Assembly: GCA_009911715.1 (NCBI GenBank)
Contig: CP047880.1
Coordinates: 186,001 to 250,000, forward strand
Origin: Methanomassiliicoccaceae archaeon DOK
GTDB lineage: Archaea > Thermoplasmatota > Thermoplasmata > Methanomassiliicoccales > Methanomethylophilaceae
Reading direction: 5' to 3'
Length of the DNA stretch: 64,000 bases
Shown here: positions 1 to 64,000 of the stretch, one piece after another
Position numbering within the stretch: the first letter of the stretch is position 1
How the letters are laid out: every line of letters starts with the position of its first letter
Notes under the pieces: generated by a model
What the model saw: only the letters and a program-made list of their open reading frames with translations
Databases searched by the model: none
Told to the model about the DNA's origin: nothing
Made by a program: the position numbers and the translations under genes

Positions 1-1
1 T

Positions 2-682
2 GGTCCCCGTGAGTACCTCCGCGGCATCCAGGCGGATGTGGCCTGGAGGCCGGACCACGACGACCTGTTCAGGATCCATCTGGGGAGCAGATACGCTCCC
101 GGCTTCTTCACATGGGAGATCCCATGCGGCGACTTCACACGTGTCGGCCTCTGCGCATCATGGGAGGCGGGCCCGCCCATGCAGTATCTCAGAAGACTTC
201 TCGAGGACCTTGGAGCGGAGGAAAGGGTGGTCGGCATGCACAGCGGCAAGATCCCCCTTCATGGTCGCGGACGGATCGTCGGGGACAGGACGATGCTGGT
301 CGGGGACGCCGCCAGCCAGGTGAAGCCGGTCTCAGGCGGAGGCCTCTACCCTGGACTGACAGCCGCGGGCATACTGGCGGATGTTGCGGGGAGGGCCCTC
401 TCCGATGGCGATCTGTCGGCCGGCAGTCTGTCCGAGTACGAGAGGCGTTGCGACCGGGACTTCGGCTCAGAGCTCCGCAGGGGATACACTCTCAGACGCA
501 TGTTCGTCCGCATGTCCGATGAGGATCTCACCGCCGCGGGCAGGTTCGCGTCCCGTGACGACGTCCGCTCCGTGCTGGACGACATCGACATAGATCATCC
601 ATCCGCTGTTGTCAGGGGACTCCTGGCACATCCATCGGCGGCCCTCTCGGCCGTGCCGCTCGTGCTGAGGTGTCTCGTATGA
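2..682 (+). CDS. Geranylgeranyl reductase family FAD oxidoreductase, 3' part
   Basis: The reading frame is open from the window edge, so the N-terminal FAD-binding Rossmann motif is outside. What remains is the C-terminal half of a flavoprotein of the geranylgeranyl reductase/ChlP family. The landmark is GDAASQVKPVSGGGLYPGL (about residues 98-116 of the visible part), the second FAD-binding motif of this family. Such enzymes saturate isoprenoid chains of archaeal membrane lipids. The stop codon TGA at 680-682 overlaps the ATG of taw2, so the two genes are translationally coupled. The exact substrate cannot be told. A second family member lies at 47062-48153. Confidence 0.8.
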   Translation, partial: GPREYLRGIQADVAWRPDHDDLFRIHLGSRYAPGFFTWEIPCGDFTRVGLCASWEAGPPMQYLRRLLEDLGAEERVVGMHSGKIPLHGRGRIVGDRTMLVGDAASQVKPVSGGGLYPGLTAAGILADVAGRALSDGDLSAGSLSEYERRCDRDFGSELRRGYTLRRMFVRMSDEDLTAAGRFASRDDVRSVLDDIDIDHPSAVVRGLLAHPSAALSAVPLVLRCLV

Positions 683-1725
683 AGCGGGTGACCTTCGCAA
701 AGATCCCCTCGGAGGGTGCGGGACCCAGGATCAGGGAGCTGATGGACCGCGGATGGGTGGACCTGCATGCCAAGATCTCGAAGGATGAATGCTACCGTTA
801 CGTCCCGATCCTGCCGGAACACATCGGCGAGGTCGTCGAGGAGGGCTACGAGACGGTAGACGGGGATGCCCACACACTGGACCGCAGGAGTCCGCAGGAA
901 CGCATACGTGAGGCTCTGTCCGACCATCCGGATCTGCTGGAGATGCTCCCGGAACGCTGGGAGTTCGTCGGTGACATCGTCATCCTGAAGATGGACCCAC
1001 GCTGCCGCCCGTACGGCCCCCTCATAGGCGAGACCTATGCCAGGGTCCTGGGGGCGAAGACCGTCTGCGCCGATGTCCGCGGGGTGTCCGGCGAGTTCCG
1101 CCAGCCCAGCATGGAGGTTCTATATGGGACGGACACCGAGTCCGTTCGTCTGGAGAACGGGATAAGGTACGGTTTCGATGTGACCAAGGTGATGTACGCA
1201 TCGGGCAACACGGATGAGCGCATGCGCATGAGGAGATTGGACTGCAGGGGCGAGACCGTGGTCGACATGTTCGCGGGCATAGGGTACTTCACCCTGCCAC
1301 TGGCCAAATTCTCCGGTGCCAGGAGGGTATTCGCATGCGAGAAGAACCCTGACTCCTACAGGTTCCTGGTCCGCAACATTCGTGACAACGAGGTCTCCGA
1401 CGTGGTCATCCCGATCCTGGGGGACAACAGGGACCTCCTCGGAAAAGGGTTCGCCGACAGAATCCTGATGGGATATGTGCAGACGACGGCGGACTTCCTT
1501 CCAGCGGCGCTGAGGATGATCAGGCCCGGTGGCATAATACACTATCACGACACCTTCTATGTCAGCGAGTACCGCGAGCGCATCGAGTCCATATTCGGTG
1601 AGAACTGCGGGGAAGGGGGTTATGAGGTTTTGGGGATCCGCGAGGTGAAGTCCTTCGCCCCCGCGGTGTCCCATTATGTGGCGGATGTGAGGATCACACC
1701 TTCTCGTTCGCGGAGCTCGCAGTGA
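679..1725 (+). CDS. taw2: tRNA(Phe) 4-demethylwyosine aminocarboxypropyltransferase Taw2 (Trm5/TYW2 family)
   Basis: The product is a 348-residue class I SAM-dependent enzyme of the Trm5/TYW2 family. It has the SAM-binding motif VVDMFAGIGYFTLPLA followed by an acidic ACEKNP motif. Where Trm5 methyltransferases carry an NPP/NLP-type motif, this protein has ILMGYVQTT and a later HYHDTF, which favours Taw2. Taw2 transfers the aminocarboxypropyl group of SAM during wyosine synthesis at G37 of tRNA(Phe). I chose the ATG at 679, which overlaps the upstream stop as ATGA; a GTG at 670 is also in frame. The 3' end overlaps the convergent gene at 1694 by about 30 bases. Confidence 0.8.
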   Translation: MKRVTFAKIPSEGAGPRIRELMDRGWVDLHAKISKDECYRYVPILPEHIGEVVEEGYETVDGDAHTLDRRSPQERIREALSDHPDLLEMLPERWEFVGDIVILKMDPRCRPYGPLIGETYARVLGAKTVCADVRGVSGEFRQPSMEVLYGTDTESVRLENGIRYGFDVTKVMYASGNTDERMRMRRLDCRGETVVDMFAGIGYFTLPLAKFSGARRVFACEKNPDSYRFLVRNIRDNEVSDVVIPILGDNRDLLGKGFADRILMGYVQTTADFLPAALRMIRPGGIIHYHDTFYVSEYRERIESIFGENCGEGGYEVLGIREVKSFAPAVSHYVADVRITPSRSRSSQ

Positions 1726-3196
1726 GAAGCGTGTTCATCTCGTCCCTGTACTTATCGCCCTGAGCGTCGACCACGTTCTTCACGAACGGCACCAGGTACT
1801 GGGCGAAGTCCAGCTCGTCGGCGGACAGCTTCACGGGAGCATCCTCGCCGGCGGCGATCGAGAACGCTGCGGCCACGACGCGGGACTTACTGTCCTTCAG
1901 AGGGGTCTTCGATATGGTCTCCAGGACCATCCTGCCGCCTCCGACCTTGGAAGCCTTTGCGAGCTTGTCGGCGATGGTCGTGATCGGCCCGGGCTTCTTG
2001 AACTCCGGGAGCGAGGCCACCACATCGGCAGACACGAACACGTTGTACGCATTCGCCAGAACGGTCATCGGCTGACTCTTGGACACGTCGCCCATGGCTT
2101 CCGCGGTCCTCATGTCGGTGTGCGCCGCTATGAGCTCCTTCCAGTCCAGCTCCCAGAGGGATCCGTACGCCTCGGACAACTTGTTGGTCTTGAGGATCAG
2201 GGCCCTGTTGTTCTCGGACAGGAACTTCTTCAGGGAGGCCTTCTCCCTCTCCTCACCGGTCAGATCTGCTATGAACTCGTCCAGGGAGGAGCCGTAGTTC
2301 TTGGTGCCTATGATGTACGTGGCAGTGGAGCCTCCCTTGAGGCTCCCCATCCTGGCCCTCTTGACCGAGGCCAGAAGGGCTGCGTCGGTGACCTTCCCGA
2401 CCATGTACTCCTTCAACCTGTCGCCCTCGATGGGCTCCACATCGCTCTCCCCCACGGCGTGGTACTTGTGCCTGACGCTGACGGAGATGTCATCCAGCGG
2501 GTCGACGGCGGCGAGCCTGGACACGATATACATGAGTGTGGACACGTCCTTGGCGCATCCGTCGCAGATCCTGATAGTCTCGTTCAGCGATTTTATCCTG
2601 ATCTCTATCATCGCGGATGTCTCGTGACCGCAGACCAGGCCGTCGTCGGGGAACTCGTACGGGGTCTCCCAGAACGTGTCGTAGAGGTAGTCCTCCGGCA
2701 TGTTGGGGGTGTCGGAGCACACCAGGTCATCGCCGAACGAGTACAGGTGGAGCTTGTTCTTCTTCACGACTCCGTTGTAGAGGAGGAGTCTCTTGCGGGG
2801 ATCGTCGTAGTACTGGCAGCCGATCAGGTAAGGCGCCGCCACGGTTCCGCGCACGGCGTAGGAGATCTTCTCTCCTCCGAGTGTACCGCTGGCGAGCAGA
2901 GGGATGGCCCCTTCGGCGGCCAGGGATATGGTTCCGGCATAGGCCCTGACGATGTCGTCGCCACCGAGTCTGGACGCCTCCTTGATGAGAGCGTCCTTGC
3001 TGTTGCGGATCTTCTGGAGAGAATCGATGTTCTTGAACGTCTTGTCGAAGACGCATTTCCTGCAGTTGCCCGCACACTGGGGCCTCAGGAGCCCCGGGTT
3101 GTCCGCGAGAGTCCTCGCGCGGTCTAGCAGATCGTCCTCCAGTCTTTTGGACGAGTGCTTGACACCTCTCATTCTGAGACGTTTCTTGCCGGCCAT
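1694..3196 (-). CDS. Unrecognised 500-residue cysteine-containing protein
   Basis: I do not recognise this family. The start is basic (MAGKKRLRMRGVKHSSKR) and is followed at about residues 41-48 by a C-x3-C-x2-C cluster (CAGNCRKC). Further cysteines lie in the middle (VCGHETS, then ICDGCAKD), so zinc or iron-sulfur binding is possible. The rest looks like a soluble mixed alpha/beta protein with no membrane segments or signal peptide. It stands alone on the minus strand, convergent with taw2 and divergent from amt. A TATA-like CTTTTAGAAA lies roughly 30-35 bases before its ATG. Composition and length support a real gene. Confidence 0.75.
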   Translation of the reverse strand: MAGKKRLRMRGVKHSSKRLEDDLLDRARTLADNPGLLRPQCAGNCRKCVFDKTFKNIDSLQKIRNSKDALIKEASRLGGDDIVRAYAGTISLAAEGAIPLLASGTLGGEKISYAVRGTVAAPYLIGCQYYDDPRKRLLLYNGVVKKNKLHLYSFGDDLVCSDTPNMPEDYLYDTFWETPYEFPDDGLVCGHETSAMIEIRIKSLNETIRICDGCAKDVSTLMYIVSRLAAVDPLDDISVSVRHKYHAVGESDVEPIEGDRLKEYMVGKVTDAALLASVKRARMGSLKGGSTATYIIGTKNYGSSLDEFIADLTGEEREKASLKKFLSENNRALILKTNKLSEAYGSLWELDWKELIAAHTDMRTAEAMGDVSKSQPMTVLANAYNVFVSADVVASLPEFKKPGPITTIADKLAKASKVGGGRMVLETISKTPLKDSKSRVVAAAFSIAAGEDAPVKLSADELDFAQYLVPFVKNVVDAQGDKYRDEMNTLLTASSANEKV

Positions 3197-3342
3197 GTTC
3201 AGGTCATGGGCCTGTTTCTAAAAGGTTCTTTCTACAGGCCGTGCGGAGGTCCAGCAGGATCGTCTCGGTGCGCATATGTCCAGCGAACGGGACAATCCCG
3301 AGACGTACGTCCCATGTCAATCAGTTTTGATGAACAATTGAG

Positions 3343-3350
3343 TATAATTA
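3343..3350 (+). promoter_or_regulatory. TATA box of the amt-glnK transcript
   Basis: TATAATTA stands in an AT-rich stretch of an otherwise G+C-rich region. The expected start of transcription is about 3370, giving a leader of roughly 80 bases that contains the palindrome at 3394-3407 and the ribosome binding site AAGGAGG at 3437-3443. It is inferred from sequence only. Confidence 0.5.
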
Positions 3351-3393
3351 TTAGATATTATTATTCACTTTACAGGTAAGATTGAAAAATGAT

Positions 3394-3430
3394 TAGACAT
3401 TTGTCTATTTTGTCTAAAACACAATAGACA
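3394..3430 (+). promoter_or_regulatory. Candidate nitrogen-regulon operator before amt
   Basis: TAGACATTTGTCTA (3394-3407) is an inverted repeat with 6-base arms and a TT spacer. Two further copies of the half site follow: TGTCTA at 3411-3416 and TAGACA at 3425-3430. The same 14-base word lies before the glutamine synthetase gene at 11330-11343. Here the sites fall between the presumed TATA box and the ribosome binding site, which suits a repressor. It does not match the GGAA-N6-TTCC site known for NrpR of Methanococcus. Confidence 0.6.
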
Positions 3431-3450
3431 TTCATCAAGGAGGAAATCAA

Positions 3451-4797
3451 TTGAGGCTATTGAAGGCGGCGATCCTCGGGATGTTGGCATTGGTCTCCGT
3501 GACCGTGTTCATCATACCCGAGGTATCCGCAGATTTCGAAGGAGGTACCGTCGACACCACATCCTCCGTGTTCATGTTCCTGTGCACGATGCTGGTGTTC
3601 ATGATGGCCCCCGGAATCGCCCTCTTCTACGGCGGCATGCTGAGGAAGCAGAGCATGACTTCCATGATGGCCCAGTGCATCGGGGTCATGGCGGTCGTCG
3701 GTGTGATCTGGTGGGCAATCGGATACTCCCTGGCTTTCGGCGATTCCGGCAACGGGTTCATCGGAAGTTTGGACTACCTGTTCGGGGCTGACACCCCGTA
3801 CGACTCCGGCAACGGGACGATGCCCTGGGTCCAGTTCATGCTGTTCCAGGGAACGTTCGCAATCGTGACGTCCTGCATCGTGTTCGGAGCCACCGCGGAG
3901 AGGGTCAGATACCCTGCGATACTTGTGTTCCTGGCACTGTGGTCCATCCTGGTCTACGCACCCATGGCGCACATGGTGTGGGGCGGGGGATTCCTCAGCG
4001 CCGGACTCACGTCACTGGGCCTCCCCGTCCAGGACTTCGCCGGAGGTACCGTCGTCCACATATGCTCGGGAATCTCCGGAGTCGCCGCGGCACTGGCGAT
4101 CGGACGCAGGAGCTCCCGCACCGACAAGGGCAGGAGCCACAACGTCCCGATCATGTTCATCGGATGCGCCCTGCTGTGGGTCGGATGGTTCGGATTCAAC
4201 TGCGGTTCGGAGGGAAGCTTCGACGAGATCACCATCCTGGCGATGGAGAACACCTTCGTCGCCTCCTGCGTGTCCACAGTGGTCTGGATCATCGTCCAGT
4301 ACATCCACGTGGGTCGCGTCAGCGTGACGGGTCTCTGTGCAGGCGTCCTCGCAGGACTGGTCGGCATCACGCCCGGCTGCGGGTTCGTGGAGCCATGGGC
4401 GGCAACCGTCATAGGTGCCGTTGCCGCAGTGGTCTGCTACTTCGGCATAATATTCATGCGCAAGAGGAAGGACATCGACGATGCCCTGGACGTCATGGGC
4501 GTCCACGGGATCGGAGGCATATGGGGTGCGATCTCCGTCGGAGTGTTCTCCGTCGCCAGTCTCAGCTGGGAGGGGAACGGCGGCCTCATCGCCGGTCAGG
4601 TGGACCTCCTGGCCGGTCAGGTGGTGTCCGTGCTGGTCACCCTGGTCTACTGCTTCGTCGTGTCATTCGTACTCATGAAGGTCATCGACTACGTGATGAA
4701 GAGCGTGGGGGAGAAGAAGGGAGCCTCGCTCAGCGAGTCCGAGCAGATGGTTGGATCGGACATCGTGGAGCACGGGGAGTCCTCCTATCTGATGTGA
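3451..4797 (+). CDS. amt: Ammonium transporter Amt
   Basis: The 448-residue Amt/Rh channel passes ammonium/ammonia across the membrane. An N-terminal hydrophobic stretch resembling a signal peptide (about residues 5-27) precedes some 11 membrane helices. Family landmarks include GIALFYGGMLRKQSM in the first channel helix, FGATAERV, GTVVHICSG with a pore histidine, and VHGIGGIWGA with the second pore histidine. The TTG start at 3451 is chosen because AAGGAGG lies 7 bases upstream. The glnK gene follows after 10 bases, the standard pairing in which the PII protein gates the channel. Regulation probably acts through the palindrome at 3394. Confidence 0.96.
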   Translation: MRLLKAAILGMLALVSVTVFIIPEVSADFEGGTVDTTSSVFMFLCTMLVFMMAPGIALFYGGMLRKQSMTSMMAQCIGVMAVVGVIWWAIGYSLAFGDSGNGFIGSLDYLFGADTPYDSGNGTMPWVQFMLFQGTFAIVTSCIVFGATAERVRYPAILVFLALWSILVYAPMAHMVWGGGFLSAGLTSLGLPVQDFAGGTVVHICSGISGVAAALAIGRRSSRTDKGRSHNVPIMFIGCALLWVGWFGFNCGSEGSFDEITILAMENTFVASCVSTVVWIIVQYIHVGRVSVTGLCAGVLAGLVGITPGCGFVEPWAATVIGAVAAVVCYFGIIFMRKRKDIDDALDVMGVHGIGGIWGAISVGVFSVASLSWEGNGGLIAGQVDLLAGQVVSVLVTLVYCFVVSFVLMKVIDYVMKSVGEKKGASLSESEQMVGSDIVEHGESSYLM

Positions 4798-4807
4798 GGC
4801 GGTTCGC

Positions 4808-5125
4808 ATGAAGATGATCATGGCGATAATCAGGCCCGAGTGTCTCCAGAGCGTCAAGGACGCTCTCAGGGATGCGGGCATCAGCGGGATGACCATAACC
4901 CACGTCACCGGGCGTGGAGAGCAGCGCGGACTGGTGTTCACCAACAGGGTGGGCGAGTTCGTGGTGGATGAGATCGAGAAGGTCAAGGTGGAGGTGGTCG
5001 TCGAGGACGACGCCCAGGCGGACGTCGTCGTATCGGCTGTCAAGGGTGCAGCGGACACAGGCCACCCCGGAGACGGAAGGATCTTCATAATGCCGGTGGA
5101 GGAATCGATTAGGATCAGAGGATGA
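4808..5125 (+). CDS. glnK: PII nitrogen regulatory protein GlnK
   Basis: This is a 105-residue PII protein, the usual family length. The N-terminus MKMIMAIIRPECLQSVKDAL and the C-terminal block TGHPGDGRIFIMPVEESIRIRG are typical. The B-loop and C-terminal ATP-binding residues are therefore present. PII trimers sense ATP/ADP and 2-oxoglutarate and block the Amt pore when nitrogen is plentiful. In the T-loop (GEQRGLVFTNRVGEF) the position of the uridylylated Tyr51 of enteric PII aligns with asparagine, so control by uridylylation is not expected. It is cotranscribed with amt. Confidence 0.95.
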   Translation: MKMIMAIIRPECLQSVKDALRDAGISGMTITHVTGRGEQRGLVFTNRVGEFVVDEIEKVKVEVVVEDDAQADVVVSAVKGAADTGHPGDGRIFIMPVEESIRIRG

Positions 5126-5219
5126 CGAGGTACACACAGACTGACATGACTAGGCAGACATCTCCTAAACCATTTTCAAACAACTTCCAAACCATTTTTA
5201 TCCGTCCGGAGTGAGCCAG

Positions 5220-5849
5220 ATGCGTTTGGAATCGATTTTGAGCCGTATTGCCGATGCCGTTCTCGAAGGCAAGGACGACATCGCCGTCCAGGCCGCCGTC
5301 GATGCTATGAACAGAGGGGTCAGCGCCGAAGCGGTCCTGGAGGTCGTGGACGAGGTCGTCCTGGAGGTAGGCGGCGGTTTCTCCAGAGGGGAGGTCCTCC
5401 TGCCGAGGATAGTGGCGGTCTCGCGTGCGGCGGAGGCGGTCATCAGGAAGACAGGGCCGATCCAGAGCAAGCCGATGAGAGGGACAGTCATAATGGGTAC
5501 CGTCAAGGGGGACATCCACATAATCGGGAAGAACCTGTGCTGCGCCATGCTGAGGGGAGCGGGATACACCGTGATCGACCTCGGGTGCGATGTTACGCCT
5601 GACGACTTCATCGACGAGGCGATGGTGAACCACGCATCCATCATCGGGGTGTCGTCCCTCATGACCACGACCCTGATCTCCCAGAAGGACCTGGTCAGAG
5701 AGCTGAAGTCTTCCGGCTGCAGGTGCAGGACCATAGTCGGCGGGGCCCCATGCAGTCAGGAGTGGTGCGACAGGATCGGTGCGGACGCCTACTCCGCAAC
5801 CGCTTCCGAAATGGTCTGCATCGTCGGCAGGATGGCCGCGGGGTCGTGA
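5220..5849 (+). CDS. Corrinoid protein of the MtbC/MtaC/MtmC type
   Basis: The product has about 209 residues with two domains: an N-terminal helical cap (about 1-85) and a C-terminal B12-binding fold. The cobalamin signature D-x-H-x-x-G is present as GTVKGDIHIIGKN, and GVSSLMTTT follows. The usual HDIGK reads HIIGK, so the Asp after the axial His is lost while D, H and G are kept. Such proteins carry methyl groups from methylamine or methanol methyltransferases to MtbA/MtaA. No methyltransferase gene is adjacent, so the substrate is unknown. ATG 5220 is preferred over GTG 5211 because GGAGTG lies just before it. A TATA-like TTTTTATC lies about 25-30 bases upstream. Confidence 0.88.
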   Translation: MRLESILSRIADAVLEGKDDIAVQAAVDAMNRGVSAEAVLEVVDEVVLEVGGGFSRGEVLLPRIVAVSRAAEAVIRKTGPIQSKPMRGTVIMGTVKGDIHIIGKNLCCAMLRGAGYTVIDLGCDVTPDDFIDEAMVNHASIIGVSSLMTTTLISQKDLVRELKSSGCRCRTIVGGAPCSQEWCDRIGADAYSATASEMVCIVGRMAAGS

Positions 5850-5915
5850 TCGGGACCATGTGCGGACGGACGGCATCCAATGGGTAGATATCCGACCGTG
5901 TGCCATCCCCTGTCT

Positions 5916-6350
5916 ATGATATACACCCCTCTGACAGTCAAGGCAGCCCGCATCGCATACGATGCTCACCACGGACAGTACGACGTCTGCGGGATGCCGT
6001 ACATATTCCATCCGTTCACCGTGGCGGAGAACATGACCGACGAGTACTCCACATGTGTGGCGCTTCTCCACGACGTGGTGGAGGACACCGATGTGACGCT
6101 GGACGATCTCGCAGGGGAGTTCCCGGAAGAGGTCATCGAGGCTGTCCGTCTGATGACGCATGACAAGGATGTGGACTACGAGGAGTACGTGACGGCACTG
6201 AAGGGGAATCCTATCGCCAGGACCGTGAAGCTCGCTGATGTCGCCCACAACTCCAACGAGTCCCGCAACGCGCTAGCCGATGTGTCCGAGAAGAAGAGGG
6301 AGCACTGGCGCAGGAAGTACGCCAGGGCCAGGGAGATCCTGGAGGGATGA
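5916..6350 (+). CDS. Small HD-domain hydrolase (SpoT/MESH1-like)
   Basis: The 144-residue protein has the HD-domain pattern of single-domain (p)ppGpp or nucleotide pyrophosphohydrolases. The motifs are an H in YIFHPFTVAENM, the metal-binding HD in ALLHDVVEDTDVTLDD, and a D in VKLADVAHNSNE. It lacks a synthetase domain. Homologues typically begin MIYT-LT-KA, so ATG 5916 is chosen; an in-frame ATG at 5880 would add 12 residues. Neither start has a clear ribosome binding site. The physiological substrate is not known, and archaeal members need not act on (p)ppGpp. It faces the SPFH cluster convergently. Confidence 0.8.
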   Translation: MIYTPLTVKAARIAYDAHHGQYDVCGMPYIFHPFTVAENMTDEYSTCVALLHDVVEDTDVTLDDLAGEFPEEVIEAVRLMTHDKDVDYEEYVTALKGNPIARTVKLADVAHNSNESRNALADVSEKKREHWRRKYARAREILEG

Positions 6351-6449
6351 GTCGGCTGACCGGGTCCGATGCCAATCGATCATCTTCTTCATCCCGGAAG
6401 TGAATCGTCATTACACCTTCGTTGGTGATGTGACTTTCAGACACTATTA

Positions 6450-6471
6450 AATTGTTGAAACTTAAACAATT
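6450..6471. repeat. AT-rich inverted repeat in convergent intergenic region
   Basis: AATTGTT (6450-6456) and AACAATT (6465-6471) form perfect 7-base arms around an 8-base spacer, flanked by further TTAA. The 246-base region 6351-6596 lies between two genes that point towards each other, so a promoter is not required here. The repeat may be a transcript-end stem or a protein site. Nothing else in the region is clear apart from the hairpin at 6571-6588. Confidence 0.4.
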
Positions 6472-6570
6472 ATTAAGAGCATATATGTCAACGATATCAT
6501 TGACTCATCCTTGATGACATTGCATCATAGGTGAATGAAAATCAACGGTCGGTTGGGAGAAAGGGAAGAT

Positions 6571-6588
6571 GCCCCGGTCTCCCGGGGC
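6571..6588 (-). terminator. Stem-loop after the SPFH cluster
   Basis: GCCCCGG (6571-6577) pairs with CCGGGGC (6582-6588) around a 4-base loop. It lies within 10 bases of the stop codon of the last gene of the minus-strand cluster. On that strand the hairpin is followed by a pyrimidine-rich stretch (CTTCCCTTTCTCCC). Confidence 0.55.
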
Positions 6589-6596
6589 GGTTTGGT

Positions 6597-7706
6597 TCAG
6601 TACAGCTGCTCGGAGCAGTACGGACAGAACTTGGGGGTCTTCGGAAGACCGCTGATGTTCTGGCCGCAGTACGGGCAGTTCTTGAACTTGGGGGGTTCCT
6701 GTGCCGGGACGGCCTGGCTCTGAACCGGCTGCGCGGGGGCCTGCTGGGGCTGACCCTGCTGCATCTGCATCTGGGGCGACGGCTTTCCGCAGTTGTTGCA
6801 GAACTTGTACGGATAGGGGTTCGGGCTGCCGCAGTACGGGCACATCGTGGTGGGCCCCTGCTGTCCCTGGGGGGCTCCCTGCACGCCCTGGATCGGCTGC
6901 TGCTGGAGCTGCTGGTACATCTGCGGGAACAGGAGCATGCCCGTACCCATGGCGGCGCCCCCGTCAGAGGTGCCGATGGCGTTGGCCATGCTCTCCATGA
7001 TCTCGTACCTCCTGAACGCCTCTCCGTTGGCGCTGCTGAACTGGAGGTACTCGAAGACCTTCTGCTGGTCCTCTTCCGTCGTCCTGACCTCGTTGATTTT
7101 CAGGGAGAGGAGCTCGATTCCCCTCTGGACGAAGTACTGCTCCACCAGGACCTTGGTGGTCGTGGAGGCCTTCTCGAGGTTGTTGAGGACGTCCATGTAG
7201 TACTGCTTGGTCAGCTGCTGGGTTATCTGCTCGTTGATGAAGCCCCTCATGAACTCGTTCACATCACCGGTGGTGTAGTTCTGGAGTCCACCGAGCACCT
7301 GCGTGTAGAACACGGGCACATCGGTTATCCTGAACTGGAAGTCGCCGTTGGCCATCAGGGTGATCGGCACCTCGTATCCCTGCGCGGCCTTGATCATGCC
7401 GCGGATGCCCCACCTGCCGTTGAACATCTTCAGAGAGACGAAGATGATCTGCACCTTGAACGGGGTCTCCTTGTAGCCCAGGGCGAGGTTGTACAGCTTG
7501 GTCAGCCAGGGGATGTTGCTGCTGGTGATCAGGTGCCTTCCAGGCTCCAGGACGCCGGTGAGCTGTCCGTCCCTGGCGAATATCGCGACGGCGTGCTCGG
7601 GGACGGTCACGGAGGTGAGGGTCCTGAGGTCGTCGTGCTCGCATGCGTATATTATGTCGTCGGGCCCCTGGCTGTCCCAGGTCACGACGTTGGTCTTTCC
7701 TGCCAT
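6597..7706 (-). CDS. SPFH-domain protein with two C-terminal zinc ribbons
   Basis: The 369-residue protein begins with a region of the SPFH/band-7 type (about residues 15-225; VTVPEHAVAIFARDGQLTGVLEPGRH). A Q/P-rich linker follows, then two four-cysteine ribbons: CPYCG...CNNCG at about 288-308 and CPYCG...CPYCS at about 345-366. This layout matches the bacterial YdjI/virion-core-like family, in which SPFH proteins with a zinc ribbon act at membranes. No membrane helix is evident, so peripheral attachment or an interaction with the small membrane protein upstream is likely. It is the last gene of a five-gene minus-strand run. The second ribbon is unusual relative to the one-ribbon form I know. 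Confidence 0.85.
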   Translation of the reverse strand: MAGKTNVVTWDSQGPDDIIYACEHDDLRTLTSVTVPEHAVAIFARDGQLTGVLEPGRHLITSSNIPWLTKLYNLALGYKETPFKVQIIFVSLKMFNGRWGIRGMIKAAQGYEVPITLMANGDFQFRITDVPVFYTQVLGGLQNYTTGDVNEFMRGFINEQITQQLTKQYYMDVLNNLEKASTTTKVLVEQYFVQRGIELLSLKINEVRTTEEDQQKVFEYLQFSSANGEAFRRYEIMESMANAIGTSDGGAAMGTGMLLFPQMYQQLQQQPIQGVQGAPQGQQGPTTMCPYCGSPNPYPYKFCNNCGKPSPQMQMQQGQPQQAPAQPVQSQAVPAQEPPKFKNCPYCGQNISGLPKTPKFCPYCSEQLY

Positions 7707-7710
7707 TCAA

Positions 7711-8253
7711 TCACTCCTCCGCCGGCTCCCCGCCGAATCCCTTCATGATCGTCTCCCTCTGGTTGTAGTCCTCCATCATGGAGTCAACTCCCCTCTCGAG
7801 GTTGCGGATCTCGGCCTTGACCTCCATTCCGCGGTCCACGCTGTCGAGGAGGTCGGATGCCGCCTCCCTGAGCAGCTTGATGTCCTCGATCAGCTTGGCG
7901 TCCCATTTCACGAGGGCGTCCAGGTCGTCCTCGAGGATCTTCACGGCTGTGTGGAATCCGGAGTACCCGTTGACCGCCTTCTTCACGCTGATGTCGTACC
8001 TGTCGACCTTTGTCCTGATCCTCTCCAGGTCCATCATCAGTTCGGGCTGGGAGACCAGCTCCCTCTGGATCGTGGCCAGGTCCGCCTTGGTCCCCTGGAT
8101 GGCGCGGGAGAGCTCCCCCCTGACCGCCCTGTCCTCCTCCCTGCGGAGGTTCTTCTCCTTGTAGCCTTTGTAAATCGGGATGTAGAGCGCTATCCTCTCG
8201 ACGAGGGACATCTCGCTCTTCATCTCACCTTTGACCGTCTCATCCAATGTCAT
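7711..8253 (-). CDS. Coiled-coil protein of the SPFH cluster
   Basis: The 180-residue protein is almost entirely charged and helical. A conserved-looking start, LVERIALYIPIYKGYKEKNLRREEDRAVR, is followed by long heptad-like stretches (about residues 50-170). It has no membrane segment or cysteine. The IP-YKGYKEKNLRRE motif resembles a family of archaeal and bacterial proteins that I recall next to zinc-ribbon/SPFH genes, but I cannot name it. Four bases separate it from the SPFH gene. By position and build it could play the part PspA plays in ydjGHI loci; that is inference, since it is not clearly a PspA. Confidence 0.75.
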   Translation of the reverse strand: MTLDETVKGEMKSEMSLVERIALYIPIYKGYKEKNLRREEDRAVRGELSRAIQGTKADLATIQRELVSQPELMMDLERIRTKVDRYDISVKKAVNGYSGFHTAVKILEDDLDALVKWDAKLIEDIKLLREAASDLLDSVDRGMEVKAEIRNLERGVDSMMEDYNQRETIMKGFGGEPAEE

Positions 8254-8257
8254 TCTA

Positions 8258-8647
8258 TCACGCGTTCCTGTTCTTGATCGCCATCGTGATTCCCACCACG
8301 GCCAGGACGATGATCAGCACCGCCACCGTGACGAGTACGTTCTCCGTGAAGCTGTATGCGAACCCCGCGAGTCCTATTCCCGCGAGAACGGCACCCGCCG
8401 CCATGGCGGCGTCGGACGCCGAGGGTCCGAAGTTGTCCTCTCCGCCCTTCTTGGCGAAGCTCATGACCGCCATGTACAGTCCGTACACCACCAGTATGGC
8501 CGAGAACGTGTTGAGCAGGTCCCCGGTCACGACGTACAGAAGCACGCCCACGGCTATCGCCAGGAGCAGGACTCCCGCCGATATCGCGTTCCAGGTCCTG
8601 GGGTTCAGGCCTTTGGATCCATCGCTCGTTTTCCATCCCTCCTTCAG
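8258..8647 (-). CDS. Small membrane protein with unresolved start
   Basis: The frame encodes four clear hydrophobic helices: AISAGVLLLAIAVGVLLYVV, AILVVYGLYMAVM, AAMAAGAVLAGIGLAGFAY and VLVTVAVLIIVLAVVGITMA. It therefore codes for an integral membrane protein of roughly 120 residues. No ATG, GTG or TTG precedes the first helix in this frame. A strong AAGGAGGG (8644-8637) is followed by an ATG at 8636, but that ATG is in another frame. The possibilities are a CTG start at 8647, an ACG start at 8629, or a one-base frameshift after the out-of-frame ATG. The coordinates give the open extent only. It could anchor the SPFH cluster to the membrane. Confidence 0.6.
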   Translation of the reverse strand: MKEGWKTSDGSKGLNPRTWNAISAGVLLLAIAVGVLLYVVTGDLLNTFSAILVVYGLYMAVMSFAKKGGEDNFGPSASDAAMAAGAVLAGIGLAGFAYSFTENVLVTVAVLIIVLAVVGITMAIKNRNA

Positions 8648-10188
8648 ATTCTGAGTGTCTTCTCCAGATCGGTGTTCCTTAATATCGCCGGGGCGAGGCG
8701 GTCGAACTCCTTCGGGAGTGTGATTCCGTTCACGGACTTCCCGCAGGGGATGTAGATCAACCTCTTCACGCTCGGCTTGCTGAGTTTTAGTTGGCTGTGT
8801 GTCTTGGAGCTCTGGTCGAGGTAGCACTCGACCAGTCTCGCGGCCTCGGTCTTGGTGCTCAGGGGGATGACGACCTCCCTGGACCCGGGGCTGTTCTCGG
8901 CCGCCGAGTCGGCGAGCCTGCCGATGCCGGCTCCGCCGCTGATGCTGTCCTGGTCGCCCTTCATGCGGTCGAAGAAGGACTTGTCGGGCGCGGCGGCGAA
9001 GATGTCCGTGAGTCCCGAGCGCGGGTTCCCGAGGGCCTCCGCCGATGCGGTGAAGGTCGCCGGGACCAGGAGGTCCTCCTTGACCTCCACCGTCTTCTTC
9101 GAGAGGAACGACCCCGTGGTGAAGCTGTACCTCAGGTCCACGTCCCAGAACGGGTACAGGATGTCCCCGGCGCCGGGGCAGATCGGGAGGGTGCCGCCGT
9201 TCTTGGCGGACACGATGCCCTCCACGTACCCGTAGAGTTCGAAGTCCCTCTCCTGCCTTCCCAGCAGGCGGTCCCACTCGCGGGACCGGGGGTAGTCGAT
9301 GCTCGACAGCTGGTTGACCAGGTCCAGCATCTTGAGCGGGTCCTTGGTCCTGCCGTTCATCACCATCTCCGTGACGTTCTTCAGGGTCCTGCACTGGCCT
9401 ATCTCGATGTCCACTGCCCTGATCATGACGGCCATCTTCGGATTCGCCAGTATGTCCTTCTTCGCGGCCTCCAGCTTGGATATCGCAGACTCCGTCTTCA
9501 GCGCGCATCCGGATGCGTCGCCGTTAAGGACCATGTCCGACGCTGCGCACACCTCGGAGAGCGCCTCCAGGCGGGCTGCCAGCGGCTCGTATCCGTTGCA
9601 TTTCCTGACGGATTCGGCCGAGTCCTTAAAGTTGTTGGACATTAGCGCGAACCTTCCGGGCGTTGTGTCCGTCAGCAGGTTGGAGTTGTTCACGATCATC
9701 GCGTACGCCGAGGCGAGGTTCTCTCCGTCGGTGATGGACGTCTTACTCTCCTGGTCCACCGCCAGCGGCTCGATGCTCTTCAGCTTGGCGTTGAACTCGA
9801 ACGCCTGCGTCGAGGTGTGGTCCGTCTTCGCCGGCTCCCCCTTGCTGAATGGGAGGACGATCAGGGGCGAGGAGATTACGGAGTTCAGCGCGAACCTGTA
9901 CTCCCTTAGCTCCACGTCCAGCATCGGTTTGACGTTGTTCACGAATATGTTGTGCCTGGCTATGGGGTCCACGTTGTCGGTCTGCGACAGCGAGAACCCT
10001 CCGGGGATGGCCTTCCCTATCCAGGACTTGATCTGGGCCATCATCTGGTCCATGTACGCCTTGGCGTCGACCCTCTGCTGCGTGGTCCCGCAGCTGGGGC
10101 ATGTGACGTACGGCGAATCGGATTCTATGTCCTTGCGGTCGAGCGGTGCCCCGCAGTACTTGCACCGCAGCTCAATCATCTCGTCCAT
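8644..10188 (-). CDS. Unrecognised 514-residue protein with N-terminal zinc ribbon
   Basis: It begins MDEMIELRCKYCGAPLDRKD, and a second CPSCG follows about 20 residues later, making a four-cysteine ribbon at about residues 9-33. The remaining 480 residues are a soluble, mostly helical domain I do not recognise, with no membrane helix. The C-terminus ends near LEKTLRI, and its TGA lies next to the ribosome binding site of the membrane-protein frame. The upstream gene ends 1 base before this ATG, so the two are cotranscribed. The shared zinc-ribbon theme ties it to the SPFH protein. Confidence 0.78.
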   Translation of the reverse strand: MDEMIELRCKYCGAPLDRKDIESDSPYVTCPSCGTTQQRVDAKAYMDQMMAQIKSWIGKAIPGGFSLSQTDNVDPIARHNIFVNNVKPMLDVELREYRFALNSVISSPLIVLPFSKGEPAKTDHTSTQAFEFNAKLKSIEPLAVDQESKTSITDGENLASAYAMIVNNSNLLTDTTPGRFALMSNNFKDSAESVRKCNGYEPLAARLEALSEVCAASDMVLNGDASGCALKTESAISKLEAAKKDILANPKMAVMIRAVDIEIGQCRTLKNVTEMVMNGRTKDPLKMLDLVNQLSSIDYPRSREWDRLLGRQERDFELYGYVEGIVSAKNGGTLPICPGAGDILYPFWDVDLRYSFTTGSFLSKKTVEVKEDLLVPATFTASAEALGNPRSGLTDIFAAAPDKSFFDRMKGDQDSISGGAGIGRLADSAAENSPGSREVVIPLSTKTEAARLVECYLDQSSKTHSQLKLSKPSVKRLIYIPCGKSVNGITLPKEFDRLAPAILRNTDLEKTLRI

Positions 10189-10189
10189 C

Positions 10190-11128
10190 TCATCTGCCCA
10201 TCCTTGCGAAGGCTATCTGGCTCTGCAGGGCGGCGATCTGCGCCTGGAGTCTCGCCTCCATGGCGCGCATCTCCTGCATAGTCTGGTTGTAGTATCCTCT
10301 GGAGATCTCGTCCGAACGGTTCGACACAGCCGAGTAGCAGGCGCGGCAGATGTAGATGTGCTGTGGGTCCCCGTCGGGCCTGGATCTCGCAGTGGGCTTG
10401 TCCTTGTCGTCGAGCGCCGGTGAGACGTCAGCCGGTGCCGAGAAGAAGTGGATCCCTTCTCCGGTGGCTATCCTGCCGCACAGCCAGCATGTGCATGTGG
10501 TGGAGTACGCCCTGACCTTGGCCATGTTGGTGTCACCGCTCTGCCCGTTCTGCTGGCGGTACCCCATCGCGATCTGCTCGTACTCCGCGGCCTGGGATGG
10601 GTTGTCCCACACGACCGCGTCGGCCATGCACTCGTAGGACACCGCCATCAGGTTGAAGAACTCGGTCATACCGGTCACGGAGGTGTCGTTCTTGAACAGC
10701 TCCAATATGATCAGGTTCTTTTCGCCGATCCTGCTCTGGAAATCCTGTGCGAGCTTCTGGATCTGCTTACCCTTGTCCATCAGGGCCTGCCCCTCGCCGC
10801 CGCTGGAGAGGAGCTCGATCTTCCTGATCGTCAGCTGGCACTCCGTTATGAGCTCGTCGCGGGAGATCTCCGTGAGTCCGAACTCGAACCTGTCATGGCT
10901 CGTGAATCTCTCGAGGGCGCTCAGGAGGTTCCTGTAGGCGTTGACGTTGGTCAGCCTTTCCCTCAGGTCTATGAGGGCGACTTTCACGGCTGCGGCATCG
11001 TCGATCCCGCCCTCCTTGTCTATCGACTTCTGGAGATAGTCGCGGGCCTTGCCGTACTCGCCTCTCTTGATGAGCTCCTTGCCCTCGTCGTAGAGCTCGT
11101 CTCCGCTTTTGAAGAGCTTGAAAACCAT
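10190..11128 (-). CDS. Unrecognised helical-repeat protein with zinc finger, first gene of SPFH cluster
   Basis: The 312-residue protein starts with a TPR-like helical region (DELYDEGKELIKRGEYGKARDYLQKSI). A helical middle follows, then a cysteine finger (CTCWLCGR ... YICRACYS, about residues 215-275) and a C-terminal coiled coil (about 285-308). The start at 11128 is chosen because GGGAAGGGA precedes it, although the frame is open upstream to 11242. A TATA-like TTCTTAACC lies about 30 bases before the ATG. It heads the run of five minus-strand genes ending at 6597. Function is unknown; it may be an adaptor. Confidence 0.75.
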   Translation of the reverse strand: MVFKLFKSGDELYDEGKELIKRGEYGKARDYLQKSIDKEGGIDDAAAVKVALIDLRERLTNVNAYRNLLSALERFTSHDRFEFGLTEISRDELITECQLTIRKIELLSSGGEGQALMDKGKQIQKLAQDFQSRIGEKNLIILELFKNDTSVTGMTEFFNLMAVSYECMADAVVWDNPSQAAEYEQIAMGYRQQNGQSGDTNMAKVRAYSTTCTCWLCGRIATGEGIHFFSAPADVSPALDDKDKPTARSRPDGDPQHIYICRACYSAVSNRSDEISRGYYNQTMQEMRAMEARLQAQIAALQSQIAFARMGR

Positions 11129-11329
11129 GTCCCTTCCCTGCAGGATGTATGGACGTCCACGGTTAAGAACGCTGGCATGGGTCCAGTTTAGTCGCGCGTG
11201 CGTGTCGCGCACGAATAGAACAACGGTATAATGCGAGGGCATATCGCGGGATTCATCCGACGCATGTGCACAGATGCCCCATGATACTGAGCAAATGTAT
11301 AGATTCGTTCGGGATTGTCGTTTCTATCA

Positions 11330-11343
11330 TAGACATTTGTCTA
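11330..11343 (+). promoter_or_regulatory. Candidate nitrogen-regulon operator before glnN
   Basis: TAGACATTTGTCTA is an exact copy of the 14-base palindrome at 3394-3407 before amt. It lies about 47 bases upstream of the glnN TATA box, so it could serve an activator or a looping repressor. The 292-base region 11129-11420 also holds the divergent promoter of the zinc-finger gene at 11128. Confidence 0.6.
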
Positions 11344-11389
11344 ATGATTTCTCAAATCACTGATTTTTTATCTCGGCCAATTCGAAAGG

Positions 11390-11397
11390 TTTATTAA
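11390..11397 (+). promoter_or_regulatory. TATA box of glnN
   Basis: TTTATTAA, preceded by the purine-rich CGAAAGG (BRE-like), is centred about 27 bases before the ATG at 11421. There is no ribosome binding site before that ATG, which points to a leaderless mRNA. Confidence 0.6.
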
Positions 11398-11420
11398 GAT
11401 GTGACGTTGAATGTGGGTCC

Positions 11421-13604
11421 ATGTCCTACACAAGGTTCGACGCTGTGGAAGAGGCGTTCGTAAGGCCCCCCGTGAAGGCGGTACCTCCTGCGCCGGCTAC
11501 CTCCGATTACTTCGGCTGCTATGTTTTCAACAGGAAGAACATGAGGAAGTACCTCTCCTCGGACACCAGGCAGAAGGTGTACGAGTCGATCGAGCAGGGC
11601 GTCACCCTCAACAGGGACGTTGCGGAGCAGGTCGCCGCCGGAATGAAGCGTTGGGCTATGGACATGGGCGCCACGCACTACACCCACTGGTTCCAGCCTC
11701 TGACCGGAGGCACGGCCGAGAAGCACGACTCCTTCGCGGAGCCCTACGGGAAGGGGGAGAGCCTGGAGGAGTTCACAGGGAAGCTCCTCTGCCAGCAGGA
11801 GCCTGATGCGTCGTCCTTCCCCAGCGGGGGACTCAGGAACACCTTCGAGGCCAGGGGATACACCGCATGGGATCCCTCCTCGCCCGCGTTCGTCATGGGG
11901 GACACGCTGTGCATCCCCACGGTTTTCATCTCATACACAGGGGAGGCCCTGGACTACAAGGCGCCCCTCCTGAAGTCAGAGGCGGCCATCGCCAAGGCGA
12001 CCGCCGACGTCCTCAAGTACTTCGGAATCGAGGACGAGTTCGTGTACTCCTATCTCGGATGGGAGCAGGAGTACTTCCTGGTGGACGCCTCGCTCTACGC
12101 GATGCGCCCCGACATCATCATGGCCGAGAGGACCCTGGTCGGACACAACTCCGCCAGGAACCAGCAGCTGGAGGACCACTACTTCGGATGCATCCCCAGC
12201 AGGGTCCTGGAGTTCATGAAGGACCTGGAGTTCGAGTGCTACAAGCTCGGCATCCCGATCAAGACGAGGCACAACGAGGTCGCGCCCAACCAGTTCGAGA
12301 TCGCTCCCGTTTACGAGCAGGCGAACCTCGCCATCGACCACAACCTGGAGCTCATGGCGGTCATGAAGACCGTCGCCGAGAAGCACGGGTTCAAGGTCCT
12401 CCTCCACGAGAAGCCCTTCGCCGGCATCAACGGGTCCGGGAAGCACTGCAACTGGTCCATCGGCACATCCAGCATCGGACTGCTGTCCCCCGGGAAGACC
12501 GAGATGGAGAACCTCAGGTTCCTCACGTTCGCAGCGAACATCCTCAAGGCGGTGTACGACAACAACGCCCTCCTCAAGGCGTCCGTGATGACCGCCTCCA
12601 ACGCCCACAGGCTCGGTGCCAACGAGGCCCCTCCCGCGATCATCTCGTCCTTCCTGGGGTCACAGGTGTCCGCTGCCTTCGACGAGCTCCTTAACAGCAA
12701 CGACATGGTCAGGATCAGCGGAAAGAGCAGCTACAGCCTCGGCATCCCCCAGATCCCGGAGCTGCTGATCGACAACACCGACAGGAACAGGACGTCCCCG
12801 TTCGCGTTCACAGGCAACAGGTTCGAGTTCAGGGCCGTCGGTTCGTCGGCGAACTGCTCATCCGCTGTCACCGTCCTCAACACCATCGTCGCCAACCAGT
12901 TAACGAAGTTCAAGGAGGCCGTCGACAGGAGGATCGCAGACGGGGCATCGGTGGTCCAGGCTCTCCTGGATGAGACCAGGGAGACGTACAGGGCCTGCAA
13001 GGACGTGTGCTTCGACGGGAACGGATACTCCGAGGAGTGGAAGGCCGAGGCGAAGAGGCGCGGCCTCGACTGCGAGACGTCCGCACCCGTTTGCTACGAT
13101 GCGTTCGTCTCCCCCAAGACCATCGAGACCTACAAGGCCGTCGGGGTCATGAACGAGGTCGAGCTCAAGGCCAGGACCGAGATCAACTGGGAGATCTACA
13201 GCAAGAAGATCGAGATCGAGGCCAGGGTCCTGGCGGACCTCACCGCCAATCACATCCTGCCCGTGTCCACGAGGTACCAGTCCATCCTGCTCGACAACGT
13301 GTCCAAGATGAAGGAGATCTTCACGGACGCCGACGAGTTCCAGCAGGTAGCCGCAGGCGAGATCCAGATCATCAAGGACATCGCCATGCACACCAGCGAG
13401 GCCCGCGCCCAGGCGGTCGCGATGGAGGTCGAGTGCGACAGGATCAACGCCATCGACTGCGAGAGGGAGAAGGCGGTCCAGTTCCACGACATAGTCGTGC
13501 CCTACCTGGAATCCATAAGGGAGCATCTCGACGCCCTCGAGATGATCGTCGACGACGACATGTGGCCGCTTCCGAAGTACCGCGAGCTCCTGTTCATCCG
13601 CTGA
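11421..13604 (+). CDS. glnN: Glutamine synthetase, type III
   Basis: The 727-residue length and sequence identify GSIII, which makes glutamine from glutamate, ammonia and ATP. Landmarks are THYTHWFQPLTGGTAEKHDSF near residue 85, GWEQEYFLVD for the metal-binding glutamates, RHNEVAPNQFEIAP, and NGSGKHCNWSIGT for ATP and glutamate binding. GSIII is typical of Bacteroidetes and some other bacteria; most archaea use the shorter type I, so ancient transfer is likely. It precedes the glutamate synthase gene by 15 bases, giving a GS-GOGAT operon. The shared palindrome suggests co-regulation with amt-glnK. Confidence 0.96.
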   Translation: MSYTRFDAVEEAFVRPPVKAVPPAPATSDYFGCYVFNRKNMRKYLSSDTRQKVYESIEQGVTLNRDVAEQVAAGMKRWAMDMGATHYTHWFQPLTGGTAEKHDSFAEPYGKGESLEEFTGKLLCQQEPDASSFPSGGLRNTFEARGYTAWDPSSPAFVMGDTLCIPTVFISYTGEALDYKAPLLKSEAAIAKATADVLKYFGIEDEFVYSYLGWEQEYFLVDASLYAMRPDIIMAERTLVGHNSARNQQLEDHYFGCIPSRVLEFMKDLEFECYKLGIPIKTRHNEVAPNQFEIAPVYEQANLAIDHNLELMAVMKTVAEKHGFKVLLHEKPFAGINGSGKHCNWSIGTSSIGLLSPGKTEMENLRFLTFAANILKAVYDNNALLKASVMTASNAHRLGANEAPPAIISSFLGSQVSAAFDELLNSNDMVRISGKSSYSLGIPQIPELLIDNTDRNRTSPFAFTGNRFEFRAVGSSANCSSAVTVLNTIVANQLTKFKEAVDRRIADGASVVQALLDETRETYRACKDVCFDGNGYSEEWKAEAKRRGLDCETSAPVCYDAFVSPKTIETYKAVGVMNEVELKARTEINWEIYSKKIEIEARVLADLTANHILPVSTRYQSILLDNVSKMKEIFTDADEFQQVAAGEIQIIKDIAMHTSEARAQAVAMEVECDRINAIDCEREKAVQFHDIVVPYLESIREHLDALEMIVDDDMWPLPKYRELLFIR

Positions 13605-13619
13605 TAGGCCGGTGGTAGC

Positions 13620-16600
13620 TTGGACGACCCATTCGCAGACTCACACAATAGAGGACTCTATGACCCCCGCTACGAGCACGACGCATGCGGCGTCGGCATG
13701 GCGGTGAACATAGACGGGAGGAAGGAGCACCGCATCGTCGAGTACGGGCTGGAGCTTCTGGAGAACATGGCCCACAGGGGCGCCGAGAACGGCGACGGCC
13801 GCAGCGGCGACGGGGCGGGCATCATGGTGCAGGTCCCGCACCGCTTCATCGAGTCCCTTGGGATCCCGGTGCCGGAGGCCGGAAGGTACGGCACCGGACT
13901 GTTCTTCCTCCCCAGGGATCCGGAGGCTGCGGAGGGCTTCATGGCCATGTTCAGGGAGGAGTGCTCCCGCCGCGCGCTCTACGTGATCGCGGAGAGGGAC
14001 GTTCCCGTGGACCACACGGTCCCGGGAAGGATGGCCCTGGATGGGGAGCCCCGCATAGTCCAGATCTTCGTCACATCCTACGACAGCCCGGAGGTCCTGG
14101 AGCGCAAGCTGTACAGGGTCAGGAAGGTCGTCGGCAACAGGATCGCCTCCTCCGGAGCCCCAGGTTCCGGGGACTTCTACATCTGCAGCCTGTCCACCAG
14201 GTGCATGGTCTACAAGGGCATGCTCACGCCGGAGCAGCTCAGGGCGTACTACCGCGACCTCAGCGATCCTCTGTTCGAGTCGGCGGTCGCCATGGTGCAC
14301 TCCAGGTTCAGCACCAACACGATGCCCGCGTGGAAGCTTGCTCAGCCGTTCAGGATGCTCTGCCACAACGGCGAGATAAACACGATAAGGTCCAACAGGT
14401 CGTGGATGCAGGCTCGCGAGAGCCTTATTCACACCGACGCCATCCCGGATACCGAGGAGATCTTCCCGATAATGCAGTCCGGGATGAGCGACAGCGCCAC
14501 CCTCGACAACGTCTTCGAGTTCCTGGTCATGGCCGGCAAGGGCATGCCCAACGCGCTGTCCATCATGATCCCGGAGTCCTGGAACGACAGGAACCCGATC
14601 CCGGACAGCCTCAAGGCGTACTACGAGTACCACTCCATCCTGATGGAGCCGTGGGACGGCCCTGCGGCGGTCCTGTTCTGCGACGGCAGGCTCGCCGGAG
14701 GGATGCTCGACAGGAACGGCCTGCGTCCGGCGAGGTACTGTGTCACCGACGACGGCATGATGATCCTGGCGTCGGAGGCGGGTGTCATCCCGCTGGATGC
14801 CGTAAACGTGGTGGAGACGGGGCGCCTCAGACCCGGAAAGATGCTGCTGGTGGACACAGGCCAGGGCCGCGTCATCGAGGACGCCGAGATCAAGGAGGCC
14901 CTGGCAACCGCGTACCCGTACCGCGACTGGCTCGAGCAGAACCGTCTCGACCTGGGCACGCTGTCGTCGGGCAGGCAGGTCGGCCGCAAGGTCGACGGCT
15001 ACGAGATGCTGCTGGCCGGATTCGGGTACTCAGCAGAGGACCTCGCGAAGGTGATGGAGCCCATGGCCGTGACCGGCAAGGAGGCCGTCGGGTCGGCTGG
15101 ATACGACGCCCCTCTGGCCGTGCTCTCAGACAGGCCCCAGTCCCTGTTCAGCTACTTCCGTCAGCAGTTCGCGCAGGTCACGAACCCCCCGATAGACCCG
15201 ATCAGGGAGGAGCTTGTCATGTCCATCACTGGATACATAGGGTCGGTCCAGCAGAACATCCTGGATCCCGCCCCCAAGCTCTGCAGGGTCGTCAAGTCCA
15301 GGCGCCCGGTCATCACCAACAGGGAGCTGGACCTTCTCAGGAACCTCAGATACAGGGGGTTCGACGCGGTCACCCTGGACACGACGTTCCCCGCGGACAG
15401 GTCCCCCGGGGTTCTGGAGAGGGAGGTCTCCAGGCTGTGCGCGGAGGCCGAGGCGGCGGTCGACGCCGGGGCCTCGTTCATCATACTTTCAGACCGTGGG
15501 GTTTCCGCGGAGAGGGCTCCGATGCCCTCGCTCCTGGCGCTGTCCGCCGTGCATCAGTACCTCATAGCCGCAAGGAAGCGTCTCCAGACCGCGCTGGTGG
15601 TCGAATCCGGGGAGCCGAGGGAGGTCATGCACTTCGCCCTCCTCATCGGATACGGGGCCAACGCCGTGAACCCGTACCTGGCCTTCGCAGCGGTGCAGGA
15701 CATGGTGGACACAGGCAGGATCAAGATGGATGCCGACACCGCCGAATCGAACTACCTGAAGGCGGTGGACAAGGGTCTCCTGAAGATAATGTCCAAGATG
15801 GGCATAGCCACGATCAGGTCCTACCGCGGTTCCAGGCTGTTCGATGCGATAGGCATCGACTCCGCCGTGGCGGAGCGCTACTTCGGGAACACGTCCTCCG
15901 CGGTAGGTGGGATCGGGCTCGACGGCATCGCGTCCGAGTACCTCGCCATGCATGACGCCTCCGCGTCCGGACAGGTCCAGGACAAGGGTGAGTACGCGTA
16001 CAGGAAGGACGGGGAGCGTCACAGCTGGACACCGGACGCCGTCAAGGCCCTCAGGTCCGCGGCGGTCAACGGTAGTCGTGCAGACTACGACCGCTTCGCC
16101 GGCATGGAGGACGGGGGCGGGTTCTTCCTGCGCCATCTCCTGGACGTCAGGACCGGCGAGCCGGTTCCGATAGAGGAGGTCGAGCCGGTAGAGTCCATCA
16201 TGAAGAGGTTCGAGGTCGGTGCGATCTCGTTCGGAGCGATCAGCAGGGAGGCCCACGAGACCCTGGCGGAGGCGATGAACTCCATCGGGTCCAGGAGCAA
16301 CACCGGAGAGGGAGGGGAGGACCCCGCGAGGTTCGTCCCGGGCCCCGACGGCAGGAACCTCAGGTCGTCGATCAAGCAGGTCGCGTCCGGGAGGTTCGGG
16401 GTCACCGCTGAGTACCTGGTCAACGCGGACGAGCTGCAGATCAAGGTCGCACAGGGGGCCAAGCCCGGAGAGGGCGGCCAGTTGATGGGCTTCAAGGTCG
16501 ACAAGGTCATCGCCGCCACGAGGCACACGATCCCGGGGATCACCCTGATCTCGCCTCCTCCGCACCATGACATATACTCCATAGAGGACCTGAAGCAGCT

Positions 16601-18041
16601 CATATTCGACCTCAAGTGCATCAACCCCCGGGCCAGGATAAGCGTGAAGCTGGTCTCCGAGTCCGGTGTCGGAACGGTCGCCGCCGGAGTGGCAAAGGCC
16701 GGGGCGGATGTCATCCTCATCTCCGGAGGCGACGGGGGAACCGGTGCCAGCCCGCTCTCGTCCATCAGGTACGCCGGGTCTCCCTGGGAGACCGGTCTCG
16801 CGGAGGTTCAGCAGACCCTCAAGATCAACGACCTCCGCTGCCGCGTCCGCCTGCAGGTCGATGGTCAGCTCAAGACCGCCAGGGACGTCATAGTGGCCGC
16901 ACTGCTCGGCGCGGAGGACTTCGGTTTCGCCACGGCGCCGATGGTCGCAATGGGATGCGTGATGTGCAGGAGGTGCCAGACCAACACCTGCCCTGTGGGG
17001 ATAGCCACACAGGATCCGGAGCGCAGGGCGAGGTTCGACTCCAGGCCCGAGCACGTCGTCAACTACTGGAGGTTCATGGCCGAGGACGTCCGCAGGATCC
17101 TCTCGGAGATGGGCTTCAGGAGCCTGGACGAGATCGTCGGACGCTCGGACCTCCTCGTTCAGAAGTCAGGGGATGGCAAGGCCGCATCCCTGGACTTCTC
17201 GAGGATGCTGGCACATGTGGCGGGCGACGACTCATGCGTCAGGGGTCAGGAGGACATCCTGGCCAGGGTGTTCGACCGCAGGATCATCGAGGACTGCGGT
17301 GACGCCCTCATAACGGGAAGGAAGGTGTCGCTCAAGTACAGGCTCACGAACGTGGACCGCTCCGTCGGCGCCATGCTGTCCGGGGAGGCCGTCCGCAGGG
17401 GCGCGAGACTCGAGGACGACACCATCGACATCACCTTCGTCGGCGCTGCCGGACAGAGCTTCGGTGCGTTTCTGACGAAGGGGATAACGTTCAGGATGAA
17501 CGGTCTCGCCAACGACTACGTCGGCAAGGGTCTCTCCGGCGGGAGGATCGTCGTCAGTCCCGGGAGTTCGGTTCCAGAGGGCAACGTCATCGCCGGGAAC
17601 ACGCTCCTGTACGGGGCGACATCCGGGGAGCTGTACGTGGCGGGATCGGTCGGGGAGAGGTTCTGCGTCCGCAACAGCGGCGCAGTCGCTGTAGCCGAGG
17701 GTGCCGGAGACCACTGCTGCGAGTACATGACAGGGGGCAGGGTCGCGATCCTCGGCAGATGCGGCAGGAACTTCGCCGCCGGAATGTCCGCGGGAATCGC
17801 CTACGTCCTGGATGAGGACGGGGACTTCGACAGACACTGCAACATGGACATGGTCGAGCTCTCCCTGGTGGAGTCGGACGCAGATGTATCGGAGCTCAGG
17901 TCCATGATCGAGCGCCATCTCGCCGAGACGGGCAGTCCCAGGGCCAGGGAGATCCTGGAGGACTGGGAGGGCTACCTCCCCAGGTTCCTCAAGGTCATGC
18001 CCGTGGGCTACAAGCTGCTGCTGGAGCAGGAATCGGAGTGA
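13620..18041 (+). CDS. gltB: Glutamate synthase large subunit
   Basis: The 1473-residue protein transfers the glutamine amide to 2-oxoglutarate. A class II amidotransferase domain starts at the nucleophile in EHDACGVGM (Cys about 22), so the first 21 residues are probably cleaved. The FMN-binding synthase domain lies at about 870-1180 (GEGGEDPARF, then GGDGGTGASPLSS). The iron-sulfur cysteines are in CVMCRRCQTNTCPVG. A C-terminal GXGXG beta-helix domain follows. No small NADPH-oxidising subunit (gltD) lies nearby, so ferredoxin or an unlinked partner may supply electrons. The start is TTG; the gene follows glnN directly. Confidence 0.95.
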   Translation: MDDPFADSHNRGLYDPRYEHDACGVGMAVNIDGRKEHRIVEYGLELLENMAHRGAENGDGRSGDGAGIMVQVPHRFIESLGIPVPEAGRYGTGLFFLPRDPEAAEGFMAMFREECSRRALYVIAERDVPVDHTVPGRMALDGEPRIVQIFVTSYDSPEVLERKLYRVRKVVGNRIASSGAPGSGDFYICSLSTRCMVYKGMLTPEQLRAYYRDLSDPLFESAVAMVHSRFSTNTMPAWKLAQPFRMLCHNGEINTIRSNRSWMQARESLIHTDAIPDTEEIFPIMQSGMSDSATLDNVFEFLVMAGKGMPNALSIMIPESWNDRNPIPDSLKAYYEYHSILMEPWDGPAAVLFCDGRLAGGMLDRNGLRPARYCVTDDGMMILASEAGVIPLDAVNVVETGRLRPGKMLLVDTGQGRVIEDAEIKEALATAYPYRDWLEQNRLDLGTLSSGRQVGRKVDGYEMLLAGFGYSAEDLAKVMEPMAVTGKEAVGSAGYDAPLAVLSDRPQSLFSYFRQQFAQVTNPPIDPIREELVMSITGYIGSVQQNILDPAPKLCRVVKSRRPVITNRELDLLRNLRYRGFDAVTLDTTFPADRSPGVLEREVSRLCAEAEAAVDAGASFIILSDRGVSAERAPMPSLLALSAVHQYLIAARKRLQTALVVESGEPREVMHFALLIGYGANAVNPYLAFAAVQDMVDTGRIKMDADTAESNYLKAVDKGLLKIMSKMGIATIRSYRGSRLFDAIGIDSAVAERYFGNTSSAVGGIGLDGIASEYLAMHDASASGQVQDKGEYAYRKDGERHSWTPDAVKALRSAAVNGSRADYDRFAGMEDGGGFFLRHLLDVRTGEPVPIEEVEPVESIMKRFEVGAISFGAISREAHETLAEAMNSIGSRSNTGEGGEDPARFVPGPDGRNLRSSIKQVASGRFGVTAEYLVNADELQIKVAQGAKPGEGGQLMGFKVDKVIAATRHTIPGITLISPPPHHDIYSIEDLKQLIFDLKCINPRARISVKLVSESGVGTVAAGVAKAGADVILISGGDGGTGASPLSSIRYAGSPWETGLAEVQQTLKINDLRCRVRLQVDGQLKTARDVIVAALLGAEDFGFATAPMVAMGCVMCRRCQTNTCPVGIATQDPERRARFDSRPEHVVNYWRFMAEDVRRILSEMGFRSLDEIVGRSDLLVQKSGDGKAASLDFSRMLAHVAGDDSCVRGQEDILARVFDRRIIEDCGDALITGRKVSLKYRLTNVDRSVGAMLSGEAVRRGARLEDDTIDITFVGAAGQSFGAFLTKGITFRMNGLANDYVGKGLSGGRIVVSPGSSVPEGNVIAGNTLLYGATSGELYVAGSVGERFCVRNSGAVAVAEGAGDHCCEYMTGGRVAILGRCGRNFAAGMSAGIAYVLDEDGDFDRHCNMDMVELSLVESDADVSELRSMIERHLAETGSPRAREILEDWEGYLPRFLKVMPVGYKLLLEQESE

Positions 18042-18042
18042 C

Positions 18043-18059
18043 CGGGGCGACAGCCCCCG
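18043..18059 (+). terminator. Stem-loop after gltB
   Basis: CGGGG (18043-18047) pairs with CCCCG (18055-18059) two bases after the gltB stop, followed by the pyrimidine-rich TCTCTACC. The rest of the 204-base gap to apt shows only the apt terminator. Confidence 0.45.
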
Positions 18060-18209
18060 TCTCTACCACCTGCCGCGCTCGTCGCACAGAGGCCAAAGGC
18101 GAGGGCTCGATGTTTCAGAACGGATGTCAGTCTCGGCTCCCGACCAGAAGGGCGATCGTCCTTCGAAAAATCATGCGACTGCAGAAATGATGAGTTTGTG
18201 CCTGGGTCC

Positions 18210-18230
18210 GGCGGGCCATGGACACCCGCC
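18210..18230 (-). terminator. Stem-loop after apt
   Basis: GGCGGG (18210-18215) pairs with CCCGCC (18225-18230) around a 9-base loop, about 16 bases beyond the apt stop codon on the minus strand. A second palindrome, CCTGAA/TTCAGG, lies right at the stop codon. Confidence 0.5.
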
Positions 18231-18245
18231 AAACCCTGAATTTTT

Positions 18246-18770
18246 TCAGGCTCCCTCGTAGACGATGAGGGAGTCCACGTCGTAGCCTTTGAGCTTCTCT
18301 CTGCCCTCGAGTCCAGCGAGCTCCATCACGAAGGCGACCTTGGCGACGACTCCGCCCTCCCTCTCGACGAGTTTGATGGCAGCCTCGACGGTGCCACCCG
18401 TAGCGATGAGGTCATCGATGATGACGACCTTCTGGCCGGGCTGGATGGCGTCTATGTGCATCTCCACCTCGGCGGTGCCGTACTCCAGATCGTAGGATTC
18501 GGAGATGGTCTCCCTCGGGAGCTTCCCTTTCTTGCGCACGAGGATGAACCCCTTGTTGAGGGCGTATGCGACGGGGGCCCCGAAGATGAAGCCCCTGGAC
18601 TCGGTCCCGACGACGTAGTCGAAGTCAATGTCCTTCACGAGGTCGATGAGGCCGTCGATGGCCATCTTGAATCCGTCCTTGTCGCTGAGGACGGTGGTGA
18701 TGTCTCTGAACAGGATTCCCTTCTTGGGGAAATTGGGGATCTCGGTAACATAGTCCCTCAATGCGGTCAT
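18246..18770 (-). CDS. apt: Adenine phosphoribosyltransferase
   Basis: The 174-residue type I phosphoribosyltransferase converts adenine and PRPP to AMP. The family PRPP-binding motif appears as VVIIDDLIATGGTVEAAI (about residues 118-135). The N-terminal IPNFPKKGILFRDITTVLSD and GTESRGFIFGAPVAY blocks are diagnostic of Apt. A TATA box TTTTTAAA (18801-18794) sits about 27 bases before the ATG, so the mRNA is probably leaderless. The AMP phosphorylase pathway encoded at 20.5-24.2 kb releases adenine, which this enzyme can return to AMP. Confidence 0.95.
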   Translation of the reverse strand: MTALRDYVTEIPNFPKKGILFRDITTVLSDKDGFKMAIDGLIDLVKDIDFDYVVGTESRGFIFGAPVAYALNKGFILVRKKGKLPRETISESYDLEYGTAEVEMHIDAIQPGQKVVIIDDLIATGGTVEAAIKLVEREGGVVAKVAFVMELAGLEGREKLKGYDVDSLIVYEGA

Positions 18771-18861
18771 GGGACGATGGTAGAAACGAGCACTTTAAAA
18801 ACATGATTATCGGAACAACCCGGAACTGGGCAGGCACGAGAACCCTGCCCTTCTTGATCGG

Positions 18862-19053
18862 CCCCTTTGAGGGTAAGGGGGCGCTGAGGCCCGTTTGTTG
18901 CGGTCATCAGTCGAGTCTTGCAACCGACCGAATCAGAGCGCCGTCGGGAGATAAGTGTCCAACGACCAGTCTTTCTTCGAGACGCCGGTGTTCATGTCGG
19001 TCTCGCCGCAGATCCCAGTTACTTTCCGTTTACTGATAGCTCTCTTACCTCCT
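18862..19053 (-). ncRNA. Candidate structured RNA of unknown class
   Basis: On the minus strand a TATA box (TTTTATATA, around 19084-19076) predicts a transcript start near 19053. Exactly there begins GGAGGUAAG (19052-19044), which pairs with CUUAUCUCC (18955-18947) through nine pairs including a G-U wobble. The wobble pair becomes an A-C mismatch on the plus strand, so the minus strand is favoured. Inside lies the hairpin CGAGAC/GUCUCG. Downstream are stems GGCGCU/AGCGCC enclosing GUUGC/GCAAC, then CCCCUU/AAGGGG (18880-18862), a possible end. It does not match tRNA, 5S, SRP or RNase P RNA. No open frame of note occupies the region. Confidence 0.4.
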
Positions 19054-19120
19054 GCGAATGAGTACGCTTTGCAAGTATATAAAACATATAGTTTCATAAA
19101 CGAATTACACTGATATTTTT

Positions 19121-19131
19121 ACGATTATCGT
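19121..19131. repeat. ACGAT/ATCGT palindrome
   Basis: ACGAT-T-ATCGT is a perfect 11-base palindrome. Related half sites recur nearby (ACGAATATCGT at 19171-19181, TCGTACATCGTAC around 19188-19202, ACGATCGTCGTA around 19249). They lie upstream of both the candidate RNA promoter and the RNase III gene. Confidence 0.4.
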
Positions 19132-19161
19132 CAAATTCATTGCGATATACCTCGAAAACGT

Positions 19162-19209
19162 AACATTTGTACGAATATCGTATCTATTTTCGTACATCGT
19201 ACAAATGTT
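19162..19209. promoter_or_regulatory. Long inverted repeat in intergenic region
   Basis: AACATTTGTACGA (19162-19174) and TCGTACAAATGTT (19197-19209) are perfect 13-base arms around a 22-base spacer. The right arm runs into a TATA-like TTTAAGTATA (19207-19216), so it looks like an operator pair over a rightward promoter. The 594-base region 18771-19364 holds this, the candidate RNA and the apt promoter, with no convincing gene. Confidence 0.5.
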
Positions 19210-19364
19210 TAAGTATAGTGCAAGTCGATTCGACCTCTCAGGATAGCGTACGATCGTCGTATGTCTTCGATCATTTCTCAGTTTACGGCTGTTACCAATG
19301 GTTATTCATCTTCCGTAATACGCATCAACAACCACTAAATCCGCAGTCGGCTTACCGTCGGTCG

Positions 19365-20282
19365 ATGGAGTCCGACTTCGAGATGGAGGTCCGTCAGTTC
19401 CTGGCCCGTGACCCGTTCCGCTACCGTATGGTCCCAGCGGACGGTCTCGCACTGTTCTGCCAAGCGCTCACCCATGACAGCTACACGAACGAGCGCGGAG
19501 GGGAGAGCTACGAGAGGCTAGAGTTCCTGGGTGACGCGATACTCGAGTTCGTCGTCTGCGAGGAGGTGTACTCGGACACGGATCTGAGGGAGGGGGCCAT
19601 GACGGACTACAAGCAGGACCGCGTTGCCAACCGCAGGATCTCAGAAAGGGTCCTGGCGTACGGGCTCGGCATAGACGGCATGATGCGCGTCGGCGGCGGC
19701 CATCACGGTCCGGACGGGAAGGTCATCGAGGAGAACATGCGCGCCGACTCCTTCGAGGCGCTGCTCGCGGCCATCTACCTGACATACGGCATGGACGAGG
19801 TCCGTCGCATAGTCCGCGAGGTCATCGACTCCACGGAGCTTCCCTCAGGCCCAGCCGACGGCGGACGTCCTGACGTCCCTGAGACGGACGGCGGAGTAGT
19901 CGAGGACCTCCGATGGCGTCCTTCCCGCGCAGGGCGCGTCCTCGCGCGACATCCAGCTGAGGATCCTCTCGTTCATCCCGCCGTAGGCGGAGATCGCGTG
20001 GTCCAGGACCGAGATGTCCCCGGAGGTCAACGGGGAGAGGTCGGGGGTGGATTGGAGTGCATAGGAGACGGAGCCGTGGCGGAACGACACCCTGAGCAGC
20101 TTCCTGCGGACCAGGTCGACGAGGAGGTCGTCGATGCCGGCGGGTTCGGGGCCGCCGTTCGCCAGAACGTAGTCGGATCCGGATACGGATTCCCCGCGGA
20201 GCTCGTAGCTGCCGAAGTCGCTGAAGTAGCACAACCTGCAGAGCATGACCCTTCCGAAGTTGCGGTTGCATCCGCAGCGTGA
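19365..20282 (+). CDS. rnc: RNase III catalytic-domain protein with doubtful C-terminus
   Basis: Residues 1-160 form an RNase III endonuclease domain. The signature ESYERLEFLGDAILEF (catalytic Glu53 and Asp57) and ADSFEALLAAIYL (Asp128, Glu131) are intact, so cleavage of double-stranded RNA is plausible. Homology ends at about residue 160 (19842), with no dsRNA-binding domain. From there the frame stays open to 20282, but this extension lies antisense to the Panacea gene and has the G/A/V/D/R-rich look of a shadow. The true 3' end may have been lost by a frameshift. RNase III is uncommon in archaea. ATG 19365 is chosen from the domain start; a TATA-like ACTAAAT lies about 30 bases upstream. 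Confidence 0.7.
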   Translation: MESDFEMEVRQFLARDPFRYRMVPADGLALFCQALTHDSYTNERGGESYERLEFLGDAILEFVVCEEVYSDTDLREGAMTDYKQDRVANRRISERVLAYGLGIDGMMRVGGGHHGPDGKVIEENMRADSFEALLAAIYLTYGMDEVRRIVREVIDSTELPSGPADGGRPDVPETDGGVVEDLRWRPSRAGRVLARHPAEDPLVHPAVGGDRVVQDRDVPGGQRGEVGGGLECIGDGAVAERHPEQLPADQVDEEVVDAGGFGAAVRQNVVGSGYGFPAELVAAEVAEVAQPAEHDPSEVAVASAA

Positions 20283-20327
20283 CACGATGTACAGGACCAT
20301 CGCTCCGAGCTTCCCCTCTCCCCTCAT
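19845..20327 (-). CDS. Panacea-domain (SocA/DUF4065-like) protein
   Basis: The 160-residue product resembles the Panacea domain of antitoxins and phage-associated proteins. It shows CRLCYFSDFGSYELRGESVSGSDYVLANGG, which matches the family pattern of LLYfaDf-sy---G--i-gd-Y-a---Gp. A late LTSGDISVLDHAISAYGG block precedes a WMSRED stretch at the usual SH-e-pW position. Panacea domains neutralise varied toxins by direct binding. No toxin-like gene follows on the same strand; the nearest partner is the convergent RNase III gene. ATG 20327 is chosen because TATAT at 20355-20351 lies 27 bases upstream (leaderless); an ATG at 20399 is also in frame. Confidence 0.65.
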   Translation of the reverse strand: MRGEGKLGAMVLYIVSRCGCNRNFGRVMLCRLCYFSDFGSYELRGESVSGSDYVLANGGPEPAGIDDLLVDLVRRKLLRVSFRHGSVSYALQSTPDLSPLTSGDISVLDHAISAYGGMNERILSWMSREDAPCAGRTPSEVLDYSAVRLRDVRTSAVGWA

Positions 20328-20485
20328 GCACAGGTGTTCTCCGCCGAAGGTATATGGATGTGTCCCGCTGGATGTCGGATGCTGTGGGACGGCTTCCACA
20401 TGTTCCGAGCATCTTCCGGTCTCTTCGTATTCTATAGAGATTCAGGACAATCTCATTATTATCTGACGAGCGTGATTCAGGAACC

Positions 20486-21412
20486 GTGCAAGACATCATA
20501 GCCGAAACATCGGAGAAAATCCGCGACATGACGATCCGCGGTGCCGGCAGGATAGCACGTGCCGGAGCCGACGCGCTGGGCAGGTTCGCCGAAGGGTACA
20601 CGGGCAATTCGCTCGAGGCCTTCAGGGAGGACCTGGACAGGGCGACCGCCACAATCCTCGACTCCCGTCCCACGGCGGTGTCGCTCTGGAACGGGGTACA
20701 CTACACGGTGAAGGGCGTCGAGTCCGCCTCCAGCGTGGGCGAGGCCAGGGAACTGGTCATCACCAACGCCAGGGAGTTCTGCGAGAGGTCCGAGAAGGCG
20801 GTGGAGACCATCGCCCGCATAGGGGCCAAGAGGATTGAGGACGGGGACACCGTCATGACCCACTGCAACAGCAGCGCCGCGCTGGGAGTGATCGAGGAGG
20901 CCCACCGCCAGGGCAGGGAGTTCAGGGTGTTCGCCACCGAGTCCCGTCCGTGGAGGCAGGGGATCCTGACCGTCACCCAGCTGGCGGAGGCCGGGGTCGA
21001 CGTGACGATGATCATCGACAGCGCCGTCCGCTACGTCATGAACGACACCGACAAGGTGTTCGTCGGAGCGGACACCATCACCTCCCACGGGGCGGTGATT
21101 AACAAGATCGGCACCTCGCAGCTGGCCCTGGCGGCCCATGAGGCGAGGACGCAGTTCTACGTCTGCGGCGAGACCTACAAGTTCTCCCCGATGACGGTGT
21201 TCGGCGACATGGTGAAGATCGAGGAGAGGGAGACTTCCGAGGTCGTCAGGCCCGGGGAGATCCCCGAATCGGTGAAGATTTTCAACCCTGTATTCGACAG
21301 CACGCCGGCTCAGTACATAGACGCCATAATCACTGAGGTGGGCATGGTCCCGCCCACGGCGGTCTACGACATCCTGGTGCGCCAGCTCGGAGACGGGATT
21401 TTCAAGGAGTGA
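20486..21412 (+). CDS. Ribose-1,5-bisphosphate isomerase
   Basis: The 308-residue protein belongs to the eIF2B/MtnA-like isomerase family, in its archaeal R15P isomerase branch. It converts ribose 1,5-bisphosphate to ribulose 1,5-bisphosphate for RuBisCO. Catalytic residues are seen in MTHCNSSAALG (Cys) and MIIDSAVRYVM (Asp), and the N-terminal RIRGAGRIAR-like stretch (TIRGAGRIARAGADAL) is typical. The GTG start has a TATA-like TTATTATC (20456-20463) about 26 bases upstream and no ribosome binding site, suggesting a leaderless transcript. It is the first gene of the AMP-degradation operon. Confidence 0.92.
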   Translation: MQDIIAETSEKIRDMTIRGAGRIARAGADALGRFAEGYTGNSLEAFREDLDRATATILDSRPTAVSLWNGVHYTVKGVESASSVGEARELVITNAREFCERSEKAVETIARIGAKRIEDGDTVMTHCNSSAALGVIEEAHRQGREFRVFATESRPWRQGILTVTQLAEAGVDVTMIIDSAVRYVMNDTDKVFVGADTITSHGAVINKIGTSQLALAAHEARTQFYVCGETYKFSPMTVFGDMVKIEERETSEVVRPGEIPESVKIFNPVFDSTPAQYIDAIITEVGMVPPTAVYDILVRQLGDGIFKE

Positions 21413-21417
21413 GTGAA

Positions 21418-22653
21418 ATGGAGAACTTCTCATATCTGCACCTCGGCGAGCCCGAGGACCCTGACAGGTACGTGGTCTGCAAATACAGGGTGACCACAGA
21501 CCTTCCGATTGAGAAGGCCGCAGAGGCCATCGCCGCGGAGCAGTCCACCGGCACGTGGACAGGCATCTCCACGCTCGACCACACGGTCTTCGACCATCTG
21601 GGCGCGAGGATAACCTCCATCGAGGGGGACATCGTCACCGCCGAGTTCCCGGCAGACGACTTCAGCATCGAAGTGGGTTCCGTCCCGCAGATCCTCAGCG
21701 TCATCGCGGGGAACCTGTTCGGCCTCGGCGCCCTCAAGGGCGTCAGACTGGAGGACGTGACCTTCCCGAAGAGCATCCTGGAGCAGTTCAAGGGGCCGAA
21801 GTTCGGCGCCGACGGTCTCAGGGAGCGCCTCCATCGCCCGGAGAAGCCCCTCGTGGGAACCATAGTCAAACCCAAGATCGGTCTTTCGCCCCAGAAGACC
21901 GCCGAGTACGTCTACGAGGCCGGGGCCGGAGGGCTGACCAACTCCAAGGACGACGAGACCCTGGTGGACCAGACCTTCTGTCCCATCGAGGACAGGACGG
22001 TCGCGGTAGCGGAATCCCTTGACAGGCTCGAGTCGGAGGGCAAGTACATGATGCATGCCATAAACGTCAGCACCCGCGGCGACAAGATCGTCGAGCTGGC
22101 CGAGAAGGTCCAGGGCTGGGGCGCCAGGGAGATCATGGTCGATGTCATCACCTGCGGATTCGGGGCCGTCCAGGCCCTTGCCGAGGACCCGTCGATCAAG
22201 GTGCCCATCCACGTCCACAGGACGATGCACGGCGCGTTCACGAAGGATCCGCTCCACGGGGTCGCCATGCTGCCCCTCACGAAGCTCGTGAGGATGGTCG
22301 GAGGGGACGCGCTCCACATCGGGACGCTCGGAGTGGGCAAGATGACCGGCGCCAAGGCGGACGACGGCAACCTCCTCGCGTGCCTCGGTGACGACGTGCC
22401 CTACAGGCAGGTCATGCCGGTCTGCTCCGGAGGGGTCCACCCCGGACTGGTGGGCGAGATCGTCAGGCGTGCAGGCAAGAACGTTCAGATACAGGCGGGC
22501 GGCGGAGTCGCCGGCCATCCCGAGGGCGTCTGTGCGGGCGCCATGGGGATGAGCCAGGCTGTCGACGCGGCGTTCCTGGGCATACCCGCGGAGGAGTACG
22601 CCAAGGACCACAGGGAGCTCGCCATAGCACTCGACACATGGGGATCCAAATGA
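21418..22653 (+). CDS. rbcL: RuBisCO large subunit, type III
   Basis: The 411-residue archaeal RuBisCO carboxylates ribulose 1,5-bisphosphate to two 3-phosphoglycerates. Active-site elements are present: GTIVKPKIG, the carbamylated lysine in GGLTNSKDDE, HVHRTMHGAF, loop-6 lysine in GTLGVGKMTG, SGGVHPG and QAGGGVAGHPEG. The catalytic set is therefore complete. Type III enzymes work in nucleotide salvage rather than a Calvin cycle, in line with the neighbours. ATG 21418 is chosen because AAGGAG ends 8 bases upstream; a GTG at 21409 overlapping the previous stop is also in frame. Confidence 0.95.
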   Translation: MENFSYLHLGEPEDPDRYVVCKYRVTTDLPIEKAAEAIAAEQSTGTWTGISTLDHTVFDHLGARITSIEGDIVTAEFPADDFSIEVGSVPQILSVIAGNLFGLGALKGVRLEDVTFPKSILEQFKGPKFGADGLRERLHRPEKPLVGTIVKPKIGLSPQKTAEYVYEAGAGGLTNSKDDETLVDQTFCPIEDRTVAVAESLDRLESEGKYMMHAINVSTRGDKIVELAEKVQGWGAREIMVDVITCGFGAVQALAEDPSIKVPIHVHRTMHGAFTKDPLHGVAMLPLTKLVRMVGGDALHIGTLGVGKMTGAKADDGNLLACLGDDVPYRQVMPVCSGGVHPGLVGEIVRRAGKNVQIQAGGGVAGHPEGVCAGAMGMSQAVDAAFLGIPAEEYAKDHRELAIALDTWGSK

Positions 22654-24164
22654 AGCTGATAGTCAAGAACTACGACATAGATGCCTCGGAGCCGACGGTG
22701 CTCCTGCACGACAGGGACTGTCTCGAGATCGGGGTGAAGGAGAACGACCGCGTAAACATCTCCGGGGCGAGGTCCGCTGTCGCGCTGGTAAGCCGTTCGG
22801 ACACGCTCGTGGAGGAAGGCATCGTCATGATGCCGGCGCCCCTGATGTCCAAGTGCGGGGTGAGGGAGGGCGAGGAGGTCAACGTCGTCTACTGCCAGAA
22901 CCCGGACTCCGTCAGGTCGATCCGCAGGAAGATGGACGGCGAGAAGCTGTCCAAGGAGGAGATCGAGTCCATAGTCGTGGACATCCTCAACAACAAGCTC
23001 TCGAAGATCGAGATCTCCGCCTGGCTTACGTCCCTGTACATCAACGGGATGGACATCGACGAAATCGCGGACTTCACCAAGGCTATGGCCAACACCGGGG
23101 ACATCATCGAGTTCGACAGGGAGCCGGTGTTCGACTTCCACAGCCTGGGCGGTGTCCCCGGCAACAAGATCACGCCCATCGTCGTTTCGATCGTGGCAGC
23201 GGCGGGCATCATGATCCCCAAGCTCTCGTCCCGTGCCATCAGCAGCGCGTGCGGGACGTCCGACTTCGTCGAGACCTTCTGCAACGTGGAGATGGACGCA
23301 GACACCCTGAAGCGCGTGTCCGAGGACGTCGGCGGGGTGTTCGCGTGGGGCGGTTCGATGAACCTCGCCCCCGTGGACGACATGGTGATCAAGATCGAGC
23401 ATCCGCTCGGCATCAACCCCAGGGCGCAGATGCTAGCCTCGATCATGAGCAAGAAGGTCGCCGTCGGTGCGACCCATCTTCTGGTGGATGTGCCCACAGG
23501 ATCCGGGACGAAGGTCCCCACGATAGAGGACGCCAGGGTGTACGCCCGCGACCTCATGGATCTGGGGGAGAAGCTCGGCATGCATGTCGAGTGCGCCATA
23601 ACCTACGCCGACCAGCCCGTCGGGAACGCGGTCGGCCCCAAGCTGGAGGCGAGGGAGTGCATCAGGATCCTGGAGGGTAGCAAGCATCCTGCCAGCGTCG
23701 TCGAGAAGGCCTGCGACTGCGCGGGCATCATCCTCGAGATGGCAGGCATACCCAACGGGTCTGCCAGGGCAAGGGAGATCCTCGAGTCGGGAGAGGCCCA
23801 CAAGAAGTTCATGGAGATCGTGGTCGCGCAGGGCGGCAGGGCCGACCTGAAGTCCGACGACCTGGTTCCCGGATAGTACTCCGAGGACATCATCGCCACG
23901 AAATCCGGCTACATCCACTCCATCCACAACAAGGACGTGGTGGCAATCGCCAAGGCCGCAGGGGCGCCTAACGACAAGGGCGCCGGGCTGATGATCTACC
24001 TCAAGAAGGGCCAGAGGGTCGAGGCCGGCGAGAAGCTGTTCACGATCTACGCCGACAACGAGGCCAAGCTGAGACGTGCCAAGGAGACCGCCATGAAGTA
24101 TCCTCCCATCGTCATCGAGGGAATGCTCCTGAAGAGGGTCTCGTCGGTTCCTGTGAGGGGATGA
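22650..24164 (+). CDS. deoA: AMP phosphorylase with in-frame amber codon (probable pyrrolysine)
   Basis: AMP phosphorylase splits AMP and phosphate into adenine and ribose 1,5-bisphosphate. The N-terminal archaeal domain, the SLGGVPGNKITP motif and AWGGSMNLAPVDD are those of the pyrimidine-phosphorylase-like family. Codon 409 is TAG (23874-23876). The same frame continues for 95 codons with the family's C-terminal domain: SGYIHSIHNKDVVAIAKAAG, GAPNDKGAG and LFTIYADNEAKL. Read through, the protein has 504 residues, the normal length; stopping at TAG would remove this domain. No start codon lies between TAG and the first conserved residues. ATG 22650 overlaps the rbcL stop. Confidence 0.9.
23874..23876 (+). 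other. In-frame TAG codon within AMP phosphorylase
   Basis: The codon lies between GGA and TAC in an uninterrupted conserved frame. In Methanomassiliicoccales UAG can be decoded as pyrrolysine by PylS and tRNA-Pyl; those genes are not in this window. The position is at the entry to the C-terminal domain, on a loop where the family varies, so an inserted residue should be tolerated. Confidence 0.8.
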
Positions 24165-24934
24165 GGCCTAAACTGTACTTCACGGTGGACGCCGACCGCG
24201 ACGTAAACATCCCGATCCCGGGAAGCGTAGCGGCCGGGTCCATCGACCGCGGCTCGGGCACCGGGCCGCGCTTCTCGTCCTCCGAGAGGGGGATGCGGAT
24301 TCTGGCGGATCTGCTGGACGGTCTCGGCGTCAGGGGGACGTTCTTCATGGAGGGGCGCACCGCCGAGGTCACCGACTGCTCCTTCCTGGCGGGTCACTGC
24401 ATCGGCCTCCACGGATACGACCACGAGGACCTGACAGGCGCCCAGACCGGCGTCGTGCCCGATGTGGAGGCGGTCCTGGGAAGGGGATTCGACGCCGTGT
24501 CGGACGCCGTCTCCCATCCCACGTGCTTCAGGGCCCCGTACATGACCGCGGGTCCCGATATCCTCGAGGTCGTGCGCAGCCTGGGCATATCCGCCGACTC
24601 ATCTGTCTACACGCCCGTGGGGGGACCGACGGATCCCTTCGAGGTCGACGGCATGGAGGAGTACCCCGTTCCGAAGATGAGGGATTCCGCGGGCAAGACC
24701 ATCGCCGCGTACCTGTGGCCAATGCACGAGGGCCGCAGGGTTCCGTCGGACTACGTCCGCATGGCCGAGGGGCTGTCGCACCTCGTCCTAGCCACACACA
24801 CCTGGCACATGGTAGAGACGAGGGAGGGCGGCGTTATGGATGAGGTCTGGATCTCCGAAAACGCGGAACGCGTGAGGGTCGTCGTCGAGGGGATACTTGA
24901 CCAGGGGTTCGAGCCCTGCGTCATCGGGCAATGA
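24161..24934 (+). CDS. Polysaccharide deacetylase-like protein
   Basis: The 257-residue protein has the NodB-type fold. An acidic start motif LYFTVDADRD, a histidine pair in GLHGYDHEDL and RAPYMTAG correspond to the metal-binding and catalytic motifs of family 4 carbohydrate esterases. WHMVE near the C-terminus supplies the last histidine motif. There is no signal peptide, so it acts in the cytoplasm. Its ATG overlaps the AMP phosphorylase stop, which indicates cotranscription with the nucleotide-salvage genes. The substrate is unknown; it may be a sugar or a cyclic amide. Confidence 0.82.
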   Translation: MRPKLYFTVDADRDVNIPIPGSVAAGSIDRGSGTGPRFSSSERGMRILADLLDGLGVRGTFFMEGRTAEVTDCSFLAGHCIGLHGYDHEDLTGAQTGVVPDVEAVLGRGFDAVSDAVSHPTCFRAPYMTAGPDILEVVRSLGISADSSVYTPVGGPTDPFEVDGMEEYPVPKMRDSAGKTIAAYLWPMHEGRRVPSDYVRMAEGLSHLVLATHTWHMVETREGGVMDEVWISENAERVRVVVEGILDQGFEPCVIGQ

Positions 24935-24947
24935 CCCGATGATGGGT

Positions 24948-24971
24948 GCCGGACCCGACCCCGGGCCCGGC
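24948..24971. terminator. Bidirectional stem-loop between convergent genes
   Basis: GCCGG (24948-24952) pairs with CCGGC (24967-24971) in the 47-base gap between the deacetylase gene and the MFS gene on the opposite strand, so it could end both transcripts. Confidence 0.4.
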
Positions 24972-24981
24972 TGTAAAGAGG

Positions 24982-26244
24982 TTACGCGGACTCTTCCAAG
25001 CAGTGGTGGCGCTCCGGATCGGGGATCCTGGCGACGACCATGAGCACGAGGAATCCGACGATGAACAGCACGACCAGGGACAGGATGCCCAGGGACATGC
25101 TGCCTGTCAGCTGGCTCATCGCCGAGACCATGAACGTCCCCATGAAGGAGGCCCCCTTGCCGAAGATGTCCATGAGTCCGAAGAACTCCCCGGACTTCTC
25201 CGGAGGGATGATCCTGGAGAAGTAGGATCTGGACATCGCCTGTATGCCTCCCTGGAACACCCCGACGCAGATGGCCAGGACGAAGAACTGCGTGATGTTG
25301 TCCATCACGGATGCGTAGATGGTGATGCAGGCGTAGGCGAAGATGCAGACCATCAGCAGTCTGACGATGTTCCTCCCCTGGGCGAGCCTTCCGAAGGCGA
25401 TGGTGCACGGAAACGCGACTATCTGCGTGACCAGCAGCGCGACGAGAAGCATCGTGGTGTCGAGGCCGATGGCCTCCCCGTACGCCGTCGCCATCTCGAT
25501 GATCGTGTAAACGCCGTCGATGAAGAAGAAGAACGCGATGAGGAACATGAACGCCTTCTTCTCGGATCTGGCGTTCCTGAGCGTCGCCGCCAGGAGCCTG
25601 AACGCGTTGAGGGAGGACTCCCTTCCCTCGACGTAGTGTGTCTGTCTGTACCTCCTGAGGAGGGGGACAGTGAACACGACCCACCATGCCGCGATTATGA
25701 CCAGCGAGATCGTCATCGCCGTGCCCATCGTTATCCCGAACGACTCGCAGCCGAGGATCAGGACCAGGCAGACCACGAATGGGATGCAGCTCCCGATGTA
25801 TCCCCAGGCGTACCCCAGGGCGGAGACGTTGTGCATGCTCTGAGGGGAGGACACATCTACCAGCATCGAGTCGTAGAACACGAGGCTCAGCGAGTACCCC
25901 AGTCTGGTTATCACGAGGACTATCAGGAACACCAGCCACTCGTTGACGAATCCCAGGGCGGCGCACCCTATGACGCCGACTGCCAGGACGCAGGAGAACA
26001 TCCTGATCTTCATGCCCCTCCTGTCAGAGACGGCTCCAAGGAACGGCCCCAGGACGGCGCAGAGCACGGTGGCGATGGATGCGGCGTATCCCCAGTACGC
26101 CAGGTAGTCGACGGAGCTCAGCTCCTCGCCGGCTATCGAGTTGAAGTAGATCGGGATGATGGTGGACAGCATCAGCGTGAACGCCGAGTTGCCCACATCG
26201 TAGAGAACCCAGGACCTCTCGGTCCTGGTCAGCTTGAGTGACAT
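24982..26244 (-). CDS. MFS transporter of the UMF1/Atg22-like group
   Basis: The 420-residue protein has about 12 membrane helices. It begins KLTRTERSWVLYDVGNSAFTLMLSTIIPIYF, typical of the UMF1 (Atg22-like) branch of the major facilitator superfamily. A GAVSDRRGMKIR motif follows helix 2. Substrates of this branch are poorly known; amino acid or nucleoside efflux has been proposed for relatives. ATG 26244 is chosen because GGAG lies 8 bases upstream; a GTG at 26253 is in frame. It ends in TAA, unlike nearly all neighbours. It follows the PLC-like gene with no gap. Confidence 0.88.
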   Translation of the reverse strand: MSLKLTRTERSWVLYDVGNSAFTLMLSTIIPIYFNSIAGEELSSVDYLAYWGYAASIATVLCAVLGPFLGAVSDRRGMKIRMFSCVLAVGVIGCAALGFVNEWLVFLIVLVITRLGYSLSLVFYDSMLVDVSSPQSMHNVSALGYAWGYIGSCIPFVVCLVLILGCESFGITMGTAMTISLVIIAAWWVVFTVPLLRRYRQTHYVEGRESSLNAFRLLAATLRNARSEKKAFMFLIAFFFFIDGVYTIIEMATAYGEAIGLDTTMLLVALLVTQIVAFPCTIAFGRLAQGRNIVRLLMVCIFAYACITIYASVMDNITQFFVLAICVGVFQGGIQAMSRSYFSRIIPPEKSGEFFGLMDIFGKGASFMGTFMVSAMSQLTGSMSLGILSLVVLFIVGFLVLMVVARIPDPERHHCLEESA

Positions 26245-26249
26245 CCCCG

Positions 26250-27050
26250 TCACTCCACGCCGAAGGTGCGGTCGAAGCGCGGGGGAAGCTCCTCCGTGCG
26301 ACCGTCCAGATATCCGTGCAGGTCCCCGATCAGCTCCACGGCGAGACCGACCGCGCCGTCGTAGAGCTCCCTGAGCCTCGCGTTGCTCTCATCGCAGCGC
26401 GGGTCGCCCTCGGCGTTCAGCAGGAGGCCGATCATGTCGTCGTAGTTTCCGGACTTCTTCAGGGCCCTGATGACCAGACGTCTCTTCAGCCATCCGGGGC
26501 ATACCAGGAGGCCGTTGTACTTCAGCATGTCCTCCAGGGCCGCCTTGACCTGATCGGGCGTCGTGTTGGGGAAGAACGCCGCTATGACTTCTGAGTTCTC
26601 CGCAGTCGGATGTATGTGCGGGACGAGGTTCTGCCTCACGGGGTCCTTGCCGTCCTCGACCAGCAGCATCCTGTCGAACTCGCCCTCGATCTTTGTGTGG
26701 GCGATGCCGCTCTGGTTTATCCTGTCCTCGATGTACGGGTGGCACTCGCTGTCCAGGGCGAAGTGGCATATGAACCCGTAGAGGTACGATTCCCCGGCCC
26801 CGCGATCCCCGACTCCTGAGATGCGTTCGCGGGCAGGACCGAAGAACTCCCTTCCGGGTCTGTCATGCATGGAGAACCCGATCTGGCTGACGGGGTTCCT
26901 GTGCAGGGCGTCGTAGTAGAACAGGATGTCCGGGCCGTGGAGGCCGATGTCGTACAGCTCCCTGTGAGCCTCGATCACCGAGCGTAGGTCGGGGTCCAGT
27001 CTCTCTAGGACCTCTTTCCCGAATCTGTAGTGCGCGTATGTGGACGGCAT
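26250..27050 (-). CDS. Zinc-dependent phospholipase C-like protein
   Basis: The 266-residue protein fits the zinc-dependent PLC-like hydrolase family. Histidines and aspartates lie in HYRFGKEVL, DIGLHGPDILFYY, YGFICHFALDSECHPYIEDR and HTKIEGEFDRMLL, the expected metal ligands. There is no signal peptide, so the archaeal member is cytoplasmic. The start at 27050 (MPSTYAHYRFG) agrees with the usual family N-terminus; the frame is open further upstream to 27407 but overlaps the reductase gene. The 125-base gap before it contains AT-rich TATA-like words (CTATATAGG, GATATATC). Substrate unknown. Confidence 0.8.
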   Translation of the reverse strand: MPSTYAHYRFGKEVLERLDPDLRSVIEAHRELYDIGLHGPDILFYYDALHRNPVSQIGFSMHDRPGREFFGPARERISGVGDRGAGESYLYGFICHFALDSECHPYIEDRINQSGIAHTKIEGEFDRMLLVEDGKDPVRQNLVPHIHPTAENSEVIAAFFPNTTPDQVKAALEDMLKYNGLLVCPGWLKRRLVIRALKKSGNYDDMIGLLLNAEGDPRCDESNARLRELYDGAVGLAVELIGDLHGYLDGRTEELPPRFDRTFGVE

Positions 27051-27175
27051 GTGAATCACTGGGTGTCTGATTACGCTCAAAGTGCGGTACGATATGATGA
27101 CTGTCGAATGACGATATATCTGGCTAGGGAGCCTATATAGACGGCTTGATAAAAAGGAAGGGGTTTGTACCCGGA

Positions 27176-28279
27176 TCACTGGCCGAAGTATCCGCGGACC
27201 TCTGCCATGCGGGCCACTTGGTCCACATGGAACGGACAGGTGTCGTTGCAGTGTCCGCACCCCGTGCAGGCGTCGGCCTTCACCGCCAGTCCCGCATAGT
27301 GCTCCGACGCCAGGGCGTCCCCGGCCCTGGCCAGGTCGTAGTACTTGTTGACCAGGCCTATGTCTAGCCCGGCCGGGCATGGGCGGCAGTGGTTGCAGTA
27401 CACGCATCTTCCTTCCGCCTCGGGCGGGGTGAACGACCCTATGACGGAGTAGTCCCTGTCATCGGGCGTCGAATCCAGGTACGCCAGCGCAGAGCGCAGG
27501 TCGTCGCGGTTCCTCACACCGGCCAGGACGGTGACGACGCCTGGCTTGTCCAGGGCGTACTGGATGCACTGGGTGGCGGTCAGGGCCCTGCCGAAGGGCG
27601 AGATCTTCGCGTCGGTGAGCTGACCGCCTCCGAACGCCTTCATGACGGAGATCCCGACACCGTCGGATTCGCATCTGCGGTAAAGCTCCGACCTCTCGCC
27701 GATCTCGCCGTAGGCGAACTCCCCCTGCTTCCAGTCGTACGCGGGGTTGATGCTGAACATGACCATGTCTATGATTCCCGAGTCCAACGCCTTCTGGGCG
27801 ACGGATGGGGTGTGGGTGGAGATGCCTATGTGGTGAACGGCCCCCTCGTCCTTCAGCTCCTGGATGTACCCGACTATGCCCCCGTCCCACTCGTCGTCAA
27901 GCTCCGAGAGACTGTCGATGCAGTGTATGAAGCCGTAGTCGATGTAGTCCGTGCCGACCTTGGACATCTGCCACTTTATCGACTTCCTGACGTTGTCCAG
28001 GCCGTAGACCCTGCCGTACTCGCCGGTGGCGTAGTCGGCCCCGAAGTGCATCTGGAGCATGGCCTCCTCGCGCCTTCCCTTCAGGGCCTCTCCGAAAGCG
28101 CCGAAGGTCATGCCGGTGGCTGATGCCAGGTCGAAGTAGTTCACGCCGGAGTCCAGCGCGAGCTCCACCGTCCTCCTGGTCTCCTCGGCCCCGGCCTCCC
28201 CGTTGGAGCTGGTGCCCATGCCTATGATGCCGACCTCGTCCCCGGTCCTGGCAACCTTTCTGTACAGCATTTCGGCCAT
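27176..28279 (-). CDS. Aldo/keto reductase with ferredoxin domain, altered active site
   Basis: The 367-residue protein has an aldo/keto reductase barrel (about 1-275) and a C-terminal domain with two [4Fe-4S] motifs, CVYCNHCRPCP and CTGCGHCNDTCP. In the barrel the catalytic DxAxxYG motif reads DLASATG, so the catalytic tyrosine position is threonine. The usual lysine stretch reads LQMHFG. The conserved histidine in YGFIHCID remains. Ordinary carbonyl reduction is therefore doubtful; an electron-transfer or ring-reduction role is possible. It follows the reductase gene at 28283 after 3 bases. Confidence 0.86.
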   Translation of the reverse strand: MAEMLYRKVARTGDEVGIIGMGTSSNGEAGAEETRRTVELALDSGVNYFDLASATGMTFGAFGEALKGRREEAMLQMHFGADYATGEYGRVYGLDNVRKSIKWQMSKVGTDYIDYGFIHCIDSLSELDDEWDGGIVGYIQELKDEGAVHHIGISTHTPSVAQKALDSGIIDMVMFSINPAYDWKQGEFAYGEIGERSELYRRCESDGVGISVMKAFGGGQLTDAKISPFGRALTATQCIQYALDKPGVVTVLAGVRNRDDLRSALAYLDSTPDDRDYSVIGSFTPPEAEGRCVYCNHCRPCPAGLDIGLVNKYYDLARAGDALASEHYAGLAVKADACTGCGHCNDTCPFHVDQVARMAEVRGYFGQ

Positions 28280-28282
28280 GAC

Positions 28283-29416
28283 TCACGCCCCGAGCTTCTG
28301 GGCGAAGTCCTTCATGATCCCGGGGATGTCGATCTGTTGCGGGCAGACATCGGCGCACTTGCCGCATCCGATGCACGCGGAGGGCTGTCTGTCCGCGGGG
28401 ACCGCTGCAAGGGCCATCGGTGCGATGAATCCTCCTCCGGTGAACACGTGCTCGTTGTAGAGCTCGATCATGCGCGGGATGTCTATGCCCTTGGGGCAGT
28501 GGCTGAGGCAGTACTTGCAGGCGGTGCACGGTGCGGATTTCGCATCCACCATGTTCCTCGCGAGCGAGATGAGCCCCTCCATCTCCTTGCCGTCCAGCGG
28601 CCTGTCCTCTTCGCAGATGGCTATGTTCTGCCTCATCTGCTCCATGTTGGAGGAGCCGGAGAGGACCATGGTAACCTCTGGAATGGACTGGAGGAACCTG
28701 AACGCCCAGGCCACGGGGGCCTCGTCGGGCCTCATCGCCCTCAGGACGGCGGCCTCGGGGTCCGTGAGGTTCGCCAGGCGTCCTCCGCGGACCGGTTCCA
28801 TCACCCAGCACGGTATGCCCATGCTTCTCAGGAGCTCGATCTTGGCCTTCGCGTCCTGGAACTCCCAGTCCACGTAGTTGAGCTGGACCTGGCAGAACTC
28901 CATGTCCTTCCCGTAGGCGTCCAGGAAGCGCTTCATGACCTCGAAGCTCCCGTGGACAGAGAATCCGAGGTGGGTTATCCTCCCGTTCCTCTTCTGCTCC
29001 ATGAGGTAGTCGTGGATCCCGTACTTCGGATCCAGGTAGGAGTCGATGTTCAGCTCGCAGACGTTGTGGAACAGGTAGAAGTCGAAGTGGTCCACTCCGC
29101 ATTTCCTCAGCTGCTCCTCGAAAATCTCCTCGACCTTGTCCATGTTTGACAGGTCGTAGCCGGGGAACTTGTCCGCCAGGTAGTAACTCTCGCGGGGATA
29201 GCGGGCCAGGGCCCTCCCCATGACTGTCTCGGAGTTGCCGCCGTGGTATCCCCAGGCGGTGTCATAGTAGTTGACCCCGTGCTCCATCGCGTAGTCCACC
29301 ATCTCGAACGTCGCGGACTCGTCGATCCTGGAGTCGTCGCCCTCGACGACGGGCAGACGCATCGCGCCCATCCCGTACAGCGAGATCTTCTTTCCCTTGA
29401 AATCCCTGTATATCAT
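28283..29416 (-). CDS. Aldo/keto reductase with ferredoxin domain
   Basis: The 377-residue protein has an aldo/keto reductase barrel followed by a two-cluster ferredoxin domain (CTACKYCLSHCP and CIGCGKCADVCP). Unlike its neighbour it keeps the catalytic motifs: DTAWGYHG with Asp and Tyr, LADKFPG with Lys, and FYLFHNVC with His. The fusion suggests electrons reach the substrate from ferredoxin as well as from a nicotinamide or flavin cofactor. A ribosome binding site (AAGGAAAGGGG) precedes the ATG, and a TATA-like TTATTTATC lies about 45 bases upstream. Substrate unknown. It is the first gene of a two-gene operon. Confidence 0.9.
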   Translation of the reverse strand: MIYRDFKGKKISLYGMGAMRLPVVEGDDSRIDESATFEMVDYAMEHGVNYYDTAWGYHGGNSETVMGRALARYPRESYYLADKFPGYDLSNMDKVEEIFEEQLRKCGVDHFDFYLFHNVCELNIDSYLDPKYGIHDYLMEQKRNGRITHLGFSVHGSFEVMKRFLDAYGKDMEFCQVQLNYVDWEFQDAKAKIELLRSMGIPCWVMEPVRGGRLANLTDPEAAVLRAMRPDEAPVAWAFRFLQSIPEVTMVLSGSSNMEQMRQNIAICEEDRPLDGKEMEGLISLARNMVDAKSAPCTACKYCLSHCPKGIDIPRMIELYNEHVFTGGGFIAPMALAAVPADRQPSACIGCGKCADVCPQQIDIPGIMKDFAQKLGA

Positions 29417-29635
29417 TTCCAGAGCCCCTTTCCTTGATGTTCATGATGCAGTCAAGGTAGATAAATAATCTGGAGTTAAATCAAACATAAAGAACAATGT
29501 GCCAGACGTCAGAAAAGCATCACAATTCGTCCCAGGATCGCCGGGGGAACGAGGTCTCGGAAACGCACGTGCGCGCCCGTCCCTTCGCGCGTTAACTATA
29601 AGACAGGAGTGACGCATTGAGCGCCAGGTGCTAAA

Positions 29636-30517
29636 ATGACTGCGAAGCTCATCCTCGGCAAGGAGGTCTCTGAGGAGATTTACGGGGAGCTCAGACAGAG
29701 AATCGGGGCCTTGAAGGCCAAGGGCGTGACGCCGGGCCTGGCAGTGGTCCTCGTGGGGGACGACCCGGCCTCGCAGGTGTACGTCAGGAAGAAGGGCGAG
29801 ATGTGCGAGGAGCTCGGGATGAGGTCCCTGACCGTCAGGATGCCCGAGGAGACCACGCAGGAGGAGCTTCTGAGCAAGGTCGCGGAGCTCAACGCCGACC
29901 CGTCCATACACGGGTTCCTGGTGCAGCTTCCGCTGCCAGACCACATCGACGAGGAGGCCGTGATCAACGCCATCGATCCGGCGAAGGACGTCGACTGCTT
30001 CCACCCGTCGAACGTGGGGAGGATGCTCATCGGCGACCCGGACTTCCTCCCGGCAACCCCTGCCGGAGTCCAGCAGATGCTGGTCAGGTCCGGCGTCGAG
30101 ACCGCCGGCAAGCACGTCGTAGTGGTGGGGAGGAGCAACATCGTGGGCAAGCCCATGGCCGCGATGATGGTGCAGAAGGGCCAGGGTGCGAACTCGACCG
30201 TGACGGTCGTCCACTCGAGGACCAGGAACCTGGCCGAGATCACGTCCACCGCCGACATCCTCATCGTGGCGATCGGGAAGCCCCGCTTCGTCACCGCAGA
30301 CATGGTGAAGGAGGGCGCCGTGGTCATAGATGTGGGCACCAACAGGGTCTCCGACCCCACGCATCCCAAGGGAAGCAGGCTGGTCGGGGACGTGGATTTC
30401 GAAGAGGTCTCCGAGAAGGCCTCGTACATCACGCCCGTTCCGGGCGGAGTGGGCCCCATGACCATATGCATGCTCATGGCCAACGCCGTCAGGGCCGCGG
30501 AGAAGGTGGTCGGATGA
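29636..30517 (+). CDS. folD: Methylenetetrahydrofolate dehydrogenase/cyclohydrolase
   Basis: The 293-residue bifunctional FolD interconverts methylene-, methenyl- and formyl-tetrahydrofolate. Family motifs are ASQVYVRKKGEMCEELG with the catalytic lysine, GFLVQLPLPDHID, DVDCFHPSNVGRM, VVVGRSNIVGKP in the nucleotide-binding domain, and TPVPGGVGPMTICML near the end. It indicates folate-based C1 metabolism, which fits a methanogen lacking the classical methyl branch. The start ATG lies after AGGTGC. Its stop overlaps the kptA ATG as ATGA. A TATA-like TTAACTATAAG lies about 35 bases upstream. Confidence 0.95.
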   Translation: MTAKLILGKEVSEEIYGELRQRIGALKAKGVTPGLAVVLVGDDPASQVYVRKKGEMCEELGMRSLTVRMPEETTQEELLSKVAELNADPSIHGFLVQLPLPDHIDEEAVINAIDPAKDVDCFHPSNVGRMLIGDPDFLPATPAGVQQMLVRSGVETAGKHVVVVGRSNIVGKPMAAMMVQKGQGANSTVTVVHSRTRNLAEITSTADILIVAIGKPRFVTADMVKEGAVVIDVGTNRVSDPTHPKGSRLVGDVDFEEVSEKASYITPVPGGVGPMTICMLMANAVRAAEKVVG

Positions 30518-31170
30518 TAAGGGAATGCGAGGAGCACGGATATTTCAGAGACGAGAGGTGCCCGTACTGCGGGGAGGAGGGCAAGTTCATCATGTCCGAC
30601 TACGAGGTCGAGAAGATCGGGAGGACACTTGCCGCAATCCTGAGGCACGGGAAGTTCGGGCTCGAGATGGATTCCCAGGGCAACGTCAGCCTGAGGGACG
30701 TCATGGCGAAGATCCGCGAGCGCAACCCCCGCATGAACTGGCTCAGGTCCAGGCACATCGAGGCCCTCGTCGAGACCGACCCGAAGGGGAGGTACGTGAT
30801 CTCAGGGGGGAAGATCCGCGCCACGTACGGCCACACCATACCCCTCGACATAAAGCTTGACTGCGAGAACATACCCGACGAGCTGTTCTACCCCGCCACC
30901 CAGGAGGAGGCGGAGCTCCTGCTCGAGTCGGGGATATTCCCGTCGGACCGCGCCATGGTCCACCTGTCCCTGACCTACAGGGACGCACTCAGGGCCGGTT
31001 CCGTCAGGACTGAGGATCCTGTGATCCTCGTGATCGACACGGGAGTCTGCATGGAGCTCGGTTCCGACATAGGGAAGGCCGCCAGGACGGTGTACCTGTG
31101 CAGGAGCGTCCCCGCCGATGCGATCGACATCGCGGATCCGGAGGATTGGGACACAGAGGGAGATGATTGA
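30514..31170 (+). CDS. kptA: RNA 2'-phosphotransferase KptA/Tpt1 with zinc-finger N-terminus
   Basis: The 218-residue protein transfers the 2'-phosphate at RNA splice junctions to NAD. Core motifs are LAAILRHGKFGLEMDSQGNVSL, the ...RSRHIEALVETDPKGRYVI... stretch, RATYGHTIPLD, and LFYPATQEEAELLLESGIFPSDR. An N-terminal finger with CEEHG and CPYCG (residues 5-20) precedes the catalytic domain, as in other archaeal members. Archaeal ligation normally leaves no 2'-phosphate, so the cellular substrate is unclear. It overlaps folD by 4 bases and is followed at once by mmp11. Confidence 0.9.
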   Translation: MIRECEEHGYFRDERCPYCGEEGKFIMSDYEVEKIGRTLAAILRHGKFGLEMDSQGNVSLRDVMAKIRERNPRMNWLRSRHIEALVETDPKGRYVISGGKIRATYGHTIPLDIKLDCENIPDELFYPATQEEAELLLESGIFPSDRAMVHLSLTYRDALRAGSVRTEDPVILVIDTGVCMELGSDIGKAARTVYLCRSVPADAIDIADPEDWDTEGDD

Positions 31171-31171
31171 G

Positions 31172-32122
31172 ATGGTACAGATTCTGAGACCGGACGAGGT
31201 CCGTGAGAAATACGGCCCCATGTTCTGCCGTGGGTTCTACACCCTCGTCGATGAGGAGCACGGCAGGGCCCAGATCATCGAGAAATGCATGGCCAAGGGT
31301 CCCGGTGAGTGGGACATCGTGAACAGGCGCCGCACGAAGGGCGTCATCGAGAACATCCGCATGGAGTCCAACATGCTCGTCATGGACACGATAATCGGCG
31401 AGAGGGAACTGAACTTCGGTCCCGTCGCATCCCACGTCGGGGGCCAGGGCCTCAAGGCACTGAAGGTCGAGGGGGACGAGGTCCGCACGACCTGGTACGG
31501 CATAGCCGGGGCATCCGTCGGCATCGGGGCCTGCATCCCGCAGTGCCCGGACGTCATACGCACGGAGTACCCGGACGACTTCACGATCGGTGGCGCCCAC
31601 AGGGCGCACGTGGACATAATCACCCCGAAGCTCGTCCGCGTGATCATAGGTATAGACGACACCGACACCAAGGAGAAGGGCGCGTCCTGGGTGGCGTCGC
31701 TCAAACTCGGGATGTCGTGTCCCATCGGCCACTTCATCGAGCACAAGATCATACAGCTCAATCCGGAGGTCCCCAACAAGACCACCAACTGCTGCTCGAC
31801 AGCAGTGTCCTTCGCCGTGAGCGAGAGGGAGATCCCGGCGCTCATAGAGTACGCTGTCGACTTCATCAGGAAGGAGTCGTACTCCGAGGACGCCGTGATC
31901 ACGGTCTACCAGGGTCTGGAGGTGCCGGAGAAGCTCAGGGACTTCGGTTGGAGCTGCAAGTCCGTCCTGTACACCCCCGCCGATGCCATGCGCGTCGCCG
32001 AGGAGAACGGCGTCCAGATCATCAGCGTCACCGGCATGAAGGGCGTCATTGGCGCGGTCGCCGCCATAGGGTGCTTCGACCTCGGCGAGAAATCCGCGGG
32101 AATCCCCGAGGACTTCGAGTGA
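31172..32122 (+). CDS. mmp11: Methanogenesis marker protein 11
   Basis: The protein of about 316 residues belongs to methanogenesis marker 11, a family found in methanogens. It contains VRVIIGIDDTDTKEKGASWVASLKLG, a motif shared with the N-terminal part of TiaS-like proteins, and a cysteine pair in NKTTNCCSTAVSFAV. Its biochemical role is unknown; the IDDTD motif suggests nucleotide or metal binding. Two ATGs (31163 and 31172) are in frame; 31172 is preferred because GAGGGAG lies about 9 bases before it. Its presence supports assignment of the genome to a methanogen. Confidence 0.85.
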   Translation: MVQILRPDEVREKYGPMFCRGFYTLVDEEHGRAQIIEKCMAKGPGEWDIVNRRRTKGVIENIRMESNMLVMDTIIGERELNFGPVASHVGGQGLKALKVEGDEVRTTWYGIAGASVGIGACIPQCPDVIRTEYPDDFTIGGAHRAHVDIITPKLVRVIIGIDDTDTKEKGASWVASLKLGMSCPIGHFIEHKIIQLNPEVPNKTTNCCSTAVSFAVSEREIPALIEYAVDFIRKESYSEDAVITVYQGLEVPEKLRDFGWSCKSVLYTPADAMRVAEENGVQIISVTGMKGVIGAVAAIGCFDLGEKSAGIPEDFE

Positions 32123-32126
32123 TCTC

Positions 32127-32906
32127 ATGGAAGTGCCCCGCATAATCACAGACAGGGCATATTCGACGTACGAGTCCCTGATCGAGAAGGAGGTGGCCTC
32201 GGGCGTGATGCCCAGGCACATCGCCATAATCATGGACGGGAACCGCAGGTACGCATCGGAGGTGCTTGGCACTGAGCCGATGGAGGGCCACAAGCTCGGC
32301 CGTGAGAAGCTGGACGAGGTCCTGCACTGGTGCCTGGACCTCAACATCCACATACTGACGGTCTACGCCTTCTCCACGGAGAACTTCAACCGCGAGAAGG
32401 ACGAGGTGGACTACCTCATGGAGCTGCTGGAGCAGGCCCTGTACGACTTCGCCGACGACCCCGAGGTCCACAGGCATCATGTCGCCATCAACGTGATCGG
32501 CGACCCGAGCATGCTGCCTGACGGAGTGATCGAGGCCATGGAGTACGCCAGGTCCCGCACCGCGGGGTACAAGGACAACTGCCTTAACATGGCCATCGCG
32601 TACAGCGGCAGGCAGGACATCGCCAACGCAGTCAGGATGATCGCGAAGGACGCGGTCGACGGCAAGATCTCCGTCGACGACATAGACGAGTCGACGGTCT
32701 CCGAGTACATCTCCACCACGGGTCTGCCCGACCCAGACCTGGTGCTCCGCACATCCGGTGAGATCAGGATCTCCAACTTCCTCCTCTGGCAGATGGCGTA
32801 CTCGGAGCTGTACTTCGCGGACGTCTACTGGCCCGGGTTCAGGCACATCGACTTCCTCAGGGCCATAAGGACGTACCAGCAGCGCACGAGGCGCTTCGGG
32901 AAGTGA
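32127..32906 (+). CDS. uppS: Cis-prenyltransferase (undecaprenyl diphosphate synthase family)
   Basis: The 259-residue enzyme adds isopentenyl units in cis to make long polyprenyl diphosphates, precursors of dolichol-type lipid carriers used in protein glycosylation. Landmarks are HIAIIMDGNRRYA with the catalytic aspartate, LTVYAFSTENFNRE, LNMAIAYSGRQDI, and RTSGEIRISNFLLWQMAYSELYF at the C-terminus. It begins 4 bases after mmp11 and ends 4 bases before the radical SAM gene, so the three are probably cotranscribed. It is probably peripheral to the membrane. Confidence 0.94.
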   Translation: MEVPRIITDRAYSTYESLIEKEVASGVMPRHIAIIMDGNRRYASEVLGTEPMEGHKLGREKLDEVLHWCLDLNIHILTVYAFSTENFNREKDEVDYLMELLEQALYDFADDPEVHRHHVAINVIGDPSMLPDGVIEAMEYARSRTAGYKDNCLNMAIAYSGRQDIANAVRMIAKDAVDGKISVDDIDESTVSEYISTTGLPDPDLVLRTSGEIRISNFLLWQMAYSELYFADVYWPGFRHIDFLRAIRTYQQRTRRFGK

Positions 32907-32910
32907 GATC

Positions 32911-34638
32911 ATGGGATCGGACATAATATTCCTCCATGCACCCAGTGTTTACGATTTCAGGAAGAAGCCCATATTCTACGGGCCTGTCAGCGACGTGATC
33001 CCCTCCTCGCCGGTGTTCGAGATGTACCCGATGGGTTTCATGACGATATCCTCCCATCTGGAGGCGGCAGGATTCAGGACCCGCATCGTCAACATCGCGG
33101 TGCAGATGCTCCAGAGCGAGAGGTTCGACGCCGAGGAGAGGATAAGGAAGCTCGACGCAGACGTCTTCGCCATCGACCTCCACTGGATGCCCCACGCCCA
33201 CGGGGCTATAGAGCTTGCGAAGATTGTCAAGAAGCACCATCCGGAGGCCAAGGTCGAGTTCGGGGGACTCACGTCCTCGTACTTCTACGAGGAGCTCATC
33301 CAGCGCCCGGAGGTCGACTTGGTTATGAGAGGGGACACGACGGAGGTCCCGACCGTCATGATGATGGAGGCCCTCCAGAGGGGAGGGGACCTGTCGAAGG
33401 TCCCGAACCTGGTCTGGAAGGATTCAGACGGGAGGATCCACGACAACGGCCTCACGTACTCCCTGGAGAGTCTGGACGAGGTCATGTTCGACTACGGGAC
33501 CATGATCAAGGGGGTCCTTCGCAACAGGGACATCTCCGGAGCGCTGCCGTGGTTCGGCTGGGACAAGCTCCCCCTGACCTCGGTGTTCACCGTGAGGGGG
33601 TGCAGCGTCAACTGCGCAGAGTGCGGAGGCTCGCACTTCGCCAACGGCCGTGTCGTCTGCAGACGCAGGCCCGCTTTCAGGAGCCCGGAGAAGCTCGCGG
33701 AGGACATCGACCTCATCCAGTCATACCTGGACACGCCCGTGTTCATCGTCGGCGACCTCAGACAGCAGAGCCAGGACTACGCCGACAGGTTCCTGAGGGA
33801 GTGCAAGGAGAGGCGCATCAAGAACCACGTCGTCATCGAGCTCTTCAACGGAGCGGGCGACGAGTACTTCCAGAAGATCGACAAGTCGCTGGAGGGCGGG
33901 TGGTCCATAGAGTTCTCTCCCGACTCCCACGACGAGAAGGTCAGGCTGGCCCTCGGCAAAGGGTACACCAACGAGGCGATAGAGAGGACGATCCCGGCGG
34001 CGTTCAGGAACGGATGCTTCAGGTTCGACCTGTTCTACATGAACGGTCTCCCGTTCCAGGACCGTGAGTCCGCCATGGACAGCGTCAGGGCGTCCAGGAG
34101 GCTCTGGGGCCTTGTCGGCAGGGATGACGGCCTCTTCATCTACAACGCCCCCTTCGCGCCTTTCGTGGATCCCGGCAGCAGGGTCTTCGAGGAGCCGGAG
34201 AAGTGGGGATACACGCTCAGGGCCCGCACCCTGGAGGAGCACAGGTTGCTGCTGGACAACCCGTCGTGGAAGCACGTCCTGTCCTACGAGACCAAGTGGA
34301 TGACGCGCGACGACGTGGCGGAGATCTCGTACGATGCCGCCGTGGAGCTCGCCAGGAGCGAGCACGACGCCGGCCGCATAGACGACGAGGCGATGAGCCA
34401 GCGCATAGAGAGGACCGAGTTCGCACGCTCGCTGATGCACAAGGTGGACGAGATCATGGCCATCCCCGATCCAGAGGAGAGGGAGGCCCGTCTCTGGGAG
34501 ACGAAGGAGGAGGGCACGCGGATGATGAACTCGACCGTGTGCAACAAGAAGGACCTCGACTGGGAGGCCGGGTCCATCTGGTCCAACGGCCCCCGTGTCG
34601 TGGCGGGGCTTCTGAAGTCGACGTTCAGGCGTCACTGA
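32911..34638 (+). CDS. B12-binding radical SAM protein
   Basis: The 575-residue enzyme has an N-terminal cobalamin-binding-like domain (about 1-165; SPVFEMYPMGFMTISSHLEAAG, then DVFAIDLHWMPHAHG) and a radical SAM barrel. The cluster motif is CSVNCAECG, a C-x3-C-x2-C beginning at about residue 231. The C-terminal 150 residues are helical. It resembles the B12-binding radical SAM group typified by Thermoplasma Ta0216, whose function is unknown. Neighbouring uppS suggests work on an isoprenoid, and related enzymes modify archaeal lipids, but this is inference. It overlaps proC by 7 bases at the 3' end. Confidence 0.85.
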   Translation: MGSDIIFLHAPSVYDFRKKPIFYGPVSDVIPSSPVFEMYPMGFMTISSHLEAAGFRTRIVNIAVQMLQSERFDAEERIRKLDADVFAIDLHWMPHAHGAIELAKIVKKHHPEAKVEFGGLTSSYFYEELIQRPEVDLVMRGDTTEVPTVMMMEALQRGGDLSKVPNLVWKDSDGRIHDNGLTYSLESLDEVMFDYGTMIKGVLRNRDISGALPWFGWDKLPLTSVFTVRGCSVNCAECGGSHFANGRVVCRRRPAFRSPEKLAEDIDLIQSYLDTPVFIVGDLRQQSQDYADRFLRECKERRIKNHVVIELFNGAGDEYFQKIDKSLEGGWSIEFSPDSHDEKVRLALGKGYTNEAIERTIPAAFRNGCFRFDLFYMNGLPFQDRESAMDSVRASRRLWGLVGRDDGLFIYNAPFAPFVDPGSRVFEEPEKWGYTLRARTLEEHRLLLDNPSWKHVLSYETKWMTRDDVAEISYDAAVELARSEHDAGRIDDEAMSQRIERTEFARSLMHKVDEIMAIPDPEEREARLWETKEEGTRMMNSTVCNKKDLDWEAGSIWSNGPRVVAGLLKSTFRRH

Positions 34639-35435
34639 CCCCTGCTCATCTCGCGGGACTTCTCGATGGTGGAGTCCACCGCGGCGATCATCGCCGCACG
34701 GAGGCCCATGTCCTCGGCCGCACGGACGCCCACGATCGTTGTTCCGCCCGGGGAGCAGACCTCGTCTCTCAACACGTCCGGGTGCCTTCCGGTTTCAAGA
34801 ACCATCTTCGCGGCCCCGAGCATCGACTGCGCCGCCAACCTTGTCGAGTCGGCCCTCGACAGTCCGTTCAGCACGCCGGCGTCCGCCATGGCGTCGATGA
34901 CGAGGTACAGGAATGCGGGGGAGCTCCCTGCGATGCCCGTTATGGCGTCCATGTACTCCTCCCCTACCTCCACAGCGAGGCCGACGGAACCGAGGATGTC
35001 GGCGACGGCGGCCTTGTCCGCATCGGTGACGGAGGGGTCGCAGCAATATCCCATGGCACCTTCGAGGACCATGCAGCAGTGGTTGGGCATGACCCTGATG
35101 TTCTTCGCATCTGGCACATATGCCCTGAGCTTCTCCAGCGTGAGTCCGGCGACGATGCTGATCAGGACCTTCCCGCCCAGGTCGAGGCCTTCGGCGAACA
35201 CCTCGGGCACCTGCTTGGGTTTCACGGCGAGGACGACGATGTCCGCTTCGGAGCAGACCTCCTTGGCAGTTCCGAGGACCCTGATCTCGTAGGTCCGGGA
35301 GACCCTCTTGCGGGTGGACTCGTGGGGAGCGCATGCGATGATGCCATCCCTGTCGAAAACGTTCTTCGCTATCAGGCCCCCGATCAGGGCCTCCGCCATC
35401 TTGCCTGCGCCTATGAATCCTATGCCCGCGGACAT
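34632..35435 (-). CDS. proC: Pyrroline-5-carboxylate reductase
   Basis: The 267-residue enzyme makes proline from pyrroline-5-carboxylate with NAD(P)H. The N-terminal GIGFIGAGKMAEALIGGL dinucleotide-binding motif, VVLAVKPKQV, and the C-terminal DEVCSPGGTTIVGVRAAE signature are diagnostic. A TATA-like TTTATCAA (35465-35458) lies about 27 bases before the ATG, so the mRNA is probably leaderless. It is convergent with the radical SAM gene and divergent from the fpo operon. Length and motifs are normal. Confidence 0.94.
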   Translation of the reverse strand: MSAGIGFIGAGKMAEALIGGLIAKNVFDRDGIIACAPHESTRKRVSRTYEIRVLGTAKEVCSEADIVVLAVKPKQVPEVFAEGLDLGGKVLISIVAGLTLEKLRAYVPDAKNIRVMPNHCCMVLEGAMGYCCDPSVTDADKAAVADILGSVGLAVEVGEEYMDAITGIAGSSPAFLYLVIDAMADAGVLNGLSRADSTRLAAQSMLGAAKMVLETGRHPDVLRDEVCSPGGTTIVGVRAAEDMGLRAAMIAAVDSTIEKSREMSRGQ

Positions 35436-35511
35436 GTCAGAGGAATCCGGATGCCCGTTGATAAATGCTCGGAAATCCGTGTTCTCAGAGGGCTACTTCT
35501 ATTTATATGCG

Positions 35512-35519
35512 CGCTGTGG
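35512..35519 (+). promoter_or_regulatory. TATA box of the fpo operon
   Basis: TTTATATG lies about 40 bases before the fpoA ATG at 35556, predicting a short leader of around 14 bases. It is the only evident promoter before the twelve-gene fpo run, which has almost no spaces between genes. Confidence 0.55.
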
Positions 35520-35555
35520 AAGCTTTATGTACTAACAAAACATCGCCGAGAATCA

Positions 35556-35918
35556 ATGTCACTAATTGTGTACTACATGCCATTAGCGATAGTGAGCGTT
35601 ATCGCGCTCGGTTTCGCTCCGCTGGCATGGTGGGCATCGAGGTTCGTCCGGCCCAAGAAACCCACTCAGTGGATGGAGACAACCTATGAGTGCGGTTCAG
35701 AACCCATTGGAGTAGCCCAGGTGCAGTTCAGGTTCCAATACTACACTTTTGCACTGATTTTTGTCGTCTTTGACCTGGTTGCAACCTTCCTGATGATCTG
35801 GGCAGTCGCGTTCTCTGGACTTTCAGTGACCGCGCAGCTCATGATGATGCTGTTCTTCGGGATTCTGATTCTTGGTGTCGCATATTCCTTGAAAAAGGAG
35901 GATTACGTATGGATATGA
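35556..35918 (+). CDS. fpoA: F420H2 dehydrogenase-like complex subunit FpoA (NuoA)
   Basis: The 120-residue membrane protein has three helices and the NuoA motif QWMETTYECGSEPIG, followed by FRFQYYTFALIFVVFDLVATFL. It is a membrane subunit at the junction with the peripheral arm of the complex I-like enzyme that pumps ions while passing electrons to a membrane carrier. The frame is open far upstream, but MSLIVYYMPLAIV starting at 35556 agrees with the family and with the promoter. It overlaps fpoB by 10 bases. Confidence 0.93.
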   Translation: MSLIVYYMPLAIVSVIALGFAPLAWWASRFVRPKKPTQWMETTYECGSEPIGVAQVQFRFQYYTFALIFVVFDLVATFLMIWAVAFSGLSVTAQLMMMLFFGILILGVAYSLKKEDYVWI

Positions 35919-36472
35919 GCCTCTACCCCCATGCGGTTGCAATGAGTGCTGACGAGTTCATGTCATGGTCTGACGCCATGATTAATGACCTCCTCAGCTC
36001 TGGAACCAAAAAGACAGTGGACGAGCTCACAGGACCCATCTGGTCCTGGGCGATGAAGAACTCCATGCACCCCCTTCACTGGGGACTCGCATGCTGCGCT
36101 CTCGAGATGGCGGCGGCTTCCGCCCCCAGGTACGACGCAGAGCGTTACGGTATGATCTACCGTTCATCCCCCAGGCAGACCGATATCCTGCTGGTCAACG
36201 GCTGGATCTCCAAGAAGATCCGTCCCGACCTCAGGCGTCTCTACGAGCAGATCCCCAACCCGAAATGGGTCGTGGCGATGGGCGAGTGCGCCATCTCCGG
36301 AGGACCCTGGTACGACTCCTACAACACAGTTCAGGGTCTGGACCAGATCGTCCCCGTGGATGTCTACATCCCCGGATGCCCCGCTCGTCCCGATGCGATG
36401 ATTGATGGATTCATGCTTCTCCAGAAGAAGATCGAGAGCTACTTCAGGAGAGGAGCATTCCTGGAGGACTGA
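35909..36472 (+). CDS. fpoB: Fpo complex subunit FpoB (NuoB)
   Basis: The 187-residue subunit carries the terminal N2-type [4Fe-4S] cluster. Its ligands are visible in LACCALEM (two adjacent cysteines), AMGECAISGGP and YIPGCPARPDA. It hands electrons to the membrane carrier at the interface with FpoD and FpoH. The start at 35909 has AAGGAGG about 8 bases upstream and overlaps the fpoA end. The N-terminal 45 residues are an extension ahead of the conserved core. Confidence 0.95.
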   Translation: MDMSLYPHAVAMSADEFMSWSDAMINDLLSSGTKKTVDELTGPIWSWAMKNSMHPLHWGLACCALEMAAASAPRYDAERYGMIYRSSPRQTDILLVNGWISKKIRPDLRRLYEQIPNPKWVVAMGECAISGGPWYDSYNTVQGLDQIVPVDVYIPGCPARPDAMIDGFMLLQKKIESYFRRGAFLED

Positions 36473-36474
36473 GC

Positions 36475-36945
36475 ATGGACACAGAAGCCGTGTACCAGAG
36501 TCCCTCCGAGGAAGAGGTCAAGACCCTCCTCACCGAGAAGTTCCCCGAGGTCGAGGTCACCAGGACCGAGGCCCGCAGGGTGTACGCCAAACTCCCGAGG
36601 GAGAAGGTCCTTGAGGTGTGCAAGTACATTCAGCACAACCTGACCTTCGAGCACTGCTCCACCGTCATCGGAGTGGACTACGTCGACCACATGACTGTGG
36701 TCTACCACCTGTCCAACTACTACAACGGACTCATGATCGAGCTTTCCACAGACCTTCCCGCAGACGACCTCCATGTGGAGTCGGTGACATGCGTCTGGGA
36801 AGGAGCCAACTGGCACGAGAGGGAGACCTGGGAGCTCTTCGGAATCGTCTTCGACAACCACCCCAAGCTGGAGAGGCTGCTGACTCCGAAGACCTACGAG
36901 TTCTTCCCCTTCAGGAAATCATACAAACTCAGGGGGAGTGAGTGA
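36475..36945 (+). CDS. fpoC: Fpo complex subunit FpoC (NuoC)
   Basis: The 156-residue 30-kDa-type subunit has the family motif VWEGANWHERETWELFGIVFDNHPKLERLLTP (about residues 105-136). It is a structural part of the peripheral arm, next to FpoD, and binds no cofactor. It starts 2 bases after fpoB, and its stop overlaps the fpoD ATG. Length is as expected for an unfused NuoC. Confidence 0.94.
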   Translation: MDTEAVYQSPSEEEVKTLLTEKFPEVEVTRTEARRVYAKLPREKVLEVCKYIQHNLTFEHCSTVIGVDYVDHMTVVYHLSNYYNGLMIELSTDLPADDLHVESVTCVWEGANWHERETWELFGIVFDNHPKLERLLTPKTYEFFPFRKSYKLRGSE

Positions 36946-38087
36946 TGGCTGACTCGTTAGTTCCCGTTAAAGAATTGGAAGAGAAGATGGAAACCGACAA
37001 GATGTGGATCATCATGGGTCCGCAGCACCCGTTCTCCCACGGTCTCTGGACCCTCAAGATCCAGGTCGACGGAGAGATCGTCACGGACGCAGAGCCCATC
37101 GTCGGTTACCTCCACCGTGGCTGGGAGAAGGAGGCCGAGAACAGGATCTACCCCAAGATCATTCCCATGGCCGACCGTCTCTGCTACGCCGCGTCGATGA
37201 CCTACACCCACCTCTACTGCATGACTGTGGAGAAGGCTCTGGGAATCGACATCCCCGAGAAGGCGAAGTACATCAGGATCGTGGCCGACGAGGTGTGCAG
37301 GATCAACTCCCATCTCATGTGGCTCGCGGCCGTCGGTACCGACCTCGGAAACCTGACCGTGTTCCTCTGGGCCATGAGGGAGAGGGAGTACTTCCTCGAC
37401 CTGAACGTCAAGCTCTGCGGAGCCAGGATGACCACCAACTACCCGCGTATCGGCGGAGTCAGGAACGACCTGACCGAGCTGTTCGACAGGGACATCATCC
37501 GCACCGTGGACCGCTTCGAGAAGGCCATGTGGGACATCATCGATCTGATGGACGAGAGCTCAATCATCGTCTCCAGGATGAAAGGCGTGAGCTACATCTC
37601 GCGCGAGCAGTGCGCCAACATCGGAATGACCGGTCCCGCCATGAGGGGCTGCGGCGTCGACTTCGATATCCGCCGTGACGACCCCTATGACAACTACGAC
37701 AAGGTCGACTTCGAGGTTCCCGTGCTGACCGAGGGAGACTCCTACGCCAGGTACATGATCCGTATCGAGGAGATGTTCCAGTCCTGCGAGATTATCAGGC
37801 AGGCGGTCCAGAAGATCAGGGCGCTCGGAAAGAACGCCCCCTACAGGCTCAAGACCCCCACAAAGGTCCCCGCAGGAACTGCCTTCATGAGGATGGAGGA
37901 CCCCCGCGGAGAGTCTCTCATGTACCTCGTCTCCGACGGAACCGACAAGCCCTACAGGCTCAAGGTCCGCAGTCCGATCTTTACGAACGTATCCACATCC
38001 AAGGTAATGTGTCAGGGATGCAGGATCGCCGATGTTCCGGCCATCCTCGCCCAGATCGACATGTGCCTCGGAGAGACTGACAGGTGA
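36945..38087 (+). CDS. fpoD: Fpo complex subunit FpoD (NuoD)
   Basis: The 380-residue 49-kDa-type subunit is related to NiFe-hydrogenase large subunits and helps form the carrier-binding pocket. Motifs are MGPQHPFSHG, GYLHRGWEKEAENR, RICRINSHLMWLA-like (VCRINSHLMWLAAVGTDLG), and the C-terminal PIFTNVSTSKVMCQGCRIAD with DMCLGETDR. NiFe-cysteines of true hydrogenases are absent, as in all Nuo/Fpo proteins. ATG 36945 follows GGGGAGTGAG; a GTG one codon earlier is less likely. Confidence 0.95.
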   Translation: MADSLVPVKELEEKMETDKMWIIMGPQHPFSHGLWTLKIQVDGEIVTDAEPIVGYLHRGWEKEAENRIYPKIIPMADRLCYAASMTYTHLYCMTVEKALGIDIPEKAKYIRIVADEVCRINSHLMWLAAVGTDLGNLTVFLWAMREREYFLDLNVKLCGARMTTNYPRIGGVRNDLTELFDRDIIRTVDRFEKAMWDIIDLMDESSIIVSRMKGVSYISREQCANIGMTGPAMRGCGVDFDIRRDDPYDNYDKVDFEVPVLTEGDSYARYMIRIEEMFQSCEIIRQAVQKIRALGKNAPYRLKTPTKVPAGTAFMRMEDPRGESLMYLVSDGTDKPYRLKVRSPIFTNVSTSKVMCQGCRIADVPAILAQIDMCLGETDR

Positions 38088-38089
38088 GT

Positions 38090-39262
38090 ATGGTGTACAC
38101 GTACGACAGCATACTGAACTTCATCAACTTCCACACGGACATCATGTCGAACGCGTATTACCCGTTCGAGACGTTCAACCTGCCCTATGCGGTGTCCTAC
38201 GGCCTGTGGGAGATCATCGGAGGAGCCATCGCATGGCTCATCAACCTGATCTTCCCCGGCAACTGCGTGTCCGAGTGGCTGGTCTCCGATGGAGCGAGCA
38301 CCCTGTTCGCACTGATCATCTTCATGCTGATCATCTTCATCGTGGTCTTCGTCTGTACCCTGATATCCTTGTGGATGGAGCGTAAGTTCCTAGGAAGGAT
38401 GATGGACAGAAGGGGAACCATGGTGGGTATGAAGGGATTCCTTCAGTGCGTCGCCGACGGTCTCAAGACCTTCATGAAGGAGAACACCATCCCCGGCAAG
38501 GTCGACAGGATGACCTACATGTGGACCGTGTCCCTGGTCATCGGTGTGTCCGTCCTCGTCGCATGCATGGTGCCTCTCTCCGCGAGATGGTACGTAGTCG
38601 ACTACGACACCGGACTGCTCATCATCATGGCGTTCTTCGCCCTGGCTCCGTTCTTCATTCTCGTTTCCGGATGGGCGCAGAACAACAAGTACTCCCTGAT
38701 CGGAGGAATGAGGGCAGCCGAACTCATGATCTCATACGAGGTCCCGATGCTCATCATGATCGCCACCACCGCCCTTCTGGCAGGTAGCTTCAACATCGGA
38801 GACATCGTCTACGCACAGAACGACACCGTCTGGTACTTCATCCCCCAGATCATCGGTTTCATCACGTTCTTCTTCTGCGCAACCGCGGAGTCCGAGCGTC
38901 TGCCCTTCGATATCGCAGAGGCAGAGGCCGAGCTGGTCGAGGGATGGCAGACGGAGTACGCCGGAATGAAGTGGGGTCTCATCATGCTGGCCGACTACTT
39001 CAGAGGCTACGTCGCATGCGCCATGGTCACAATCATGTACCTCGGTGGATGGACTCTGCCCTTCATCGGCGACGGACCCATACCTGAGATCGTGTTCCTG
39101 CTGAAGACATGGTTCGTGTTCTTCCTGATGATCCTGGTGAGGGCCGCTCTGGCTCGTGTCAGGCCCGATCAGATCCTCAACATCGGATGGAAGGTCTTCA
39201 TGCCGCTGTCCGTAATCAACCTGGCAGTTGTTCTGCTGCTTAAGGTCGGAGGTGTGTTCTGA
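38090..39262 (+). CDS. fpoH: Fpo complex subunit FpoH (NuoH)
   Basis: The membrane subunit of about 390 residues anchors the peripheral arm and lines the carrier tunnel. Conserved blocks are SLWMERKFLGRMMDRRG, DGLKTFMKE, RAAELMISYEVPM and FCATAESERLPFDIAEAEAELVEG, the last holding the conserved acidic loop. About eight to nine membrane helices are present. The N-terminal 60 residues, with helices before the core, extend beyond the usual start. ATG 38090 or GTG 38084 (overlapping the fpoD stop) are both possible. Confidence 0.94.
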   Translation: MVYTYDSILNFINFHTDIMSNAYYPFETFNLPYAVSYGLWEIIGGAIAWLINLIFPGNCVSEWLVSDGASTLFALIIFMLIIFIVVFVCTLISLWMERKFLGRMMDRRGTMVGMKGFLQCVADGLKTFMKENTIPGKVDRMTYMWTVSLVIGVSVLVACMVPLSARWYVVDYDTGLLIIMAFFALAPFFILVSGWAQNNKYSLIGGMRAAELMISYEVPMLIMIATTALLAGSFNIGDIVYAQNDTVWYFIPQIIGFITFFFCATAESERLPFDIAEAEAELVEGWQTEYAGMKWGLIMLADYFRGYVACAMVTIMYLGGWTLPFIGDGPIPEIVFLLKTWFVFFLMILVRAALARVRPDQILNIGWKVFMPLSVINLAVVLLLKVGGVF

Positions 39263-40005
39263 TGACTATGAAATACCTTGACAAGTACCCGAAGAACCTG
39301 GCGAAGAGCCTGTGGGTACTCAAGCCCCAGTGGGCGGTGTTCAAACTGTTCTGCAAGAACATCATCCACAGGCCCGTCACAGTTCTCTACCCCTACGAGA
39401 AGGAGTGGGTCCCCGAGAACTACCGCGGACGCCCGGGACTCAGATACGACAAATGCGTCGGATGCGGCATGTGCGCACGCATGTGCCCCACCGCGTGCAT
39501 CAAGATCGTGGACTCCGTCGACGACGACGGCAAGACCGTCAAGAGGCCACAGGTCAACATGGGCAGGTGCGCCATGTGCGGATACTGCGCCGAGTATTGT
39601 CCTGTGGACGCCATGACCGTCACGCCCGAGTACGAGATCGCGGAGTACACCAGGTACGATCTCCTCTACGGCCCCAGGAGGCTCAACTACGAGGGAACCA
39701 CCGAGGGAATGGAGGTCAAGCTGGAGGTCACACTCCCGTCCGACATCGCCAACGGCAACCCCGAGAGGCGTGTCTCCCTGTTCGACCTGGACAGGCCCGA
39801 GCTGATCGACAGCAAGTGCATCGGATGCAAGAAGTGCGCCAAGGTCTGCCCCGTCAACGCCATCGAGATGGTGGAGAAGGGAACCAACGAGAAGACCGGA
39901 AAGCCCATCCTGCGCCCGGTGATCGACAACAGCAAGTGCATCTGCTGCAGCAACTGCGTGGACGACTGTCCCAAGGATGCTCTTGAGATCAAGGAGGTGC
40001 TCTGA
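39262..40005 (+). CDS. fpoI: FpoI (NuoI) fused to an extra two-cluster ferredoxin domain
   Basis: The 247-residue protein has four [4Fe-4S] motifs. The first two, CVGCGMCARMCP and CAMCGYCAEYCP, are the usual NuoI pair that carries electrons to FpoB. The family normally ends soon after EYTRYDLLYGP (about residue 137). Here about 110 more residues follow, with CIGCKKCAKVCP and CICCSNCVDDCP in a second ferredoxin-like domain. With no fpoF in the operon, the extra domain is a good candidate docking or entry point for ferredoxin or an HdrD-type partner. That role is inference. Confidence 0.94.
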   Translation: MTMKYLDKYPKNLAKSLWVLKPQWAVFKLFCKNIIHRPVTVLYPYEKEWVPENYRGRPGLRYDKCVGCGMCARMCPTACIKIVDSVDDDGKTVKRPQVNMGRCAMCGYCAEYCPVDAMTVTPEYEIAEYTRYDLLYGPRRLNYEGTTEGMEVKLEVTLPSDIANGNPERRVSLFDLDRPELIDSKCIGCKKCAKVCPVNAIEMVEKGTNEKTGKPILRPVIDNSKCICCSNCVDDCPKDALEIKEVL

Positions 40006-40340
40006 TGGGAGCGCTCATGGATTTGTGGAACGCGTTCTGGACCGGTCTCGGCGACTTCGGGCAGTACTGCCTGGCCAACCTGGACCTCGTCGCATTCCTG
40101 ATACTGGCAGCAATCGCTGTCCTCGGAGCACTCTTCGTCGTCTCCGAGAAAGAGGTCGTTCACAGTGCGTTCTATCTCGCGCTCGTCTTCCTCTGTGTCG
40201 GGTTCGTGTACTTCTTCCTTGAAGCCGAATTCATTGGTGTGGTGCAGATCCTCGTCTACGTTGGAGCCATCACCATCCTGTTCGCGTTCAGCATCATGTT
40301 GACTAGGAGATACATCATGAAGAAGGAGGGTGAAGAATGA
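40005..40340 (+). CDS. fpoJ: Fpo subunit FpoJ, N-terminal half (NuoJ)
   Basis: The 111-residue membrane protein matches the first three helices of NuoJ: DLVAFLILAAIAVLGALFVV, AFYLALVFLCVGFVYFFLEAEFIGVVQILVYVGAITILFAF and the following basic tail. In many bacteria NuoJ is one chain of about 165 residues or more; here the gene is split, as in Methanosarcina fpo operons. It overlaps fpoI by 1 base and the second J gene by 4 bases. Confidence 0.9.
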   Translation: MGALMDLWNAFWTGLGDFGQYCLANLDLVAFLILAAIAVLGALFVVSEKEVVHSAFYLALVFLCVGFVYFFLEAEFIGVVQILVYVGAITILFAFSIMLTRRYIMKKEGEE

Positions 40341-40651
40341 CCGCAAAGAAGGTCGCGATTGGAGCGACAGTCTCCGTTATCCTCCTGGCCGTCCTCGTCG
40401 TCGGTATCGTCACCGTCGACTGGAACGATTACACCAGCAGCGATGTCCCGGAGTCCATCCCCGACATCGATCCCGACGGTCCCGACTCCATCTACGATGA
40501 GAACGGCGACCTCAGGGAGGACAGCCTTGCCTACACCGTCTTCGAGAAGTACGGTCTCGTACTGATCCCCCTGGCGCTGCTAATGTTCGGTGCCATGATC
40601 GGCGGTGTCTGCATATCTAGAGAGGAGGTTGAAGGCGATGATTCCGATTGA
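40337..40651 (+). CDS. Fpo subunit FpoJ, C-terminal half
   Basis: The 104-residue protein has two membrane helices (AIGATVSVILLAVLVVGIVTV and YGLVLIPLALLMFGAMIGGVCI). They are separated by a very acidic extracytoplasmic loop rich in D, P and S (about residues 28-65). Position and topology identify it as the second half of a split NuoJ; direct sequence similarity is weak. It overlaps the first half by 4 bases and fpoK by 14 bases. Confidence 0.78.
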   Translation: MTAKKVAIGATVSVILLAVLVVGIVTVDWNDYTSSDVPESIPDIDPDGPDSIYDENGDLREDSLAYTVFEKYGLVLIPLALLMFGAMIGGVCISREEVEGDDSD

Positions 40652-40946
40652 GTACTTCCTCATCCTCGGTGCCATCCTGTTCGTGATCGGCGCCTACGGA
40701 GTCGTAACCAAGAGCAACGCTATCGTCGTGCTCATGTGCATCGAGCTCATGCTCAACGCAGCCAACATCAACTTCGTCGCATTCGGCGCCTTCAACGCCG
40801 ACGTGATCGGTCAGGCTTTCGTCGTCATGACCATCTCCGTCGCAGCAGCTGAAGTCGCTGTCGGAATAGCCATACTGCTCAACGCGTACAAGATGAGGAA
40901 GACAAGCGACCTCGACGACGCTGAGCTCACATCGATGAGGTGGTAA
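40638..40946 (+). CDS. fpoK: Fpo subunit FpoK (NuoK)
   Basis: The 102-residue protein has the three helices of NuoK with the conserved glutamates in VVLMCIELMLNAANINFVAF and SVAAAEVAVGIAILL. These residues are part of the ion-translocation path. The start at 40638 (MIPIEYFLILGAILF) agrees with family alignments, although the frame is open to 40605. It ends in TAA and overlaps the preceding gene by 14 bases. Confidence 0.94.
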   Translation: MIPIEYFLILGAILFVIGAYGVVTKSNAIVVLMCIELMLNAANINFVAFGAFNADVIGQAFVVMTISVAAAEVAVGIAILLNAYKMRKTSDLDDAELTSMRW

Positions 40947-40948
40947 GG

Positions 40949-42985
40949 ATGTTCATAGAATACACATATCTGGTGCCCCTCATCCCGATGCTCTGTTTCC
41001 TGATCATCGGCCTCGCCGGCAGGAAAACGCCCCAGAAAGGCGGATACATCGCAATAGCGGGAGCACTCATCTCGTTCATCATCGCCGCGCTGATCTCCTA
41101 CGAGTACCTCACCGGCGACCAGTACCCCAACCCCGTGACCCAGTCCATCGAGTGGTTCTCGATCGGCGACATCACGATGCACCTCGGATACTACGTGGAC
41201 GGCCTCACCTGCATGATGATGCTGTTCTCCTCGTTCATCTCCACCCTGATCTTCGTGTACTCCATCGGATATATGGGAGAGGAGGGACCCAGGAGGACGA
41301 GGTACTACGCCGAGGTCTCCCTGTTCCTGACCGGAATGCTCGGACTGATCGTCTCCAGCAACTTCCTGGAGATGTTCATCTTCTGGGAGGTCATGGGACT
41401 GTGCTCCTACCTGCTGATCGGATTCTGGTCCTTCAGGCACAACGATGGAGACGCTGCCTCCGCCAACGCGGCATCCGCAGCCAAGAAGGCCTTCCTGGTC
41501 ACCCGTCTCGGAGACGTGTGCCTGATGGCCGGTCTGTTCATCCTGCTGGGCGAGTTCCAGAGCCTCGATTACACCACAATGTTCGACACCGCCAACATCG
41601 CGGCTGCCGACCCCAACATGCTGACACTCGGTATGCTCCTCGTCTTCGGTGGAGTCATCGGTAAGAGCGCTCAGTTCCCCCTGCACGACTGGCTGCCCGA
41701 TGCGATGGCCGGTCCCACAACCGTCTCCTCTCTGATCCACGCCGCGACAATGGTCAAGGCCGGAGTCTACCTGGTCGCCAGGGGATACCCTCTGTTCGTC
41801 CAGAACCCCGAGGTCATGCTCTTCGTCGGTATCATCGGAGGAGTCACCGCAATCTTCGCCGCCACAATGGCGCTCAACAACATGAACATCAAGAAGGTCC
41901 TCGCGTTCTCCACCGTTTCCCAGCTGGGATACATGGTCCTCGCTCTGGGAGCCGGAGGTTACCTCATCGCTCTCGGACTCGACATGGGCGGAGCCGAGGG
42001 CACCGCGCTGATCACAGCCGGTGTCGCCGGATTCACCGCAGGATGCTTCCACATGATGAACCACGCCTTCTTCAAGGCCCTGCTGTTCATGTGCTCCGGA
42101 TCTGTCATCCACGCCGTGGGCACAGAGGACATGAGGGAGATGGGAGGCCTCCACAAGCACATGAAGATCACATCGATCACGATGCTCCTCGGTTCCCTGT
42201 CCATCGCCGGATTCCCCTTCTTCAGCGGATTCTGGTCCAAGGACCTGGTCCTGGAGATCGCGATGGAGGCCGGACACGACGGAACCGTCTGGTTCACCGT
42301 CCTGTGGGTCCTCGGTGTCATCACCGCCTTCATGACCGCGTTCTACATGTTCCGCATGTGGTTCATGACCTTCATGGGAGAGGAGGGCCACGCCACGCAG
42401 CACTGCCACGGCGAGTCCCCCAAGACCATGACCGTGCCCCTGATGATCCTGTCCGTGTTCGCCGTCCTGAGCGGATTCCTCATCATGTTCGGACTCGACG
42501 GAGTCGTGTCCTTCAACGTCACCGATGCGGGATTCGTCGTTGGAGGTGCCCACGCGGAGGGATTCCACTACTTCACGGAGCTGTTCACCAACCCCTACAC
42601 CTACCTGACCATCGTGCTCGCACTGCTCGGTATCGGAATCGCCTACCTCATGTACGCGAAGAAGACCGTGGACCCCGGAAAGTTCAACAAGAATGGACAG
42701 TCCTGGATCTACAAGCTCTTCGCCAACAGGTGGTACTTCCCCGAGTTCTACAACCAGGTCTCCTGGAAGCTCGGATACGGTGTCGCACGCGGCGTCAACT
42801 ACGTCGACAGGCAGGTCATCGACGGAACCGTCAACGGTCTCTCCGGAGCCGTCGTCGGAGGAGGAGACTCCCTCAGCAAGATGCAGACCGGTCACGTCCA
42901 GGACTACTCCTCGGTCGTGCTCCTCGGTGTCGCAGTCCTGTCTGTGTTCCTGATCGTCATCGCCGTAATCATGGGAGGTATGTGA
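40949..42985 (+). CDS. fpoL: Fpo subunit FpoL (NuoL)
   Basis: The 678-residue antiporter-like subunit is one of the three ion-pumping modules. Core motifs include NFLEMFIFWEVMGLCSYLLIGFW, KSAQFPLHDWLPDAMAGPTTVSSLIHAATMVKAG and HMMNHAFFKALLFMCSGSVIHA, with conserved lysines and glutamate in membrane helices. The C-terminal region (about 560-678) corresponds to the lateral helix that links the pump modules. ATG 40949 follows TAAGG; a GTG at 40940 is in frame. FpoM follows after 1 base. Confidence 0.95.
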   Translation: MFIEYTYLVPLIPMLCFLIIGLAGRKTPQKGGYIAIAGALISFIIAALISYEYLTGDQYPNPVTQSIEWFSIGDITMHLGYYVDGLTCMMMLFSSFISTLIFVYSIGYMGEEGPRRTRYYAEVSLFLTGMLGLIVSSNFLEMFIFWEVMGLCSYLLIGFWSFRHNDGDAASANAASAAKKAFLVTRLGDVCLMAGLFILLGEFQSLDYTTMFDTANIAAADPNMLTLGMLLVFGGVIGKSAQFPLHDWLPDAMAGPTTVSSLIHAATMVKAGVYLVARGYPLFVQNPEVMLFVGIIGGVTAIFAATMALNNMNIKKVLAFSTVSQLGYMVLALGAGGYLIALGLDMGGAEGTALITAGVAGFTAGCFHMMNHAFFKALLFMCSGSVIHAVGTEDMREMGGLHKHMKITSITMLLGSLSIAGFPFFSGFWSKDLVLEIAMEAGHDGTVWFTVLWVLGVITAFMTAFYMFRMWFMTFMGEEGHATQHCHGESPKTMTVPLMILSVFAVLSGFLIMFGLDGVVSFNVTDAGFVVGGAHAEGFHYFTELFTNPYTYLTIVLALLGIGIAYLMYAKKTVDPGKFNKNGQSWIYKLFANRWYFPEFYNQVSWKLGYGVARGVNYVDRQVIDGTVNGLSGAVVGGGDSLSKMQTGHVQDYSSVVLLGVAVLSVFLIVIAVIMGGM

Positions 42986-42986
42986 G

Positions 42987-44492
42987 ATGGATATACCGAT
43001 ACTTTCCCTGCTCATCCTGATTCCCCTGATCGGAGCCATCGCGACTCTGTTCATGGGCGGTGAGAGGCAGAAATACGCGAAGTACGTGGCCGGAGTGTTC
43101 TCCGCCATCACGCTGATCCTCTCGCTCTACATCATGTTCGCAACGGACATGGGAGAGCTGTCCGAGTCCTACGCTTGGATCGACACGAGCTACATCGTGA
43201 TCAACTTCGCACTCGAAGTCGACGGTCTCAGCATCCTGATGGTCTTCCTGACCGCTCTGCTGACTCTGCTGGTGGTCGTCTTCTCCGCAGAGGAGAAGGA
43301 CAGGCCCAACTACTTCCACACCCTGGTCATGGCAATGGAAGTCGGACTCATGGGAGTCTACCTGGCGGCGGACTACTTCCTGTTCTACGTCATGTGGGAG
43401 ATCACCCTGATCCCGATGTACTTCATGATCTCGTGGTACGGAGGTCCCAGGAGGCACTATGCCGCCATCAAGTTCCTGATCTACACGCACGTCGCGTCTC
43501 TGGTCATGCTGATCGGTATCTTCGCCATGGGATTCGAAGCCGGAACCATGAACGGAGGAGTCGTGGACTTCTCCTTCGACACAATCAACAGTCTGATGCC
43601 GCAGACCTCCGAGGCCTTCCAGGCGATCGTCTTCGCCCTGATGTTCTTCGGATTCATGGTCAAGATGCCTTCAGTTCCCTTCCACACATGGCTGCCCGAC
43701 GCACACGTCGAGGCACCCACAGGAGGTTCCGTCCTTCTGGCCGGTGTCATGCTTAAGATGGGATCCTACGGTATCATCCGCGTCTGCCTCGAGGCCTTCC
43801 CTCTGGGAGCCGAGTACTGGCAGTGGCTGATCATCGCGATCGGACTGATCTCCATGGTCTACGGAGCCTACGCCTGTATCGCGCAGACCGATCTCAAGAA
43901 GATGGTGGCGTTCTCGTCCATCAGCCACATGGGAATGGTCATGCTCGGTATCGGATGCCTCTCCGACATCGGAATCACGTTCGCCATCTTCCAGATGTTC
44001 GCTCACGGACTGATCAGTGCAATGCTGTTCATGGTGTGCGGATTCACCGGACACGCTGTCGGAACCAGAGAGATGCCCCTCCTCGGCGGTCTCGCCGGAA
44101 GGATGCCCATGTACGCGACATTCATGATGATCGCATTCATGGCCTCTCTCGGACTGCCCGGTCTCGTCGGATTCTGGGGAGAGTTCCCTCTCGTCTACGG
44201 ATTCTACGAGTTCATCCAGGCCAACGACATGCTCTGGCTCATCCTGTTCTGCCTGCTGACGCTCATGCTGACCGCAGGTTACTACATCTGGGCCATGCAG
44301 AGGACCCTGTTCGGACCCGAGACCACCAAGATCGACCTCGAGCACGTCCACGATGTCAGCAAGTGCGAGGCTGTCGCCCTTGCCGTCCTCGTCGTCCTCG
44401 TCGCCCTCTATGGAGTCTGGCCCGACGCCGCCCTCTTGTTCATCGACCCCTACGTCGATGGACTCGTGGCTTCCCTTGCGGAGGTGATCTGA
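42987..44492 (+). CDS. fpoM: Fpo subunit FpoM (NuoM)
   Basis: The 501-residue antiporter-like subunit has about 14 membrane helices. Family motifs are ADYFLFYVMWEITLIPMYFMISWYGG, PSVPFHTWLPDAHVEAPTGGSVLLAGVMLKMGSYG, and KKMVAFSSISHMGMVMLGI, which carry the key glutamate and lysines of the proton path. Its stop codon overlaps the fpoN ATG by 1 base. Length and motifs are normal. Confidence 0.95.
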   Translation: MDIPILSLLILIPLIGAIATLFMGGERQKYAKYVAGVFSAITLILSLYIMFATDMGELSESYAWIDTSYIVINFALEVDGLSILMVFLTALLTLLVVVFSAEEKDRPNYFHTLVMAMEVGLMGVYLAADYFLFYVMWEITLIPMYFMISWYGGPRRHYAAIKFLIYTHVASLVMLIGIFAMGFEAGTMNGGVVDFSFDTINSLMPQTSEAFQAIVFALMFFGFMVKMPSVPFHTWLPDAHVEAPTGGSVLLAGVMLKMGSYGIIRVCLEAFPLGAEYWQWLIIAIGLISMVYGAYACIAQTDLKKMVAFSSISHMGMVMLGIGCLSDIGITFAIFQMFAHGLISAMLFMVCGFTGHAVGTREMPLLGGLAGRMPMYATFMMIAFMASLGLPGLVGFWGEFPLVYGFYEFIQANDMLWLILFCLLTLMLTAGYYIWAMQRTLFGPETTKIDLEHVHDVSKCEAVALAVLVVLVALYGVWPDAALLFIDPYVDGLVASLAEVI

Positions 44493-45976
44493 TGGTTGAC
44501 ATAACCGGAATCTTCGGAGATTACGCGGCCTTCGCGCCCATAATCATCCTGGCAATCAGCGCCCTGCTGCTTCCCGCAGTGCAGTTCATCGGAAAGAGGC
44601 GCACAGCTACCTGGGCCTTCGCCCTGGTGCTGACCGTCATCTCGATGATCGTCAACGGAATCATGCTCACCGACAACTTCGTCGGTGACGCCATGGGCCT
44701 GTACGAGTACAACGCGTACACAGGTCTGATGATCCTGCTGTTCCAGATCGTCCTGTTCCTGGCCGTGCTGGTCTCCAACGCCAGCACCGAGACGACCAGG
44801 ATCCACGTCGGAGCCTACTACGCTCTGCTGACCGGAGCGACCATCGGTATGATGTTCGTTGCCGGATCCTCCGACCTGCTGACCATCTTCGTGGGAGTCG
44901 AGCTCACAAGTATCTCGTCCTACGCCCTGGTCACCATGAAGAGGAAGGATGGAAGGGCTGCCGAGGCCGGTGTGAAGTACGTGATCATCGGAGGAATGTC
45001 CACTGCTCTGACCATCTACGGTATTTCCATGCTGTATGGTCTGACCGGAACCACCGACATCTCCGCCATCGCCGAGACCACCCAGCTGACCGGAATGAAC
45101 TGGATGTTCGCAATCGCGCTCATCTGTATGATCGCCGGTTACGGATTCAAGATCGCAGCGGTGCCCTTCCACATGTGGGCACCCGATGTGTACGAGGGAG
45201 CCGCCTCCCCCATCTCCATGTTCCTGGCAACTGGATCGAAGAAGATGGGTCTGGGCGTCTTCTTCCAGATCTTCCTGGTGATGTTCGTCGCAGGCAGCGC
45301 AACTGCCCAGATCGCCGGTGAGGAGGTCCAGTACCTCTTCGCCATCATCGCCGCGTTCACCATGACCGTCGGTAACATCGTGGCGATCGCCCAGAACAAC
45401 ATCAAGAGGATGCTGGCCTACTCGTCCATCGCTCAGGCAGGATACATCCTGATCGTCATGGCCGTCATGTCCGAGTACGCACTCAGCGCCGGTCTGTTCC
45501 ACATGTTCACCCACGTGTTCATGAAGGGCGGAGCGTTCCTCATCGTCGGTGCACTCATCTGCGCCGGAATCGGTGAGAAGATCTCCGACTACAAGGGACT
45601 GGCAAAGAGGGCCCCGTTCATGGCAGCCGCGATGATGCTGTTCCTGTTCTCGCTGGCCGGAATCCCGCCTCTGGCAGGATTTACCTCGAAGTTCTTCCTG
45701 TTCTCCTCCGCCATCGGCGGTGTGGACGGAGTGACTTCCCAGTGGGTCTGGCTGGCCTTCATCGCCATCCTCAACTCGGCCATCTCGCTGTACTACTACG
45801 CGAGGGTCGTCAAGGCGATGTACATCGAGAAGGGACCCAGCACCGAGAAGATCAAGGTGCCCAAGATCTTCACTGTCGCCATCGCGATCTGTGTGATCTT
45901 CGTCATCGTTCTGGGAGTCTACCCCCAGCTGATCTTCGACTTCTGCGAGACGGCTGCGGCCGCCCTGCTGGGCTGA
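44492..45976 (+). CDS. fpoN: Fpo subunit FpoN (NuoN)
   Basis: The 494-residue antiporter-like subunit completes the pump modules. It shows LLTIFVGVELTSISSYALVTMKR, KIAAVPFHMWAPDVYEGAASPISMFLATGSKKMG and IKRMLAYSSIAQAGYILI. The start at 44492 (MVDITGIFGDYAAFAPII) is chosen by the 1-base overlap with fpoM and the GGAGGTGA before it; the frame runs open upstream through fpoM. It is the last gene of the operon. No fpoO or fpoF follows. Confidence 0.95.
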   Translation: MVDITGIFGDYAAFAPIIILAISALLLPAVQFIGKRRTATWAFALVLTVISMIVNGIMLTDNFVGDAMGLYEYNAYTGLMILLFQIVLFLAVLVSNASTETTRIHVGAYYALLTGATIGMMFVAGSSDLLTIFVGVELTSISSYALVTMKRKDGRAAEAGVKYVIIGGMSTALTIYGISMLYGLTGTTDISAIAETTQLTGMNWMFAIALICMIAGYGFKIAAVPFHMWAPDVYEGAASPISMFLATGSKKMGLGVFFQIFLVMFVAGSATAQIAGEEVQYLFAIIAAFTMTVGNIVAIAQNNIKRMLAYSSIAQAGYILIVMAVMSEYALSAGLFHMFTHVFMKGGAFLIVGALICAGIGEKISDYKGLAKRAPFMAAAMMLFLFSLAGIPPLAGFTSKFFLFSSAIGGVDGVTSQWVWLAFIAILNSAISLYYYARVVKAMYIEKGPSTEKIKVPKIFTVAIAICVIFVIVLGVYPQLIFDFCETAAAALLG

Positions 45977-46091
45977 GAACGATCCAACAAACCTCTTCCC
46001 GAAACCTCTTCCCAAACGCTTTCCTTCTCTTCTTCGGATGTGCCAGCGGGCCCATGATATGTTTTAAGTACCGAATGATTATGACAAACCG

Positions 46092-47057
46092 ATGTCTGAG
46101 CCGTGGCACTCCTGTATAGACGGGGAACTCGAGAAAGTCGAGGAAATCATGATGAGAGACCTCGAGTCCGAGAATCCCGAACTCACCGAGATGTGTCAGT
46201 ACGTCGTAGCGTCGGGAGGCAAGCGCCTCAGGCCTGCGCTCTGCATACTCAGCTACGGTGCCGTTGGCGGCGAGGACATGATCACGCCGATCAAGGTCGG
46301 TGCCGCTTTCGAGATTATCCACAGTGCCACTCTCATCCACGACGACATAAACGACCAGGGTGAGATCAGGCGCGGCAGGAAGACCCTGCACAAGGAGTAC
46401 ACCATAAGCAAGGCGATTATCGCCGGCGACTACATGTTCGCCATGGGTTTCCGTCTTCTCGCCGCAGAGGCACCTCAGATCGTCTACTACATCGTGGATG
46501 CCTCAGCTGCCATGGGTGCGGGCGAGTTCGTCCAGAAGGACTTCGAGCATGCATCCAAGGTCAAGGAGGAGGACTACATCACCATCATCACCGGCAAGAC
46601 CGCCAAGCTGTTCGAGGCGGCATCCAAGTCCGGTGTCGCCGTCGCCAACGCGGACAGCTCCATGCTGGAGGCCCTTGGGGACTTCTCGTTCAACATAGGT
46701 CTTGCTTTCCAGATAGTGGATGACACCCTCGATGTAACAGGGGATCCGCACAGCACAGGCAAGGCGGTGGGGACTGACCTCATCGAGGGAAAACCCACAC
46801 TCCCTGTGATCTACGCGATGCAGGACAAGGTGCACGGTCCGAGGCTCGTCGAGCTCTTCGAGAAGGTCGACGTCACCATGGACGACGTCAGGGAGGCCCT
46901 GGAGCTCATACGTGCGACCGATTCGGTGAAGAGGTGTCTTGCCAGAGCTGAGGAGTATGTCGACCAGGCCATCAGATGTCTCGACCCGGTCCCTGACTCG
47001 ATCTACAAGAACTCCCTTCTCAGTCTCGCCCACTACATAGTGAGCAGGGACAGGTGA
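46092..47057 (+). CDS. idsA: Prenyl diphosphate synthase (geranylgeranyl type)
   Basis: The 321-residue trans-prenyltransferase condenses isopentenyl diphosphate units. The first aspartate-rich motif is LIHDDINDQGEIRRG and the second is FQIVDDTLDVTG. GGKRLRPALCIL near residue 40 binds substrate. Chain length cannot be read with certainty; GGPP for lipids or a longer tail for a methanophenazine-type carrier are both possible. A TATA box TTTTAAGTA (46062-46070) lies about 27 bases before the ATG, so the transcript is separate from fpo and probably leaderless. The geranylgeranyl reductase gene follows after 4 bases. Confidence 0.93.
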   Translation: MSEPWHSCIDGELEKVEEIMMRDLESENPELTEMCQYVVASGGKRLRPALCILSYGAVGGEDMITPIKVGAAFEIIHSATLIHDDINDQGEIRRGRKTLHKEYTISKAIIAGDYMFAMGFRLLAAEAPQIVYYIVDASAAMGAGEFVQKDFEHASKVKEEDYITIITGKTAKLFEAASKSGVAVANADSSMLEALGDFSFNIGLAFQIVDDTLDVTGDPHSTGKAVGTDLIEGKPTLPVIYAMQDKVHGPRLVELFEKVDVTMDDVREALELIRATDSVKRCLARAEEYVDQAIRCLDPVPDSIYKNSLLSLAHYIVSRDR

Positions 47058-47061
47058 TTCC

Positions 47062-48153
47062 ATGGACAGAACAGACGTAGACGTCCTGGTGGTAGGCTCC
47101 GGACCCGCCGGAAGCACCACAGCCAGATATGCCGCCATGGGCGGAGCGAGCGTGATGTTCATAGAGAGGCGTCCGGAAGTGGGCGTCCCTGTCAGATGCG
47201 GTGAGTTCATGCCGTCCATCGAGGAGATCAAGGGCATGTTCCCGAACTACGTGGATGAGGACTCCCTCTTCGACATCCCCCAGGAACTCCGCTGTCTGGA
47301 GACCCACGGCATAAAGCTCGTCGATCCCAAGGGCAAGATCACGCTCCTGGACCATGAGGGCTACACCACGGACAGGGACCGTTTCGACCAGTATCTGGCG
47401 AAGATCGCCGTGGAGGAGGGGGCCATCCTGGAGAGGAACTGCCTGTTCAAGGGGATCGAGAACGGTGTCGCCAAGACCAGCCAGGGAGACGTCAGGTACA
47501 AGGTGATTGTCGGTGCCGACGGTCCTGGGTCCCGTGTGGCCAGGAGTCTGGGGCTTCCCAGGAACCAGAACCCGTATCCCGCGGTCACCGCACAGGTCAA
47601 GGGGGATTTCGAGCCCTACCTCTACATGTTCTTCGGAGACGTCGCACCCGGAGCGTACAGCTGGATCATACCCAAGGACGGGCGCGCCAACATCGGTGTG
47701 GGGTTCTCCCCCAAGTTCTCCAACGGCAGCCTGTCCGAGTACTTCGACAGGTTTGCGGAGAAGCGCGGATTCAAGGTTGACATGAAGCTGGAGGGCAAGT
47801 ATGTCCCCAGCGAGGGTCCCATAGCCAGGACGGTGTCCGGCAACGGGATGGTCGTCGGAGATGCAGCCGGACAGGTCATCTCTGTCAACGGAGGCGGGAT
47901 ACCGCTCGCGATGATCGCCGGGCGCATCTGCGGAAAGGTGGCGGCATCCAACATAGGATCCGGGAGCCCTCTGGCTGATTACGAGACGCAGTGGAGACAT
48001 GTGCTGGAGAAGCCTCTGAAGACCGCGGCGTTCAACAAGAAGCTCGCCGACACGTTCGCCTTCAGGTCCGAGAAGAGCACGGTCATGTGCATGAACATCC
48101 TCGGTCAGAGGAGGATGGGCAACCTCATACGCTGCAAGCGCATCTTCCCGTGA
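47062..48153 (+). CDS. Geranylgeranyl reductase family protein
   Basis: The 363-residue flavoenzyme saturates isoprenoid double bonds, as in digeranylgeranylglycerophospholipid reductase. It has the FAD motif VLVVGSGPAGSTTARYAA, the family PVRCGEF loop at about residue 43, VIVGADGPGSRVAR and MVVGDAAGQVISVNGGGI. Being directly behind a prenyl diphosphate synthase and near fpo, it could act on ether lipids or on the side chain of a membrane electron carrier. The 103 bases between it and nob1 show nothing notable. Confidence 0.93.
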   Translation: MDRTDVDVLVVGSGPAGSTTARYAAMGGASVMFIERRPEVGVPVRCGEFMPSIEEIKGMFPNYVDEDSLFDIPQELRCLETHGIKLVDPKGKITLLDHEGYTTDRDRFDQYLAKIAVEEGAILERNCLFKGIENGVAKTSQGDVRYKVIVGADGPGSRVARSLGLPRNQNPYPAVTAQVKGDFEPYLYMFFGDVAPGAYSWIIPKDGRANIGVGFSPKFSNGSLSEYFDRFAEKRGFKVDMKLEGKYVPSEGPIARTVSGNGMVVGDAAGQVISVNGGGIPLAMIAGRICGKVAASNIGSGSPLADYETQWRHVLEKPLKTAAFNKKLADTFAFRSEKSTVMCMNILGQRRMGNLIRCKRIFP

Positions 48154-48256
48154 TGAAGTCCGCGATAGCTGTCTGTGATGCGAGGATGCCGTCGTCATTT
48201 CAGAAGCAGTCGACAGCGGATGTGCGATTGCATTTTGCAACAGTGTTGTCAGGATG

Positions 48257-48715
48257 TCATTTGCGCCTGCATGCCCTCATCTGCGAGCCACAGATGGGGC
48301 ATTCGGCCATCTTCTCCTTGTACCACTTCTTGCAGCCGATGCACTGATAGTTCCACTTGACCACTTTCTGTATACCATTCATGCCGACTGGTCTGAAGCC
48401 TATGCCCATGATGCGCGCTACGTTCTGGATCGAGTAGTCGTCCGACCATATCGTCCCATCGACGTCGAGGGCGAGCGCCAGCACCGTCATATCGACAGGG
48501 GAGAGTCTTCCGAGGTCGCCGCTCTTCCTGGCAGCCTCCTCGACCCTGACCAGGGACTCCTTGGAGCAGTCGGAGACGCGCACCATGTCTCCCCAGAGCG
48601 CCAGGCGGGGGTCCTCGTACTTCTCGAGCTCCCTGATGACTCCTGGCGGGCAGACATGCTCCTCATCTGGGAGGGCGTCCATGGAGAAGAATGCGGAGCT
48701 GTCGAGGACCAACAT
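48257..48715 (-). CDS. nob1: Ribosome maturation endonuclease Nob1
   Basis: The 152-residue protein combines a PIN nuclease domain (MLVLDSSAFFSM with the first acidic residue, later SPVDMTVLALALD and IWSDDYSIQN) with a C-terminal zinc ribbon (CIGCKKWYKEKMAECPICG). This is the archaeal Nob1 layout; the enzyme trims the 3' end of 16S rRNA precursors. The start at 48715 agrees with the PIN domain start; the frame continues upstream without homology. It is divergent from the MFS gene. Confidence 0.93.
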   Translation of the reverse strand: MLVLDSSAFFSMDALPDEEHVCPPGVIRELEKYEDPRLALWGDMVRVSDCSKESLVRVEEAARKSGDLGRLSPVDMTVLALALDVDGTIWSDDYSIQNVARIMGIGFRPVGMNGIQKVVKWNYQCIGCKKWYKEKMAECPICGSQMRACRRK

Positions 48716-48796
48716 GGGAGGTGGATGACGGTACACTTTGATAACCGATGCGGAGGAATCCGATAGGTATTTCACGGATGGTTGCTTCGACCAACC

Positions 48797-50203
48797 ATGT
48801 TCAAGGGAGGTACCGCGCTTCTCATCGCGACGATGATCCTGGGTGTCCTGATGGACGGGATAGACGGCAGCATCGTCAACGTGGCGCTCCCTTCGATCGC
48901 CCACGGGTTCGGCACCGACACGAGCGTCGTGTCCTGGGTGACGATCAGCTATTTCCTGATGCTCGCCGGGCTACTCCTGCCGTTCGGCAGGATCGCCGAC
49001 GCGGGGCACATCCGCAAGGTGTTCCTGCTGGGATTCGTCGTCTTCACAGCGGGATCCACCGCCTGCGCCCTGTCCCCTTCCCTCTCGCTTCTCATAGCAT
49101 CGAGGGTCGTTCAGGGCATCGGGGCGGCAGCCCTGGCCGCCGTGGCACCGATGATATGCGTCAAACTGCTGCCCTCGGAACATCTGGGGAGGTCCCTGGG
49201 GATAATGTCCGTGGCATCCGCGCTCGGTTTCGCCCTGGGCCCCGCACTGGGCGGGTTCCTGGTCGGGATGCTGTCATGGCACTGGATATTCCTAATAAAC
49301 ATCCCGATTGGCGTACTGGGGGTCGTCCTCGGTCACCTGTCGCTTCCCAGGGAGGAGACCAGCAAGGTCACAGTGGATCTGAAGGGGACGTTCCTCCTGT
49401 TCTCGGGAGTCGGATCGGGCGTAATAGCACTGGAGCGCGTCTCGTATCCCGACGAGAGGATGGTGTGCGTCGTCTTCGCAGTGCTGGCCGTCGTCCTGCT
49501 GGCGCTGTTCGCTCTGGAGAGTCTGAGGTCCAGGAACCCGCTTTTTGATGTCAGGTTGTTCAAGATACGCGACCTGGACTTGACTCTCCTCTCATACACC
49601 CTGATCAACCTGGTGTACATGGGGGTGCTCTACATCCTGCCCTTCTACATGGATCTGGAGCTCGGGATGACATCTATGCAGAGCGGAGTGATGCTCCTCC
49701 TGCCGTCGGTGGTGTCCCTGATACTGAACGTGCCGGTGGGCAACTACTCGGACAAGCATGGGCGCAGGACGTTCGCGATCATCGCGACGGTGTTCGGCAT
49801 AGCCTACAGCGCGGTCCTGTATGTGATAGAGCCCGAGATGGGTGTGGTGCCGCTGGTCGTGGTCGCCCTCGGCATGGGTCTGGTCTGGGGGTTCTGCGGG
49901 GCCGCATCCTCGGGTCGCATAGTGGATTCGCTCGAGCCCAAGGACAAGGCGATCGGGTCCTCTCTGATGACGTTCTTCATGTACATCGGAAGCACGGTGG
50001 GGACTGCTCTCTTCGCATCGCTCCTGACATCGGGCGCGGGTGCCGGAGGGGTCCCGATAGAGGACCTGACGTCCGAGGCCTTCATGTCAGGGATGTCCTT
50101 CGCGATGCTGTGGGCCGTGATCCTTTCTGTGGTGTCGATGGTTGCGGCGTATGCGGTGGACGAGAGGAAGAGGGAGGCGGCGAACAGGGCGCCTGACAGC
50201 TGA
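48797..50203 (+). CDS. MFS drug exporter, DHA2/EmrB family
   Basis: The 468-residue protein has about 14 membrane helices, the hallmark of the DHA2 branch of the major facilitator superfamily. It shows MDGIDGSIVNVALPSIA in helix 1, LLPFGRIADAGHIRKVF after helix 2, and ALGFALGPALGGFLVG (motif C of exporters) in helix 5. It probably exports hydrophobic or toxic compounds with protons. ATG 48797 is chosen over a TTG at 48782; no strong ribosome binding site is visible. It stands alone, divergent from nob1. Confidence 0.9.
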   Translation: MFKGGTALLIATMILGVLMDGIDGSIVNVALPSIAHGFGTDTSVVSWVTISYFLMLAGLLLPFGRIADAGHIRKVFLLGFVVFTAGSTACALSPSLSLLIASRVVQGIGAAALAAVAPMICVKLLPSEHLGRSLGIMSVASALGFALGPALGGFLVGMLSWHWIFLINIPIGVLGVVLGHLSLPREETSKVTVDLKGTFLLFSGVGSGVIALERVSYPDERMVCVVFAVLAVVLLALFALESLRSRNPLFDVRLFKIRDLDLTLLSYTLINLVYMGVLYILPFYMDLELGMTSMQSGVMLLLPSVVSLILNVPVGNYSDKHGRRTFAIIATVFGIAYSAVLYVIEPEMGVVPLVVVALGMGLVWGFCGAASSGRIVDSLEPKDKAIGSSLMTFFMYIGSTVGTALFASLLTSGAGAGGVPIEDLTSEAFMSGMSFAMLWAVILSVVSMVAAYAVDERKREAANRAPDS

Positions 50204-50277
50204 TACGCGACACAGCGGGCGTCGGGACGTCAACAACAATTATACGTCCAATCCGTCATTCCACACCAGGTGTACCC

Positions 50278-50850
50278 ATGGATGCGATCGGAGTCATCGT
50301 CATAATGTTCACGGGACTCTGGCTCTTCCTTCCCGCCATGGTTCCGAACTCCGCGGCTGTAATCTTCGGAGGGAAGACCAAGATCGATTTCGGGAAGTCC
50401 TGGAGGGGCAAGAGGATCTTCGGTGACGGGAAGTCCTGGAGAGGATTCTTCGGAGGTGCCCTGTCTGGCATCGTGTTCGGACTGGTCCTGATAGCCATAT
50501 CGTCCATCTGGGATCCTGTGGACTACTGGGGATACGGACCGTTCTGGGACAACGTCGGCGTCCTCGCATGCCTTGCGTTCGGTGCGGTCCTGGGAGACCT
50601 GGGCGGAGCCTTCATAAAGCGCCGTCTGGGCATGGAGAGGGGGCAGAAGGCCCCTGTCCTGGACCAGTACGACTTCGTGATAGGGGCGTTCCTCGTGACC
50701 GCGCTGTTCTATCCGGACTGGGTCTACGCCAACTACATCGAGGGCTGGCACATAGCCGCCCTGATCTTCATCATAGTGATCATGTTCGCCATACACAGGG
50801 TGGTGAACATCATCGGTTACAGGATGGGGCTCAAGAAGGAGCCCTGGTGA
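50278..50850 (+). CDS. carS: CDP-archaeol synthase
   Basis: The 190-residue membrane protein activates digeranylgeranylglyceryl phosphate with CTP, the step before polar head groups are added to archaeal lipids. Family features are AMVPNSAAVIFGGKTKIDFGKSWRGKRIFGDGKSWRGFFGG, LGDLGGAFIKRRLGMERG and APVLDQYDFVIGA, with four to five membrane helices. A TATA-like AATTATACG lies about 40 bases before the ATG. The pyrE gene follows after 4 bases. Confidence 0.93.
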   Translation: MDAIGVIVIMFTGLWLFLPAMVPNSAAVIFGGKTKIDFGKSWRGKRIFGDGKSWRGFFGGALSGIVFGLVLIAISSIWDPVDYWGYGPFWDNVGVLACLAFGAVLGDLGGAFIKRRLGMERGQKAPVLDQYDFVIGAFLVTALFYPDWVYANYIEGWHIAALIFIIVIMFAIHRVVNIIGYRMGLKKEPW

Positions 50851-50854
50851 TTCC

Positions 50855-51382
50855 ATGAGCGAACTCTCAGAAGCGTTGAAATCATGCGGCGCACTGCAGT
50901 TCGGCGAGTTCACACTCGCCTCTGGTGCGAAGAGCGACTACTACATCGACATCAAGAAGGCCAGCACGAACCCCGAGGTGCTGCGTCTCATCGCCAGGCT
51001 CATGGCGCAGAAGATGCGCGACGAGGGCATAGAGGCGGACAGAATCGCGGGCGTCGTCCTAGGATCCGTCCCTCTGGCAACAGCACTGGCACTCGAGACG
51101 GGCATCCCGTATGTCATGATCCGCAAGGAGAAGAAGGACCACGGAACCGGCAAGCTCATAGAGGGCGACCTCAACGCCGGGGACAGGGTCCTCGTCGTCG
51201 AGGACGTTATCACCACCGCCGGCTCCAGCATCAAGGCCATCGGCACCCTCCGCGAAGCGGGCGCCGAGGTGCGCCACGTCATCTCGGTCATCGATCGCGA
51301 GGGAGGCGGCGCCGAGAACCTCGCCGAGGCCGGAGTGGACTTCCGTCCGCTGGTTAAGGCCTCCGAACTGGTGAAGAGATGA
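50855..51382 (+). CDS. pyrE: Orotate phosphoribosyltransferase
   Basis: The 175-residue enzyme makes orotidine monophosphate from orotate and PRPP in pyrimidine synthesis. It has GEFTLASGAKSDYYIDIKKA at the N-terminus, VMIRKEKKDHGTG with the catalytic lysines, and the PRPP loop VLVVEDVITTAGSSIKAI. Length is normal for archaeal PyrE. Its stop overlaps the ATG of the glycosylase gene as ATGA. Confidence 0.95.
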   Translation: MSELSEALKSCGALQFGEFTLASGAKSDYYIDIKKASTNPEVLRLIARLMAQKMRDEGIEADRIAGVVLGSVPLATALALETGIPYVMIRKEKKDHGTGKLIEGDLNAGDRVLVVEDVITTAGSSIKAIGTLREAGAEVRHVISVIDREGGGAENLAEAGVDFRPLVKASELVKR

Positions 51383-51909
51383 GGCCCGATCCCGACTGCA
51401 GGCTATGCGACCTGCACAGGGGCCGCACGAACATCGTCCTGCCGGACGGCAACCCGTCCCACGGGATCGTGTTCGTGGGAGAGGGCCCTGGCGAGTTTGA
51501 GGACCTGGAGGGCCGCCCCTTCGTCGGACGCTCAGGGAAGATCCTGGACGGCATGATGAAGGAGGCGGGGTTCGACAGGACCAAGGTGATGATCACCAAC
51601 ACCGTGAAGTGCAGGCCCCCCAACAACAGGGATCCGATGCCGGAGGAGATGGCGGCGTGCCGTCCGTTCCTGGAGTCGGAGCTCTACGATGCCAGGCTGG
51701 TCGTCGGACTGGGGAAGTCAGCCTGTCGCGACCTGATGGGCTACGACGGTCCGATGTCCGAGATCGTGAACATCCCTATGACGATAAGGATCCGGGACAG
51801 GGAGATCGTGTTCATACCCACGTACCATCCCGCGGCGACGATATACAACAAGGACTCCCGCGCCGCCCTCCAGGAGACGATGCGTGTCGTCGCGGAGTGG
51901 CTCAAATGA
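51379..51909 (+). CDS. udg: Uracil-DNA glycosylase, family 4
   Basis: The 176-residue enzyme removes uracil from DNA and carries a [4Fe-4S] cluster. Four cysteine ligands are visible: CRLC at residues 7-10, NTVKCRPPNNRDP and the later MAACRPFLES. The catalytic region is VFVGEGPGEFEDLEGRPFVGRSG and the second motif is TYHPAATIY. It overlaps pyrE and the HAD gene by 4 bases each, so the three are cotranscribed. Confidence 0.94.
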   Translation: MRPDPDCRLCDLHRGRTNIVLPDGNPSHGIVFVGEGPGEFEDLEGRPFVGRSGKILDGMMKEAGFDRTKVMITNTVKCRPPNNRDPMPEEMAACRPFLESELYDARLVVGLGKSACRDLMGYDGPMSEIVNIPMTIRIRDREIVFIPTYHPAATIYNKDSRAALQETMRVVAEWLK

Positions 51910-52685
51910 GGTTCGGCGGCTTCATGATAGACATGGACGGCACCGTCTACAAGGGCGGCGTGCCGATCCCCGGGGCGAGGGAGTTCGTGTCCTTTCTCAG
52001 GGAGAGGGGGATCCCGTTCGTCTTCCTTACCAACAACTCGTCCCACGGTAGGTCGTTCTACCTCGAGAAGCTCACCCGTCTCGGTTTCGACGTGAACCTC
52101 GACAACATCCTGACTTCGACGATCGCGACCATCAGGTACCTCCTGACAGAGCGTCCCGGCAGGACCGTGTATCCGGTCGCCGTCCCCGCGGTCGTCGAGG
52201 AGCTGCGCGCGGCTGGAATCCCGTTGACGGAGGATGACCCAGACATCGTGGTTCTCACGTTCGACACCACCATAACGTACGAGAAGATCAACAAGGCCTT
52301 CCACTTCCTCAACTCGGGGGCGGAGCTCATAGCGACCCATCCGGACGACGTCTGTCCGACCGAGGACTCGTACGACATAGACATCGGGCCGTTCATCAGG
52401 ATGTTCGAGCAGATGTGCCAGACCAAGGCGACCGTCATCGGCAAGCCCAACAGGCTGATGCTAGAGATGGCAGCAGGAGAGCTCGGGGTTGCCCCCGAGG
52501 ACACGGTCATGGTCGGCGACAGGCTCACAACGGACATCGAGATGGCCGTCAGTGCGGGCACGCAGTCCATACTGGTGCTCTCGGGGGAGACCGACAGGGA
52601 GATGCTCTCGAGATGGGGCAAGAACCCTACGGCGGTCGTCGAATCCGTCGCGGACATCCCCGGCATGGTCGACGGCACGATCTGA
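51906..52685 (+). CDS. HAD-superfamily phosphatase, NagD-like
   Basis: The 259-residue protein has the HAD motifs FMIDMDGTVYKG (nucleophile Asp), FLTNNSSHGR (motif II), IGKPNRLMLEMAA (Lys of motif III) and VMVGDRLTTDIEMA (motif IV). A C2-type cap lies between residues 80 and 170. This matches the NagD/AraL branch, which hydrolyses small phosphates such as nucleotides, sugar phosphates or glycerol phosphate. The substrate is not set by context, though pyrE suggests nucleotides. It is the last gene before a strong terminator. Confidence 0.9.
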   Translation: MRFGGFMIDMDGTVYKGGVPIPGAREFVSFLRERGIPFVFLTNNSSHGRSFYLEKLTRLGFDVNLDNILTSTIATIRYLLTERPGRTVYPVAVPAVVEELRAAGIPLTEDDPDIVVLTFDTTITYEKINKAFHFLNSGAELIATHPDDVCPTEDSYDIDIGPFIRMFEQMCQTKATVIGKPNRLMLEMAAGELGVAPEDTVMVGDRLTTDIEMAVSAGTQSILVLSGETDREMLSRWGKNPTAVVESVADIPGMVDGTI

Positions 52686-52690
52686 AAAAC

Positions 52691-52722
52691 GGCGGGTCCG
52701 GATGCGTCTGGCATCCCCCGCC
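52691..52722 (+). terminator. Terminator hairpin after the carS-pyrE operon
   Basis: GGCGGG (52691-52696) pairs with CCCGCC (52717-52722), and inside it GGATGC (52700-52705) pairs with GCATCC (52711-52716). The hairpin begins 5 bases after the stop codon and is followed by TTTAAAT. Confidence 0.65.
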
Positions 52723-52732
52723 CTTTAAATAA

Positions 52733-52762
52733 GCGCACGACATACTATTTTAAGTCGTGCGC
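52733..52762. promoter_or_regulatory. Inverted repeat over the smc promoter
   Basis: GCGCACGAC (52733-52741) and GTCGTGCGC (52754-52762) are perfect 9-base arms around ATACTATTTTAA, which itself is TATA-like; TTTAAATAAG lies just upstream. A repressor could cover the TATA box here. Within the 161-base gap a further stem, CCGAGG/CCTCGG (52767-52772 with 52783-52788), follows in the leader. Confidence 0.5.
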
Positions 52763-52846
52763 GCGCCCGAGGTTTGAAGGGGCCTCGGCCAGCGACCGGA
52801 CAGCACGGCGATGGGATGCAGGGGCGGTGCCCCAGAGGTGTAACGT

Positions 52847-55800
52847 TTGCATTTGAAAGCGGTCGAGATGGAGAACTTCAAGTCGTTCGGCGGCAAACTG
52901 GTGGTGCCGTTGATGGAAGGCTACACAGCTGTCACGGGGCCGAACGGCTCCGGAAAGTCGAACATAACCGATGCGATTCTTTTCGTCCTCGGTCCGAAGA
53001 GCTCCAAGGCCGTCCGTGCCGGCAAGCTCACCGACCTGATCTTCGACGGCGGCAAGTCCAAGGGGAAGGCGTCGTTCACGAAGGTCTCTCTGGTCTTCGA
53101 CAACACGGACCGTCTCATGCCGTGGGACGACGACACCGTCAGGCTCACACGTTACGTCAAACTGTCCGACAACGGCACCGACTACAGCTCGTACTTCTAC
53201 GTCAACGACCGCAAGTCGACCATGACCGAGTTCGACAGCCTCCTCACCAAGGCGAGGATCAGCGCCGACGGCTACAACCTGGTCCAGCAGGGCGATGTGA
53301 CCCGCATAGTGCAGATGGGCGCCATCGAGAGGAGGCGCATCATAGACGCCATATCGGGGATAGCGAGCTTCGACGCCGACATCGAGAAGGCCAGGACGGA
53401 GAGGCAGGAGGCCGAGACCAACCTGGACAGGATAGGCATCGTCGTGGAGGAGCTCACGCACCAGGTCGACCGTCTGGCTAGGGACCGCGAGGATGCCAGG
53501 GCGTACCTGGAGGCGCAGGCGGCCTTGGAGATGGCCAAGGCGCAGTACTCACACAGGAAGCTCCAGATGGAGCAGGCCAAGCAGCAGGGCGTGGCGGACC
53601 AGATGTCGAAGCTGGAGTCCCGCATTGACTCCGACAGGGCTGCCAAGGCCGAACTGGAGTCGCAGCGTGCCGACAGGGAGGCGCAGATCTCCGAGAAGGA
53701 GGAGGAGATCGCGTCGAAGGTCGGGCCCGAGTACAGGGAGCTGAAGGCCAAGATCGAGCAGGCCAAGATCGACCTCGCCACCAGGAAGGACCGCCGTGAG
53801 GCGGCCGAGGCCGACATGGAGGAGCAGAACGGGTTCAAGGCCAGCTTCGAGGAGTCGATCTCGAGGAACAACGCCGAGGTGGTGATGCTGAGGCAGAACC
53901 GCGAGGACCTCCTGGTGAAGATGGCTGAGGCCGAGTCCAGGATGGAGGCGGCCAGGAAGGAGGAGGCGGAGGTCTCCGCCGCCATCGCCGACACCGGCGG
54001 CGAGCAGAAGGAGCTCCAGAGCGAGCTCGAGAGGGTGGAGGCGGACTTCGATGCATGCTCCGCCGAGCTCAGGTCGTCGCAGGGCAGGCTGGCAAAGGCG
54101 GAGGCGGCCTCGGAGGAGGCCCACACCGCGTTCGCGAACCTGGACGAGAGGATACAGAGCATCGATTTCGAGATCAAGGACGCCAAATGGAGCCTGGAGC
54201 AGGTGAAGGCCGAGGCCGGTCCGAGCACGGAGGACTTCGGCAACAGGATCCTGGACGCCAAGCGCAGGGAGTCCGAGCTGGAGAAGCAGGAGACCGAACT
54301 CGTGTCCGCCTACAGGAGGATTGATGCGGAGTACAACGCCCTCCAGGCGGAGAAGAAGGTTTCCGAGAGGATGAACCGCGGCAGCGCCGCCGTCGAGGCG
54401 ATCCTGTCGCTGAGGAACCGCGGCGAGATGAGGGGGATACACGGCACCATCCAGGAGCTTGCGACCGTGGACAAGGGCTTCGAGACCGCTCTCTCGGTTG
54501 CAGCCGGCGGGAAGATGCAGGCGGTGGTCGTGGACAACGACCAGGTCGCCGCGGACGCCATCGCCTACCTGAAGAAGGAGAAGCTGGGGCGCGTGACGTT
54601 CCTCCCGCTGACCAAGATGATGGGCGGCAAGCCCAGGGCGAAGGCGATCATGAGCGTCAAGGACTCCGAGGGATACGCCATAGACCTCATCGACTTCGAC
54701 CAGAAGTACTACAACGCGTTCTGGTACGTCCTCGGAGACACACTGGTCGTCAGGGACATGGACACCGCCCGCCGCATCATGGGCGGGATCAGGATCGTCA
54801 CCATGGGCGGGGAGCTCATCGAGGCATCTGGAGCCATGGTCGGAGGAAACCTGAGCCAGCAGAACATGCTGAAGTTCGGCGCAGCCTCCGAGGACAAGCT
54901 CGCCGAGGTGGGCGAGAAGCTCAGGAAGGCGGGGGACGCCCTGGAGGACGTCCGTCAGAGGCTCAGGCAGGTGCGCGACGAGATCCGCGGCATAGACGAC
55001 GAGATGAGGAAGGCGTCCGCGTCGGGCATGGAGCAGAGGGAGCAGATGGCCCAGCTCAAGGGCAGGGTCGCCGAGCTCGAGAAGACACGCTCCTCCGCAT
55101 CCGCGGAGATGAATGCCGCAAGACAGAGGGTGTCGGATGCAGACGCGGAGCTCGAATCCGCCAGGACGGCGTTCGGGGACGTCTCCGAGAGGCTGTCCGC
55201 GCTCACGGACTCGAGGGCGAAGATCAAGTCCCGCATGGCGGAGATCGCCCCTGTGGACCTGCAGAACAGGATCCAGGCCGTGAGGGACAGGATGTACAAG
55301 CTCAGGGAGTCCATCTCGGACTATAAGCTCCAGCTCGGCGGCATAGACACGGAGGTCGCGGGATACGGCAAGCAGAACGAGTCCCTCCAGGTGCAGCTGG
55401 ACTCGGTGAACCGCGCCATAGAGGATGATGCGCGCGTCATCGAGGACAACAAGGCGCTGATGGAGAGGGCCAGGATAGACCTGGACGCGCTCCGCGCCAT
55501 CGAATCGGAGATGGAGGGCGGCATAGAGGACCTGCGCAACCAGAAGGACGCGCTGGTGGCCGACAAGTACCGTCTCGACTCCGAGATCAGGGAGAGGTCG
55601 AAGGACATGGAGAACTCCGCCGCGGCACTCGAATCCTTCAGGGCCCAGGAGATCCAGCTCGCACAGTCGGTCGAGGCACTGAAGGCGGAGGTCGAGGCGA
55701 TAACGATCGAGGTCGCCACGCCGATACCCTCGGAGGAGGAGATCAGACGCACGATAAGGGCCCAGGAGTCCATCATGGCGAAGCTGGGCAACGTGAACCT

Positions 55801-56431
55801 CCGCGCCATCCAGGAGTACGACGAGCGCAAGGCCCGTCTCGACGGCCTAAACGCCGAGGTGGAGAGCCTCAACCGCCACATCAGGGAGCTCACCGACCTG
55901 ATGTCCAACCTGACGTCCAAGAAGAAGGGGCTGTTCATGCAGTCCTACAACGCGGTGAACGAGAACTTCAAATCGATATACGCCCAGCTCTCCGGAGGGG
56001 GAGAGGCGTTCATGGGCCTGGAGGACGAGGACGACCCGTTCTCCGGAGGCCTGATGATAAACGCGAAGCCGAGGAACGGCAAGCTGCTGAAGCTGGAGGC
56101 GCTCTCCGGTGGGGAGAAGTCCCTCACGGCCCTGTCGTTCATCTTCGCCATCCAGGAGCACCAGCCGTCGCCGTTCTACGTGCTGGACGAGGTGGACATG
56201 TTTCTGGACTCCATAAACGCGGAGATGGTGGCCCGCAGGGTCAAGGAGAGCTCCGCGAAGGCACAGTTCATACAGGTGTCCCTGAGGAAGGTCACGCTGG
56301 CCCTGGCCGACCACCTCATCGGGGTCACAAGGCCGCCCAGCGGCATAAGCAGGGTCATAATGCAGCCCGACCTGGCAGAGGTCTCCCGTTACGAGGAGGA
56401 GGCCCTCAGGAAGCAGAAGGAGGCGCAGTGA
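52847..56431 (+). CDS. smc: Chromosome segregation protein SMC
   Basis: The 1194-residue ATPase organises chromosomes. Walker A is GPNGSGKSN at residues 31-39. Two long coiled coils flank a hinge at about 520-660 (GIHGTIQELATVDKGFE onwards). The C-terminal head has the ABC signature LSGGEKSLTALSFIFA and Walker B FYVLDEVDMFLD. Residues 165-500 and 680-1020 are rich in E, K, R and A, as expected for coiled coil. The TTG start at 52847 has GAGGTG 7 bases upstream. scpA and scpB follow with 1-base spaces. Confidence 0.96.
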   Translation: MHLKAVEMENFKSFGGKLVVPLMEGYTAVTGPNGSGKSNITDAILFVLGPKSSKAVRAGKLTDLIFDGGKSKGKASFTKVSLVFDNTDRLMPWDDDTVRLTRYVKLSDNGTDYSSYFYVNDRKSTMTEFDSLLTKARISADGYNLVQQGDVTRIVQMGAIERRRIIDAISGIASFDADIEKARTERQEAETNLDRIGIVVEELTHQVDRLARDREDARAYLEAQAALEMAKAQYSHRKLQMEQAKQQGVADQMSKLESRIDSDRAAKAELESQRADREAQISEKEEEIASKVGPEYRELKAKIEQAKIDLATRKDRREAAEADMEEQNGFKASFEESISRNNAEVVMLRQNREDLLVKMAEAESRMEAARKEEAEVSAAIADTGGEQKELQSELERVEADFDACSAELRSSQGRLAKAEAASEEAHTAFANLDERIQSIDFEIKDAKWSLEQVKAEAGPSTEDFGNRILDAKRRESELEKQETELVSAYRRIDAEYNALQAEKKVSERMNRGSAAVEAILSLRNRGEMRGIHGTIQELATVDKGFETALSVAAGGKMQAVVVDNDQVAADAIAYLKKEKLGRVTFLPLTKMMGGKPRAKAIMSVKDSEGYAIDLIDFDQKYYNAFWYVLGDTLVVRDMDTARRIMGGIRIVTMGGELIEASGAMVGGNLSQQNMLKFGAASEDKLAEVGEKLRKAGDALEDVRQRLRQVRDEIRGIDDEMRKASASGMEQREQMAQLKGRVAELEKTRSSASAEMNAARQRVSDADAELESARTAFGDVSERLSALTDSRAKIKSRMAEIAPVDLQNRIQAVRDRMYKLRESISDYKLQLGGIDTEVAGYGKQNESLQVQLDSVNRAIEDDARVIEDNKALMERARIDLDALRAIESEMEGGIEDLRNQKDALVADKYRLDSEIRERSKDMENSAAALESFRAQEIQLAQSVEALKAEVEAITIEVATPIPSEEEIRRTIRAQESIMAKLGNVNLRAIQEYDERKARLDGLNAEVESLNRHIRELTDLMSNLTSKKKGLFMQSYNAVNENFKSIYAQLSGGGEAFMGLEDEDDPFSGGLMINAKPRNGKLLKLEALSGGEKSLTALSFIFAIQEHQPSPFYVLDEVDMFLDSINAEMVARRVKESSAKAQFIQVSLRKVTLALADHLIGVTRPPSGISRVIMQPDLAEVSRYEEEALRKQKEAQ

Positions 56432-56432
56432 G

Positions 56433-57302
56433 ATGGATGGGAATGTTAGTATAGAGGAGCTGGAGCAGCATCTGCTGTTCCACAAGGCGCTCGCGGACGA
56501 CGAGGAGTCGCTGAGGCGCCTGGGAGGATACATGGACATCCTCTCGCGGGCGGAGTCCGGCGAGAGGCTCCAGGATCCGGTGGACGAGTCCATAAGGGCG
56601 GTGTTCAGCCTGGTCCTGGAGAACGGCATGGACCCGTGGGAGATCGACCTGTCGCAGTTCGTCAGGATGTACGAGGCCAAGGTCTCGTCGGACAGCTTCG
56701 ACATGATCGTCGCGGGGAAGCTCCTGCTGATGGCATGGAGGATCCTCAGGATGCAGTCTGAGTCGACCAGGGAGAGGAGCGAGCCTCCGGCGGAGCCGGT
56801 CTTCGAGGAGGTCGACGACAGCTTCTTCTACGACGACGAGCCGATGTACGTGCCCGAGGTGTCCTTCAGGGAGGCCTACCAGAGGGAGCCGGTCAGACCG
56901 GTGACCATGTACGAGCTCATCGACGCCTTCGAGGACGCCAGGAAGGAGATCGAGATCCAGAGGGAGAGGGAGCGCGTACGCGCGGAGCTCAAGGCGAAGG
57001 AGCCGAAGACCTTCCAGAACAAGGCGCACGAGGAGGACGACGAGCAGGACATCGAGGCCGTGTGGAAGAGGATCGAGAAGCTCGGCACAGGGCAGATCAG
57101 CATCCGCGACCTCTACACGGGCAGCCTGGACGAGAACCTGACGGTGTTCGTGTCGGTGCTCCACCTCGTGAGGGACGGACGTCTGGCCGTCTGGCAGGAC
57201 GACCTCCCGTACGGCGAGATTTACATCGAGATCAAGACCGAGTGGACCTCCGGGACCATCGAGGACTCCCCGGAGGGGAGGATCCCCGAGGCGGTGATCT
57301 GA
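56433..57302 (+). CDS. scpA: Segregation and condensation protein ScpA
   Basis: The 289-residue kleisin bridges SMC heads. The N-terminal part (residues 18-115: HKALADDEESLRRLGGYMDIL, MDPWEIDLSQFVRMYEAK, MIVAGKLLLMAWRIL) binds the SMC neck. The C-terminal winged-helix region (FVSVLHLVRDGRLAVWQDD) binds the other head. The middle (about 115-200) is acidic and helical. It starts 1 base after smc and ends 1 base before scpB, fixing the complex in one operon. Confidence 0.92.
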   Translation: MDGNVSIEELEQHLLFHKALADDEESLRRLGGYMDILSRAESGERLQDPVDESIRAVFSLVLENGMDPWEIDLSQFVRMYEAKVSSDSFDMIVAGKLLLMAWRILRMQSESTRERSEPPAEPVFEEVDDSFFYDDEPMYVPEVSFREAYQREPVRPVTMYELIDAFEDARKEIEIQRERERVRAELKAKEPKTFQNKAHEEDDEQDIEAVWKRIEKLGTGQISIRDLYTGSLDENLTVFVSVLHLVRDGRLAVWQDDLPYGEIYIEIKTEWTSGTIEDSPEGRIPEAVI

Positions 57303-57303
57303 G

Positions 57304-57822
57304 TTGGACGCCAAGCGCGCGGCAGAGGCCGCGCTGTTCTCCAGTGCGGAGGGTCTGAGGATATCGGAGATCTCGGCGAGGACCGGGATCCCGGAGGAGG
57401 ACATCCGCACAGCCGTTATGGATCTCCGCAGGGAGTACGACGAGCGCGACTCGGCCATCATGATCTCCAAGGTTGGCAGCGAGTACAGGATGATGCTCCG
57501 CACGGAGTACTCCGACTTCACCGGCAGGTTCGCCAAGGCGGAGATGCCGGCGGGCGTGATGAGGACGCTCTCTACCATAGCGTACAACCAGCCCGTGCTG
57601 CAGTCCGCGCTGCTGAAGACACGCGGGCCGCGCACCTACGACGACGTCCACAGACTCATCGAGATGGGGTTCGTCTCCGGGAAGAAGTCCGGCCAGACGC
57701 TGGAGCTCACGACCACCAACAAGTTCTCCGAGTACTTCGGCATCGGCTCCACCAGGAAGTCCGATATCAGGGCCTGGATAGAGGCCCAGGCGAAGAACTC
57801 CCCGCAGGGCCAGGACGAGTGA
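57304..57822 (+). CDS. scpB: Segregation and condensation protein ScpB
   Basis: The 172-residue protein has two winged-helix domains: EAALFSSAEGLRISEISARTGIP at the start and RTLSTIAYNQPVLQSALLKTRGPRTYDDVHRLIEMGFV in the second. It binds ScpA as a dimer and tunes the SMC ATPase. The start is TTG. It is the last gene of the smc operon. Confidence 0.9.
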   Translation: MDAKRAAEAALFSSAEGLRISEISARTGIPEEDIRTAVMDLRREYDERDSAIMISKVGSEYRMMLRTEYSDFTGRFAKAEMPAGVMRTLSTIAYNQPVLQSALLKTRGPRTYDDVHRLIEMGFVSGKKSGQTLELTTTNKFSEYFGIGSTRKSDIRAWIEAQAKNSPQGQDE

Positions 57823-58151
57823 CCCGCAGGTCCCGGCGGACATCCCATCCCCGCCGGCGACCGTTGTGTTTACGTATTGTTGTTTGGTATGCGATTACAC
57901 GCATATTGTTGAATGACAATCATACATCCGAAATCTGATCCTGCACATTTGTCGGTTCCAGAAACCCATGTCCGGACGTAGAGGCATCCCGTTTCCGACG
58001 GGAGACGGAGGTCTGCGGAGCCTTCCCTGGTGTTTATATAAGCCGTTTTTCCGCGATGTATGTGTCCATGGATGTTCGTGTATTATCATTACGGGTATGT
58101 TCGGATACCAAATCTATATAACAAAAGAACTGGCTCCGATGAACGATAGAT
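57823..58151. other. Intergenic region between scpB and the Sm-like gene
   Basis: The 329 bases hold no convincing gene. TTTATATAAG (58033-58042) is almost symmetric and could act as a TATA box on either strand. On the minus strand it would drive a short transcript through CCCGT/ACGGG stems near 57988-58002. On the plus strand a second TATA-like CTATATAAC (58110-58118) lies about 35-40 bases before the Sm-like ATG and is the likely promoter of that gene. Confidence 0.4.
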
Positions 58152-58373
58152 ATGGTTATGCCAGTAGCCCTGCTCGAGAACTCTCTGGACAAGCGCATAT
58201 CCCTCCTGCTGAAAGACGGGAGGTCCCTCGAGGGGAGGCTCGTCGGGTTCGACGAGTACATGAACATGGTTCTCGAGGACACCATGGAGTCAGGGGCCGA
58301 GGGTTCGGACGGTAGGCGTCTCGGAAAGGTCGTCCTGCGTGGAAGCAACGTCGTAAGCATAGCGATTCTCTGA
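58152..58373 (+). CDS. Sm-like (Lsm) RNA-binding protein
   Basis: The 73-residue protein has both Sm motifs. Sm1 is ISLLLKDGRSLEGRLVGFDEYMNMVLED, and Sm2 is GKVVLRGSNVVSIAIL, with the typical G-V-IRG-like VVLRGSNV. Archaeal Sm proteins form heptameric rings that bind U-rich RNA. Start 58152 (MVMPVALLENSLDKR) is normal. It lies 13 bases before the ABC permease gene, which may share its transcript. Confidence 0.93.
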   Translation: MVMPVALLENSLDKRISLLLKDGRSLEGRLVGFDEYMNMVLEDTMESGAEGSDGRRLGKVVLRGSNVVSIAIL

Positions 58374-58386
58374 TGGCGGTGCTCCC

Positions 58387-60033
58387 TTGTCTCTTCTGAA
58401 CAGGATCGACGAGCTTTCCGGAAGTTCAAAAGTCCGCAGGGCATGGTTCGCGTTCGCATGCGCCGTGTTCGTGGTCGTCATAGCGATACCGTCCATATTC
58501 GTCGTCACCCACATGTTCACGGACTGGGGTCTCGTGGACCAGGTCCTGAATGACGAGGGCATTAGGAACACGGTCATCAGTGCTGTCGCCAACTCGTTCA
58601 GCATAGCGCTTATCGTCACCGTCATAGACATCCTCGTCGGACTGCCGATGGCCTGGATCATGGTCCGCAAGGACTTCAAGGGCAAGAAGTGGCTGGACAC
58701 GTTGCTGGACATGCCTCTGGCGTTCCCTACCGCCGTCATCGGGATATCCGTCGTCATGTTCTGGATATCCCCTGAGGGCATCAACATCCCCGGCCTGGGT
58801 CTCAGCCTGTCCCCGTACATGCTGGTGATCCTCCTGCACATCATCTTCACATACCCGTACATGGTGCGCTCGCTTTCCGCCATACTCGAGCAGATCGAGC
58901 CCAACTACGAGACCGCCGCGATGACTCTCGGAGCGTCCAGGTGGACCGCCGTCCGCACGATAACCATCCCCCTGTTCAGGGCAGGACTGGCCACGGGATT
59001 CATCCTCTGTTTCGCAAGGTCCCTCTCGGAGACAGGCGGAACATACATCGCGCTCACGATGATGGGCGTCCAGACATCGTTCTTCACAGGTCCGTCCTTC
59101 ATCAGTTTCCTGAAGAGTGACGAGAGCTGGTACACGGATGACCAGATGATGGGCGCGCAGATCCTCATCAGTGTGATAATGATCGTGCTGGCGCTCATAC
59201 TGCTGGTGGTCGTCAGGAAGCTCATCGCCAAGTTCCGCTTCCCGATGAACAAGGTCTGGCCCGACCTGGGGAGGAAGGTCAGCAGGGGGGCGCTCCCCAA
59301 GGCCAAGGATTTCCTGACCATCGCGTTCCTCATCGTGGTCGTCCTTCTCCCGACGTTCTACATATTCCTGTATCTGACGCAGCCGATCCCTACGATAGAC
59401 TACGGACAGCTGTTCGGATCGATAGGGACGTCGTTCCTGGTGGCCGGCATAGCCGTGGCCATCGACATAGTGATAGGCGTCCCGATGGCCATGTACATCG
59501 CCAGGCACAGGGAGGGCAAGCTCGGGCAGCTGTTGGACGGCCTGGTGAACGTGCCGCTGATCATCCCGACAACCGCCCTGGGATTCTCGCTGTTCCTGTT
59601 CTGGGGCAGTCTCGGTCTGGACAGCTCATTCGACCTCGTCCTGGTTATCCTCGGACACATCTCGTTCACGTACCCGCTGGTGGTCAGGAACCTGATAGGT
59701 TCGATCGAGGAGGTGGATCCGGCCTACGAGGAGGTGTCGATGACCCTCGGCGCGAAGCCGTTCCAGGCGTTCAGGAAGGTCCTGTTCCCGATAATCAAGT
59801 CGGCGGTCATCGCCGGAGGCATCCTGGCGTTCACCAGGAGTCTGGGCGAGACAGGTGCGACCACATCCATCAGCGACACTGTCAACACCGTCCCCATCTA
59901 CATCACGCATCTGGTCGAGGACGGCCTCTACACGGAGGCGGCCATGTGCTCCATAGTCCTCATCCTGATATGCTTCATCATAATGTTCGGCCTCAGGGCG
60001 ATAACCGGAAGGAGGTCGAGACGCGATGCCTGA
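58387..60033 (+). CDS. ABC importer permease, two-domain fused form
   Basis: The 548-residue protein consists of two homologous permease halves in one chain, each with about six helices. Both carry the EAA loop that docks the ATPase: NYETAAMTLGASRWTAVRTI in the first half and AYEEVSMTLGAKPFQAFRKV in the second. This build is known for thiamine, iron(III) and related importers of the molybdate/sulfate/iron type. No substrate-binding protein gene lies in the window, so the substrate is open. The start is TTG with no strong ribosome binding site. It overlaps the first ATPase gene by 8 bases. Confidence 0.92.
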   Translation: MSLLNRIDELSGSSKVRRAWFAFACAVFVVVIAIPSIFVVTHMFTDWGLVDQVLNDEGIRNTVISAVANSFSIALIVTVIDILVGLPMAWIMVRKDFKGKKWLDTLLDMPLAFPTAVIGISVVMFWISPEGINIPGLGLSLSPYMLVILLHIIFTYPYMVRSLSAILEQIEPNYETAAMTLGASRWTAVRTITIPLFRAGLATGFILCFARSLSETGGTYIALTMMGVQTSFFTGPSFISFLKSDESWYTDDQMMGAQILISVIMIVLALILLVVVRKLIAKFRFPMNKVWPDLGRKVSRGALPKAKDFLTIAFLIVVVLLPTFYIFLYLTQPIPTIDYGQLFGSIGTSFLVAGIAVAIDIVIGVPMAMYIARHREGKLGQLLDGLVNVPLIIPTTALGFSLFLFWGSLGLDSSFDLVLVILGHISFTYPLVVRNLIGSIEEVDPAYEEVSMTLGAKPFQAFRKVLFPIIKSAVIAGGILAFTRSLGETGATTSISDTVNTVPIYITHLVEDGLYTEAAMCSIVLILICFIIMFGLRAITGRRSRRDA

Positions 60034-61132
60034 GATCGTCCTGGACAACCTGTGCAAGAGCTTCGACGGTGTGGTCGCGGCCAACGGTCTCTCGCTGACG
60101 ATAGCCGACGGGGAGTACGTCTGCATCCTGGGCCCCACGGGGGCCGGGAAGACCACCTGCATGAGGATGGTCTGCGGCCTCACCCATCCGGACTCCGGGA
60201 AGGTGTTCCTCGACGGCAGGGACGTCACAGAGGACTCCGTGGACTCGCGCAACGCCACGATGCTTTCCCAGACCTATGCGCTGTTCCCCCATCTGAACGT
60301 GTACGACAACGTCATGTTCGCACCGCGGATCAAGGGGTGGCCGGAGGACAGCTCCAAGCAGATCGTGAGGAGCATGCTGCACATGGTCCACCTGGAGCAG
60401 AAGGCGGACTGGAGGCCCGACGAACTCTCAGGAGGACAGCAGCAGCGCATAGCGCTGGCGAGGGCGCTCGCGTCAGGTTCGAAGATACTCCTGCTGGACG
60501 AGCCCCTGAGGGCTCTTGACGCGCGCCTCAGGATCAACCTCCGCAAGGAGCTCAGGTCCCTCGCCAAGGAGATGAAGCTCACATGCATACACGTCACCCA
60601 CGACCAGGACGAGGCCCTGGAGATGGCCGACAAGATCGCGGTTATACGCAAGGGCCGCATCATACAGTTCGGAACCCCCAGGGATGTGTTCGAGAACCCG
60701 GCCACGCCCTTCGTGGCGAACTTCGTCGGCCGCTCCAACACGCTCGTTGGGAGGGTCGTCTCGTCCGGCGTACAGACCGTCGTGGAGGTCGCTCCCGGAG
60801 TCAGGGTGCTCGCACGCGGTTCGGACCTCCGGGAGGGGTCGGAGGCCGTGGTATCGGTGAAGACCGGTTTCACCAGGCTGTCCAAAACATCCGAGGATCC
60901 GGAGGTGTCAGGATACATGGTCGGCGTCGTCGAGCGTGTCCTCTACGAGGGCGTGACGATCACGGTCGAGATCGGTGTCGACGGTATCGGGCTGATCTCC
61001 GCCAGCCTGCCCAACAGGAAGTACGACGACTACTCCGTCGGGGACCGTGTGGGGATCTCATGGGCTCCTCAGAAGGCCTCCGTGTTCCCCATGCCCCCGG
61101 AGGGGCTCGAGGAGGAGATGAGGTTGGATTGA
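60026..61132 (+). CDS. ABC importer ATPase, first copy
   Basis: The 368-residue ATPase belongs to the MalK/PotA/FbpC-like group. Walker A is GPTGAGKTT, the signature LSGGQQQRIALARAL, Walker B ILLLDEPL and the switch histidine is in CIHVTHDQDEA. The D-loop reads RALDA instead of SALDA. The C-terminal 120 residues form a TOBE-type regulatory domain. It is distinct from the second ATPase encoded next, so the transporter is probably powered by a heterodimer. It overlaps the permease gene. Confidence 0.93.
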   Translation: MPEIVLDNLCKSFDGVVAANGLSLTIADGEYVCILGPTGAGKTTCMRMVCGLTHPDSGKVFLDGRDVTEDSVDSRNATMLSQTYALFPHLNVYDNVMFAPRIKGWPEDSSKQIVRSMLHMVHLEQKADWRPDELSGGQQQRIALARALASGSKILLLDEPLRALDARLRINLRKELRSLAKEMKLTCIHVTHDQDEALEMADKIAVIRKGRIIQFGTPRDVFENPATPFVANFVGRSNTLVGRVVSSGVQTVVEVAPGVRVLARGSDLREGSEAVVSVKTGFTRLSKTSEDPEVSGYMVGVVERVLYEGVTITVEIGVDGIGLISASLPNRKYDDYSVGDRVGISWAPQKASVFPMPPEGLEEEMRLD

Positions 61133-61133
61133 C

Positions 61134-62219
61134 ATGGCAAGGATAAAGCTCGAACATGTATCGATGAGGTTCGGCGACTTCTACGCCGTGAGGGACATCA
61201 ACCTCGACATAAACAACGGTGAGTACGTGACGATCCTAGGCCCCTCGGGATGCGGCAAGACCACCCTGATCAAGGTCATATCCGGAATCTGGACTCCGAC
61301 GGAGGGCAAGGTCTTCGTCGACGGCATGGACGTCACGAACGTCCCGCTGGAGGACAGGGATGTGGGATACGTGTTCCAGAACATCGCCCTGTTCCCGCAC
61401 ATGACCCTCAAGGAGAACGTGGCGTACAGCCCCAGGGTCAAGGACCAGGGGGAGGAGGCGATGGAGTCCCTCTCCACCGAGTACCTCGGTCTCGTCAACA
61501 TGCTTTCGCGTGCCGGCATGCTCCCCAAGGAGATCTCCGGAGGGGAGCAGCAGAAAGTCGCCATAGCAAGGGCCCTGGCCTCCGGCTCGAAGATGCTCAT
61601 GCTGGACGAACCTCTGTCCGCTCTGGATGCGCGTGTCCGTGTGGAGCTCAGGTACGAGCTGCGCAGACTGGTCAAGAAGCTCGGCATCACGGTCCTGCAT
61701 ATCACCCACGACCAGGAGGAGGCTATGTCGGTGTCGGACCGCATCGTGCTGATGCGTTACGGCTCTGTGGCGGAGGTGGGGACCCCCCTGGAACTCTACA
61801 GGCACCCCAAATCTGTATTCGCGGCCAACTTCGTTGGCGAGACGAACCTGCTCGAATGCACGGTGTCGGAGAAGGGCAAGAACGGGAAGACCCGTGTGAA
61901 GCTCAGGGGCGGGCAGGAGGTCAGAACCTCCAAGACAGATTTCAACGTGGGCGACCCGGTAGTGATATCGGTCCGTCCGGAGCACGTTTACACAGCGAAC
62001 GACGGTCTCAGGGCAGAGGTCAGGTCCGTGGTCTTCATGGGCACCTACTGGAGGGTCCGCACCATGGCGGAGAGCCGTGATTTCGTCGATTTCAATGTAT
62101 CCGCAGACGAGGACGTCCCGGAGGAGGGCGATGTCGTCTATCTTGTTTTCAATAAGAAGGCCGTCGTAGTATTCGAGAGGCCGAGCGGCGGAATAGAGGA
62201 GGAGATTAAACTTGAGTGA
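61134..62219 (+). CDS. ABC importer ATPase, second copy
   Basis: The 361-residue ATPase has Walker A GPSGCGKTT, signature ISGGEQQKVAIARAL (first residue Ile instead of Leu), Walker B MLMLDEPLSALDA, and switch histidine in VLHITHDQEEAMS. A C-terminal TOBE-like domain follows from about residue 240. It starts 1 base after the first ATPase gene and overlaps the PhoU-like gene by 8 bases. The two ATPases are clearly diverged from each other. Confidence 0.93.
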   Translation: MARIKLEHVSMRFGDFYAVRDINLDINNGEYVTILGPSGCGKTTLIKVISGIWTPTEGKVFVDGMDVTNVPLEDRDVGYVFQNIALFPHMTLKENVAYSPRVKDQGEEAMESLSTEYLGLVNMLSRAGMLPKEISGGEQQKVAIARALASGSKMLMLDEPLSALDARVRVELRYELRRLVKKLGITVLHITHDQEEAMSVSDRIVLMRYGSVAEVGTPLELYRHPKSVFAANFVGETNLLECTVSEKGKNGKTRVKLRGGQEVRTSKTDFNVGDPVVISVRPEHVYTANDGLRAEVRSVVFMGTYWRVRTMAESRDFVDFNVSADEDVPEEGDVVYLVFNKKAVVVFERPSGGIEEEIKLE

Positions 62220-62892
62220 GGATGCGAAGGGACTTCTGGGATGGTTCGGCAAGAGGAAGGAGGATGTGATCCAGAACGGGATGCGCGCGCACGCGCTGTC
62301 GGTTCTGGACTGCGTCACGGAACTGGGGGCCGCCATGCGCTGCATGGAGAACGGGGATGGCCAGGCCGCCCTGAAGGCGATCGAGAGGCTGTACGCCTCG
62401 GAGCACGAGGCGGACGCCCTGGAGGACAGCCTGTGCAATCAGATGAGCATAGGGGAGCTCGGCCCTCAGGAGAGGGAGGACTTCATGCACTTCGTCAAGA
62501 AGACGGACAGCATAGCCAACTGGTGCAAGGAGGCCGCCATCCACCTGCAGCTGGTCCTGGACACAGGGGCTGCGATACCGATCAACGTATGGGGCATGTT
62601 CTCGTCCACGGTGTCGGACCTGGAGTCAGAGGTCAACGGCCTGATGAACGCCATCAAGGTCCTGGGGACCGACGGGGTGGGTATCGACGAGTGCATCCAG
62701 GGGGTCAAGGACCAGGAGCGCAGGATCGATGCGGCATACATGTCCGTGATGAAGGAGATCCTGACAGCCGACATGGACCACAAGGCGGTCATACTCTCAC
62801 TGAGGATGCTGGATTCGCTCGAGGAGGCAGCCGACACCTGCAAGGGCTGCGCCGACACGATAAACATCCTTTTTTACGCGAAGAGGGTTTGA
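62212..62892 (+). CDS. PhoU-like (DUF47) protein
   Basis: The 226-residue protein is all-helical and starts with GLLGWFGKRKEDVIQNGMRAHALSVLDCV. Later segments (ALKAIERLYASEHEADALEDSLCNQM, REDFMHFVKKTDSIANWCKEAA) carry the E-x-x-AD and D-x-x-x-N/D repeats of the PhoU/DUF47 family. Such proteins bind metals and control phosphate-type transporters, often Pit. Here the gene is fused by overlap to an ABC importer operon, so it may regulate that system. The TTG start has GAGGAGGAG about 6 bases upstream. Confidence 0.87.
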   Translation: MSEDAKGLLGWFGKRKEDVIQNGMRAHALSVLDCVTELGAAMRCMENGDGQAALKAIERLYASEHEADALEDSLCNQMSIGELGPQEREDFMHFVKKTDSIANWCKEAAIHLQLVLDTGAAIPINVWGMFSSTVSDLESEVNGLMNAIKVLGTDGVGIDECIQGVKDQERRIDAAYMSVMKEILTADMDHKAVILSLRMLDSLEEAADTCKGCADTINILFYAKRV

Positions 62893-62899
62893 CCGTCCG

Positions 62900-64000
62900 A
62901 TGACACTCTTCGGGATCAACGGCGTGAGAGGCACTGCCAACAGGGACCTCAGTCCCGAGAAGGCCCTCCAGATCGGCAAGGCCATCGGGAGGACGTACGG
63001 CAGGAGGATAGCCCTGGCCACGGACGCCCGCGATTCCGCGGACATGCTGAAGAGTGCGGTGTCGGCAGGCATAATGTCGGTCGGATGCGACATCGTCGAC
63101 CTGGGCATTCTCCCGACGCCGACTCTCCAGTACTACGTCAAGACACACGACGACATCACGGGGGGCGTCGTCATCACGGCGTCCCACAATCCCCCGGACT
63201 ACAACGGTTTCAAGTTCATCCGCGAGGACGGGATCGAGGCGACGCGTGCGGAGGAGCAGACGATCGAGAGTTTCTGTTCCACCGACATCGCCCCTGCGGA
63301 GTGGTCGGAGATCGGGGAGATGACCAAGGGCACTGGAGCCATCATCGAACACGTGGATGCCGTCGTCTCCCATGTGGATGCCGATGCGATCCGTGCCGCG
63401 AAGCTGACGGTCTGTATCGACTGCGCGAACGGTGCCACATGCATCGCGACCCCACTGCTTCTGAAGAAGCTCAATGTCAAGGCCTTCACCATCAATGCCG
63501 ACCCCCAGAGCGAGAGTCCCGGTCGCAGCAGCGAGCCGACGGAGGAGAACATCGCTCCGCTGATGGCTCTGACCGCACAGGTCGGGGCGGATCTGGGTGC
63601 CGCCCATGATGGGGACGGGGACCGCACGATCTTCGTCACCGAGAAGGGGGACTACGTCATAGGCGATGTGAGTCTGGCACTGATTGCCAAGGCCATGCTC
63701 CAGGAGCACAAGGGCAAGGTCATCACGCCCGTCAGCTCCTCGGCCATAGTCGAGGATGTGGTGGAGGGCAACGGCGGTCTTCTGAAGTACACCGCTGTCG
63801 GTTCTCATGTGGTCGTCAAGAAGATGGAGGAGAACATGGCCGTCTTCGGAGGGGAGGAGAACGGGAGCATGGTCTTCCCGGAGATCCAGCTCTGCAGAGA
63901 CGGTCTCATGACCCTCGCCAAGATGCTGGAATGCGTCGCCAAGAACGGCCCTCTCTCGGAGCAGATGTCCGCCTTCGAGAGGTACCATAACGTAAAGCGC
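62900..64000 (+). CDS. Phosphohexomutase (phosphoglucosamine/phosphomannomutase family), 5' part
   Basis: The first 367 codons are present; the frame is open at the window edge. The start is FGINGVRGTAN, as in GlmM-like enzymes. The phosphorylated serine lies in VVITASHNPPDYNGFKF (Ser95). The metal-binding loop is AAHDGDGDRTIF and the sugar-binding loop is VFGGEENGSM. These enzymes interconvert hexose 1- and 6-phosphates; archaeal members act on glucosamine, glucose or mannose phosphates, and the sequence does not decide between them. It begins 7 bases after the PhoU-like gene. Confidence 0.93.
   Translation, partial: MTLFGINGVRGTANRDLSPEKALQIGKAIGRTYGRRIALATDARDSADMLKSAVSAGIMSVGCDIVDLGILPTPTLQYYVKTHDDITGGVVITASHNPPDYNGFKFIREDGIEATRAEEQTIESFCSTDIAPAEWSEIGEMTKGTGAIIEHVDAVVSHVDADAIRAAKLTVCIDCANGATCIATPLLLKKLNVKAFTINADPQSESPGRSSEPTEENIAPLMALTAQVGADLGAAHDGDGDRTIFVTEKGDYVIGDVSLALIAKAMLQEHKGKVITPVSSSAIVEDVVEGNGGLLKYTAVGSHVVVKKMEENMAVFGGEENGSMVFPEIQLCRDGLMTLAKMLECVAKNGPLSEQMSAFERYHNVKR

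Follow-up and report, generated by a model that had tools for sequence, protein, structure and literature searches.

The AMP phosphorylase gene of Methanomassiliicoccaceae archaeon DOK contains a single in-frame TAG that was probably acquired by neutral amber capture. To judge from the sequence, and with a rough probability of 0.83, a CAG codon became a UAG that would be decoded as pyrrolysine (Pyl), giving a full-length protein in which Pyl has no special role. Amber drift is already known in the Methanomassiliicoccales and the AMP phosphorylase is, as is well supported, a new example of it and not a new kind.

The gene lies on the forward strand at positions 22650-24164 of the window, the 64,000-nucleotide stretch of DNA that was analyzed. 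Translation of this frame gave 408 codons, the TAG (codon 409, positions 23874-23876, forward strand), 95 further codons and the natural TGA at 24162-24164, with no frameshift; under the standard code the ORF ends at 23876. If read through, the gene has 504 codons. The read-through protein belongs to TIGR03327 by curated score along the full model (648 bits against a cut-off of 535, profile positions 2-500 of 500), and its 504 aa compare with 498-507 aa in close relatives. The Pfam C-terminal domain PYNP_C (residues 421-482) is located entirely 3′ of the TAG, in the part at 23877-24164 (forward strand) that holds the 95 codons and the TGA, and many columns beyond residue 409 are invariant in an alignment of 22 homologues. 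The per-codon coding score was 0.56 upstream of the TAG and 0.65 downstream. Since the stretch after the TAG is family sequence along its entire length, it is not a chance extension. The first in-frame ATG, GTG or TTG is found 20 codons past the TAG, and re-initiation would therefore drop family sequence. An earlier sequence-only reading had described the TAG at codon 409 followed by 95 codons, the normal family length, the conserved C-terminal domain and the absence of a start codon in the 60 bases past the TAG, and our results agree with it on each of these points.

When the read-through protein was modeled with AlphaFold (mean pLDDT 88, pTM 0.83), residue 409 fell in a loop right before the strand at 410-415, the first one in the C-terminal domain. 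AMP phosphorylases of the Thermococcus kodakarensis type (PDB 4ga4, 4ga5 and 4ga6, deposited under the title putative thymidine phosphorylase) match the same family over the full length (4ga5_B, E 3.3e-142), but at the position aligned to 409 they have a sense residue, within a non-conserved stretch.

Selection on the two parts of the gene was compared. The dN/dS ratios (Nei-Gojobori) after the TAG were 0.037 and 0.034 against the nearest orthologues, L007 and L008, and were similar to those before it (0.038 and 0.054, respectively). Of the changes unique to DOK, 43 upstream of the TAG are silent and 6 are replacements; downstream, 9 are silent and none is a replacement. The similar dN/dS and the lack of replacements past the TAG argue against a decaying gene. 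These comparisons indicate that the conserved family sequence past the TAG remains under purifying selection, although a very recent mutation would escape this test. No stable RNA structure was found 3′ of the TAG (folding z-score +0.35), and structure was weak at mtmB too; a downstream RNA structure is not required for UAG decoding (PMC4153887).

Matches to AMP phosphorylase were present in 139 of the 147 genomes of the order. Among the matches listed, some of which are partial, an internal TAG occurs in no other AMP phosphorylase of the order; the single TGA flagged inside each of those from genomes G113 and G042 is simply the natural stop codon. A scan of GTDB contigs for the 36-mer flanking the TAG found no second strain with it. 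All 29 aligned relatives have a sense codon at site 409. In L007 and L008 (95% and 94% identity) this is CAG (Gln), and in the other relatives it is AAG, GAG or CAG, with AAA, ATC, ATG and GAC occurring once each. The site ranks 63 of 504 by entropy. Enzymes of the MtmB, MtbB and MttB type keep Pyl at a functional position throughout the family; no such conservation was seen among the homologues listed in the order. The CAG in the nearest relatives suggests that Gln gave way to amber in this lineage only, at a variable site in a loop. Judged from the alignment and the structural model, the simplest origin of codon 409 would be a single step from CAG to TAG at a site that tolerates change.

The DOK genome is a single contig of 1,889,135 bases (99.79% complete) from the order Methanomassiliicoccales. 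A profile search of it found pylS (270 bits, cut-off 178), pylB (440 bits, cut-off 348; L036:11610-12665, forward strand) and pylD (203 bits, cut-off 150), all in one cluster. A pylC-like ORF is located between pylB and pylD and was assigned as pylC by position only. Immediately upstream of pylS is a candidate tRNA-Pyl gene (pylT) of 69 nt, with a cloverleaf-like fold, a bulged anticodon stem and a 7-nt loop, CTCTAAA, containing CTA; 11 further species of the genus carry this sequence with 100% identity. Neither ARAGORN nor Rfam picked up pylT in the DOK genome, and it was called from the position, the CTA loop and the conservation. PylS, tRNA-Pyl and PylBCD are all encoded, with the tRNA as a candidate and pylC placed by position. 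In-frame TAG codons in two mtmB genes and one mtbB gene of DOK served as internal positive controls. We also observed that pylB itself terminates in TAG without a coding extension, as is known from several Methanosarcinaceae (PMC2933860). TAG still terminates a few DOK genes, pylB included, and UAG is thus not an unambiguous sense codon.

The use of TAG was examined in 864 kb (46% of the DOK genome), sampled as stretches. The stop codons of 719 well-coding genes were TGA in 664, TAA in 44 and TAG in 11. Seven of the 11 genes "ending" in TAG continue into coding sequence; three of the seven are methyltransferases, and leaving these out the read-through ratio is 4/8. A coding extension in the same frame was seen in only 14 of the 664 TGA genes (Fisher p = 2.9e-9), and all 14 have a start codon at most 11 codons away, which matches the expectation for tandem genes sharing one frame. 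Such a bias towards TAG is not to be expected from sequencing errors or from random pseudogenes.

Besides the AMP phosphorylase, four non-methyltransferase genes in this 46% of the genome have an in-frame TAG. A hybrid cluster protein of the hydroxylamine reductase family (L054:1878-3422, G000:C1:1721881-1723422, reverse strand) has it at codon 245, where seven of the eight relatives examined have Glu (GAG or GAA) and one has Ala; this site is more conserved than that of the AMP phosphorylase. A CynX/NimT-like transporter (L045:927-2072, G000:C1:800930-802072, reverse strand) has it at codon 156, which is Trp (TGG) in two relatives. The other two are an MsbA-like ABC exporter (L093:7385-9175, forward strand), with the TAG at codon 461 within the ATPase domain, and a GNAT acetyltransferase (L091:1552-2109, forward strand), with the TAG at codon 58. 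Scaled from the 46%, a rough estimate for the whole genome is about 11 such genes, the AMP phosphorylase included, beyond the two mtmB genes and mtbB. Several multi-TAG "genes" called by coding score (L042:163, L053:16 and L093:19059) scored low and were discarded as probable shadow frames. An FAD-linked oxidase gene (L040:8186-9052, forward strand) ends in TAG with just the initial 53 of the 248 C-terminal domain positions covered; this is possibly a frameshifted gene.

The AMP phosphorylase gene is the third of a four-gene operon on the forward strand in which successive genes overlap by 4 nt. It follows a ribose 1,5-bisphosphate isomerase (20486-21412; TIGR00511, 392 bits, cut-off 314) and a type III RuBisCO homologue (21409-22653; TIGR03326, E 4.8e-110, with its 368 bits below the curated cut-off of 497), whose stop codon overlaps the AMP phosphorylase start. 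A polysaccharide deacetylase-like gene (24161-24934, a weak family match) comes last, its ATG overlapping the AMP phosphorylase TGA. The RuBisCO gene is directly upstream of AMP phosphorylase in 29 of the 29 relatives examined, and the deacetylase-like gene is downstream in 26 of them. The isomerase, type III RuBisCO and AMP phosphorylase make up the archaeal AMP-to-RuBisCO pathway, according to the citation of Sato, Atomi and Imanaka (2007) in PMC5241800. Because of the overlaps, ending translation at the TAG might also harm coupling to the downstream gene. An adenine phosphoribosyltransferase gene is found near the operon (window positions 18246-18770, reverse strand), and its product could return adenine from AMP phosphorylase to AMP.

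The explanation we favor is that the gene encodes what is predicted to be a functional AMP phosphorylase acting in the type III RuBisCO pathway, and that a C-to-T transition turned CAG (Gln) into UAG where the loop ahead of the C-terminal domain tolerates change. With a pyrrolysine system present and UAG nearly abandoned as a stop, we propose that tRNA-Pyl reads codon 409. The product would be a full-length AMP phosphorylase with Pyl in place of Gln, Lys or Glu and without a special role for it. This supposes Pyl as residue 409, efficient decoding of the UAG and expression of the pyl genes at the times when the operon is active, all of which we infer. We saw no sign that Pyl takes part in catalysis at this position.

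Another explanation, which we consider unlikely, is a recent nonsense mutation: UAG would mostly terminate, the 408-residue product would probably be inactive and a second AMP phosphorylase would cover the function. The TAG is confined to DOK among the matches listed, so a recent mutation is possible, and UAG does still end some DOK genes. An intact paralogue also exists (L037:9459-10961, reverse strand; G000:C1:414468-415961), 59% identical and scoring 606 bits against TIGR03327 (cut-off 535). However, it has other residues at positions that are normally conserved (SWTGATDLGP, for example, replaces AWGGSMNLAP), and neither a RuBisCO nor an isomerase homologue was found in the 20 kb around it, suggesting that its substrate may differ. 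Furthermore, the part after the TAG shows no decay, its frame and natural TGA are retained, and the pyl genes and amber methyltransferases make it likely that suppression of UAG takes place at least some of the time. An error of sequencing or assembly at 23874, with a C read as T, is slightly less likely still. It would need just one base substitution in a single assembly, and the nearest relatives do have CAG, but the assembly is one nearly complete contig, four more non-methyltransferase genes have in-frame TAGs, and the 664 TGA genes include no in-frame TGA without a nearby restart.

We give least weight to a selected role for Pyl in AMP phosphorylase, or to the amber codon as a switch tying AMP breakdown to pyl expression and methylamine availability. 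The TAG does stand inside an operon of overlapping genes, where a stop could lower translation of the downstream gene. Against this, the site is variable (Lys, Gln, Glu and others), relatives have no TAG among the matches listed, the model puts residue 409 in a loop and the other TAGs of DOK fall in unrelated genes. It is likewise very improbable that Pyl at 409, or the efficiency of read-through, controls the AMP-to-RuBisCO operon and makes salvage and the downstream gene conditional on pyrrolysine supply.

The sequence-only reading had taken UAG here as pyrrolysine and had named a genome search for pylTSBCD and an alignment of related enzymes at site 409 as checks. Both have been carried out, and with the amber methyltransferases, the other in-frame TAG genes and the continued selection past the TAG, decoding as pyrrolysine is well supported. 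Its further claim, that a core salvage enzyme depends on Pyl or is linked to pyl expression, is not supported, given the variable site, the DOK-only change and the intact second AMP phosphorylase. Nor would Pyl outside methylamine metabolism be new here, as 16 and 46 genes are already given in PMC4153887 and PMC5011839.

The 16 are predicted non-methyltransferase Pyl proteins of 'Ca. Methanomethylophilus alvus' (Borrel 2014, PMC4153887), a member of the same order in which TAG terminators are rare, as in DOK (1.6% in M. alvus); unlike in DOK, AMP phosphorylase is not in the list. That study also made the case that, where suppression is constitutive, amber mutations within reading frames become stable (PMC4153887). 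The 46 are genes of ISO4-H5 with an in-frame amber, methyltransferases included (PMC5011839); its genome is 1.938 Mb compared to 1.889 Mb for DOK. They include adenylate kinase, a gene of purine metabolism, but the main text names no AMP phosphorylase. In Methanosarcina acetivorans Thg1, the amber is translated as Pyl and is not essential for activity (Heinemann 2009, as described in PMC2933860). By that description, Thg1 resembles the DOK AMP phosphorylase as a housekeeping gene with an in-frame amber confined to one species, but Pyl has been physically observed in Thg1, while in the DOK enzyme it is predicted from sequence. No paper that connects AMP phosphorylase to pyrrolysine turned up; one broad review has both terms, once each. 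A 2025 paper in Science reportedly describes an archaeal code in which all TAG codons are pyrrolysine, which would further lower the novelty of the DOK case.

AMP phosphorylase adds a nucleotide-salvage enzyme to the Methanomassiliicoccales proteins that probably contain pyrrolysine, and it offers a clear probable ancestral codon, CAG, together with a test of selection past the TAG. It is also a warning that such genes would be split or truncated by standard annotation. The case supports the view that in this lineage UAG is on its way to becoming an ordinary sense codon, and with such drift the supply of pyrrolysine would matter beyond growth on methylamines.
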